From Lachnospiraceae bacterium (GTDB lineage: Bacteria; Bacillota; Clostridia; Lachnospirales; Lachnospiraceae), in assembly GCA_017450065.1 (NCBI GenBank), contig JAFSYI010000003.1, forward strand, positions 1-40,149: 40,149 bases of DNA, in the 5' to 3' direction. Below, piece by piece: positions 1 to 40,149 of this stretch (its first letter is position 1; each line of letters opens with the position of its first letter). Below the pieces are notes generated by a model, which saw only the letters and a list, made by a program, of their open reading frames with translations, was not told where the DNA came from and ran no database searches. The position numbers and the translations under genes were made by a program.

Positions 1-140
1 CACTCCCACAATCCTACCCACCATTCGCAATTCCGTGGTGCTAAGCCCCACTTCTTGCTCATGTTGGGGCGGGTCATAAATCCTTGTCCCCACCATCAAG
101 CAAGCTTGTGGTGTTGACAGGCTTTTGACCCTTTAATCAT
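1..140 (-). other. Structured leader or partial small ORF running off the left edge
   Basis: Read leftwards from the divergent promoter at 141-208, this stretch contains a stem-loop (roughly 90-120, arms containing CACCA and TGGTG with an inner CAAG/CTTG pair) and a GCCCCA/TGGGGC pair around 45-70. An ATG whose first base is 76 follows AAGGATTT and opens a frame of at least 25 codons, beginning MTRPNMSKKW and rich in Trp, that stays open to base 1. I do not recognise the product. It could be a real small gene, or part of a dispersed structured repeat, because its promoter-proximal end carries a copy of the GGGTCAAAA repeat. The window cut prevents a decision. Confidence 0.3.
121..140 (-). repeat. 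Dispersed repeat family B, copy 1
   Basis: On the minus strand this reads ATGATTAAAGGGTCAAAAGC, close to the copies at 17118-17139 and 17526-17547 (ATGATTTAGGGGTCAAAACT). It lies just downstream of the -10 box of the leftward promoter, so it would span the transcription start. Confidence 0.5.
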
Positions 141-208
141 ATTATATGCTATGTGACATAGTGAGACTATATTCTGTGCATATTCGGTCGTTTTTCGTGT
201 CTATTCGG
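141..208 (-). promoter_or_regulatory. Leftward promoter with tandem CCGAATA operator
   Basis: On the minus strand, CCGAATA at 208-202 and CCGAATA at 187-181 are direct repeats 21 bp apart. A perfect TATAAT lies at 146-141, 34 bp after the second repeat. The layout is the same as at the peptide promoter (253-320) and the exporter operon promoter (13684-13750). It forms part of an 18-bp inverted repeat (177-194 with 267-284), so the two promoters here diverge. The target to the left is outside the window. Confidence 0.6.
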
Positions 209-252
209 CAAATCATTACACAATCAATTAAACCGGCATAGTCAGAACAATA

Positions 253-320
253 CCAAATAAACATCCAAAACGACCGAATATGCATAATCACTGATTTTTA
301 TAAAATATCTAACGTATAAT
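253..320 (+). promoter_or_regulatory. Promoter of the double-glycine peptide genes with tandem operator
   Basis: CCAAATA at 253-259 and CCGAATA at 274-280 are direct repeats with 21-bp periodicity (two helical turns). A TATAAT box is at 315-320, 34 bp after the second repeat. No good -35 hexamer is visible at the expected place (about 292-297), as expected if an activator bound to the repeats replaces it. The same arrangement precedes the exporter operon, so the peptides and their exporter are probably co-regulated. Confidence 0.65.
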
Positions 321-361
321 AAGACAAACAGCACAAATCCAAATACAAAGGAGGAAAAAAG

Positions 362-637
362 ATGGTTGACAACAGGAATATGGAACTTAATGACGATGTA
401 ATGGTAAAAGCAGCGGGCGGAACCGGAGAATTTCCCAATTACGATATGATAGGATTTGTTGCAGACAAGCTTCCGACAGAGCAATATGCAAATCATTACA
501 ATGTCAAGGGCGACAACGACGAGATATTCATCTGCTGGTATGCAGGCGACAATATCCTTGCCTCAGGAACCAAGGTATATATGTTCCACATTGAACAGGA
601 TAACGGTTGGAAGATCGAACCGGTAACCTTAATATAA
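362..637 (+). CDS. Double-glycine leader secreted mini-protein 1 (NHLM-type export substrate)
   Basis: A 91-residue protein. Its first 20 residues form a leader with the pattern MELNDDVM-x-x-A-x-GG, matching the class cut after GG by C39 peptidases. The remaining ~71 residues are not a typical short bacteriocin core: they are hydrophilic, rich in Trp/Tyr/Phe/Asp, contain one Cys (so no lanthionine or disulfide pair) and look like a small beta-rich folded domain. The start follows a strong AGGAGG site eight bases upstream. The gene is 71 bp before a second gene with nearly the same leader, and the cognate exporter genes are at 7866-12806 facing it. Export and leader removal are inferred from leader and context. 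The function of the mature protein (toxin, signal, adhesion factor) is unknown. Confidence 0.8.
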   Translation: MVDNRNMELNDDVMVKAAGGTGEFPNYDMIGFVADKLPTEQYANHYNVKGDNDEIFICWYAGDNILASGTKVYMFHIEQDNGWKIEPVTLI

Positions 638-708
638 CCTTATCCCTGATCTCATGATTAACCCTTAAGAATCATTCAACCAATTCAACAAAGGAGGAAG
701 AATTTATT

Positions 709-966
709 ATGGCAGATATGAAAAATGTAGAATTAAACGACGCAGCAATGTCTGATGCATCCGGTGGTATGGCAGGTCTCCCCGGTCCTAAATATGATAT
801 AGGACAACAGATCCGGTTCAACTTCATAGGTGATGATACAACCATCACTCCAACCACGGCCGTAGTAGATGATAGAAAGCACGAAGCAAAGGAGTGGCAC
901 TATCTTCTCCGCTTCGAAGTAAACCAGACTGTATATGAGCGTTGGTATCCCGAATCCGTTATCTGA
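709..966 (+). CDS. Double-glycine leader secreted mini-protein 2 (NHLM-type export substrate)
   Basis: An 85-residue protein whose leader (NVELNDAAM-x-x-A-SGG) matches that of the upstream gene at most positions, including ELND, Met14, Ala17 and GG at 19-20. The predicted mature part of 65 residues has no Cys. Its spacing of hydrophobic and aromatic residues (YDIGQQIRF, EWHYLLRFEV, ERWYPESVI) resembles an SH3-like or Tudor-like beta barrel; this is inference from pattern only. The core differs strongly from protein 1 while the leader is conserved, as expected for two cargos of one exporter. The ribosome site AGGAGG lies ten bases before the ATG. A strong hairpin at 982-1008 ends the transcription unit. 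No modifying enzyme is nearby, so the product is probably unmodified. Confidence 0.8.
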   Translation: MADMKNVELNDAAMSDASGGMAGLPGPKYDIGQQIRFNFIGDDTTITPTTAVVDDRKHEAKEWHYLLRFEVNQTVYERWYPESVI

Positions 967-981
967 TGCTTTCAACATCAT

Positions 982-1008
982 GGGGACGTATCCGGCAGAT
1001 ACGTCCCC
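982..1008 (+). terminator. Terminator of the mini-protein genes
   Basis: A perfect 11-bp stem GGGGACGTATC/GATACGTCCCC with a 5-base loop, followed by TTTACTATT. It lies 15 bp after the stop of the second mini-protein gene and between two convergent units. The T-tract is short, so it may be only partly efficient. Confidence 0.7.
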
Positions 1009-1167
1009 TTTACTATTCCATCTTTATTCTCACATGTTATTGTCCCTGTTTCCTAAGGATCTTTTACAAAATAAATTTACATTTTGACTTGTCCTTCTGC
1101 TTATCTGCTTCATCATAAAACCTTAACAGGAATGAATGCGGAAACAGTCTGTAGGTTTACATAACGT

Positions 1168-3627
1168 TTATGCGGTGTCACGTATGATATACTGCACTTC
1201 ATGCTTTGAAAGGTATTTCTGAGCTTTCTCTTCATCCTTAACAAATACTCCCTTGAACTTATCTCCTAACAGCGTCTTAACCTCATTAAGCTTCTCAGTC
1301 GATCCGCTCACAACCAGTACCACCGGACGTTCTCCGGGTGTTTCTTCGGATATCCTGTTATCGGAGGAAGCACCACCCGACCGGTCTGCCAAACCCGGAT
1401 CCGCAGTATCACGCCCCACTGTATCCTCACCCACAAACCGGCTCTTATCTATGTACTTCATCAGGGCTTCTTCAAGATCCCTGTACATGATGGGCTTGCT
1501 AAGATAATCCGTGAAGCCCTCCTCTATATACATATCCCGCGCTCCCACTATGGCATCTGCGGTAAGGGCTATTATAGGAGTATCATCCGCAAGATGGCGT
1601 CTCCGTATCTCCTCAAGCGTCTGCGTTCCCGACATTACAGGCATCATCTGGTCAAGCAGCACCACATCATACTTACCCTCTGAAAGACAGGTTAAGCATT
1701 CCGCTCCCGACAATGCCGTGGTTATCTGTATCCTTGTATCTGACAGCAGATTGGAAATAACCTCCAGGTTCATTTCGTTATCATCAACAATGAGTATCTT
1801 CGCACCCGGAGCAACAAGAGCAGGTCTGTATTCCTCCTTTGCTGCCTGAGCCCTTTCAAGATTAAGTGCAAAATCGCCCACAGGAGTATCATCTTCGATA
1901 CCCTGTGCCATTTCTGCAGTAAAGGTGGTTCCTTCACCGTACTTGGAGCTTACCGATATGCTTCCGTCCATCATCTTGACGAGCCTCATGGTAATGTTAA
2001 GGCCAAGACCGGTACCCTCAATGTTTCTGTTCTTGTCCTCCTCCAGCCGCTGAAAAGCATTAAACAGCTTACCCAGATCCTCATTCTTTATACCGATACC
2101 TGTATCGGTAACCTCGAACCGCAGTCTGCTCTCCTCTCTGTCAAAGGAAACATTGATACTTACACTGCCTTCTTTTGTATACTTGATCGCATTATTGATA
2201 AGATTGAGCATTATCTGCCGTATCCTTATCTCGTCACCGCGCAGTACGGACGGGATATCCTCAGCAACCTTAAGATTATACTGAAGTCCCTTCTCATATG
2301 CCTTGTTACGTGTCATATTAACAACATCGTTCATCACCGACGAGAATCCGTAACGAACAGGTATAAGTTCCATCTTTCCCGATTCTATCTTGCTAAGATC
2401 CAGGATATCATTGATTATGGAAAGAAGGGTCCTGCCGGCGCTCTGGATATCCAGAGCATATTTCCTGATACGTTCATCACCGGAAGACCTCAGTATCATT
2501 TCATCCATACCTATGATCGCATTCATAGGGGTTCTGATCTCATGGGACATATTGGCGAGGAAATCACTCTTCGCCTTATTGGAAGCATCCGCGGCATCCT
2601 TCTCAAGCTCCAGCACCTTTCTTTCATACGCCGCCTTCTGCTCCTCAAGCTTCATTTCCTCCATGCTCCTGGCATAATTCTGCTCATTCTTATGTCCGGT
2701 ATAATAAAACACGGTTATCATGATGAAGATCAGAGTACAGATAATTATGTTAACCACCAACTGACTTTTCACTTCTTCATACAGCTCGTGATCACCGACC
2801 ACCATTACCACATACCAGTCGTTCATTATCCCGTTAACAAACACTGTGCTCTTCTCACCATCGCACATATATGAGAAGCTGCCCAACCCGGTTGCTTTAA
2901 TGGCATTCAGGTATTCCACGCCTCCCTCCATATCGCTTATATTCGTTCCCTTCAGGGACTCATTGCCGTGTGCTATGAACAGTCCCGTGCTGTCAACAAC
3001 AAAGCCGTAACCCTTACCGTTAATGACAAGTTCGGGCATCATCGACTGGATTCCCTTAAGCTGTACATCCAGTGATATTACATTCTGCCTGTCCGGAAGC
3101 ATCCTGCTGACAGATACGATCATATTTCCTGTCTGGGCATCTATATACGGAGGCACGAACACAACCTCACCGTCATTCTGCCTGGCTATCGTATACCAGT
3201 CGCGGCTCTTCGGATCATACCCTTCCGGAGGCTCCCAGTTAAGCCCGTCCATATATCTGCTCATAATAAATCCGTATAACCCGGTGTAATTCTCATCGAA
3301 CTGCTCTGCCACATTGTTAGTCTCCTCCACGAGAAATTCGTGGATCCTGGCCGGTGTGGATCCACTTATCAGCATATGGTGTACCGAGTCAGCCGTAACG
3401 TGAAGCACATTTTCCGCAGTATTCAGATGGTTCTCGATCATGGAGGATATATTCAATATCCTGTCCTCTATAACAGCATTGGAATTCGACACCGCAACAG
3501 AGTAGATCAGCCTCGATGTGTAGACAACCATGACTACCATAAATACAAACAGCAGTATTAACGGTATCAGCATTCTGTGATTTTTATGAACATATTCACT
3601 GTGATTTCTCTCGTCTGTTGAAATCAT
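1168..3627 (-). CDS. Hybrid sensor histidine kinase (dCache-HisKA-HATPase-REC)
   Basis: An 819-residue membrane sensor. A transmembrane segment (about 19-42) and a second (about 290-311) bracket an extracytoplasmic double-Cache-like domain containing a typical DPKSRDWY motif. A coiled linker leads to HisKA with phospho-acceptor His362 (SHEIRTPMNA), HATPase with N-box (NLINNA, 475-480), G1 box DTGIGI (508-513) and GTGLGL (538-543), and a receiver with Asp659. The last ~55 residues (from 766) look like the first half of another receiver but lack its Asp. It is the last gene of the exporter operon, 71 bp after the DUF3798 lipoprotein gene, which may feed it a ligand. The phosphate probably passes from the internal receiver to the Hpt protein at 5158-5769. 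No output regulator with DNA-binding domain is encoded in the operon. Confidence 0.9.
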   Translation of the reverse strand: MISTDERNHSEYVHKNHRMLIPLILLFVFMVVMVVYTSRLIYSVAVSNSNAVIEDRILNISSMIENHLNTAENVLHVTADSVHHMLISGSTPARIHEFLVEETNNVAEQFDENYTGLYGFIMSRYMDGLNWEPPEGYDPKSRDWYTIARQNDGEVVFVPPYIDAQTGNMIVSVSRMLPDRQNVISLDVQLKGIQSMMPELVINGKGYGFVVDSTGLFIAHGNESLKGTNISDMEGGVEYLNAIKATGLGSFSYMCDGEKSTVFVNGIMNDWYVVMVVGDHELYEEVKSQLVVNIIICTLIFIMITVFYYTGHKNEQNYARSMEEMKLEEQKAAYERKVLELEKDAADASNKAKSDFLANMSHEIRTPMNAIIGMDEMILRSSGDERIRKYALDIQSAGRTLLSIINDILDLSKIESGKMELIPVRYGFSSVMNDVVNMTRNKAYEKGLQYNLKVAEDIPSVLRGDEIRIRQIMLNLINNAIKYTKEGSVSINVSFDREESRLRFEVTDTGIGIKNEDLGKLFNAFQRLEEDKNRNIEGTGLGLNITMRLVKMMDGSISVSSKYGEGTTFTAEMAQGIEDDTPVGDFALNLERAQAAKEEYRPALVAPGAKILIVDDNEMNLEVISNLLSDTRIQITTALSGAECLTCLSEGKYDVVLLDQMMPVMSGTQTLEEIRRRHLADDTPIIALTADAIVGARDMYIEEGFTDYLSKPIMYRDLEEALMKYIDKSRFVGEDTVGRDTADPGLADRSGGASSDNRISEETPGERPVVLVVSGSTEKLNEVKTLLGDKFKGVFVKDEEKAQKYLSKHEVQYIIRDTA

Positions 3628-3684
3628 TTAATCCTCTTTCATGTTTATGATCCTGTTAATCAATGGTTTTTACGTAATCCGGGT

Positions 3685-3701
3685 ATTTGACCCTTTAATC
3701 A
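3685..3701 (-). repeat. Dispersed repeat family B, copy 2, overlapping a stop codon
   Basis: The minus strand reads TGATTAAAGGGTCAAAT. Its first three bases are the TGA stop of the DUF3798 lipoprotein gene (3699-3701). It resembles copies at 121-140, 17118-17139 and 17526-17547. Confidence 0.4.
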
Positions 3702-5075
3702 CTTTATTGTAAAGTACTGTTCCGGAACCTTAACCTTGGTAGCGCCCATATAATGACCGGGATCGCCGAAGATATAGGTATCCTGATATATGAGGATGGT
3801 TTTATCCGATCTCTCACCCGTCTGCGCATCTGCATAGGCGGAACCGTTCCATTCCGCTCCCGGTGAGAACACTCCGTATGCCTTGGTAAGGTCATTTATA
3901 TCCGTAAGCTTACTCTCTCCCATGAGCACATTCCTTGCATGTTCTGCCAGTCCTGCCGAAACAGTATAACCATAGGAATATGTCCAAGTTCCGAACCTGC
4001 CTGCACCGCCCTTCTTTACGATCGCATCCTCAACCTTCTTAAGGATCTTGTCAAAATCTCCCGCTTCTCCGGTAAGATCAAGGTCAAGCGCTCCGGGATA
4101 ACCCATGAGCGGCGACGGAAGATCCGCTTCGATAAAATAGCCTCCATATTCAAGAAGCTGCCTGATCAGCGGTTCAGTATGGGCATCATTGGTACAGAAA
4201 TAGGCTGATTTCTGTCCGTATTTTTCCACCCATTCTGGCACCTTTTCCATGATGTATGCCTGAGCACCGGGAACTCCGACATCGGTCGTCGGATCAGGTG
4301 CTTCCTCCATTTCGAATTTCATGCCGAACTCCTCACATGCGGCTTTCATAATGTTAACTTCTCTGTATACAGATTCATACGAGAGATGGCGTGGGAACGA
4401 TATATGCACAAACGTATCACATCCGAGTTCATGCGCCGAACGTATGATAAGATATCCCCGGCTCAGGAAATCATAATTGACAACAAGATCTGCAGTCTTC
4501 TCAATATCGGCGAAATCCTCATATGCCTCACCTGCTATACATAAGATGTCCGGCCTTTTTTCATGTATCTGTCTGAAAGCCTCCGTTGTCCCGTCTATTG
4601 CCTGATTAACAATAACCGCTTTCATGTCCGGGTCATCTGCAAGGTTAACAATAGTCTGTATTGTCGTGTCCAGCTCCTCGGTGAAATTATCCGGATAAAT
4701 TACCAGTGTTACAGCATCCATTCCGTACTTTTTCTGGAATGCCTCCGCTCCGCGCCTGTCATCCTCAGACTGTGCAAATGAACCGGTGACTATACCGATG
4801 TGGAATGAATCTCCATCCTTATCTGTGCCCTGCTTACCACCGCTGTCCACCGCTCCTTCTGTCCCGCTTTCAGATGCTTCACCGCCGCTTTCTCCCAATC
4901 CCTGAGCCGTACTTTCTTCCGCCACGGCATTACCGGTACGGCCTGTCTTTCCCTGAGCCGGCACATTATCAGCCTTGCCGCAGGCCGACATTACAACAGT
5001 CATGGCTCCGGCCAATAAAACACTCACCAGTCTCATCCTCTTGGTCTTCCTCATCATCCTTATCATTTCCTCCAT
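3699..5075 (-). CDS. DUF3798-family substrate-binding lipoprotein
   Basis: A 458-residue lipoprotein: a basic N-terminus and hydrophobic segment end in the lipobox VMSAC, followed by a low-complexity Ser/Gly/Glu-rich linker (about 35-85) and a periplasmic-binding-protein-like fold beginning FHIGIVTGSFAQSEDD. The sequence matches my knowledge of the DUF3798 family, whose ligand is not known to me. It stands between the Hpt gene (82 bp upstream) and the hybrid kinase gene (71 bp downstream) with no ABC importer, so a sensory role, presenting a ligand to the Cache domain of the kinase, is more likely than uptake. The start is uncertain: three in-frame ATGs lie within the first 20 bases and a GGAGG overlaps the first, so translation may begin at 5066 or 5057. 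The stop codon overlaps a dispersed repeat. Confidence 0.8.
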   Translation of the reverse strand: MEEMIRMMRKTKRMRLVSVLLAGAMTVVMSACGKADNVPAQGKTGRTGNAVAEESTAQGLGESGGEASESGTEGAVDSGGKQGTDKDGDSFHIGIVTGSFAQSEDDRRGAEAFQKKYGMDAVTLVIYPDNFTEELDTTIQTIVNLADDPDMKAVIVNQAIDGTTEAFRQIHEKRPDILCIAGEAYEDFADIEKTADLVVNYDFLSRGYLIIRSAHELGCDTFVHISFPRHLSYESVYREVNIMKAACEEFGMKFEMEEAPDPTTDVGVPGAQAYIMEKVPEWVEKYGQKSAYFCTNDAHTEPLIRQLLEYGGYFIEADLPSPLMGYPGALDLDLTGEAGDFDKILKKVEDAIVKKGGAGRFGTWTYSYGYTVSAGLAEHARNVLMGESKLTDINDLTKAYGVFSPGAEWNGSAYADAQTGERSDKTILIYQDTYIFGDPGHYMGATKVKVPEQYFTIK

Positions 5076-5157
5076 GTCCCATCTGATTTAATATAGCGTT
5101 CGCAAAATATCCGGACTTATTCGACGAATGCTTTCCCGAGTGTGCATATCTGTTATA

Positions 5158-5769
5158 TCAGTCTTCTATCTGGCTTACTACCCTGCGTATCTTAAGCAGG
5201 GCTTCATTATATTCGTATTCCGCAAGATCCTCTCTCGCATTCTTAAGCACATTTATAAGCGTATACCTGAACGGATAGCGCATAAGCTTATCTATAAGCT
5301 TTACAGCCTTCTCATCATCATAATCCTCAACAGCCTCAATAAGTGCATCTCCGGTCTCAGCCGCCTCCTTTGCAGACAGTTCACTTGCCGGATGAACCTC
5401 CTCCAATTGACCGTATGGTCTAAGGGCACTCACCACCTCATCAAACAGTCTCAGTATCTCTGCCTTATAAGAAAGCATCCTGTCATATTCATTCAGCCTG
5501 CCGTGCAGCTCCATCGTCTCTGCTGTCTGCGCCAGTCTGTCAGCGCCTATCATTCGTGCGTTGCTCTTGAGGGCATGTACCGTTGCAGTCAGTTCCTCAC
5601 AGTCCTGCTCATCTAAGATTCCGCTTAATACCGCCCTGGTATTATCAGACCTCCTTAAGAACCTCTGCAGTGCCGCTATGTATTTCTCACTGTTTCCGGT
5701 ATATGTAATACCCTCATCGACATTGAAGCCCGAAAGCCTGAGATCGTTAAAATCATTTGTATTACCCAA
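5158..5769 (-). CDS. Histidine phosphotransfer (Hpt) protein
   Basis: A 203-residue soluble protein. Residues about 13-110 form an Hpt domain: an N-terminal segment with the usual GxxYTGNSEKYxxALxxF pattern, then the phospho-acceptor motif VHALKSNARMIGA with His65. The C-terminal ~90 residues are predicted helical and probably a second four-helix unit. Translation starts at TTG, supported by a very good AGGAGGGG site seven bases upstream, and overlaps the end of the SpoIIE-type gene by eight bases. It is the natural intermediate for the hybrid kinase at 1168-3627. The downstream response regulator is not in this operon, so the relay must leave the cluster or end on an unseen LytTR-type regulator (inference). 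Confidence 0.85.
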   Translation of the reverse strand: MGNTNDFNDLRLSGFNVDEGITYTGNSEKYIAALQRFLRRSDNTRAVLSGILDEQDCEELTATVHALKSNARMIGADRLAQTAETMELHGRLNEYDRMLSYKAEILRLFDEVVSALRPYGQLEEVHPASELSAKEAAETGDALIEAVEDYDDEKAVKLIDKLMRYPFRYTLINVLKNAREDLAEYEYNEALLKIRRVVSQIED

Positions 5770-7873
5770 CCTGCTCCCCCTCCTGTTCTTTGCGGAATTT
5801 CTTTATCAGAATAAGATTATTACATCCCTCTTTGCGTTCGTATTTCATTTCATCCATTATATTTTTGGCCATGAAGATCCCCATACCGCCGGGACCCCGT
5901 TCCTTCCGCGGAAGAGTTATATCCGGATCCTCCTTAGCTGTCGGATCATAGGGAATACCTTCATCTGTAAGCTCTATACGGATCGTTTCCTCATCCGGTG
6001 CTTCCACCCTTACACATATCTGTCCCTGGGTATCGGGATAGGCATACCCGGCGACATTCACAAACAGCTCCTCCACCGCCAACGCCACCCTTCCTGCCTG
6101 CCGTGCAGTATGACCTGCGTTTATTATATTCTCCCTGACAAATGCAACTACTTCCCTTGTATTCTCCACATCTGCATTAAGTATAAGCCCGGGATATCCC
6201 CTATAGGTAAACGCAAGCATCGTAATATCATCGAACTGATCCACATCCTTTGAATACCTCATGACCGAATCAAGTATATTCTCTGTCAGCTCCGCCGGAG
6301 ACTCCCCTATATGCTCATTCATAACGGAAACAAGCCTGTCAAGGCCGTAAGCATCGCCGTCATAATTCTGTGCATCCGGCACACCGTCCGTATACACAAA
6401 CACTGTATCGCCACACCTCATTGTTATCCTTGTGTCAGTATAATTTATGCCTCTCTTAAGTCCCATGACCAGTCCGTGACGGTCCTTATATACCACGAAC
6501 TTATGCTCATCATCCATGAACACCGGATACTCATGTCCGGCATTGGAGAATACTATTTCGCCCGTTTTCGTATCGACTATTCCGAGCCAGGCTGTTACAA
6601 ACATCTTCGTGTCGTTCCCTGCGCGCAGCTGCTCGTTTACATCATGCAGTATCTCCGACGGCAGCCCGCCCTGCATCGCCCGGTTCTTAATAACGGTCTT
6701 CGCTATTACCATGAACAGCGCTGCAGGAATACCTTTGCCCGTTACATCAGCTATGACCAGACATAGATGCCTGTTATCAACGAAGAAATAATCGTAGAAA
6801 TCACCCGCCACGAATCTTGCGGGCGTCATGGACGCATAAATATCGAATTCCTTCCTGTCGGGAAATGCCGGAAAAACAGACGGAAGAATATCCTTCTGTA
6901 TCCTGTTTGCAATACTGAGCTCCGAACGTTCCCTCTCAGACTCTCTGGCTGCACTTACCAGCTCTCTTGCCGTCCTGTCGATATATTCCTCCATATTGTA
7001 GATCGACCTTGCCAGATACTCTATTTCATCACCTGTCTTAATCTTAAGCAGCTTATCCGACATAATGAATCCCGCATGTCCCTCGGAATGAGTATTGACC
7101 GTGAAAGCTTCCGCTTCTTTTGCCATGGTCTCAACAGGACGTACTATCCGTTTCAGGAACCAGAACATGTACACGGCCATCAGCACGGCTATTATTATAC
7201 CTATAATGCCAAGCGTGTCTCTTACGTGAGCACTGACTACCGCCTCCTGTGTTGCCATCGGTATCTCAACCCCTATTATTGCCACGACTTCGCCTTCGGA
7301 AACGATCGGAAGTATGGCTGTGGTATTGTAACCGTAATCACTCTTTGATACAAAGAAATTCTTCGGCCTGACACCCGTTTCCATGAATTCCGTACAGTCC
7401 TCTATGAACTCCGGATTAACGGGTCCCGCGTCTCCGAGAGTGTATTTGTACTCAGGGACCTCATATACATCAAATATATATATCAGCGGATACCATCCTT
7501 CCTTGGTACCGGCATATTCCTTCAGGATATCCGTTCTTATATAACCGATATAAATATCATTGGCTCCGGTAGCCTCCCGAAGATCAAGCAGTCTCTCTTC
7601 CGTTTCAAGGTAGCGTGCTGACGAGGCAATCCTCTTACATTCCTCTTTATCTATATCCCCTCTGATGAGCTTCGAATACTCCGCGATCTCCTCATCGGGA
7701 ATTATCTTCCTTACCACCTCTGCTATCTGATATCCGTTATCGTTGTAATTCTTACGGACACTGTTCTTGAATTTAAAATATCCGAAGTTAATGCTTATCG
7801 CACTTATCGTAAGTCCCATGAACAGAAAGCCCAGCACGAACTTAATCGATAATGAGAAAAATCCCTTATTCAT
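5762..7873 (-). CDS. Membrane sensor with SpoIIE phosphatase and RsbW-like kinase domains
   Basis: A 703-residue protein. It has a transmembrane helix (about 11-31), an extracytoplasmic sensor region, a second helix (about 220-241), a HAMP-like linker, a PPM/SpoIIE phosphatase domain (about 315-560) with metal motifs GDFYD (357-361), DVTGKG (376-381), YTDG (494-497) and DDIT (548-551), and a C-terminal GHKL kinase domain of RsbW type (about 565-695) with EELFVN, DEGIPYDP and GGMGI. Such proteins act in partner switching by phosphorylating and dephosphorylating a STAS protein; the obvious partner is the STAS gene at the head of this operon. The gene overlaps the upstream exporter gene (ATGAATAA) and the Hpt gene downstream, so all three are translationally coupled. 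Kinase and phosphatase on one membrane-anchored chain suggest one stimulus sets the phosphorylation state of STAS. Confidence 0.9.
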   Translation of the reverse strand: MNKGFFSLSIKFVLGFLFMGLTISAISINFGYFKFKNSVRKNYNDNGYQIAEVVRKIIPDEEIAEYSKLIRGDIDKEECKRIASSARYLETEERLLDLREATGANDIYIGYIRTDILKEYAGTKEGWYPLIYIFDVYEVPEYKYTLGDAGPVNPEFIEDCTEFMETGVRPKNFFVSKSDYGYNTTAILPIVSEGEVVAIIGVEIPMATQEAVVSAHVRDTLGIIGIIIAVLMAVYMFWFLKRIVRPVETMAKEAEAFTVNTHSEGHAGFIMSDKLLKIKTGDEIEYLARSIYNMEEYIDRTARELVSAARESERERSELSIANRIQKDILPSVFPAFPDRKEFDIYASMTPARFVAGDFYDYFFVDNRHLCLVIADVTGKGIPAALFMVIAKTVIKNRAMQGGLPSEILHDVNEQLRAGNDTKMFVTAWLGIVDTKTGEIVFSNAGHEYPVFMDDEHKFVVYKDRHGLVMGLKRGINYTDTRITMRCGDTVFVYTDGVPDAQNYDGDAYGLDRLVSVMNEHIGESPAELTENILDSVMRYSKDVDQFDDITMLAFTYRGYPGLILNADVENTREVVAFVRENIINAGHTARQAGRVALAVEELFVNVAGYAYPDTQGQICVRVEAPDEETIRIELTDEGIPYDPTAKEDPDITLPRKERGPGGMGIFMAKNIMDEMKYERKEGCNNLILIKKFRKEQEGEQVG

Positions 7874-10052
7874 GATCTACCTGCTGCCTCTTTACAAGAT
7901 CACAGAAATACCCTTTAAGCTTCATCAAATCATCATAGGTCCCGTCTTCCACAATATGTCCGTTATCAAGTACCAATATACGATCGCACTGCCTTATGGT
8001 AGACAGCCTGTGCGCTATTACTATTCTCGTGCATTTCATCTCATCCAGCGCCTCTGACACCTTACGCTGCGTAATGTTGTCAAGAGCCGATGTCGCCTCA
8101 TCAAAGATAAGAAGCCTTGGCTTAGGCGCTACCGCTCTCGCTATCATAAGCCTCTGCTTCTGTCCGCCGGATATTCCTCCGCCTCCCTCGGATATCAAGG
8201 TATTCATACCCATTGGCATATTGTGTATGTCCTCATCTATACCGGCTATCCTTGCCGCCTCCCATGCATCATTAATTGTCAGCCATGGGGCGGCAACGAC
8301 AATATTTGAATAAATATCACCGGCAAACAGCCTTCCGTTCTGTGTAACCACGCCTATATGCTTTCTTAAGGATTTAAGGTCGACCTTGTTTATATCCCGT
8401 CCGTCATAATAGATACCTCCCCTTACGGGCTTTTCGAATCCGAGAAGCAGCCTTACAAGGGTTGACTTACCGCACCCCGTCCTTCCTACTATGGCAACAT
8501 ACTGGCCGGGCTTTATCTTAAGGGAAATATCATCGAGTATCATGGGCGAAGTCTCGTCATATTTAAAGGACAGTCCGTTAATCTCGATACCGCCCGCCAC
8601 ATTGGCAAGCACTTCCTTGTCTGCCGATATTTCGGGTGCGGTCTTAAGAAGCGGTCTTGCCATCTCAAATACGGGACGTATGTCGGCAGCTGTCAGAGCC
8701 ATTCCGATAAGCGACATAAAAGCGCCCGAAACCATACCATACGCAGTATTGAAGGCATAGTATCCGGCAACACTTACATGAGAAACTATTGCGGCATTAT
8801 ACATAACTATCGTTCCGACAATAGTTATAGTCAGACCGAATACACCGTTAAGCTTAATGAACAGAGGCGGATCATATGCAAGCCTTGCTTCCTCTGCATA
8901 CAGGTCTCCCCATCTTGAGAATGCGCGCATTTCCGAGCCTGTAAGCTTAATCTTCTGAATACCGCTTATCATTGCATAACTCATGCCGTTCTCCCTGCTC
9001 GCAAGTACCATCTGCTTCTTCGACAGCTTCATCTGGATAAGGGATGATACCACCGAAAACAGCACTGTTATAATGATTATCATCAGCGCCGGTACTACAA
9101 GAGCGGGCGCATATTCAAATATCTGTGTTATGTAAACCAAAGAGAATAATGAAGTAAGTCCGGTATTAAGTATGACCGAAACCAGCGTAGAGCACAGTGA
9201 ATTCACATACGAGGCTCTTGAAGCAAGCTCTCCCGATCCGTAATCCTTAAAAAAAGATGCCGGAAGTGACAGTATCCTCATCATTGTTGCGGCTTCAACA
9301 CAAAGGCTCATCCGCGTATCTATCCTTGCCGATATGAGAGCTTTCGCCGATCCGAGAAGCAGTCCTCCAACCGACGCGCACAGCATGAATATACCCGTTG
9401 AAACAAGAAGCGAAATACTTCCTTCACTGACTACGCTTCCAAACAGGAAGTAATTGAGCTTAGGCGTAAGAAGTCCTGCAAGCATCACAAGAAGCGATAC
9501 AAGCATTACCATCACATAATCCGCAGGCTCCAGGATCGAGATAATGTATTTTATAAGGTCCGTAACCGTAAGCTCCTTTAACGGAAAGGGTCTGTAGAAG
9601 GAGAACGCATCCCGTTCAAAAAGTGCTTCATTGTCCCTTTTAACCCTAATATAACCACCTGTGCCGGGATCATAGAACCTGTATCCGGTAAGGCCTGCCG
9701 GAAGAAGGACCACAGGTCTCTTATCCTCCTTAAGGAAGCCGAGCATGACGCCGAAAGCATCCCTGCGCCATCCCTCCTTAAGCTCCACCTCCCTCTTCAT
9801 TATCCCGTAAGGATGCAGCACATGATCAAGCCTCTCTTCCATCGTCTTAAGCTTTGCCGGAATCTCTCCAGGCTGAAGACGGTAAGCTTTCAGTATCTCG
9901 TTTATGACACTGTCACCCTGCTCCTTTTCATCTGAGAACGCCTCCGCCTTCCTACGGCCGGTAACTGCACCCGCAATGTTCATAAGCGTATTCTCATAGC
10001 CGTCATGATCATTCTTTTTTCTTAATTTAATCTGATCGTCAAACCAACCCAT
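7866..10052 (-). CDS. NHLM-type ABC exporter, ATP-binding/permease subunit
   Basis: A 728-residue ABC half-transporter. Residues 1-160 are a cytoplasmic N-terminal region without C39 peptidase, as in the second transporter of NHLM (nitrile hydratase leader microcin) systems. A six-helix ABC membrane domain (about 170-450) follows, then an ATPase domain with Walker A GRTGCGKSTL, signature ISGGQKQR and Walker B LLIFDEATSALD. It probably pairs with the C39-containing half-transporter encoded just upstream to export the GG-leader mini-proteins. The N-terminal region is shorter than in many family members, which often carry an extra ligand-binding domain. The gene follows its partner after 92 bp and overlaps the SpoIIE-type gene by eight bases. 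Confidence 0.9.
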   Translation of the reverse strand: MGWFDDQIKLRKKNDHDGYENTLMNIAGAVTGRRKAEAFSDEKEQGDSVINEILKAYRLQPGEIPAKLKTMEERLDHVLHPYGIMKREVELKEGWRRDAFGVMLGFLKEDKRPVVLLPAGLTGYRFYDPGTGGYIRVKRDNEALFERDAFSFYRPFPLKELTVTDLIKYIISILEPADYVMVMLVSLLVMLAGLLTPKLNYFLFGSVVSEGSISLLVSTGIFMLCASVGGLLLGSAKALISARIDTRMSLCVEAATMMRILSLPASFFKDYGSGELASRASYVNSLCSTLVSVILNTGLTSLFSLVYITQIFEYAPALVVPALMIIIITVLFSVVSSLIQMKLSKKQMVLASRENGMSYAMISGIQKIKLTGSEMRAFSRWGDLYAEEARLAYDPPLFIKLNGVFGLTITIVGTIVMYNAAIVSHVSVAGYYAFNTAYGMVSGAFMSLIGMALTAADIRPVFEMARPLLKTAPEISADKEVLANVAGGIEINGLSFKYDETSPMILDDISLKIKPGQYVAIVGRTGCGKSTLVRLLLGFEKPVRGGIYYDGRDINKVDLKSLRKHIGVVTQNGRLFAGDIYSNIVVAAPWLTINDAWEAARIAGIDEDIHNMPMGMNTLISEGGGGISGGQKQRLMIARAVAPKPRLLIFDEATSALDNITQRKVSEALDEMKCTRIVIAHRLSTIRQCDRILVLDNGHIVEDGTYDDLMKLKGYFCDLVKRQQVDHE

Positions 10053-10144
10053 ACTCTACCCATGCCGATCTACCGGACCATATCTTTATCCGGACATCCG
10101 TACCGGTAATTCAAAATTATGCAGATGCTCATATGCTGCAGTAT

Positions 10145-12328
10145 TTACTCACTGAGAACCAGTTCCCTGTAGTATCCGTCCTTCTTATACAGTTCCTCAT
10201 GACGTCCGCGCTCGACAACCTCTCCGTGTTTAAGAACGATTATTTCATCACAGTCACGTATCGTACTTAGCCTGTGAGCGATAACGATACAGGTTATCCC
10301 CCTGTCTCTTATCGCATTTACCACCTCGAATTCAGTCCTGGCATCAAGCGCTGAAGTCGCCTCGTCAAGGATAACGATCGTCGGATCCTGCGCAAGAACT
10401 CTTGCTATCTCCATTCTCTGTCTCTGGCCTCCGGAGAAATCATTTCCGCCCTCGATCATCTTATGATCGTAACCCTTTTCTCTCCGGATAATGTCTTCAT
10501 GTATCTGAGCATCCTTGGCCGCCATTATCATTTCAAAATCCTTGATGCTCTTATCCCACATCCTGATATTTGATGAGATCGTATCCTCGAACATTATTAT
10601 GTCCTGATCCACGACTGCAAGAGAGCCGGTAAAAACGCTCCTGTCTATGTCTCCGATCGGCAGTCCGTCAAACAGGATCTCTCCTTCCCACGGACGGTAA
10701 AGTCCTGAAAGGAGCTTTGACAGAGTTGATTTACCGCATCCGCTCTCACCAACAAAGGCCACTCTGCTTCCCGGAGTAAGCTTCAGAGAAAAATTCTTAA
10801 TAAGCGGTTCATCCAGTCTTGAGTAACCGAAGGTCACGCCTTTCATTTCCACGTTCCCTTTAAGCTTTTTATAGCTGACACCTTCCTCATGTACCTTAAG
10901 TGCGCTGTTTTCATCGGCAGGGTATTCCATGACATCCTCGATGCGTTCCATATCAGTCCTAAGCTCCTGAAGCATCTGACCTGATGAGATAAAGCTGTTG
11001 GCAGGTGCCGTAAACGAACCAAGGAAGCCCTGAAACGCTGTTATCATGCCAAGCGTAAATCGACCCTTCATAGTCAGATATACACCTATCATAAGCACGA
11101 GTGTATTAGTGATAGCGGACACAATCCCCGGTATATTTCCAAGATACTGTTCCAGCTTAAGGAACCGTACTTTGGCTGTATTGACACCTGCCTGATAACC
11201 TGCCCATTTACGGAAATATCCTTCCTCCGCTCCCGATGCCTTTATGGTCTCTATCATTTCTATCCCTGCTGTTGTACAGCTGCTTAACTTACCCGAATCA
11301 CGAAGCTTCACCCGTGAAAGGTTGATCCTCTTCTTTGATATGATGCCTGCGGTGAACATATTTATCACAACAGATGATATTCCCACCAGTGTCAGTATGA
11401 CGCTGTTCTTAAGCATCACTGCAAGGTAAAACACCATCATAAAGGCATTGAGCACAAGCGGCGCCAGAGTGTAGATAAGCGAATGTGCTATACCTGCATT
11501 CCCTGCCCTTCGGCTTAAGATATCTCCCGCATATCTCTGCGAGAAGAAATCCATCGGAAGATTAAGAACCTTCCACATATATGAAGTGCTTCCGTACACT
11601 GACATCCTTCCGTCTATGCGGCGTGAATATACAGCCTGGATAAACGCGGTTATTATCTTGATGAATCCAAAAATCGACAGACAGATAATAAACGGCATAT
11701 ACCACGACGGATCCATGCCTGTAAGCAGTCTGTCCATGAATATCCTTGAAAAGACCGGGTCGATGATACCCGTAAGAGATGAAATGATATTGGTCACAAC
11801 AACAAAGGCGATCGCAATCCCGCAGCCCTTAAGCCTTGCTCTTGCAAAATCAGCAGTTGATCTTCTCTTCCCGTCTGCCGTAAATGTCTCCGACGGTGAG
11901 AACATCATGCAAAGACCCGTGAATTTCTCATCAAATTCCTGCATGCTGACAGAATAAGTTCCCCTTGCGGGATCATTTATCCATACCCTGTCCTTCTTAA
12001 ATCCGTTTACAACAACGAAATGATTGAACTCCCAGTGCGCTATGCACGGAAAAGTCCCGTTATCCCTAAGATAATCCGGCTCATACCTGTAGCCCCTGGC
12101 AGTCAGGCCATAGCTCCTTGCTGCGATCAGTATGCTCTTCCCGTTGGAGCCGTCCCTTGAGACACCACAATCACGCCTAACCTGTTCAAGCGGTACCCAT
12201 TTTCCGTAATAGGCAAGCACCATCGCCAGGCAGGCGGCTCCACATTCAAGGGCTTCCAGCTGCATGATAAAAGGAACCTTTGCAACACCCTTTTGCACCG
12301 GTTGTATTTTCCTGTCTCTATTTCCCAT
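10145..12328 (-). CDS. NHLM-type ABC exporter with C39 leader peptidase
   Basis: A 727-residue peptidase-containing ABC transporter. The N-terminal C39 domain has oxyanion Gln23, catalytic Cys29 (in LECGAA), His103 (NHFVVV) and Asp119 (NDPA), so it should be active and cut after the GG of the leaders encoded at 362-966. Then come a six-helix membrane domain (about 160-450) and an ATPase with Walker A GESGCGKSTL, signature FSGGQRQR and Walker B IVILDEATSALD. I chose the ATG at 12328. A TTG at 12337 is also in frame, and neither has a strong ribosome site, since both lie within the end of the adaptor gene; translational coupling is likely. This is the only leader peptidase in the window. Confidence 0.93.
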   Translation of the reverse strand: MGNRDRKIQPVQKGVAKVPFIMQLEALECGAACLAMVLAYYGKWVPLEQVRRDCGVSRDGSNGKSILIAARSYGLTARGYRYEPDYLRDNGTFPCIAHWEFNHFVVVNGFKKDRVWINDPARGTYSVSMQEFDEKFTGLCMMFSPSETFTADGKRRSTADFARARLKGCGIAIAFVVVTNIISSLTGIIDPVFSRIFMDRLLTGMDPSWYMPFIICLSIFGFIKIITAFIQAVYSRRIDGRMSVYGSTSYMWKVLNLPMDFFSQRYAGDILSRRAGNAGIAHSLIYTLAPLVLNAFMMVFYLAVMLKNSVILTLVGISSVVINMFTAGIISKKRINLSRVKLRDSGKLSSCTTAGIEMIETIKASGAEEGYFRKWAGYQAGVNTAKVRFLKLEQYLGNIPGIVSAITNTLVLMIGVYLTMKGRFTLGMITAFQGFLGSFTAPANSFISSGQMLQELRTDMERIEDVMEYPADENSALKVHEEGVSYKKLKGNVEMKGVTFGYSRLDEPLIKNFSLKLTPGSRVAFVGESGCGKSTLSKLLSGLYRPWEGEILFDGLPIGDIDRSVFTGSLAVVDQDIIMFEDTISSNIRMWDKSIKDFEMIMAAKDAQIHEDIIRREKGYDHKMIEGGNDFSGGQRQRMEIARVLAQDPTIVILDEATSALDARTEFEVVNAIRDRGITCIVIAHRLSTIRDCDEIIVLKHGEVVERGRHEELYKKDGYYRELVLSE

Positions 12329-12806
12329 TATTGCCAAACAAGAACGACAACGGACTTATCTCTTCGGTAACAAGCTCCACCTCATAACTCCCGTCTTCGA
12401 ACTCTCCGTCAACGTCTATTTCATACACCCACTCTCCGGGCTGCATATTTCCGATATGCAGCGAATAGCTGTCCGTCGTATCCTCAACGGTCACGGGTTT
12501 GTCGGAATGCAGTGATGCTCTGTATTCACTGCCGTCTATCTTCGCCTTCATTTCATTTCTGAACCTGCTGCCGTATTCCTTCTTCACAAGGCATGTGAGC
12601 CTGCCACCCTTCGATATTCCTACTCCGGGTACGGTTGAATCAATATTCCCAAATGCGCCGAATATGCATGCTCCCGTAAGTATTACCACAATCGCTGCCA
12701 ATACGAACCATATCCCCGGATCGGAGAGCTTCACATAATCGTTAAGCTGATCCGGTGATGATATCCTCTCTATTGACTTATCCCTGAATACGGTCTCGTT
12801 AGCCAT
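12318..12806 (-). CDS. Short NHLM-type secretion adaptor (HlyD-like)
   Basis: A 162-residue protein with the N-terminal signature of NHLM secretion proteins (FRDKSIERISSPDQL), one transmembrane helix (about 32-53) and an extracellular beta-rich remainder. Usual members are HlyD-like membrane fusion proteins of several hundred residues with a long coiled-coil hairpin; this one lacks the hairpin entirely. In a Gram-positive cell a periplasm-spanning arm is not needed, which may explain the reduction. It precedes and overlaps the C39 exporter gene. I am confident of the family link from the N-terminus and context. Whether the short form is functional or a degraded remnant cannot be told, but the frame is intact. 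Confidence 0.75.
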   Translation of the reverse strand: MANETVFRDKSIERISSPDQLNDYVKLSDPGIWFVLAAIVVILTGACIFGAFGNIDSTVPGVGISKGGRLTCLVKKEYGSRFRNEMKAKIDGSEYRASLHSDKPVTVEDTTDSYSLHIGNMQPGEWVYEIDVDGEFEDGSYEVELVTEEISPLSFLFGNNGK

Positions 12807-12880
12807 CTGCTTCCTGTTCCGGGTTACCGCTTTACAACCCTTACTGATCCGAACAGCCTTACTGTTATATGCCGGGCATA

Positions 12881-13297
12881 TTACTTATGTATATATTTAA
12901 GCTGCTCATTGATCTTGCCCACTGTCCTGTTCCAATACCATGATTCGGTCAGCCATATACCCGCATAGATAACTGTCATAATGGCGATCATGACCAGCAT
13001 ATCGCTGATCCTTTCGAACCATCCGAGCAATGTACTTGCAATAACAAAATCCATCATTACAACAACATAATGGATAAATGTAGCTTTAAGCAGTCCCCAG
13101 CTCTCTATCTTATATACTACCGATCCGCCCATTGCAATCATACCGAGCAATGCAGATACAGAAAGATGCAGGATAAGCTCTGCCGAACCCGCTCCCTTAG
13201 CTGCCGTATCGTTCATTACCCAGAAGGCCACTCCGACTATCGTCCCCAATACCAGCCCTGTAAGAGCCTTTGTTATAAACCTGTTCCACAGCTCCAT
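12881..13297 (-). CDS. DUF3021-family four-helix membrane protein
   Basis: A 138-residue protein with four predicted membrane helices and the family-typical middle section (SALLGMIAMGGSVVYKIESW) followed by LLKATFIHY. DUF3021 genes commonly sit beside LytTR-type DNA-binding regulators, and several act as membrane inhibitors of them (LytTR regulatory systems, known to control streptococcal bacteriocins). Here no LytTR gene is adjacent, yet the operon promoter carries direct repeats with the 21-bp spacing typical for LytTR sites. The ATG follows GAGG at a good distance. The gene is 29 bp after the STAS gene. The role as regulator inhibitor is inference. Confidence 0.8.
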   Translation of the reverse strand: MELWNRFITKALTGLVLGTIVGVAFWVMNDTAAKGAGSAELILHLSVSALLGMIAMGGSVVYKIESWGLLKATFIHYVVVMMDFVIASTLLGWFERISDMLVMIAIMTVIYAGIWLTESWYWNRTVGKINEQLKYIHK

Positions 13298-13326
13298 AAT
13301 GCTACCTCATGGTTAACATAAAACAT

Positions 13327-13644
13327 TTACAGAATATTTATCATATCTTTAAAACCGGTCATCACAAAAATCTCATCTACTTCAGGGGTAACATTCCTGA
13401 CCGTCATACTGCCGCCCTTCCCTTCCGTATACTCCTGTGCCCAGTAAAGGACACGGAGTCCTGCAGAGGCAATATAATCAAGACCTTCAAGATCGAAGAA
13501 GATATTGATAACCTCCTCCGGAAGCTCATTCAGCCTCTCATCAAGGTTCATCGCACGCAGAGTATCAAGCTTTCCCCTGATCGCGATATTAAGATCCGCA
13601 CCGTTTATCTCCCACTTTGTATCTATATATTCTTCAGCTCCCAT
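13327..13644 (-). CDS. STAS-domain anti-sigma-factor antagonist
   Basis: A 105-residue single-domain STAS protein of the RsbV/SpoIIAA type. The conserved phosphorylation loop reads DLEGLDYIASAGLRVL with candidate phospho-serine Ser60. It is the first gene of the exporter operon. Its likely modifier is the SpoIIE/RsbW-like sensor encoded at 5762-7873. No separate anti-sigma factor or sigma factor gene is in the window. The upstream ATG at 13671 is rejected because it lies only about six bases after the predicted transcription start and has no spaced ribosome site. The ATG at 13644 follows AAGGA by eight bases. Confidence 0.88.
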   Translation of the reverse strand: MGAEEYIDTKWEINGADLNIAIRGKLDTLRAMNLDERLNELPEEVINIFFDLEGLDYIASAGLRVLYWAQEYTEGKGGSMTVRNVTPEVDEIFVMTGFKDMINIL

Positions 13645-13683
13645 AACAGCATTCCTTTCATATAAGTACATGTCTCCAAATAT

Positions 13684-13750
13684 ATTTTACAGCTTTTGTA
13701 TCGCCTTTATACGCTTTTTGTCTATTCGGTCGTTTTTCATGTCTATTTGG
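13684..13750 (-). promoter_or_regulatory. Promoter of the exporter/signalling operon with tandem operator
   Basis: On the minus strand CCAAATA (13750-13744) and CCGAATA (13729-13723) are direct repeats 21 bp apart, with GACATGAAAAACGA between them. A -10 box TAAAAT preceded by TG lies at 13689-13684, 33 bp after the second repeat. No recognisable -35 is present. The stretch matches the mini-protein promoter at 253-320 over the repeats and much of the spacer (ACAT, AAAACGA). The distal repeat overlaps the end of the repeat element at 13746-13966. Confidence 0.65.
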
Positions 13751-13966
13751 TAACTATTCAGAGCCATGCACATACAAGACGGCACATGCTGGCATGAATG
13801 CCGGCTTGTATGTATATGGCGAAGTAACCACAGGAGCGAGCTTGAGCGTAGCGAAATCAGCATGCGAGCGACGACTGGACACGGCATGTAAATGGCGTGT
13901 CATCACCCGGAGCAAACAAAGTGCGTATGCACGACTTTGCGAATGGGGTTCTGAATAGTTACCAAA
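13746..13966. repeat. 221-bp structured repeat element with 20-bp terminal inverted repeats (family A)
   Basis: The ends are a 20-bp inverted repeat with one mismatch: TTTGGTAACTATTCAGAGCC at the left and GGTTCTGAATAGTTACCAAA at the right. Inside are several stems: GCCATGCACATACAAG paired with CTTGTATGTATATGGC, GACACGGCA with TGGCGTGTC, and CAAAGT with ACTTTG. There is no ORF. It looks like a MITE-like or other non-autonomous mobile element or structured RNA. A lone copy of its terminus is at 15537-15551. Its insertion between the exporter operon and the esterase gene separates their promoters. Confidence 0.65.
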
Positions 13967-13984
13967 ATGAACCGCTTAAAAATC

Positions 13985-14013
13985 TTGAAACACTTATGGT
14001 TACCCCGTATACT
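13985..14013 (+). promoter_or_regulatory. Promoter of the carboxylesterase gene
   Basis: TTGAAA (13985-13990) and TATACT (14008-14013) are separated by exactly 17 bp, a good vegetative sigma-A promoter, about 125 bp before the start codon of the esterase. Confidence 0.6.
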
Positions 14014-14137
14014 AATCTTGCAATATGATTTTTCTTTAAGGACAAACAGACTAAAATGACTTCAGAACATGAGGAAAGCGTCAGGGTGGGATTAACCCGC
14101 AGGAAATAAAATATAACCGGAAAAGGATGTAAAGGAT

Positions 14138-15430
14138 ATGCTGAGAGAAACAGAGGTAAAAAACGGCAGGCTTCGTGGTCTCCCGGGAAATGACCCGAGA
14201 ATTACGGTTTACAAAGGAATACCCTATGCTGCTCCTCCTATAGGAGATTTAAGATGGTGCGCACCGCAGCCGTCGAATGATTGGACCGGTACCTATGATG
14301 CATACAGATTCGCACCCATCTCAATTCAGGATCAGCCGGGGCTTGGCGATGATGTGTACTGCAGAGAATGGCATGTGGATCCAGATATCCCTATGAGTGA
14401 GGACTGTCTTTATCTGAATATATGGACGCCTGCCGGATCACGGGACGATAAGCTTCCTGTGCTCATATGGTATTTCGGCGGTGCCTATCAGTGGGGTTAT
14501 ACGACGGAAATGGAATTTAACGGTGAGCGTCTTGCCCGCCGCGGGATCATAGTCGTAAGCGTCAATTACAGGCTGGGAGCCTTCGGATTCCTTGCACATC
14601 CCGGTCTTACCGCTCAGGATCCCGGTAATCCTTCCAACTTCGGTCTTCTCGATCAGCAGGCAGGACTCAGATGGGTTTATGATAATATAGCCTCCTTTGG
14701 CGGAGATCCGGAAAACATAACCCTGGCCGGCCAGTCGGCCGGCGGAAACAGTGTTCTGCAGCAGTTATGCAATCCGGAGAATCAGCCTCTTATAAAGGGC
14801 GCGGTCATCTTCAGCGGGCTTATCAGGTTCCCGGACGGCGGTGATGATATAATGCGTCCGGTTTCTCTCAGCCGTGCCGAAGGTATGGGCGTGGATTTCC
14901 TTAATTTTCTCGGCGTTTCTTCCATAGAAGAAGCCAGACGGCTCGATGCGCTGTTCATACGTGACAGATATGCGGAATACGCCGCCGATCATCTCCGTTT
15001 CACTCCGATAATCGACGGCATTCATTATGTTGCAGATCCTTATGATCTATTCGTTTCCGGAAAAAGACCTGACGTACCGGTGATCACCGGATATACAACG
15101 GATGAATTCATTACAGGCGGCCTTAACTGCGTTAAATGGACAGTTGGGAATGCAATAAACGAATCCCTTCGGAACGGGTGTACACAGAAGCATTATGTAT
15201 ATGAATTCTCCGCTCCGATGCCCGGCTTCGATGACCCGGGTGTCTTCCATTCAAGTGATCTGTGGTTCTGGTTCGAAACACTCAATATGTGCTGGCGCCC
15301 GTTTGGCGGTGAACACTTCATGCTCGCAAGGAAGATGTGCGATCATTTTGCCGCCTTCGTCAGGATCCACGATCCCGGCTGGCCTGCTGCAGCCTGTGAT
15401 GATCTGAACATTGAGAGGTTTACTGTCTAA
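14138..15430 (+). CDS. Type-B carboxylesterase family alpha/beta hydrolase
   Basis: A 430-residue cytoplasmic protein with no signal peptide. The type-B carboxylesterase pattern is clear: YKGIPYAAPP near the start, SEDCLYLNIWTP (87-98), nucleophile elbow AGQSAGG with Ser200, SFGGDPENITLAGQ, and near the C-terminus GVFHSSDLWFWFE carrying the probable catalytic His. The oxyanion segment is WYFGGAYQWG rather than the common HGGGF. It is shorter than the usual 480-550 residues and may form a compact version. The natural substrate is unknown; with the arabinoxylan genes next door, removal of acyl groups from imported oligosaccharides is plausible. It is transcribed alone and ends at a bidirectional hairpin shared with the GH51 gene. 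Confidence 0.85.
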   Translation: MLRETEVKNGRLRGLPGNDPRITVYKGIPYAAPPIGDLRWCAPQPSNDWTGTYDAYRFAPISIQDQPGLGDDVYCREWHVDPDIPMSEDCLYLNIWTPAGSRDDKLPVLIWYFGGAYQWGYTTEMEFNGERLARRGIIVVSVNYRLGAFGFLAHPGLTAQDPGNPSNFGLLDQQAGLRWVYDNIASFGGDPENITLAGQSAGGNSVLQQLCNPENQPLIKGAVIFSGLIRFPDGGDDIMRPVSLSRAEGMGVDFLNFLGVSSIEEARRLDALFIRDRYAEYAADHLRFTPIIDGIHYVADPYDLFVSGKRPDVPVITGYTTDEFITGGLNCVKWTVGNAINESLRNGCTQKHYVYEFSAPMPGFDDPGVFHSSDLWFWFETLNMCWRPFGGEHFMLARKMCDHFAAFVRIHDPGWPAAACDDLNIERFTV

Positions 15431-15478
15431 GACTTCTTATCATCAGGCATATGCAATACCTGCAATGATCCATAAAGC

Positions 15479-15511
15479 AAATAAGCCGGAATATCTCCGG
15501 CTTATTTTTAT
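15479..15511. terminator. Bidirectional terminator between esterase and GH51 genes
   Basis: A perfect 11-bp stem AATAAGCCGGA/TCCGGCTTATT with a 5-base loop is followed by TTTTA on the plus strand and has an A/T-rich flank on the other side. It lies between two convergent genes. Confidence 0.8.
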
Positions 15512-15532
15512 ATTGTGATCCGGAAAGTCATA

Positions 15533-15551
15533 TTTTGTAACTATTCAGAAC
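15533..15551. repeat. Lone terminus of repeat family A over the GH51 stop codon
   Basis: TTTTGTAACTATTCAGAAC matches the end of the 221-bp element (13746-13966) with one mismatch in the core. On the minus strand its TGA is the stop codon of the GH51 gene (15547-15545). No second inverted end is visible within 300 bp. Confidence 0.55.
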
Positions 15552-17053
15552 AGTCTCAGTTCGATGACGGACGCTGCAGGTACCGTTAGCGTCAGACCGC
15601 ATCCTTCGTCTCTGTATCCGTCATAAGGCTTAATACCGACCTTCTCCGGCTCTTCAAAGGTATTCTTGTCGCGGATATCACTGCCCTTTAAGATATTGCA
15701 TTCCTTAACCTCACGCTTAACTTCATCACTAAACTGTATGGTCAGCTCCTCATCCGTATCTGTTGAAAGATTATTCAGGGTCACGGTTATCACGCCATCC
15801 TTAACGGATACGGATTCGGTTAACACCGGAAGCTTCTTATCCTCATCCGTATAGGCGTCTTTAACTCCCGTCAGCGAGCTTAACAAAAGCTCTGCCCCCT
15901 GGTGATGGCGGAACATACGGAACACATGCCATGTGGGTGTCTTCACCATCTTATCGCCATCGGTAAGGATCACGGCCTGAAGAACATTCACCATCTGTGC
16001 TATGCAGGCAAGCTTCACACGGTCACAGTGCTTGTTGAAAATATTGAGTGAAACACCGGCTACCAGTGCATCTCTCATGGTGTTCTGCTGATACAGGAAG
16101 CCGGGATTGGTTCCGGGTTCAACCTCGAACCATGTTCCCCACTCATCTATAGACATTCCCACCTTCTTCTCAGGATCGTATTTATCCATGATGGCACCGT
16201 GTCTCCTGATAAGATCCTCTATGTGATATGCGGCCCACAGTGTCTTATACCAAAGCTCATCATCGAACTCTGTAGCGCTGACCTTGGGCAGCCATCCGAG
16301 CGGAAGCGTATAATAATGCAGTGAAAGCAGATCCATAAAGCCGTGCTGGGCCGGATCCACATGTCTGTAGCATGCTTCCATAACCTCATCCGTCCAGTAA
16401 TAATCCTCCGAATTCGCTCCGCAGCATATTCTCCTGATCGGCTTATCAGCGTTATACTGCTTTATGAACGACTGGTAACGTCTGTATTCGTTCGCATAGT
16501 ATTCCGGCGTCATATTTCCGCCGCAGCCCCAGTTCTCATTTCCCACTCCGAAATAATCGACCGTAAACGGCTCCTCATGACCGTTCTCCTTACGTTTATC
16601 TGCCATCGGAGAAGTCCCGCCAAGTGTCATGTATTCGATCCATTCAGACATTTCCCTGACTGTACCGCTGCCAACATTTCCGTTTATATAAGTCTTGCAG
16701 CCAAGCTGTCTGCACAGCTCCATGAACTCATGCGTTCCGAAGCTGTTATCCTCTACAACACCGCCCCAGTTGGTGTTGATCATCTTCTTGCGCTCTTCCT
16801 TCGGACCGATACCGTCCTTCCAGTGATACTCATCGGCAAAGCATCCGCCCGGCCAGCGGAGCACAGGGATCTCAATCTCCCGGAGCGCATCCACTACGTC
16901 CTTTCTCATTCCGTTTACATTGGGGATGTCGGAATCCTCTCCCACAAATATCCCTTCATATATACATCTTCCCAGATGCTCGCTGAAGTGGCCGTATATT
17001 TCCGGTTCTATCGTTCCTATCTTATTATTTGCATCAACTACAAGTCTGGCCAT
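15545..17053 (-). CDS. abfA: Alpha-L-arabinofuranosidase, glycoside hydrolase family 51
   Basis: A 502-residue intracellular enzyme that removes terminal alpha-L-arabinofuranosyl groups from arabinoxylan or arabinan oligosaccharides. The N-terminal catalytic barrel carries [13 protein letters not shown] (66-78), acid/base Glu173 (GNENWGCGG) and nucleophile Glu304 (SIDEWGTW), and the C-terminal ~120 residues form the beta domain. Length and motifs are standard for intracellular GH51. No signal peptide is present, so the substrate must be imported, fitting the ABC system at 19158-22895. The ATG follows AGGAGG by about eight bases. The last codon and stop overlap a dispersed repeat. Confidence 0.95.
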
Positions 17054-17117
17054 TCTTCCACTACCTCCTGTGTTTTCTTAAATTCTCATTCCTGCATTCC
17101 ATACCGGAATCTTAATA

Positions 17118-17139
17118 ATGATTTAGGGGTCAAAACTAT
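17118..17139 (+). repeat. Dispersed repeat family B, copy 3
   Basis: ATGATTTAGGGGTCAAAACTAT, identical at 20 of 22 positions to 17526-17547. The two copies are direct repeats flanking the small Cys-rich gene at 17161-17475. Confidence 0.6.
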
Positions 17140-17160
17140 ACTTTTTTATGATCTCCACAC

Positions 17161-17475
17161 TTACCATTTTTTATGAGGACAGTGAACTGTTTTTTTCATG
17201 CTCCTTACAATACAATAGCAGCCGCATGCAAGACAGGTTCCCTGAGAGTTCCTGTCGCATGCGCTGCATATTTCAAGCCTTTCTTTTATAAGCTCATCCC
17301 CTGCCTTCTCCTTATCATCAAGAAGATCATAAAGCCTCTGTGCATACGCGTTGATATCCCGGGGCATTTCCTTAAATATATCGCATAATCTGCAGAATCT
17401 GAGCTTTTCGGTTCTTTCCGTATCTTTTGTATCTTTTAAATCTTTTGTATCTGTCATACCTTCAGCATCGTCCAT
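17161..17475 (-). CDS. Small Cys-rich putative zinc-binding protein (DUF6171-like)
   Basis: A ~104-residue protein with cysteine pairs CRLC (near 28-31), CSAC (near 70-73), a dense cluster CLACGCYC (near 81-88) and a final HCPH. The pattern suggests binding of one or two zinc ions. It resembles DUF6171 proteins that I associate with Clostridia; function unknown. The N-terminal ~25 residues are repetitive (TDTKDLKDTKDT) and may not be translated in full: the ATG at 17475 has no clear ribosome site. It lies between GH51 and GH43 genes but is bracketed by two 22-bp direct repeats, so it may be a separate insertion. Confidence in coding is good because of the cysteine pattern. Confidence 0.7.
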   Translation of the reverse strand: MDDAEGMTDTKDLKDTKDTERTEKLRFCRLCDIFKEMPRDINAYAQRLYDLLDDKEKAGDELIKERLEICSACDRNSQGTCLACGCYCIVRSMKKTVHCPHKKW

Positions 17476-17525
17476 CACTTATCAGGCTGTCAGGGACTTA
17501 TCCATCCCGTTCTCCGTTTCATTTT

Positions 17526-17547
17526 ATGATTCAGGGGGCAAAACTAT
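17526..17547 (+). repeat. Dispersed repeat family B, copy 4
   Basis: ATGATTCAGGGGGCAAAACTAT, followed by a T-rich run as in the copy at 17118-17139. The two copies are 408 bp apart in the same orientation. Confidence 0.6.
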
Positions 17548-17608
17548 CTTTTTTTGATTAACAGATTGTCCCGTGCTTCGCACTTATGTCATAAGGAATC
17601 CAACACTC

Positions 17609-19153
17609 TCATACAATAAGTTCGAAGTCAAGGAAGTTCAAGTTGCTCTCTCCCCTGAATATAAAGTACAGAGCATATACCCCATCCCCGGCATTTACAT
17701 CCGTTTCACTCCGTATATATGCATTGGTGGAGGATACCGGTATGCTTCCGATAAGCTTTCGGTTCATGGGTTCGTCCTTGGGCGCAGCATATATTTCGAT
17801 TATACCACGTCCGTAACCCTTTGTCCTGATGGCGATCCTCTTAAGATCCTTAAGTTCGAAATACTTAAACCCGATTATTGCCCCATCCCTTATATTCGTT
17901 ATGAACGGATGGATATCCTTATCAAGTCCGCCGGCTCTGTCGATTTCCTCAGGTCTCGCAACCGCCTTGTATTCATCAGGCGTAACATCGCTGTGATCCT
18001 GGACTATCTTTGGAAAATCATCCGAAAGCCAGCCGATCCACGGAATGAGCATGTACCTGTCCTTTGTAACATCATATACATTTTTCTGCTCATTAAGTGT
18101 ATCCTTTTCAAGGAAAAGATTGCATGCAAGATTGGCAGGATATACACCGCTTCCCTTAAGCGGATCTTTTCCTCCGCACGAAGTGACCTCCACCTGTCTA
18201 ATGCTTCCGTCATCTTCGATCCTTATCCTTTCAAGACAGCCCTGTCTGCTGTAATTATGGGCGTTGGTATGCCTGTGATAGAATATATACCATTCTCCGT
18301 TTATCTCCACGATGCTTCCGTGGTTGTTTGCATACGGAACACACGGCATGTCCGCCGGCTTATAGGTATCTATACCCAGATCACAGTTGCTTATGATCAC
18401 GCCACCGTATTCAAAGGGCTTATCGGGCTCATCCGATACAGCATAGCAGAGTTCGTGGTTTACATAAGATGAGTATATGAAATAGTATTTATCCTTTATC
18501 TTCCTAATGGACGGAGCCTCGAAGAAGGCATGTCCCTCATAAGGCGTACCCTTACTGTAATACTCACTCGGCGCAATGAATTCGGGGCCCTTGGCTATGG
18601 TTATCATATCCTTTCCGAGTACTGTCACCATGGCTCCGTGCTTACCCTTATTACCCGCCTCACAGAATCCCGTGTACAGATAGGTAAGATTCCCTTCCGT
18701 TATAACGGCGGGATCAAACTGCTGCTCGTCCCCTTTTCTGGCTCCGAGCATTGTTCCCTCAAGGTCATGAACATAGCCGTAGAATTCATATTTTCCCGCA
18801 GGCTCGTCACACACCGCCACCGCAACGTGGCTCATTTTACTGAGTGAATAATATAAATAGTAGCGCCCGTCGGGACCAACGGTCACATCAGGCGCATAGA
18901 GATTACCCTGCAGATCCTTGTTGAAGGGATCCTGTTCTTTTCTGTATATTACGCCCTCATATCTCCAGTTGCCGAGATCGTTTACCGGAGCCGACCAGCA
19001 TACATAGTCGAGCTCACAGTAAACATCCCCGTTATACCTGTCGTGTGAACCGTATATATACACCCGGTCGCCGAACACATATGGTTCGCCGTCCGGAATG
19101 TATTCATAAAATGGGAGATATGGGTTCGTAACCTGTTTCAAATTTGGGTTCAT
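17609..19153 (-). CDS. Glycoside hydrolase family 43 enzyme with C-terminal accessory domain
   Basis: A 514-residue protein without signal peptide. Residues 1-310 form a GH43-type five-bladed propeller: probable base Asp21 (PDGEPYVFGD), YAPDVTVGPDGRYYLYYS with the central Asp, and EGHAFFEAPSIRKI with the probable acid Glu. The C-terminal ~150 residues are beta-rich (GYGRGIIEIYAAP, NFLDFELIV) and look like a CBM6-type carbohydrate-binding domain. The family covers xylosidases, arabinofuranosidases and arabinanases; the subfamily cannot be fixed here. I chose the ATG at 19153 because AAGGAG lies seven bases upstream, over the stop of the preceding permease gene. It is the terminal gene of the importer operon, so it probably acts on imported arabinose/xylose oligosaccharides. 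Confidence 0.88.
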   Translation of the reverse strand: MNPNLKQVTNPYLPFYEYIPDGEPYVFGDRVYIYGSHDRYNGDVYCELDYVCWSAPVNDLGNWRYEGVIYRKEQDPFNKDLQGNLYAPDVTVGPDGRYYLYYSLSKMSHVAVAVCDEPAGKYEFYGYVHDLEGTMLGARKGDEQQFDPAVITEGNLTYLYTGFCEAGNKGKHGAMVTVLGKDMITIAKGPEFIAPSEYYSKGTPYEGHAFFEAPSIRKIKDKYYFIYSSYVNHELCYAVSDEPDKPFEYGGVIISNCDLGIDTYKPADMPCVPYANNHGSIVEINGEWYIFYHRHTNAHNYSRQGCLERIRIEDDGSIRQVEVTSCGGKDPLKGSGVYPANLACNLFLEKDTLNEQKNVYDVTKDRYMLIPWIGWLSDDFPKIVQDHSDVTPDEYKAVARPEEIDRAGGLDKDIHPFITNIRDGAIIGFKYFELKDLKRIAIRTKGYGRGIIEIYAAPKDEPMNRKLIGSIPVSSTNAYIRSETDVNAGDGVYALYFIFRGESNLNFLDFELIV

Positions 19154-19157
19154 GTGC

Positions 19158-20060
19158 TTACTCCTTGACACCACCGATCGTAAGACCTGTTACGAAATAC
19201 CTCTGAAGGAAAGGATAGAGACATACGATGGGTAACATCGTCGCGATCGTAACCGCCGAACGTATGGTAATGGGTGTGATGGTATTACCGCCGCTGTTCT
19301 TGGCGTTCTCTGCACTACCACTCTGCTGCATAACCGATGAAAGCAGCTTCATAAGCTCATACTGAAGAGTCGTGTACTGTGTCTTCATTCTGTTGTAGAG
19401 CATTGCATCAAACCATGAGTTCCACTGCCATACCGCAATAAACAGAGCCACAGTCGCATACACAGGCTTGCAAAGAGGTGAGATGATATCCTTAAATATC
19501 GTAAAATAACCTGCACCGTCCAGCTGCGCCGACTCCTCAAGACTCTCGGGAATCCCTTCCATATAGGTTCTCATTACCAGCATGTTGAAGGCCGAGATCA
19601 TTCCGGGAATCCAGTACACATGGAAGGTACCTGTAAGACCCAGATTCTTGTATAACAGGAAGATCGGGATCATACCACCGTTAACGTACATCGTTATTAC
19701 CCAGAACAGAGCCAGCTGTGATTTGAAAAGGAATCTCTTACGGCTTACCACAAAGGCAAGCAGCGCATTGGCAAACAGTGATGTAAGTGTTGCTATTATG
19801 GTTCTTGCTACCGTAACCTTGGCGCCTGTCCATATATTCTGCATTGCGAAAACGGTTTTGTAGTTCTTCATCGAGAACTTACGCGGCCACAGATATATAC
19901 CGCCTCTGACTGCATCAATACCGTCGTTGAATGAGAGCGCCACAGTATTGATAACCGGATACAGCGTTATTATTACAAAGGAGGCGAGGAATATTACTAC
20001 CACAGCTCCAAATATCTTATCACTTATCGGCTTACTGACTTTATATTCTTGCTTGTTCAT
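19158..20060 (-). CDS. CUT1-type sugar ABC transporter permease (LplC/YtcP-like)
   Basis: A 300-residue inner-membrane permease with six predicted helices and the conserved EAA-loop region (ESAQLDGAGYFTIFKDI, about 175-192), ending in YFVTGLTIGGVKE as is typical of LplC/YtcP proteins. It pairs with the LplB-like permease encoded just upstream (20 bp) to import an oligosaccharide delivered by the lipoprotein at 21153-22895. No ATPase is encoded here; such systems commonly share a MsmX/UgpC-like ATPase encoded elsewhere. The ATG has a GGGAGG site. The downstream GH43 gene overlaps its ribosome site with this stop codon. Confidence 0.93.
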   Translation of the reverse strand: MNKQEYKVSKPISDKIFGAVVVIFLASFVIITLYPVINTVALSFNDGIDAVRGGIYLWPRKFSMKNYKTVFAMQNIWTGAKVTVARTIIATLTSLFANALLAFVVSRKRFLFKSQLALFWVITMYVNGGMIPIFLLYKNLGLTGTFHVYWIPGMISAFNMLVMRTYMEGIPESLEESAQLDGAGYFTIFKDIISPLCKPVYATVALFIAVWQWNSWFDAMLYNRMKTQYTTLQYELMKLLSSVMQQSGSAENAKNSGGNTITPITIRSAVTIATMLPIVCLYPFLQRYFVTGLTIGGVKE

Positions 20061-20080
20061 TGTATTCTTCCTCCCTTCCC

Positions 20081-21025
20081 TTAGAATAGTCTTTCTTCAC
20101 TGTACTTCCTTGCCACTGCATTAGCTATGACAATAAGAAGGATACTTACCACACTCTTAAACAGGCCTGCTGCCGTACCGAGTGAGTAGTCATTCTGCGA
20201 AATACCCCATTTCAGCACGTAGATATCGATCGTCTGCGATACCGACTGTACAAGACCGTTCCCCAGCAGGTACTGAACTTCGAATCCGGCATTAAGCACG
20301 TTACCTACATTCATAAGAAGAAGAATGAGGAATGTGGGCTTGATACCCGGAAGGGTTATATATCTTATCTTCTGCAGCCTGTCAGCTCCGTCAATGGAGG
20401 CTGCCTCATACAGAGAAGGATCTATTGCGGTGATAGCCGCGAAATAGATGATCGCGTTAAATCCCGTTTCCTTCCAGCAGTTGGCAAAAGCAACTATCGG
20501 CCAGAAGTATTTGGGATGTGCGAAGAAATTGATAGCCTGATCTATAATACCGCACTTAAGCAGCAGATCGTTGATTATGCCCGTTGATGAAAGTGAGTCA
20601 TGAAGTATACTTGTAACCACTATCCATGAAAGGAAGTGCGGCAGATAGGAAATCGTCTGTATGGGTTTCTTTATCCATCCCTTTCTGACCTCGTTAAGCA
20701 GGATCGCAAAAAGCACTGCCATGACGGTCGTCGAAACCAGATTGATAAATCCCATTGCGAAAGTATTTCTTATAACCCGTAAAAATGTCTCATCCTCAAA
20801 GAGGAATTTAAACTTATCAAGCCCGATAAACTTGGAACCGAGAAGGCCCTTCTTGGGCTTGTAATTCTCAAATGCCATTAACCAGCCGGTAAGCGGCCAG
20901 TAATAAAATATAATTCCGTAAACAACCATGAAAAATGAGATCAGCATGAGGAATTTCTGCTTCTTTATCTCTTTCCATGTTATCTTTTTATCTTTTTTTA
21001 CTACACTTGCTTCGTTTTGAGCCAT
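20081..21025 (-). CDS. CUT1-type sugar ABC transporter permease (LplB-like)
   Basis: A 314-residue permease with six predicted helices. Typical features are the first-helix YYWPLTGWLMAFENYKPKKG, the EAA-loop segment YEAASIDGADRLQKI (about 215-229) and GFEVQYLLGN in the C-terminal third. It forms a heterodimer with the LplC-like protein. The gene starts 127 bp after the solute-binding-protein gene, with a stem-loop at 21074-21107 between them that probably lowers permease expression relative to the binding protein. Confidence 0.93.
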   Translation of the reverse strand: MAQNEASVVKKDKKITWKEIKKQKFLMLISFFMVVYGIIFYYWPLTGWLMAFENYKPKKGLLGSKFIGLDKFKFLFEDETFLRVIRNTFAMGFINLVSTTVMAVLFAILLNEVRKGWIKKPIQTISYLPHFLSWIVVTSILHDSLSSTGIINDLLLKCGIIDQAINFFAHPKYFWPIVAFANCWKETGFNAIIYFAAITAIDPSLYEAASIDGADRLQKIRYITLPGIKPTFLILLLMNVGNVLNAGFEVQYLLGNGLVQSVSQTIDIYVLKWGISQNDYSLGTAAGLFKSVVSILLIVIANAVARKYSEERLF

Positions 21026-21073
21026 ATCCCCAACTCCTATTTAATTCATTCAACTGAGTTTTTCAGATAAGAA

Positions 21074-21107
21074 GGGCAGCAACAGTTTTGTCGCCCTATT
21101 GCTGCCC
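21074..21107 (-). terminator. Intercistronic stem-loop between binding protein and permease genes
   Basis: GGGCAGCAA pairs with TTGCTGCCC across a 16-base loop. On the minus strand it is followed by TTCTTATCTGAAAAA, a poor T-tract, so partial termination or 3'-end protection of the upstream message is more likely than full termination. Confidence 0.55.
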
Positions 21108-21152
21108 CTATTTTTGTATAATGCTTTGTTTCTCATTATCAAATAAGTCTGC

Positions 21153-22895
21153 TTATTTGAACGTATCAAGTATCTCCTGCATCTCTGCCAGGAAGTCTTC
21201 AGGCTTGCATGCATTGTAAGCTGCCATATACTCTTCCCAACCCTTGTCGAAATCCTTGGCCATTACAACCTTGGGTAACCACTCATGCTTGCACTCACCC
21301 ATCTTAGCCCATGCTACACCACCGGGTGTCTCTGTAGTAAAGTTGTTTGAATATGAGTACATCGGGAACCAGGGACCGTTCTTCTCCTGTACGGAACCGA
21401 TCATCTGAGGATAAGTGGTGATTCCGTATGCATCGAAGCATGCCTTAAGCGGCTTAGCCATATCGCTCATGAACTCCGAAGGCTGTTCCTCGGGCTTGTT
21501 TGCATTCTTACCATCCCTGCTTGTTCCATGCCACTGAGGGAAGTATGAATACTGGCATCTGTGCTTAGCCTGGTATGATGTATCTGCCCAGTTCTGTCTC
21601 TGCTCAGGTGTACGATAGAAAAGTCCGTCGCTGTCAACATCATAATCAACACCTTTAACGCCCCACCATCTTAAATCATGAAGCTCCTGATCCATAGCGC
21701 AGTCTACAAGGAACTTGAATGCTGCATCGGGATCTTCACAGTCTGTTGTGATAGCGATACCTGAAGCCTGGTTAACTGTGTCATCATATGTATGCCATCT
21801 GTTTTCCATGCCCTTCTCTGTGGTAAGTCCGAGAGGAACATAGTTGCATCCCTTCTCATCAAGTCCGGTCTGCTTGAATACATCATTAACGGTGTAAGCG
21901 AAATCCCACCACTGGTCAACCATACCAAGTACGCGGCCTGTCGAAAGCTTGGCGATGTACTCATCATAGGTCTGTGTGAATGACTCGGGATCAACGAAGC
22001 CCTTCTGATATTCCTCATTAAGCTTCTTGAAGTAAGCGATAGTATCTTCAGAGGTGTTGTAATCCTCTATCTTCATATCCTTCTTGTTAACAATAACTGA
22101 ACCGTCGTTGGGATATCCGCCAAGGAACTGGCCTGCATTCTCAAGACAGAAATATCTCCAGTCTTCGCAGAGGATGGTGTAAGCCATATTCTCTGTTCCG
22201 TCTTCCATTGTGGGATTCTCAGCTATGTATTTCTCAAGAAGATCGAAGTATTCATCCATTGTCTCGATCTTGGGATATCCTGCCCACTCAAGAACGCGTA
22301 CCTGGATCCAGAATGCTTCGTCGTTATGTGTTGTCTGCTTGGTCTCACCCATTGTGTTACCAAATGGATTGATCCAGTAGATATGTCCGTCGGGCTGACG
22401 GAACTTATCCCATTCTTCCGGTGTGAACCACTCATCCCTGAACTCGGGATACTGATCGATATAATCATCAAGCGGAATAAGTGCATCGGCATCAACAAGC
22501 AGATTCATTTCATCCGAATCGATAAAGTCAGGATACTCACCGCCTGCAATTAATGTACCTGTTGCTTCTGCAGCAGTCTGACCGGTAAGCCATGTTTCCT
22601 TAACCTTTACGCCCCACTTGTCAGCGATCATCTGAGCGATCTCGTTGTCATCATCGATCTCTTTTCCGGGCATTGTAATGAACATCGTGAAGTCCTTAAC
22701 CTCACCGTCTGATGCGCTGCCTGCATCCGCATCATCTGCGTCCTCTGCATCACCTGCATCTGCAGCATCGGCAGCATCTGCCGTGTCAGCTGCTCCGCCT
22801 GCAGGAGCTGCGCCTGTGCTTCCACCACATCCTGCGAGCATTGATGCTGCAAGGATAGAGCTTAACAGTAAAGCTTTGATTCTCTTGAATTTCAT
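21153..22895 (-). CDS. Extracellular sugar-binding lipoprotein of the LplA type
   Basis: A 580-residue substrate-binding lipoprotein. The signal peptide ends in LAGC (lipid-attached Cys23). It is followed by a 30-residue linker made almost only of Ala, Asp and Gly (about 33-65), then the binding domain (KDFTMFITMPGKEIDDDNEI onwards). Size and order fit LplA/CUT1 proteins for oligosaccharides. It is first in the operon with both permeases, and the downstream GH43 and GH51 genes point to arabinoxylan or arabinan oligosaccharides as ligand (inference). The start has a GGGAGG site. An inverted repeat in the leader (22929-22968) may be regulatory. Confidence 0.93.
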   Translation of the reverse strand: MKFKRIKALLLSSILAASMLAGCGGSTGAAPAGGAADTADAADAADAGDAEDADDADAGSASDGEVKDFTMFITMPGKEIDDDNEIAQMIADKWGVKVKETWLTGQTAAEATGTLIAGGEYPDFIDSDEMNLLVDADALIPLDDYIDQYPEFRDEWFTPEEWDKFRQPDGHIYWINPFGNTMGETKQTTHNDEAFWIQVRVLEWAGYPKIETMDEYFDLLEKYIAENPTMEDGTENMAYTILCEDWRYFCLENAGQFLGGYPNDGSVIVNKKDMKIEDYNTSEDTIAYFKKLNEEYQKGFVDPESFTQTYDEYIAKLSTGRVLGMVDQWWDFAYTVNDVFKQTGLDEKGCNYVPLGLTTEKGMENRWHTYDDTVNQASGIAITTDCEDPDAAFKFLVDCAMDQELHDLRWWGVKGVDYDVDSDGLFYRTPEQRQNWADTSYQAKHRCQYSYFPQWHGTSRDGKNANKPEEQPSEFMSDMAKPLKACFDAYGITTYPQMIGSVQEKNGPWFPMYSYSNNFTTETPGGVAWAKMGECKHEWLPKVVMAKDFDKGWEEYMAAYNACKPEDFLAEMQEILDTFK

Positions 22896-22928
22896 CTTTT
22901 TCCTCCCTTTTTAAAATGAAATAATGTG

Positions 22929-22968
22929 ATCATCCGGCCAGACTTCTTCACAAGCCGCACCGGATGAT
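22929..22968. promoter_or_regulatory. Inverted repeat upstream of the sugar importer operon
   Basis: ATCATCCGG (22929-22937) and CCGGATGAT (22960-22968) form a perfect 9-bp inverted repeat about 35-75 bp before the binding-protein start codon. It could be an mRNA stem in the leader or an operator. I see no convincing sigma-A promoter at fixed spacing to it. Confidence 0.35.
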
Positions 22969-23053
22969 TCCATATTATCGTTTTAAAATTTTCCGGACAA
23001 TATACAAACTGAACCTAAAAAGGGGGGAAATTATAGACCGTCAAAAAAACGTA

Positions 23054-24139
23054 TCATTTGTGTATATCATTTCTGAATCTGACAGGCGTGCAGCCCATAA
23101 GCTCCACGAATTTATGCGTAAAATACCCTGTATTGTTATATCCTACCCGTTCTGCTATAAGAGTAACATCATCATCCGTATCACGCAGAAGCGCGGCTGC
23201 GGCTTCGATCCTGACAGAGCACAGATACTCTTTAAACGAGCAGTCATACTGTTTTTTAAATAGCCTTCCGAGATATGCTGAGTTTACATAATATTTATCC
23301 GCCAAATCCTTCAGAGTAAGGTTTTCCATATAATGTGTATGTATCTCCTTCTCTATATCCCCAAGGACTCCCTGGGATATACTGCTTCGAATCCCTGCAA
23401 GCCTGTCTGCGTACAGAAGAGCCAGCTTCTTAAGCTCGTCTCTGTGCTCAGCCGGATTTCCCTTAAGGATCATCCTTTCAAGCTCCGTAAAGCCTTCCCA
23501 TGGTTTCCGGGCGCTGTCCTCATTTTCCGGCAGATGTATCAGCCTTACCTTAAGATAATTAAGGTTAAGCTTCGCTATGCTCCTGTCCTTGCGCATCCCG
23601 CTCATGCACTCACACAGGACATCCACACAGCGGCCTGTCTCCTGCTCATCGTTAAGATCAATGGCGGAAATAAGAGCATCAAGTTCTCTCTTATACAGTA
23701 CTCTTCCGGGCTCATCACTGTCCTGCGTATCATGATGCTGCAAAACTGCCTCATGGGGTCTGATAAAGTCCTCTGCCTCCAGCCTTTGCAGTGTTTCCGT
23801 GATCTCAGCCGGTGTCATCGGCATCACCATATATTCCCTGCAATGATATCTGAGCGCCTGCTGGGCATAACTGAAGCTTTCCGAATATGTAAGAAAAACA
23901 AAGCAGCTGTTTTCAAGCTTCTCGGTCGTGATACGGTAAAGCAGCTCCAGTCCGTTCATACCCGGCATTTCAACATCGGATATTATCAGCTCAAAAGGAC
24001 TGTTCTTAACCATGTCATATGCAGCCGCTCCGTCCCTCGCGCACATAACCGTATCATAACCAATTAAATCCCAGGCTATTTCCGTCCTCAGCATTTCCAA
24101 TATGGCACTGTCACTGTTTACGAGCAATACTCTCTTCAT
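23054..24139 (-). CDS. Response regulator with AraC-type DNA-binding domain (YesN-like), atypical receiver
   Basis: A 361-residue protein: receiver domain (1-120), a helical middle, and a two-helix-turn-helix AraC domain (about 255-361, with LKDLADKYYVNSAYLGRLFKK and VGYNNTGYFTHKF). The receiver keeps Asp55 (ISDVEMPGMNG) and a Thr (FLTYSES), but the normally invariant Lys before Pro in the last strand is Met106 (YMVMPM), and the N-terminal acidic pair is reduced to NSD. Phosphorylation-driven switching may therefore be altered. No histidine kinase is adjacent. The gene starts only 16 bp after the ABC-2 permease gene, so it is more likely co-transcribed with that exporter than tied to the sugar operon, though YesN-like regulators often control LplABC importers and the sugar operon follows directly. 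Confidence 0.88.
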   Translation of the reverse strand: MKRVLLVNSDSAILEMLRTEIAWDLIGYDTVMCARDGAAAYDMVKNSPFELIISDVEMPGMNGLELLYRITTEKLENSCFVFLTYSESFSYAQQALRYHCREYMVMPMTPAEITETLQRLEAEDFIRPHEAVLQHHDTQDSDEPGRVLYKRELDALISAIDLNDEQETGRCVDVLCECMSGMRKDRSIAKLNLNYLKVRLIHLPENEDSARKPWEGFTELERMILKGNPAEHRDELKKLALLYADRLAGIRSSISQGVLGDIEKEIHTHYMENLTLKDLADKYYVNSAYLGRLFKKQYDCSFKEYLCSVRIEAAAALLRDTDDDVTLIAERVGYNNTGYFTHKFVELMGCTPVRFRNDIHK

Positions 24140-24155
24140 TCTTCACCTGCTCATT

Positions 24156-25010
24156 TTATTCCAGGTTAAGCCTTTTCTGCATCACGGAATGTGTGATCAT
24201 ATACATTGCACCGCAGATAAGATATTCCACGACCACTGCGATCCCAAAGAAAACGATCATCGCATTTTCATTATTCTCAAACATTTCAAACCACATATCC
24301 GGAGCCATCATTCCGATTATCGCAAGATACTGCGATCCGAAGGTGGTTATCATCTGCATAACCACTCTCATACCGAAATACACTCCTATCGCAGCCAGCA
24401 CCTTATTCTTTGAAGCCAGCTGTCCTATGCTGATACAGGTATATCCGGTAAATGTCGTAAATATGGCTTTGCCGAGCATTCCCAGTATAAGAATGATCAA
24501 AAATATCATCCCTTTTATCATTCCCATATCAAAGATGGCTTTATTAATCTCCTTAATTATATCCATCAAACGGAAATCTTCACTGAATACGCTGCTCATA
24601 AGCACAAGGAACCCCGTAAGTACCACCAGAGCGCTGATGATGCGCCAGATGATGCATACAAAGGTTTTGGATATGATGAGCTGGTGCTCGGTAACCGGCA
24701 GGGTATGCATAAGATACCCCTGATCGGTATACAGATTCCTGTAGAACCTGACGTAGAAATAAATGGTACAGCCCACCGCCAGAACACAGATACTCAGCAC
24801 AAGCAGCATAAAATATCCCATACATGCCAGCATATACAGGGTATCTCCGTCTTTAGTGCGCTCAAGTGAATCAAACAGCGGCTTTACCACAGCCGAATTC
24901 CTGTAAAAAAACACAGCGCCGAGGGCCGACAGTACAAGCACAGCAGCATTCATTATGACCATAAGCTTCCAGGTTGCCTTCCACTCATGTTTAAACAGCT
25001 TTCCTAACAT
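24156..25010 (-). CDS. ABC-2 type transporter membrane subunit
   Basis: A 284-residue integral membrane protein with about six predicted helices, an N-terminal MLGKLFKHEWKATWK typical of ABC-2 permeases, and no soluble domain. Its gene overlaps the end of the ATPase gene (start codon inside the last codons, GGGAGG eight bases upstream), so the two subunits are made together. The transported substrate is not evident. Confidence 0.85.
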   Translation of the reverse strand: MLGKLFKHEWKATWKLMVIMNAAVLVLSALGAVFFYRNSAVVKPLFDSLERTKDGDTLYMLACMGYFMLLVLSICVLAVGCTIYFYVRFYRNLYTDQGYLMHTLPVTEHQLIISKTFVCIIWRIISALVVLTGFLVLMSSVFSEDFRLMDIIKEINKAIFDMGMIKGMIFLIILILGMLGKAIFTTFTGYTCISIGQLASKNKVLAAIGVYFGMRVVMQMITTFGSQYLAIIGMMAPDMWFEMFENNENAMIVFFGIAVVVEYLICGAMYMITHSVMQKRLNLE

Positions 25011-25705
25011 GCAAACACCTCCCTGAAATGCTTATCTACGGAGCATCCGTATTTATCACGTATTTCGGCCGGAGTTCCGTATAAGACGAGATGTCCGTTC
25101 TTAAGGAAGACAACCTCATCCAGGATATTCTCTATATCCGAGATAAGGTGTGTGCATATAAGCACTGTGGAACCGGGATTATGGTTCCCGACTATCGTTC
25201 TTATGATATAATCCCTTGCTGCCGGATCCACACCTGCTATCGGTTCATCCAGTATGTACAGCCTGGCATTTCTGCTCATCACAAGGATGAGCTGTACCTT
25301 TTCCTTGGTTCCTTTGGACAGAGTCTTAAGCCTCGCCGTCTCGTCTATTTTCAGCGAAGCTATCATTTCCCTTGCCCTGTCGGGATCGAAATCTTCATAA
25401 AAATCATCAAAAAATCCAATTATATCAGATACGGTATCCTGTGCCTCAAGATAAGTCCTCTCCGGCAGATATGATACTACGTTCCTGCTTTCGGGGCCGG
25501 GGACGAAGCCATCTATATATACCTCTCCCGAGGTTGGCCTTAGCAGTCCGTTGATCATCTTAATAAGTGTGGTCTTACCACTTCCGTTAGGTCCGAGCAG
25601 ACCTATGATGCGCCCGCTGTTTAATGTAAGAGTCAAATCTGACACCACCGGATGACCCGGCCTGTAACATTTTGTCAGATTTCTGCACCTTAATATCGGT
25701 TCCAA
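25004..25705 (-). CDS. ABC transporter ATP-binding subunit
   Basis: A 233-residue ATPase with Walker A GPNGSGKTTL, a signature LSKGTKEKVQL instead of LSGGQ, and Walker B LYILDEPIAGVD. The degenerate signature and the size match YtrB-like ATPases of ABC-2 exporters. A GTG at 25711 would be only one base from GGAGG; the TTG at 25705 lies seven bases from it and is preferred. No GntR repressor precedes the pair, unlike the common ytr-type order. Upstream by 27 bp is the unrecognised coiled-coil protein. Confidence 0.88.
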   Translation of the reverse strand: MEPILRCRNLTKCYRPGHPVVSDLTLTLNSGRIIGLLGPNGSGKTTLIKMINGLLRPTSGEVYIDGFVPGPESRNVVSYLPERTYLEAQDTVSDIIGFFDDFYEDFDPDRAREMIASLKIDETARLKTLSKGTKEKVQLILVMSRNARLYILDEPIAGVDPAARDYIIRTIVGNHNPGSTVLICTHLISDIENILDEVVFLKNGHLVLYGTPAEIRDKYGCSVDKHFREVFAC

Positions 25706-25732
25706 ATTCACACCTCCGTTATTTCTCAGTAA

Positions 25733-26905
25733 CTATACCGTTATATTAACTCCTCCGGCAGCTGCTCCCGATGCGCCATCTCCTGTAGGAGGCATCACGC
25801 CGGAAGCGCTCACAGAACCTCCCGGGACTCCCATGAGGGCCCCCGCCATACCGGTTCCGGCCATCCCGCCGGACATTACTCCGGACACCGGGCCGGCTGA
25901 ATGACTTGGCATCATTCCCTTAAGATAATCCATATCCGCTTTCACGATCGCCTTATTCTCGGAGAGCCTGTGCTTAAGCTTAAGCTTGTTAAGCTCCTGC
26001 TCATCCATATGCGGATCCACTATCTCAACCGCATCCAGCATCCCGGACATTTCCCTCAGCATTTCCGACTGTTCGTCATCCATCTCATCAAGGAAAGCAC
26101 CCATCTGCTCCTGCATTTCCTCTCTCACGGTCTCTGCCTGCTTTCTTGCCGCTTCTTTCTCAATCTCCTGCTGCTTTTGGGCCATCTCTTCCCGCATGGC
26201 CTTTTCATTGTCCTCAATGAGCTTAAGCTGTTTATCGAGGATCTCATCCTTAAGCTGTTCGTATGCATCAACTGTCATGGAACCTGAAGAGCCCGATCCC
26301 TCCATCTTCTTAAACAGCTCATCCCTCTTCTGAGTATTGGTTACCAGCTCTTCAAGCGTCAGATTGTTCTTCTTGCGTTCGGCAACCACCTCCATCTTTC
26401 TCGCATGCGTGAGAGCCAGCTGCAGATCGTTACTGTCACCGTCCGGGCAGGCAAGCTTGCGCTTTATCTCACTTATCTTACGCTTTGCCGCAACTACCGC
26501 CTGGCCTGCACTGGCCGGAGTCTTCGCCCGCATTATCTTATTGGAGATTTCTTTAAAATTGTATATCTTACCACTGTTTAGCAGCTTGTCTTCCTTTGTC
26601 TCTTCACTGTCATCGGTCCCGTTAACCGGATTGTCGGCACCGGACATAAGGCTCATGCCACCCGAATTAGCCTTCTCCTTCTCAAACAGATTACGCAGCT
26701 GATCCTGCATCTGTTTCCTTACCGACTCCTTCGCATTGACATCAACCTTCGCCGTTCCTATATTCCACCCTGTATTCGTCGTATTTCCCATATTGGTCTG
26801 ACTGTTATTCATACTGCCGGCAGCTGTTCCTCTTCCGTTACCGGCTGACTGCGCATACAGTGAATTCATCAGGTTAAATCCCTGCCCCTGTGAACCTATC
26901 CTCAT
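25733..26905 (-). CDS. Unrecognised Met/Gly-rich protein with long central coiled coil
   Basis: A 390-residue protein that I do not recognise. Residues 1-60 are Asn/Gly/Ser-rich. Residues 110-185 contain a basic helical block (KTPASAGQAVVAAKRKISEI, then ALTHARKMEVVAERKKNNL). Residues 215-290 form a strongly charged coiled coil (EKAMREEMAQKQQEIEKEAA and following). An acidic stretch (DEMDDEQSEML) follows, then a Gly/Met/Ala-rich tail from 330 to the end. There is no signal peptide or membrane helix. Amphipathic and low-complexity ends suggest a structural or scaffold protein rather than an enzyme. The start has GGAGG seven bases upstream. It heads a unit with an ABC-2 exporter and a response regulator, so a role in that system is possible. 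Confidence 0.75.
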   Translation of the reverse strand: MRIGSQGQGFNLMNSLYAQSAGNGRGTAAGSMNNSQTNMGNTTNTGWNIGTAKVDVNAKESVRKQMQDQLRNLFEKEKANSGGMSLMSGADNPVNGTDDSEETKEDKLLNSGKIYNFKEISNKIMRAKTPASAGQAVVAAKRKISEIKRKLACPDGDSNDLQLALTHARKMEVVAERKKNNLTLEELVTNTQKRDELFKKMEGSGSSGSMTVDAYEQLKDEILDKQLKLIEDNEKAMREEMAQKQQEIEKEAARKQAETVREEMQEQMGAFLDEMDDEQSEMLREMSGMLDAVEIVDPHMDEQELNKLKLKHRLSENKAIVKADMDYLKGMMPSHSAGPVSGVMSGGMAGTGMAGALMGVPGGSVSASGVMPPTGDGASGAAAGGVNITV

Positions 26906-26929
26906 ATTTCATCCTCCGTGATCTGTATG

Positions 26930-26946
26930 TCACCATTCAGAACAGC
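26930..26946. repeat. Degenerate end of repeat family A
   Basis: The segment ACCATTCAGAACAG matches ACTATTCAGAACAG of the 15533-15551 copy at 13 of 14 positions. It lies about 30 bp before the start of the coiled-coil gene. No full element is visible. Confidence 0.3.
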
Positions 26947-27009
26947 ACATATATTTTAAGTGACCGGACTAAATTCGTTCACTGTAAGTATTTTGAGACT
27001 CCGTCAAGC

Positions 27010-27026
27010 ATCTGTTCTGAACAGAT
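27010..27026. promoter_or_regulatory. Perfect 17-bp dyad, candidate operator
   Basis: ATCTGTTC-T-GAACAGAT has eight-base arms with perfect symmetry. A further half, ATCTGTT, lies at 27039-27045. It is about 105 bp upstream of the coiled-coil/ABC-2/response-regulator unit and 50 bp after the flavoprotein stop codon. It could bind a dimeric regulator, or be an RNA hairpin. Confidence 0.4.
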
Positions 27027-27076
27027 AAGGATATAGTCATCTGTTTATATATATATCGTCCTATATTTGTTAATAA

Positions 27077-28390
27077 TTAACCGTATACCGTCGCAGCTGC
27101 ACTCCTTCCGGCAACAGCCCCCGACGAAAACGCCCACTGCAGATTATACCCCCCACAGGTTCCGTCTACATCACACAGTTCACCGACTATATACAGCCCC
27201 GGAACCTTTCGTGACTCAAGTTCATCGGTAAGCTCCGATACGGCGAAGCCCCCTGCCGTAACCTGAGCTCTTTCATATCCGGCGTCTCCCGTAACCGTAA
27301 CCCTCAGATCCCGCAATATGCCGGTAAGCTTCTCAAGCTGTTTTTCCGGAACGTTACCTGCAAGCGATCCGGGTATGATCCCGGCAACACCAAGACAGTA
27401 TTCTGCGAGCTTTTCATTAAGACACAGGCTCATTGCCTCATGGGCATTTCTGTCCCTCTTAAAATCACTTCTCCGGTCAGGATCATACACTCCCTTAAAC
27501 GCCCTGCTTACAAGCTCTCTCAGCTCTTCCTTTGTTTCATCGGGAAAGAGATTTATATGCACGGTAACCTTTCTTCCCACAGGGAAGGCTGCAGTCGCAT
27601 ATCTGCTCATCTGCATTACCGGTATTCCGCTGATATTATCCTTATTAAATATTATCTCGCCGCGTTCCTCCGAGGCATCCAGCCCGTCTATGGTAAGCCG
27701 GACCGAACACTTCACCCTTACTCCGGCAAGCTTTGACAGCTTCCTGTCTTCAAACATAAGCGGTACCAGTGCCGCACGCTGTCTTACCATTGTATGTCCC
27801 ATTCCGGTAATGACACCGTTGAGATTTCCGTCACTTCCGTGAACCGGGCTGGCCTTTCCGCCTGTTGCAGCTATAACCTTCTTGCATCTGTATATGCGTG
27901 TATGGGTTTCTACCGTAAAATTCTCCTCATCAGGTATTATGTCAACCACCATCTCCTCACAGACCACACTGACATCCAGCCTCCTGCACTCAAGAAGCAG
28001 TGCATCGGCAACAGTCCTTGCCTGCTCATTATACGGATATATATAATCTCCTATATGCTTGGTCATCATACCGAGGTTGTGAAAAAAGAGCAGGAGATCA
28101 TTCCTGTCATAGTAATCCACGATCGTCATTGCATATTCGGGATCACTCCCTCTGTATACTCCGCGTTCCATATTCAGATTGGAAAAATTACATCTTCCGT
28201 TGCCTGTTGCATACAGCTTCTTAAGCGGCCTGTCGTTTCGTTCCAGAACGATCACATGCGCCCCTTCCCTTGCCGCCATTATTGCCGCCATAAGTCCTGC
28301 CGGACCCGCGCCTGCCACTGCGATATCGCAGGTATGTACTTTTTCTTCTTTGATATCTTTTCTGCCCATTTTCATTCTCTGCTCAGCCAT
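27077..28390 (-). CDS. HI0933-family FAD-dependent oxidoreductase (BaiN-like)
   Basis: A 437-residue flavoprotein. The N-terminus has the dinucleotide fold GAGPAGLMAAIMAA (about 27-40) and the family motif LKKLYATGNGRCNFSN; the middle has ATGGKASPVHGSDG; the C-terminus has GLYIVGELCDVDGTCGGYNLQWAFSSG with the family's FAD-contacting GGYN-Q-A. Members are poorly defined oxidoreductases; one, BaiN, acts in bile acid dehydroxylation, but that function should not be assumed here. The first ~20 residues before the fold are unusually charged. The gene overlaps the upstream DUF3592-like gene by eight bases (ATGGCTGA). Confidence 0.9.
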   Translation of the reverse strand: MAEQRMKMGRKDIKEEKVHTCDIAVAGAGPAGLMAAIMAAREGAHVIVLERNDRPLKKLYATGNGRCNFSNLNMERGVYRGSDPEYAMTIVDYYDRNDLLLFFHNLGMMTKHIGDYIYPYNEQARTVADALLLECRRLDVSVVCEEMVVDIIPDEENFTVETHTRIYRCKKVIAATGGKASPVHGSDGNLNGVITGMGHTMVRQRAALVPLMFEDRKLSKLAGVRVKCSVRLTIDGLDASEERGEIIFNKDNISGIPVMQMSRYATAAFPVGRKVTVHINLFPDETKEELRELVSRAFKGVYDPDRRSDFKRDRNAHEAMSLCLNEKLAEYCLGVAGIIPGSLAGNVPEKQLEKLTGILRDLRVTVTGDAGYERAQVTAGGFAVSELTDELESRKVPGLYIVGELCDVDGTCGGYNLQWAFSSGAVAGRSAAATVYG

Positions 28391-28814
28391 ATGTCCTTGT
28401 TGAGATCACACCGCCGGCTATCGCGATAACCGCAAGACCTGCCCCTGCAGATATCACGCCTATCACCCTGCTGTTGTCACCCCTCTTATCGATGGATGCG
28501 ATATAATATTCCGATGCATCCTTGGGATTATACTTCATTTTAACCTTTGAGCCCTCACCCAGGTCTGTATTAAGGCTGTAATGCAGCGTATACACCTGTT
28601 CATCCACTGTGTACTCAAGGTCTGTCTCATACCGGAGGCTCTTATCCTCCGCACTGCCCTTCGTTTTTACTTTTGTTACGACTGCCTTCGTATCCTCAGT
28701 GCACCTTGCTATCTTCTGTTCATTCATCCTGCTCAGAACAAATATGGATATAAGCCCGAATACGATCAGTATGGCCCCGGCCACCATTGCGGGAATACGT
28801 GTGGAATCACCCAT
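28383..28814 (-). CDS. DUF3592-like two-helix membrane protein
   Basis: A 143-residue protein with one helix near the N-terminus (about 8-28), a beta-rich external or cytoplasmic middle (YTVDEQVYTLHYSLNTDLGE, then VKMKYNPKDASEYY) and a second helix (about 116-136). This is the DUF3592 pattern; function unknown. The start follows GAGG by about eight bases, 23 bp after the lysozyme-like gene, and its end overlaps the flavoprotein gene. Confidence 0.7.
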   Translation of the reverse strand: MGDSTRIPAMVAGAILIVFGLISIFVLSRMNEQKIARCTEDTKAVVTKVKTKGSAEDKSLRYETDLEYTVDEQVYTLHYSLNTDLGEGSKVKMKYNPKDASEYYIASIDKRGDNSRVIGVISAGAGLAVIAIAGGVISTRTYG

Positions 28815-28837
28815 CGCAAATACCTCTTTAAACGGTT

Positions 28838-31309
28838 TTACTTCAGATTTTCAATTATACTCTGCGCATACTCGGGAACGACCGTAAAGAAGTTTTCCTT
28901 CTCTCCGAAACCGTTGATACCCGTCGCATCGGCTGCATATACATTCGGTTCTGCCTTTCCGGCCATTCCGCTGTCCCACCACAGCTGGAACCATCTGAGC
29001 GCATTACTCTGTCTCTCTTCCAGAGCCTTACCGGGAACTCCCTCATATTCCGCCAGGAACTGCGTCGTATAATACATTGTCATATACCTGTACAGATGAT
29101 ATCTGTATATATACTTAAAAAGCTGCCTGTATTGGTTTCTGGCCCTCTCATTTGCCACCACTGTCGGATCGGCATCCATTATCCATCCGTATTTGTAATC
29201 CAGCACCTCATTACCGTCTTCATCGATCGTAACCGTGTCATTAATGATCCCGTAATGCTGGAAGGGTCCGTTCTGTTCGATGCCGTTTTCCAGAATAAAT
29301 ATGTTTGAAGCATTATTCTCACATATAAGATCACGCCCTGCCGCACGTGAATAATCATTCCAGTCCGGGTCGGAACCAAGTACTCCGTGCCTGCCGTCTA
29401 TCCGTCCGTGCCATGCCAGTCCCGCTGATCTTTCGGCATATTCAAATGCCAGATTTCTGGCAGTGTTTTTGTCTGCTGTACGGGCTTTATCATCCGTATC
29501 GCTTCTGTCCCAGTCCGCACCGGATGTAGAAAGCGCCTTGCCGTTTTCCCAATCCCATCTGTCATACGCAACTGCAGCTATATAATCATTATTCGGAGTA
29601 TCGTAATAAGCATCAGTGATAACGCCCTTACGAAGCGACTTATCCTCTGCCCTGAAATCGGTAATATCCTCCGTATTATCACCGACCGGACTTATGGTAT
29701 CCGTTGCTTCTCCGAATTCAACAACATCATCCGCCACATAGAACAGATCGGGATCCCATCCGTGCTCCTCCGTAAATGCCGCCTTGCCGTCCCATGTCCA
29801 TCCTTCCATTGAAGTATCGGAAAGATTACCAAGACTGACAGTACTGTCTCCTTTCCAGAATATCTGCCCGGTATCAGCCCAGGAATTAAGCCATGCTGCC
29901 CTGCTGTCGCCATTCGTTATATCCAGAGTATAAGCGAGCTGTACAAGCGGATCGCACCATGTCCCCTTTACAGGAGACTCACTCAGTATCCACTTGTCAC
30001 TGTCCCATATTGCTGCACCTTTATTGACTCCGTTATAAAACTGCAGGCCTTTCTTTGCCGCATAAGACATCAGCCTGGAATTTCTTCCGGGAGTCCTCGC
30101 TATGTGAGCCGGCTCGCTGCTTTCTGCCTGTTCCACACGGTCCGTCGTGGCTTCGGCCTTCTTCTTTGCCAGATCCTCATGTGAAGGATCGTCTCCTATC
30201 TCTTCGCCGGTTCCCGTACCGTTCTCCAGCTCACTGCTCTCAATGTTCCCATCCATTACACTTACAGACTGCTCTCTGCTTTTATCGGCATAGGCTGCGC
30301 TGTCCCGCCCTGCAATATTATAGCCTTCACTGTCATCGTCCTCATCCGGTGCAAGGCTCTGTGTACCCGAATACGTATCTGTCCACTGGGCCAGTCCTAT
30401 GCCCGCCTTATATATATCACTGTGGCGCTCGAAATATCCGTTCATTTCATCCGTACCCCAGTAGTACTCGGTATTAAAGTCGCGTTTCAGGGCCTCTTGC
30501 TTGGTATAGCCTATTGCCCACGGTTCATAGAACACGGCTTCGACAGCAGTGGGATCCAGTCCGGATTCCTGCTCCCAGTTGCCCAGGAGAGCGCATATCT
30601 GTTCGCCTCTCAGACCATAGTATGTGGGGTTTCCCTTACCTCCACCCTCTGCCTGCTTAAAAGAGCTCATTGTCGACCAGATACGCCTGGCAAGCTCGCG
30701 TTTGTTGGCTTCTATGTTTTCCGAATATCCCGTCAGGTCACTTGCGGGATCCAGAGCCACATAATCACCCGATACACTGTTACCGCTTGCAGAAGGATAA
30801 GCCGGAACAAATGCTCCGCTTCTTGCACTTGCCACGGCATCCGTACTTCTTATCCGGTTTCCCGCCCTGACATCTGTCTGTTCTTCGCTCACGTCTGCGG
30901 ATTCCGCCTCTTTAGTCTTATATTCCGCGCCTCCTTTTGCCAATGCTCCCTCCGCGGCATTATCCTCATAAAGAGCTTCGTCATACACGGTTCTTCCCTC
31001 AGTGGTATCGGGAGGTATAACGGCGGATATTACCAGAAACATAACCAGCACATGCGGTACGCTCAGAAGAAGTATCTGTGGGATCACAGGTCCGGCCACG
31101 GACATTTTGTCCTTCAGCTTTCCGAATGCTTTCGATATTCTCAGGTTTTTTACGGAATCAAATTCCTTAAAGCTCTTAAGCGCTTTTAATATCTTTATTG
31201 TATTTTTTATTTTTGGATTTTCCCTGATCTTGAATTGCTTCAGGTTCCTAAACAGTTTCAAAACATCTTTCCCCGCTACTGCTATAAGCATACATAACTG
31301 TCGGGCCAC
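28838..31309 (-). CDS. Membrane-anchored protein with phage-tail-type lysozyme domain
   Basis: An 823-residue protein (if the GTG at 31309 is used). Residues 1-70 are basic and helical, and one membrane helix follows (about 73-97). After an acidic linker, residues about 205-320 resemble the phage-tail lysozyme domain (QICALLGNWEQESGLDP with candidate catalytic Glu248, and KAGIGLAQWTD). The C-terminal half (from about 420) is a second Trp-rich region of unknown fold. This order resembles cell-wall hydrolases of conjugative elements in Firmicutes, but no other transfer genes are near. The start is unclear: GTG 31309 and ATG 31291 lie inside the FdhD gene without good ribosome sites, while a TTG at 31261 follows GGGGAAAG. 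A true start near 31261 would give a basic N-terminus. Confidence 0.8.
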   Translation of the reverse strand: MARQLCMLIAVAGKDVLKLFRNLKQFKIRENPKIKNTIKILKALKSFKEFDSVKNLRISKAFGKLKDKMSVAGPVIPQILLLSVPHVLVMFLVISAVIPPDTTEGRTVYDEALYEDNAAEGALAKGGAEYKTKEAESADVSEEQTDVRAGNRIRSTDAVASARSGAFVPAYPSASGNSVSGDYVALDPASDLTGYSENIEANKRELARRIWSTMSSFKQAEGGGKGNPTYYGLRGEQICALLGNWEQESGLDPTAVEAVFYEPWAIGYTKQEALKRDFNTEYYWGTDEMNGYFERHSDIYKAGIGLAQWTDTYSGTQSLAPDEDDDSEGYNIAGRDSAAYADKSREQSVSVMDGNIESSELENGTGTGEEIGDDPSHEDLAKKKAEATTDRVEQAESSEPAHIARTPGRNSRLMSYAAKKGLQFYNGVNKGAAIWDSDKWILSESPVKGTWCDPLVQLAYTLDITNGDSRAAWLNSWADTGQIFWKGDSTVSLGNLSDTSMEGWTWDGKAAFTEEHGWDPDLFYVADDVVEFGEATDTISPVGDNTEDITDFRAEDKSLRKGVITDAYYDTPNNDYIAAVAYDRWDWENGKALSTSGADWDRSDTDDKARTADKNTARNLAFEYAERSAGLAWHGRIDGRHGVLGSDPDWNDYSRAAGRDLICENNASNIFILENGIEQNGPFQHYGIINDTVTIDEDGNEVLDYKYGWIMDADPTVVANERARNQYRQLFKYIYRYHLYRYMTMYYTTQFLAEYEGVPGKALEERQSNALRWFQLWWDSGMAGKAEPNVYAADATGINGFGEKENFFTVVPEYAQSIIENLK

Positions 31310-32079
31310 GCCCTGAAGTAGAGATTAAGCCCGTACTCCCTTGCAAGCTCTGCAGCCTGTCCGGTCGGAACCGACTTGGATACCAGACCGGCCACGCCTG
31401 CCCTTATGCCCTTCCTTACCATATCCACGGGAAGCCTGCCTGATGTAAAGAGCAGACACTCCAAAGGATCATAACCCTTTAATTCCATCTCTCCTATAGC
31501 CTTGTCAAGGGCATTGTGCCTTCCTATATCCTCACAGGTATATACCACCCTGCCTGCATGCATGAGACAGGCGCTCTGGGTTCCACCGGTTTCCCGGTGA
31601 AGCTTTACGTCCTTTTTAAAGCGGTCGGTCAGTTCAAATATCTCCTCCGGTCTTATCTCTCTGTGTGGAGCTATCTTCTTAAGCGGCCTCCCGGTCATTA
31701 TCAGATTTATATTATCCGTACAGCAGGTCTGTATCTCCTGTGATACAGTTGCTTTGTCATGGCCATTGACCGGTTGTTCCGCAGCTTTCCCCGAAAGGAA
31801 CACCTTTGCTCTGTGTCCGGTCTCGCATATATATATGCTTTCAATATCCTCAGCACGTTCCACAAAGCCTTCGCTAAGAAGCCTTCCCACCACAAGATTA
31901 ACAATATCGCATGCCGTACAGACAAGCCTGACGGCTTCTGTTTCATTTATTATTATTGTAAGCTCATGTTCCCGTAATAACCTGTGTTCTTCCGTGAAGC
32001 TTTCTCCGTTCCGCTTCACTGTGCACATTCCGACTGTTTCCGCATTTTCCTGTTCCCGGAAGAGATCCCTTATTTTCAA
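31282..32079 (-). CDS. fdhD: Formate dehydrogenase accessory sulfurtransferase FdhD
   Basis: A 265-residue protein. FdhD passes sulfur from a cysteine desulfurase to the molybdenum or tungsten cofactor of formate dehydrogenase. Conserved blocks are clear: RETGGTQSACLM, YTCEDIGRHNALDKAIG, FTSGRLPVDMVRK and SVPTGQAAELAREYGLNLYF. The active-site loop, CxxC in the E. coli enzyme, reads QTCCTDN here (Cys119, Cys120), so the two cysteines are adjacent. The start is TTG with AAGAGG upstream. No formate dehydrogenase or cofactor gene is in the window. It follows the HAD gene by 21 bp and overlaps the lysozyme-like gene. Confidence 0.93.
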   Translation of the reverse strand: MKIRDLFREQENAETVGMCTVKRNGESFTEEHRLLREHELTIIINETEAVRLVCTACDIVNLVVGRLLSEGFVERAEDIESIYICETGHRAKVFLSGKAAEQPVNGHDKATVSQEIQTCCTDNINLIMTGRPLKKIAPHREIRPEEIFELTDRFKKDVKLHRETGGTQSACLMHAGRVVYTCEDIGRHNALDKAIGEMELKGYDPLECLLFTSGRLPVDMVRKGIRAGVAGLVSKSVPTGQAAELAREYGLNLYFRAWPDSYVCL

Positions 32080-32100
32080 AAAAACACCTCTTAAATAATC

Positions 32101-32886
32101 TTATATGATACCGTATTTTTCCATAGCCTTGCTGATACCGTCACGCTCAAGGAGATCTGTTGTATGATCACATATCTCCCTGACCTTATCATCCGACCGC
32201 CCCATGGCAACAGATATCCCGGCCACTTCCAGCATCTCCCTGTCATTGACACTGTCGCCGAACGCCATGGTATCCTTGGGATCCTTATTAAAAAGATCGC
32301 ATAGAGCAAGTATCCCGGTACCCTTATCATAGCCCTTTGGTACCATCTCGACCACCTTCTCATCATGATCGTCAAGTACCATATAGGTGTAGATATCCGA
32401 CAGCTCACCAAAGCACCTTTCACTGTCGGAATCCCTGAAATCACAGGATAATTTATTCATCCTCCAGCTGCCCCAGTTATCGGTTATGCCAAGAACACTG
32501 TGCCCGATCTCTCTCATAACCTTTTCAACATACATATTTCCTTTAAAATCACCTGTATCGATATACAGATGTTCCGGACCCTCAAGGATCGGCTTAAGTC
32601 CGTTACGTCTGATGGATTCCATCGTCCTTAAGGCATCCTCACGGCTGACAAGATGATTAAGAATAACCCTTCCGTCATATTCGATCATGCATCCGCATGC
32701 CGAAACGATACCGTCAAATCCAAGACTGAGAAGCTTCTCACTCCGTACATAGGCTCTGGCCCGCCCTGTGTTTATAAAGCATTTATGCCCATTGGCACGG
32801 GCCCTCTTTATGGCATCTTCCGTACTCTTCGGAATATAATTCCTGTAATCCCAGAGGGTACCGTCTATATCAAAAAATATCAGCAT
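32101..32886 (-). CDS. Cof-type HAD-superfamily sugar-phosphatase-like hydrolase
   Basis: A 261-residue cytoplasmic enzyme with the HAD motifs: nucleophile Asp6 and acid Asp8 (FFDIDGT), motif II Thr in FINTGR (37-42), motif III Lys in YDKGTGI and motif IV FGDSVNDREML. The cap between about 85 and 185 makes it Cof type (IIB). Members dephosphorylate sugar phosphates or flavin-like compounds; the substrate is not predictable. It starts just after the broken chemotaxis-receptor fragment and leads into the FdhD gene. Confidence 0.88.
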   Translation of the reverse strand: MLIFFDIDGTLWDYRNYIPKSTEDAIKRARANGHKCFINTGRARAYVRSEKLLSLGFDGIVSACGCMIEYDGRVILNHLVSREDALRTMESIRRNGLKPILEGPEHLYIDTGDFKGNMYVEKVMREIGHSVLGITDNWGSWRMNKLSCDFRDSDSERCFGELSDIYTYMVLDDHDEKVVEMVPKGYDKGTGILALCDLFNKDPKDTMAFGDSVNDREMLEVAGISVAMGRSDDKVREICDHTTDLLERDGISKAMEKYGII

Positions 32887-32890
32887 TATA

Positions 32891-33130
32891 TCAGTTCCCG
32901 TTCCAGTTAAATCTCAACGTGATCTCCACGAGCTCCCTGACAGCCTCTCTTGCATCCTGAAGCTTCCTGTAGCCCTGTTCATTGGAAATACGCATTTCAT
33001 TGGATCTGGCCGCTATATCATTTAGCTTCGATGTTGGCATTAAGGGCAAGAAAGTTGGTATTCGAGGAAATACTCTTTATATCGTCGGTGAGCTCATGGA
33101 TACGGTTCACGGCCTTTGAGAAGCATGGCT
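32891..33130 (-). pseudogene. Remnant of a methyl-accepting chemotaxis receptor signalling domain
   Basis: On the minus strand the frame from about 33130 reads KAVNRIHELTDDIKSISSNT and then NFLALNANIEAK, which matches the tip of the receptor signalling hairpin (usual form IASQTNLLALNAAIEAA), and stops at once. A shift of frame continues DIAARSNEMRISNEQGYRKL and then QDAREAVRELVEITLRFNW, ending at TGA 32893-32891. Both parts fit one gene broken by a frameshift and lacking the sensor, HAMP and most of the signalling domain. It lies between the diguanylate cyclase and HAD genes and is not expected to be functional. Confidence 0.65.
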
Positions 33131-33196
33131 GACATAAACAGCCATACAGAGGGAGTGGCTACAGAAATATAATCATCTGTTTTTTCAAGGGATTTA

Positions 33197-34747
33197 TTAA
33201 CTTTCTTTTCGAATAATTTCATTGTCATGATGGCTGTCCATCCTTGTCCGGGCTCCCATGGCCTTTAACTCCTTCTTTCGCTCATACATCATTTTATCTG
33301 CTCTTTCAAATACATCCTTAAGCTGGCTGTCTCCCTGTTCAAGAACAGAGCATCCTATCGAGACGACCACTGCGTTCTCTTTGATATTCTCTTCAACTTT
33401 ACGGTTCAGCTCATCTATAACTTCAAGCATAGAATCATAGCCTTTTCCCTGAAGAATGATTACAAATTCATCCCCTCCGATCCTGAATACCGCACCCTGC
33501 TTGAAATACTCACAGATAAGAGAACATGCTTCCTTGATCAGCCTGTCTCCGGCCGCATGTCCCTGCGTATCATTTGCATATTTCAGGCCGTTGATATCCC
33601 CCACCACGACCCCGATATTCTGTACATCACCGGCCTGTATCCGGCTGTTGATGATCTTTTCGTTTTCTGAATAAGCATGTTTGTTACGTACGCCTGTCAT
33701 GGGATCAGTATTCGCCAGATCCTTAAAGGTCCTGCTGGTTTCCTTCTCCTCTTCAAGCTGTTCACTTGAAAATCTTTTTAACTGTAACAAAAGAACCGTG
33801 GCCAGAGCCACTACGGCTACAAGGGTAAAAATGATCTGATATCTGCTGTATCTGATATTTCTTTCACTGATATAACCGATCTGATCACGGATCACACTGT
33901 CACGGATAAGGACCGCAATTTCCCAGCCGGCATCCTGTATGGGAACATACCACAATGTCTCTTCCGAGTTACCTGAATCAAATGTTACGCTTCCTCCCTG
34001 CCCGTTCTCGAAATTCTTAAGGTTTTCATTCCATACGTCTTCGGAAACGATACCGTGTAACACATCAAGGAAATTATGCTTCAATATCACAGGTCCGAGT
34101 TCGGTATCGGACAGGTTCACTCCGTTTTTTGTATACAGGGCGAAATGGGTCCTGCTCTGATCATCTAATGCAAGCAGATCTACTATATCCTGGATATCAA
34201 GCTGAACAAAGCAGGCCTTGAATGGTTTCCCCATGATCGAAAGATCCGGAGTCGGTATAGCAAGGCACAGCTGTTTGGAGGATCCATAAACCGAAACAGT
34301 AGTGATGATCCTGTCATTTAACTGCACATCCGCCAGAAACTCATGCCGGCTTCTGCCCGTATAAGTAGTATATTGGGTATATACTATATTATCTTCATCA
34401 ACCAGTGCGAACCGGTTAAGATTCAATAATGATTTGACCCAGCCGATATTATGCCGCAGTTCTTCCTGTGACCCTATTTCCTCCGCCTTGATCAGGGCAA
34501 CCGCTTTTTCCATCTGTTCAAAGTTGCTGTTGATATGATTCGTAATGGTTTTCGCACGCCGGTCAGCCATTGCTTCAAGATAGAATGAGCTGACTGCCGA
34601 AACTGCTTCATCCGTGGCAGCACCTGTCTGCCTGGAAGCCCATAACGTATTGCCCATCACCATCGCAACAACCAGCATACTGCCTATTACGGCTGTCAAT
34701 ACAATTGTTCTGTTTGTTATCTTTTTCTTCTCTTTTATATCTTTCAT
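33197..34747 (-). CDS. Membrane diguanylate cyclase with extracytoplasmic sensor
   Basis: A 516-residue protein. Membrane helices at about 14-36 and 303-322 enclose a ~265-residue extracytoplasmic Cache-like sensor. A short linker leads to a GGDEF domain (about 345-505) with NTDPMTGVRNK and the intact catalytic motif RIGGDEF (GGDEF at 424-428), so it should make cyclic di-GMP. The inhibitory I-site (RxxD five residues before GGDEF) is absent: the stretch is KQGAVF. Its start codon overlaps the stop of the sugar-binding lipoprotein gene (ATGA), so the two are made together and the lipoprotein probably reports ligand to this sensor. Confidence 0.92.
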   Translation of the reverse strand: MKDIKEKKKITNRTIVLTAVIGSMLVVAMVMGNTLWASRQTGAATDEAVSAVSSFYLEAMADRRAKTITNHINSNFEQMEKAVALIKAEEIGSQEELRHNIGWVKSLLNLNRFALVDEDNIVYTQYTTYTGRSRHEFLADVQLNDRIITTVSVYGSSKQLCLAIPTPDLSIMGKPFKACFVQLDIQDIVDLLALDDQSRTHFALYTKNGVNLSDTELGPVILKHNFLDVLHGIVSEDVWNENLKNFENGQGGSVTFDSGNSEETLWYVPIQDAGWEIAVLIRDSVIRDQIGYISERNIRYSRYQIIFTLVAVVALATVLLLQLKRFSSEQLEEEKETSRTFKDLANTDPMTGVRNKHAYSENEKIINSRIQAGDVQNIGVVVGDINGLKYANDTQGHAAGDRLIKEACSLICEYFKQGAVFRIGGDEFVIILQGKGYDSMLEVIDELNRKVEENIKENAVVVSIGCSVLEQGDSQLKDVFERADKMMYERKKELKAMGARTRMDSHHDNEIIRKES

Positions 34748-35820
34748 AGGATATCACCATACAGCAGTTCAAGCATCTGAGCCGCATCCTCCTGATAGAT
34801 CACCGTTGTCATTTCATCAGTCTTTTCAGGAAACAGCTCTCCGGGCAGGTTCCCGTCTGCAATCTTGACCGCAACCTGGATCGTATCAAAGCCGATAGAG
34901 TAGCAATCCTGTACTCCCATGCAATAGATAACTCCATCCTTTAAATAATGCAGTGCTTCCTCATCGTGATCCATTCCTACGATAACAGCACTGCTCCCCT
35001 TTTCCGTGATCGCTCTGGCGGCACCGACGGGATTACTCATATTGCAGCATACGATCCCGTCAAGGTCCGGGGTATCCTGCAGGATCTTCAATGTGAGTTC
35101 ATAAGCTTTATCAACGGAATCCATATCATATTCCTTAGCCACGATCTCCATGTCACTGTACTTTGCGATGGTATCCGCAGCGCCTCTCGCACGGTCTTCA
35201 TGACAAGGAGCGCCTTCGGTTCCCACGAGTATCGCAACCTTTCCCCTATGATCCAGTTTTTCGCAGAGAGCCTCAGTCAGGTCCGCTCCATCCCGGTAAT
35301 TATGGGTATTGCCCACATATGCGATCCTTTTGCATCCTTCCTCTGCATCCGAGCTTGAAAAAGTCATAACCTTTTTCCCGGAATCCACCATCTCATCAAG
35401 GACAGGAGAAATTATCTTTTCATCCGCAACATCAACACCGATGACATCATAGTCCTTTTCTCCGGCTTCACCCAGTCTTTTTATCTGATCTTCCGCAGAT
35501 GCTCCTTCCGGTGCCATATACTCATAGGTAACCCTTACCCCTCTGTCGAGAAACTGTCGCTGTGCATCTTCCATACCAAGCGCAACAGCATCCCACCACG
35601 GGTGTACCGTCTTATACGTGAAATAAAAATTGTATTGATCCTTCTTGGGTATATACTGATCGAGTTCATGGTCAAAATCCACCGCACTGCGCACAGACTG
35701 TGTTTCGACCCTCTGAGATTCACCGTGTTCCTCCACGGCCGGAGGAGCAGATGAACATGCAGCCAGAATAAGCAATGATGTCAGACAGGCAAATGATATT
35801 ACTGTTTTTTTTGATGTCAC
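34744..35820 (-). CDS. Sugar-binding lipoprotein (RbsB/LacI-type periplasmic-binding fold)
   Basis: A 358-residue lipoprotein with lipobox LAAC (Cys22). The mature part has the class-I binding fold: NFYFTYKTVHPWWDAVALG at the start, DVIGVDVADEKI, VGTEGAPCHEDRARGAAD, DGIVCCNMSNPVGAARAI and GMDHDEEALHYLKDGVIYCMGVQD, as in ribose- or galactose-binding proteins. No ABC permease or ATPase gene is adjacent; instead it is fused by a 4-bp stop/start overlap to a diguanylate cyclase gene. A sensory role linked to c-di-GMP is therefore likely (inference). The start is GTG with AAAGGATG upstream; an extended -10 box is at 35860-35855. Confidence 0.9.
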   Translation of the reverse strand: MTSKKTVISFACLTSLLILAACSSAPPAVEEHGESQRVETQSVRSAVDFDHELDQYIPKKDQYNFYFTYKTVHPWWDAVALGMEDAQRQFLDRGVRVTYEYMAPEGASAEDQIKRLGEAGEKDYDVIGVDVADEKIISPVLDEMVDSGKKVMTFSSSDAEEGCKRIAYVGNTHNYRDGADLTEALCEKLDHRGKVAILVGTEGAPCHEDRARGAADTIAKYSDMEIVAKEYDMDSVDKAYELTLKILQDTPDLDGIVCCNMSNPVGAARAITEKGSSAVIVGMDHDEEALHYLKDGVIYCMGVQDCYSIGFDTIQVAVKIADGNLPGELFPEKTDEMTTVIYQEDAAQMLELLYGDIL

Positions 35821-35854
35821 TGTATATTCACATCCTTTTATATTCTTTTATGTC

Positions 35855-35863
35855 ATTATAGCA
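35855..35863 (-). promoter_or_regulatory. Extended -10 promoter of the lipoprotein/cyclase pair
   Basis: TG-C-TATAAT is read on the minus strand about 35 bp before the GTG start of the sugar-binding lipoprotein. The -35 region is weak, as allowed for extended -10 promoters. It overlaps the end of the small ORF at 35856-35939. Confidence 0.5.
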
Positions 35864-35939
35864 CATTCTGTGAAACAGTAAGAGTTATATTTGTTTGTGT
35901 ATTTTCTGCTTTTTTCTTAAGGTTTTCGATAAGCTTCAT
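35856..35939 (-). CDS. Possible 27-residue peptide
   Basis: MKLIENLKKKAENTQTNITL followed by TVSQNVL. A good ribosome site (AGGGGG) lies seven bases before the ATG. The N-terminal half is basic and amphipathic. I recognise no family. It could be a small peptide gene, a leader for the downstream lipoprotein/cyclase pair, or chance. The intergenic stretch 35821-36067 holds nothing else I can support. Confidence 0.35.
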   Translation of the reverse strand: MKLIENLKKKAENTQTNITLTVSQNVL

Positions 35940-36067
35940 GTTGATACCCCCTTTAATACATTCTTTATTGTTTTATACGATCAGGCATCGTACTATGGCA
36001 ATAAAATTTCAAGCATCCATATAATACCACAAATATCAGCATCGAGATAACAACTTTTCTGTCAGTT

Positions 36068-37438
36068 TCACAATCTTAGAAATATGAGGAACATAACGAT
36101 AGCGAAGCCCGCAACAAACGCCATGGTTCCCTTGTCGTTATCTTTATGAGATGCAATATGGGGGATCTCTTCGATCGTAGTATAGATCAGTGCTCCGCCT
36201 GCTACTGCCATTATATACGGGAGTGAACCGGGGAACAGAACAACTATCACGACAGTAACTGCACCAAGAATCGGAATGGGAACACCTGATACCACTCCCA
36301 TAAAGAATGCCTTACCCTCTCCGGTACCTTGTTCTCTTATCGGAAATGACACGTAGATCGCCTCCGGAATATTTTGAAATGCGATCGCCATTGCCAGAAC
36401 CACCGCTACCGATGAAGATATCCACTCTGTCTTCATAAAATGAGCTGCATATATCGCTCCCAAGGCAATTCCCTCAGGTATATGATGGATAACTTCGGTC
36501 AGCATGACCTTAACATCCGGAGCCAGCCTGCTCTCAGGGCCCTCTGTTATATCGGAATAAATGTGTGTGTGAGGTACGATCCGGTCAAACAGTATCTGGA
36601 TCAACACCCCCAGGGAAAAACATATTGTCACCGGGATGATCCCGTTCACATCTACTCTGCCCAATCCATCTATGGCAGGTTCTATCATCCCCCACACCGC
36701 TATCGAAAACATGATACCCGAAGCACATCCTGCCAAAATCATACGTATGTCATCCGGGAAGCGCTGCTTTTTTGCGTATATTACAGCAGAACCAAGAAGT
36801 GTTCCGATAAGGGGGATGAGCATTCCGAATATCGTTTCACTGTCAGCCAGAGTCTGCGACCTGTCAAGATATGTAATAAGTGAACGGAATCCGATAAATA
36901 TGAGTATCGTTCCGCCCATGATCTCGGATCCGGACTTATAGCGGTCACCAAAGGCACTTCCTATTCCGACTCCCGCTGCCGAGATGATAAAAGTGATAAC
37001 CCCTATAACACTCACGGCCAGAATCACATTAGCAAGATTCCCCGCCTCAAGAACCTTTACCGGGACAGCAACAAATGTTATTCCGACAGCCAGCGCATCG
37101 ATACTGGTTGCCACCGCCATCATGAACATTGTCTTAATATCAAAACCGGGAGAAAGCTCTTCTTCAGGCGAAAGTGCCTCCCTTATCATATTAAACCCTA
37201 TAAGCGAAAGCAATCCGAAAGCTACCCACGGAGCGATCATACTTATATACTTTTCAAATCTCTCCCCGATAAGGAAACCGGTCAAAGGCATTACTGCCTG
37301 AAACGATCCGAACCAGATGCCGCACAGAAAATATTCCTTTGGTGTAACCCTGCCTGCTGCCAGTCCCTTACATATAGACACTGCAAATGCATCCATAGCA
37401 AGTCCGCCCGACAAAAGGATCAGCTCAAACAAACCCAT
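36068..37438 (-). CDS. MntP-like and ZIP-like metal transporter fusion
   Basis: A 456-residue membrane protein made of two transporter families. Residues 1-190 resemble MntP manganese exporters (SGGLAMDAFAVSICKGL with the conserved Asp, and ATSIDALAVGITFV). Residues about 200-456 resemble ZIP transporters: TEVIHHIPEGIALGAIYAA (H-x-x-PEG) and MAIAFQNIPEAIYVSFP are the two metal-binding helices, and EEIPHIASH is near the end. There is no frameshift or stop between them, and the ATG has GGGAG at a good distance. MntP proteins export Mn(II), whereas ZIP proteins usually bring Zn, Mn or Fe into the cytosol, so one chain carries modules of usually opposite direction. No Mn riboswitch is seen; the gene follows the UPF0303 gene after 25 bp. 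Confidence 0.88.
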   Translation of the reverse strand: MGLFELILLSGGLAMDAFAVSICKGLAAGRVTPKEYFLCGIWFGSFQAVMPLTGFLIGERFEKYISMIAPWVAFGLLSLIGFNMIREALSPEEELSPGFDIKTMFMMAVATSIDALAVGITFVAVPVKVLEAGNLANVILAVSVIGVITFIISAAGVGIGSAFGDRYKSGSEIMGGTILIFIGFRSLITYLDRSQTLADSETIFGMLIPLIGTLLGSAVIYAKKQRFPDDIRMILAGCASGIMFSIAVWGMIEPAIDGLGRVDVNGIIPVTICFSLGVLIQILFDRIVPHTHIYSDITEGPESRLAPDVKVMLTEVIHHIPEGIALGAIYAAHFMKTEWISSSVAVVLAMAIAFQNIPEAIYVSFPIREQGTGEGKAFFMGVVSGVPIPILGAVTVVIVVLFPGSLPYIMAVAGGALIYTTIEEIPHIASHKDNDKGTMAFVAGFAIVMFLIFLRL

Positions 37439-37463
37439 TTATACATCTCCCGGACAAATCATC

Positions 37464-37964
37464 TTATTTCCCTATAATAATACTACTTTCAGCTCCGCCC
37501 AAATACTGTTCCAATGCATCCACTATCAATTTATGATCTTCCAAATGAGGAAGGCCGGAAACACATATAGTTCCTATTACCCCTGCATTTTTAACTGTTA
37601 ACGGGAATCCTCCTCCGCAACACGCATACTCATTCTCGGGCATTCTTTTGTTTTCGGGTGAACTTCCGGAAAGCTGTACATCTATCCAAAAACGCAGAGA
37701 ACACTTCTGTGTCATATCCACAGTCTTTGCCTTTGCTCTTAACCATAGCTGGTTGTTCTCATTAGTGCCGTCAGGGAAAAAACAGAATACTGTAAGATGG
37801 TTTATCCTTATCTCGATTGCTACAGGACCGCTGCAGTCTTTACTTTTTTCATATATGAAGCCACCCAGTTTCAGGGCTTCGGTCTGGGAGAACGAATCGA
37901 AGACAAGATTCTTCTCTTCTTCTATGCATCTTTGTTCTATTTCTCTTATTTCCTGTTTATTCAT
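37464..37964 (-). CDS. UPF0303 / HbpS-like family protein
   Basis: A 166-residue protein of the UPF0303 family (heme-binding-protein HbpS-like fold), with FDSFSQTEALKLGGFIYEK, NENNQLWLRAKAKTVDM and YACCGGGFPLTVKNAGVIGT followed by CVSGLPHLEDH. Function is uncertain; related proteins bind heme or cofactors. I chose the ATG at 37964, with AAGGAGG seven bases upstream, because it gives the family's usual length. The frame is open further up to 38111, and an ATG at 38072 has its own AGGAG eight bases upstream, so a form extended by 36 residues is possible. It probably shares a message with the MntP-ZIP gene. Confidence 0.8.
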   Translation of the reverse strand: MNKQEIREIEQRCIEEEKNLVFDSFSQTEALKLGGFIYEKSKDCSGPVAIEIRINHLTVFCFFPDGTNENNQLWLRAKAKTVDMTQKCSLRFWIDVQLSGSSPENKRMPENEYACCGGGFPLTVKNAGVIGTICVSGLPHLEDHKLIVDALEQYLGGAESSIIIGK

Positions 37965-38138
37965 TGAAACCTCCTTTTTTACTGTATTATGGCCAGATAG
38001 TAATCTCGCCAAACTGACTGTTTCTGTTCCATTCTCAGGCAAATCGTTGTTCAGAATCTCCATGCTCATCATATTGTGGTCTCCTATGAATTCCTTAAAT
38101 AATTGTAACACATGTCATCGCACAAAAACAGGCCGCTT

Positions 38139-39671
38139 TCACCATGTTAATTCCCGGGTTCCGATCTTTTCCCTGAATCTGACATCATGTTCCACAAGAA
38201 GCATTGTGGGCTTGTATTGTAAGATCAGCTTTTCAATCTGCATCCGCGAGAATACATCGATGTAATTAAGCGGCTCATCCCATATGTACAGATGCGCCGG
38301 CGTAATAAGACTTGCTGCAATGAGCACTTTTTTCTTCTGACCTTCGGAAAAATCACTCATATCCTTACCAAAATGCTCCCTTTCAAGATCAAGCTGCCTT
38401 AATACGGCAAGAAACAGGCTTTCATTAAGACCTGCTGCATCCGCATATTCCTTAAGAGTACCCCTAAGGAACGATGTATCCTGGTTTATATAGGATATCT
38501 TAAGTCCTGATGCAACCCTTAGTTCTCCAGTCACATTGATCCCGCTGTATTTTACCTTACCCTGATCCTCTGACGCTTCCTGCAATATCGCTTTAATGAG
38601 GCTCGTCTTGCCGCATCCGTTTCTGCCGGACAGGAATACTCTCTCATCCTGCCTTATATGAAATGTAAGATCCGTAAAAAGAGGAGCTCCGTGATCATAC
38701 GAAAGCGCCAGATCCTTCGCTTCTATAAGCGTATCCTTATGATACTTAAGCGGACCGATCTTAAGATCCGTAATCTGCTCTATATCCTTCAGCAGACCTT
38801 CCTTTTTCGCGATCTCCCTGTCCATCCTCTTCTCATATGACTTGACTCTGGCCTGCATCTTCTTGGTCTTGGCACCGATATATGAGCGCGTTGAGATGTT
38901 TCTCTCGGGCTCTTTGAGCGGATCAAAACCAATCTTGGTATTCTCGTTTTTTACTGCCCAACGATCACTTCTGTCTGCAGCTGCCTTAAGCTTGCCTATC
39001 TCTTTTATGTGCTTTTCATTCTCTGTCCTGGCAAAAGCATCGGCTCTTTCCTTGTTCTCCTGCCAGGAAGAGAAATTCCCTGCCTGTACTTCAACACTGT
39101 TGCGGTTAAGCACCAGTACGTGATCTGTAACAGCATCCAGCAGATCTCTGTCATGCGACACCAGGATAAATCCTTTTTTAGTCTTAAGATATTCTTTCAC
39201 TGACTTCCGCGCATCTTTATCAAGATGATTGGTCGGTTCGTCTATCAGAAGCATCTCATCATCCGATGCGAAAAGAACCGCAAGCATCACCCGGGTACGC
39301 TCCCCGTAACTTAAAGTTCCAAACGACCTGTACATGCATTCGGGATCCATCCCTATCTGACTTAACTGAACCAGGATCTGCCATTTTTCCACCTGCGGCT
39401 TCCAGATATTAACCAGTTCTGCAGCTGTTTTATCCAGATCACTCGCGGAAACGGCATATGGAAAACAGTCAAATACCGTTCCGCATGATATGCTTCCGGA
39501 ATATTCATATTTCCCCATAAAAAGATTAAGGAGTGTGGTCTTGCCCTTGCCGTTCCGGCCGATCAGGCCGAGCTTCCACGATGTGTCGATACTGAAACTG
39601 ACATCTTCGAATACATTGTCACCGCTGCCTTCGTATGAAAAAGTAAGACCACTAACCTGTAACTGAGCCAT
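38139..39671 (-). CDS. Lsa-like ABC-F ribosome-protection-type ATPase
   Basis: A 510-residue soluble protein with two ABC domains and no membrane helices. Domain 1 has Walker A GRNGKGKTTL, signature LSYGERTRV and Walker B LLIDEPTNHLD; a charged interdomain linker follows (about 190-300), with KSYEKRMDREIAKKEGLLKD; domain 2 has GRNGCGKTSL, FSEGQKKKVLIA and LYIWDEPLNYID. The order and wording are closest to Lsa-type ABC-F proteins, which displace lincosamides, pleuromutilins and streptogramin A from the ribosome; an actual resistance phenotype is not proven by sequence. The ATG at 39671 has GGAGGTGAT just upstream; the longer frame to 39695 would put the site inside the gene. A ~290-base leader with attenuator precedes it. 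Confidence 0.9.
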   Translation of the reverse strand: MAQLQVSGLTFSYEGSGDNVFEDVSFSIDTSWKLGLIGRNGKGKTTLLNLFMGKYEYSGSISCGTVFDCFPYAVSASDLDKTAAELVNIWKPQVEKWQILVQLSQIGMDPECMYRSFGTLSYGERTRVMLAVLFASDDEMLLIDEPTNHLDKDARKSVKEYLKTKKGFILVSHDRDLLDAVTDHVLVLNRNSVEVQAGNFSSWQENKERADAFARTENEKHIKEIGKLKAAADRSDRWAVKNENTKIGFDPLKEPERNISTRSYIGAKTKKMQARVKSYEKRMDREIAKKEGLLKDIEQITDLKIGPLKYHKDTLIEAKDLALSYDHGAPLFTDLTFHIRQDERVFLSGRNGCGKTSLIKAILQEASEDQGKVKYSGINVTGELRVASGLKISYINQDTSFLRGTLKEYADAAGLNESLFLAVLRQLDLEREHFGKDMSDFSEGQKKKVLIAASLITPAHLYIWDEPLNYIDVFSRMQIEKLILQYKPTMLLVEHDVRFREKIGTRELTW

Positions 39672-39728
39672 AAATATCACCTCCAAATTTAACACAAGAC
39701 AGAAGAACCGTCCCGTGTCTTACAGGGC

Positions 39729-39762
39729 AAAAAAAATCTACTGTCGGATATACCGAAAGCAG
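39729..39762 (-). terminator. Attenuator-type terminator before the ABC-F gene
   Basis: On the minus strand CTGCTTTCGG-TATAT-CCGACAGTAG forms a stem of about nine pairs with one mismatch, followed by eight T residues. It ends 58 bp before the ABC-F start codon and so lies in its leader. The 5' arm CTTTCGG could instead pair with CCGAAAG upstream at about 39865, which would prevent terminator formation. Confidence 0.65.
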
Positions 39763-39781
39763 ACCATACGTAACCGAAGAC

Positions 39782-39853
39782 TTATATATGCCAAAAGGGC
39801 ATCATCATAAATGATGGCTTCAGAAAATCACGATGATCCAATCCGGCATACAC
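39782..39853 (-). CDS. Candidate leader peptide of the ABC-F gene
   Basis: A 23-codon ORF from a GTG, preceded by AAAGG eight bases upstream, reading (V)YAGLDHRDFLKPSFMMMPF then WHI. It ends 20 bases before the attenuator stem. Antibiotic-responsive ABC-F genes are often controlled by ribosome stalling on such leaders. The peptide itself is not recognised. Confidence 0.4.
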   Translation of the reverse strand: MYAGLDHRDFLKPSFMMMPFWHI

Positions 39854-39965
39854 AAACAGACCTTTCGGCCCTTTAAACAAAAGTTTGCTTTTACCAAATC
39901 TGATCATCTGTTTTTCATCGGCTCACCCGCACACTGATGTGTGTCCTTTCTTTTTATCTTTCTCA

Positions 39966-39994
39966 ATAATAGCACGGAATATTAAAGTTGTAAA
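39966..39994 (-). promoter_or_regulatory. Promoter of the ABC-F gene
   Basis: On the minus strand TTTACA (39994-39989) and TATTAT (39971-39966) are 17 bp apart. Transcription would begin near 39959, giving a leader of about 290 bases before the ABC-F start. Confidence 0.6.
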
Positions 39995-40034
39995 ACATAA
40001 ATATACATCAGATAACTCTCCTCCGTAAATCATC

Positions 40035-40149
40035 TTATTTCCTCGCCAGAACCGTAATCCATGGCTTACTTTCATGATGATGTGAACTGACTTTTGTAAA
40101 TCCTGCATTTTTTAATGCCGTTTCGATCTCTTTGATCGTGTGGCATTTC
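40035..40149 (-). CDS. C-terminal end of a class I SAM-dependent methyltransferase (partial)
   Basis: The window cuts this gene; only the last 37 codons are present. The reading IKEIETALKNAGFTKVSSHH and then HESKPWITVLARK before TAA has the typical ending of small SAM methyltransferases (helix, AGF turn, beta hairpin with PWxTVxARK). Nothing can be said about substrate. Confidence 0.55.
   Translation of the reverse strand, partial: KCHTIKEIETALKNAGFTKVSSHHHESKPWITVLARK

Follow-up and report, generated by a model that had tools for sequence, protein, structure and literature searches.

A probable tandem LytTR-type operator shared by an NHLP-type exporter operon and its neighbouring cargo genes in a Lachnospiraceae genome

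Background

LytTR Regulatory Systems (LRS) have been set apart from two-component systems and, according to a paper of 2018, had been characterised only in Streptococcus mutans; a membrane protein of the DUF3021 or DUF2154 family is encoded beside their regulator, and their operators are described as 9-bp direct repeats spaced approximately 12 bp apart, located about 10 bp before the -35 element and thus about 33 bp before the -10 (PMC6193735). The locus described here resembles the HdrRM and BrsRM systems of that species (compared with Table 3 of the same paper) in that: (i) a stand-alone LytTR protein is usually adjoined by a membrane protein, here of the DUF3021 family; (ii) 9-bp repeats lie approximately 12 bp apart and approximately 33 bp before a -10 box; (iii) the gene of the regulator itself has, in the majority of relatives, an operator before it; and (iv) export or bacteriocin-like genes are found among the targets. 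It differs from HdrRM and BrsRM in the letters of the repeat (ACCGAATA here, as opposed to ACCACTTA and ACCGCTTA), in the additional placement of the operator before an NHLP-type exporter, cargo with double-glycine (GG) leaders and large secreted proteins, in the receiver, Hpt and hybrid-kinase genes that often lie beside the regulator, and in the position of the only DUF3021 gene found in the genome studied, which lies in the exporter operon and away from the regulator gene.

Response regulators such as AgrA, ComE and BlpR share the DNA-binding fold of the protein considered below, and their operators, placed immediately before the promoter, belong to the same class, but the regulator here is without a receiver domain. 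A further LytTR-only DNA-binding protein, BlpS, acts on bacteriocin promoters that contain a conserved 30-bp operator; it is 108 residues long, is encoded together with a classical kinase and regulator pair, and is a repressor (PMC8545106). The present system differs in its DUF3021 partner and in the site that lies before the gene of the regulator itself. Finally, the exporter resembles those of NHLP bacteriocin export (TIGR03794, TIGR03796 and TIGR03797) in its small double-glycine cargo and in an ABC protein with a C39 peptidase that scores above the family cut-off; the other ABC subunit falls marginally short of its own. Unlike those systems, its HlyD-like subunit is short, STAS, SpoIIE/HATPase, Hpt and DUF3021 proteins are encoded in the same gene run, and the two cargo proteins match none of the families used; 'NHLP-type' is used here as a label and carries no claim of whole-system membership.

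Three predicted tandem operators and the genes that surround them

The window (the entire 40,149-nucleotide stretch analysed here, contig C90 of a Lachnospiraceae genome designated G000) was scanned for CCRAATA-N14-CCGAATA, which was found without mismatch at 181-208 (minus strand), 253-280 (plus) and 13723-13750 (minus) and nowhere else; every other window match carried at least two mismatches. When up to three mismatches were allowed, 21 window matches were recovered, as compared to 6.96 (SD 2.81) in 100 shuffled sequences. The initial annotation had described three tandem sites of identical geometry, with -10 boxes 34, 33 and 34 bp after the second repeat, matching spacers (AAAACGA) and no good -35. 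Those positions proved exact (28 bp each), the distances were reproduced at all three operators (Table 1), the likeness of the spacers was seen to extend beyond AAAACGA in sites from the genus, and the best match to TTGACA at a spacer of 16-18 bp reached only three of six letters at each window site. Because its 9-bp direct repeats recur on a 21-bp period, as in the published LRS, the site fits a LytTR operator.

Table 1. Features of the window discussed in the text
Feature	Position	Strand	Description
Clostridiales-1 RNA (RF01699) element	1..139	-	cut by contig end
-10 box of operator A	141..146	-	TATAAT, 34 bp past right repeat
Operator A, left-pointing	181..209	-	GCCGAATAG-12-ACCGAATA, LytTR-type direct repeat
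Operator B, before cargo genes	252..280	+	ACCAAATAA-12-ACCGAATA
-10 box of operator B	315..320	+	TATAAT, 34 bp past right repeat
Cargo 1, 91 aa	362..637	+	N-terminal leader ...ELNDDVMVKAAGG; no family match
Cargo 2, 85 aa	709..966	+	leader ...ELNDAAMSDASGG; no family match
Hybrid histidine kinase	1168..3627	-	dCache-HisKA-HATPase-REC
DUF3798 protein	3699..5075	-	
Hpt phosphotransfer protein	5158..5769	-	start codon uncertain
SpoIIE-type phosphatase	5762..7873	-	with HATPase_c_2 (RsbW-like) domain
NHLP-type second ABC subunit	7866..10052	-	TIGR03797, 708.8 bits (cut-off 709.4)
NHLP-type ABC exporter	10145..12337	-	C39 leader peptidase; TIGR03796, 894.2 bits (cut-off 853.3)
Short protein, 162 aa	12318..12806	-	partial NHLP HlyD-like secretion protein match (TIGR03794)
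DUF3021 protein	12881..13297	-	domain of several LRS membrane inhibitors
STAS-domain protein	13327..13644	-	first exporter-operon gene; ATG with ribosome-binding-site-like sequence
-10 box of operator C	13684..13689	-	TAAAAT, 33 bp past right repeat
Operator C, before exporter operon	13723..13751	-	ACCAAATAG-12-ACCGAATA

Both cargo proteins begin with a short double-glycine leader, and at E<=10 no model of Pfam or of NCBIfam matched either one (the filters of HMMER drop most matches above approximately 0.1); a related type of cargo matched a zinc-ribbon family weakly (PF23783, E 1.9e-5, 24.7 bits, under the cut-off of 27.3). Within the exporter operon, the match of the 162-residue protein to TIGR03794 covers only positions 1-51 of 421 (37.6 bits, cut-off 156.2), and a full HlyD-like secretion protein was not found in that operon, only this short form. 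The start of the STAS gene is a chosen ATG within a longer frame that begins at 13671, and the DUF3021 gene is the single instance found in the G000 assembly. Across the 80 named loci, a full-length gene for the C39 exporter is present at six, and one more locus holds a partial ABC match.

Distribution of the site in the genome, the genus and the family

A backward version of the pattern served as a control for chance. The whole-genome scan of G000 returned five exact sites and none for the control, and a longer motif, allowed up to three mismatches, returned nine and again none; across the genus, 23 of 37 genomes held a total of 44 exact sites, and the control gave no match. Chance similarity was ruled out by the absence of the backward pattern from G000 and from the 37 genus genomes. 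The scatter of unrelated genomic matches that the initial annotation had named as telling against its proposal was thus not seen, and the comparison with relatives that it had recommended turned out in its favour. Genes downstream of the genus sites encode GG-leader cargo, the NHLP-type exporter and the stand-alone LytTR regulator, as well as its DUF3021 membrane partner, a receiver protein and large secreted proteins.

Of the 44 exact sites in the genus, 43 were used to count letters within the gap, one match (G022:C117), which looks chance-like, having been dropped by a spacer filter that slightly favours the AAAACGA-type spacer. One gap position is C at all 43, an A-tract is kept at 42, 42 and 40, and the two letters CA after the right repeat, a position untouched by any filter, are each kept at 40. 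In a set of 64 sites (drawn mostly from loci fetched for holding a site, together with three further stretches of G000, and so not a genome-wide census), the best -35 match was one to three of six letters at 48 sites, four at nine and five at seven, where shuffling predicts approximately eight sites at four letters and one at five; a fair -35 is therefore present at a minority of sites outside the window. No near-consensus -10 was found at the expected offset for 12 of the 64. In the family, the exact pattern occurs in 13 of 397 genomes, G000 included. Outside G000 the count was 21 matches in 12 genomes versus eight control matches, so that the bare pattern is near noise at this level, and the spacer letters are also kept in only some family matches (in G348, G392 and G148).

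A candidate regulator, and the left edge of the window

A stand-alone LytTR protein without a receiver domain is encoded on contig C42 of G000 (159 residues from the likely ATG), and is the likely regulator of the sites as judged from comparative sequence evidence. The site is present in 22 of 24 genus genomes that contain an orthologue of this protein, versus one of 13 that do not (p = 6e-7), and lies directly before the LytTR gene itself in 19 of those 24; in two more it is degraded, and in G007 and G024 no operator was found directly before the gene. In G000 the operator of the LytTR gene has been replaced by a repeat element, while the sister genome G019 keeps it with one mismatch. Among 13 distant LytTR genes, for which 220 bp were read, two showed only weak repeats and eight none, and at 40 of the 80 named loci no repeat with a -10 was detected in the 300 bp before the gene (29 of the 40 are at less than 60% identity, and 11 are not). 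DUF3021 is encoded within approximately 600 bp of the LytTR gene at 70 of the 80 loci and within 6 kb at 77; in G000 as assembled, the two genes lie on different contigs. Receiver, Hpt and hybrid-kinase genes often adjoin the regulator gene, as a recurrent cassette.

The LytTR domain of the C42 protein is preceded by an extra N-terminal region, and the first 50 residues of the protein were modelled at a pLDDT of 49-65. A fold search recovered the LytTR DNA-binding fold, with only residues 46-147 spanned by at least one fifth of the matches. Alignment A1 excludes locus L093, and alignment A2 excludes L208 and six other loci.

The initial annotation had also proposed that a third unit lies past the left end of the window. 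This is borne out in G019, in which an ABC-2 exporter and cargo unit follows the left-pointing site, with DUF3021 further on; in G000 the contig ends inside the Clostridiales-1 RNA element, a dispersed repeat with 22 matches in the genome (itself included, several of them partial) that starts 2 nt past the -10 of operator A. Only pieces of less than 100 bp from the 7-kb G019 unit matched G000, with 40 of 83 candidates scored in an assembly that is 88% complete. Because G019 has operator A and the same TATAAT box without the RNA element, a -10 supplied by the repeat was ruled out. C42 ends in the same 95 bases with which the window starts, but they lie in a repeat that also ends C46 and is held by C82, C69 and C10, so the join of C42 to C90, which the gene order of G019 favours, is not proven. 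A second dispersed element, at 13745-13975 and with a borderline GA-cis match, abuts operator C; its other copies (on C3, C53, C70, C82 and C95) do not coincide with sites.

Alternative explanations

Of the three window sites, operators A and C each adjoin a dispersed element, which might suggest that the sites are pieces of MITE-like repeats lying before genes by chance. Copies of the second element on other contigs do not coincide with sites, operator A and its -10 persist in G019 without the RNA element, and the flanks vary (by eye) among genus sites; the first two observations rule out operators as repeat pieces, and we regard this explanation as exceedingly improbable. A different candidate for the regulator is the AgrA-like response regulator of contig C34 (receiver plus LytTR), which would make the system one of ordinary AgrA/PlnC-type quorum sensing: only one other LytTR protein was found in G000, a GHKL kinase gene adjoins that of the C34 protein, and direct repeats of a similar kind are also used by LytTR response regulators (PMC6193735). 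Its relatives (E<=1e-30), however, do not track the exact sites, which occur in seven of 13 genomes with such a relative and 16 of 24 without, and no site was found on C34, whereas the stand-alone LytTR gene has one before it in most orthologue-bearing genomes. That presence pattern led to the rejection of the C34 protein, whose role here we consider very improbable.

The stand-alone LytTR protein might instead repress, or modulate another activator, in the manner of BlpS of Streptococcus gallolyticus, which represses through competition with BlpR at one operator (PMC8545106). The poor -35 at most sites suggests a need for an activator, and, unlike the 108-residue BlpS, the C42 protein has an extra N-terminal region and, as in LRS, a DUF3021 partner; repression or modulation is accordingly judged unlikely, if slightly less so than the C34 alternative.

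Proposed mechanism and significance

Given the sites, their geometry and neighbouring genes, their co-occurrence with the LytTR orthologue and its modelled fold, the three sites are very probably operators of one LRS with a stand-alone LytTR activator. The C42-encoded protein would bind a pair of 9-bp direct repeats (ACCRAATAR) whose 21-bp period puts both on the same side of the helix, and would recruit RNA polymerase to a -10 some 33-35 bp further along; most of these promoters have no good -35. It would thereby turn on together its own gene or module, DUF3021, receiver and Hpt proteins, the exporter operon of NHLP type, GG-leader cargo and large secreted proteins. By analogy with HdrRM and BrsRM, DUF3021 would probably hold the regulator back in the absence of a signal, and self-activation of the regulator would then produce a switch-like response. 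Binding to these predicted operators, activation, inhibition by DUF3021 and export of the cargo are inferred. The genus comparison lends strong support to the suggestion of the initial annotation that one activator controls cargo and exporter; activation, beyond binding, is suggested by the site geometry and the LRS literature, and its sign is not proven because a LytTR-only protein, BlpS, is described as repressing (PMC8545106).

A more tentative extension, which we hold to be possible but rather doubtful, is an LRS gated by a phosphorelay, in which hybrid kinases, Hpt and an output-less receiver would release LytTR from DUF3021, perhaps with the participation of the STAS and SpoIIE-RsbW-like pair. 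If so, exporter, cargo, surface proteins and sensing machinery would come on together as an all-or-none 'export state'.

The switch is of a known kind, but its combination of target genes appears novel; what is new is the tie of an LRS to an NHLP-type exporter and to a recurrent cassette of Hpt, receiver and hybrid-kinase genes. In the open-access literature (most subscription papers lie outside the search), no text was found that pairs any two of LytTR, NHLM, NHLP and DUF3798, or that joins NHLP, bacteriocin and Lachnospiraceae. The recurrence of an LRS beside parts of a multistep phosphorelay contrasts with the separation from two-component systems drawn in PMC6193735. Relatives of the locus occur in strain-named records without a metagenome-assembly (MAG) label (XBB2008, AD3010 and AB2028), so the locus may be testable in culture. 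In a group of Lachnospiraceae from the rumen, most of them uncultured, a short and testable DNA signature predicts on sequence evidence alone which genes for secreted proteins, export and signalling are switched on together, and the likely regulator is named.

Sites in the window and across the genus

Rereading of the window reproduced the coordinates, strands and -10 distances that the initial annotation had assigned to three tandem-repeat sites (operators A, B and C), together with its remark that none has a good -35 (best match, three of six); no other place in the window lies within fewer than two mismatches of the pattern. In the genome as a whole (G000: 3.22 Mb, 88% complete, 100 contigs), the pattern occurs exactly at five sites (three in the window, one on contig C42 and one on C24) and never backward, and nine sites, against none in the backward control, match a longer motif when up to three mismatches are allowed. 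Two of the four extra sites lie on C3, before a GG-leader cargo gene and before an operon containing another; the remaining two precede genes for proteins of 1157 residues (C27) and of at least 1479 residues (C24, to the end of the fetched stretch), both with signal-peptide-like starts by eye. The core of the earlier interpretation, one activator acting through a shared operator, holds as a prediction from sequence.

Across the genus, 23 of 37 genomes contain ACCRAATA-N13-ACCRAATA exactly, 44 times in all, and none contains it backward; letters left free by the pattern are also kept, namely RACA plus an A-tract within the gap and CA just past the right repeat. A tolerant-filter scan of fetched loci, most chosen for holding a site, gave a set of 64. 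A near-consensus -10 starts 32-35 bases past the right repeat at 52 of these, against a mean of 2.2 and a maximum of 10 over 26 other four-base windows (63 sites long enough); with weaker or TG-extended boxes admitted and only offsets 32-36 searched, the best -10 lies at 33 or 34 in 59. The best -35 matches one to three of six positions at 48 sites, four at nine and five at seven; shuffles would give about eight at four and about one at five, so that some promoters outside the window have a fair -35.

Positions of operators, elements and genes
Feature	Sequence	Position	Strand
Operator A	window	181..209	-
Operator B	window	252..280	+
Operator C	window	13723..13751	-
SpoIIE phosphatase/RsbW-like ATPase fusion	window	5762-7873	
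STAS protein	window	13327-13644	
RF01699 repeat	window	1-139	-
RF01699 repeat	C42	12030-12150	
RF01699 repeat	C46	end	
RF01699 repeat	C69	start	
RF01699 repeat	C82	start	
RF01699 repeat	C10	160-324	
Second dispersed element	window	13745-13975	
GA-cis RNA match (RF02987)	window	13829-13911	
Receiver protein beside LytTR on C42	L008	9812-10708	
Second LytTR paralogue	L133 (G008:C36)	4027-4518	
EATCPxCG-type cargo	L078	2626-2955	
EATCPxCG-type cargo	L127	5717-6049	
EATCPxCG-type cargo	L084, L091, L094		
Operator before very large secreted-looking protein	G000 C24	109429	
Operator before very large secreted-looking protein	G000 C24	119398	
Operator before very large secreted-looking protein	G000 C27	49204	
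Operator before very large secreted-looking protein	G007 C96	12598	
Operator before very large secreted-looking protein	G005 C53	6048	

The regulator and its relation to known systems

PMC6193735 describes the LytTR Regulatory System (LRS) as a LytTR regulator without a receiver plus a membrane protein that inhibits it (DUF3021 or DUF2154 in four of five S. mutans systems), with positive autoregulation, HdrR binding shown by EMSA, and 9-bp repeats usually 12 bp apart and biased to 10 bp before the -35. The repeats in its Table 3, among them ACCACTTAC and ACCGCTTAT, resemble those found here, ACCGAATAG, in beginning with ACC and in carrying TA close to the end. Operator and regulator are of this known kind. 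The sequence-level features are present in the genus; inhibition and activation would apply by analogy. G000 as assembled has neither a partner gene beside LytTR nor an operator before it.

A genome_contigs scan of 84,980 species genomes yielded 215 confirmed loci, of which the best 80 were kept. Record titles read Lachnospiraceae for 76, Eubacterium for two, and Butyrivibrio and Clostridia for the others. Many of the genomes derive from rumen metagenomes, and three records (XBB2008, AD3010, AB2028) bear a strain name and lack a MAG label. Among these best 80, 77 have DUF3021 no more than 6 kb from LytTR and 70 directly beside it; a receiver-protein relative (55; 54 when recounted over long stretches), Hpt (59; 56) and a hybrid-kinase relative (53; 49) also occur, and a full-length C39 exporter gene at six. 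In G007 and at loci L171 and L179 the LytTR gene has exporter genes upstream in the same orientation, separated from it by an Hpt gene. An LRS-type repeat and -10 lie upstream at 40 of the 80, against 13 of 1351 random windows; 29 of the 40 loci without a detected repeat have identity below 60%. The literature searched yielded no report of a regulon that joins an NHLP-type exporter with cargo and surface proteins, nor of the cassette that recurs here with an Hpt, a receiver protein and hybrid kinases.

The receiver protein on C42, an operator target, is 298 residues long. Pfam recognises a single receiver domain in it, at 182-293, and an output domain was not found; we read the protein's first half as a second receiver. 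The Hpt-like gene after it scores 22.9 bits (cut-off 24.6). Another LytTR gene, a second paralogue (37% identity), is preceded by perfect ACCGATCAG repeats of the same geometry and has a cargo 1 relative (70%) nearby, with a mirrored ACCGATTA-type site between the two; these apparently form a separate, parallel LRS-cargo pair.

The left edge and dispersed elements

The sister genome G019 carries the locus unbroken. In order, it comprises receiver and Hpt genes; LytTR and DUF3021, both of which read left; a number of GG-leader cargo genes; a PAS/CPBP-protease-like protein; a pair of ABC-2-type permeases and an ABC ATPase, with operator A in front; and then operator B and cargo. In G000, operator A retains its -10 and a Clostridiales-1 RNA element (RF01699, 86.4 bits) starts two bases later, the contig ending inside it; C42 ends in the same element, which there lies at the LytTR -10, and the operator of LytTR itself has been lost. 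The 7-kb unit of G019 was either lost between two element copies or is missing from the assembly; if lost, operator A would be left as the promoter ahead of LytTR.

The RF01699 repeat has MITE-like inverted ends (ATGATT..AG.GGTCAAAA) and 22 matches in the genome, the window copy included, several at contig ends; the family may be a mobile-element-like repeat, at least in G000. A second element abuts the exporter operator, has inverted ends GGTAACTATTCAGA ... TCTGAATAGTTACC, matches five other places in part and contains a borderline GA-cis RNA match (34.8 bits, cut-off 34.7).

Exporter, cargo and the extent of the proposed regulon

Most genomes of the genus encode NHLP-type exporters (30 of 37 above the TIGR03796 cut-off). 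With 22 of 73 candidates scored, G000 has a second above the cut-off, on C53, where no site was found (longer motif, up to three mismatches); the operator therefore marks one of at least two. The peptide exporter operon also holds the SpoIIE/RsbW-like fusion and the STAS protein, the predicted components of a partner switch.

Downstream of the 64 sites lie the LytTR gene (20), the receiver protein found beside it (10), GG-leader small proteins (8), large proteins with a signal-peptide-like start (7), the exporter STAS gene (4), DUF3021 (3), the HlyD-like exporter gene (2), an ABC ATPase (1), DUF3798 (1), others (6: small membrane proteins, a DUF3592 protein, a 135-residue protein 311 bp off) and no gene ahead of the contig end (2). 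One cargo type recurs in which the GG-leader precedes ...EATCPxCG...C..C. It has the look of an exported zinc-ribbon mini-protein, and several copies sit downstream of an operator. Among the large secreted-looking proteins behind operators, that of G007 has at least 2442 residues and one has Listeria-Bacteroides repeats. Since operators stand ahead of such proteins, the regulon may include, besides peptide export, a change of the cell surface.
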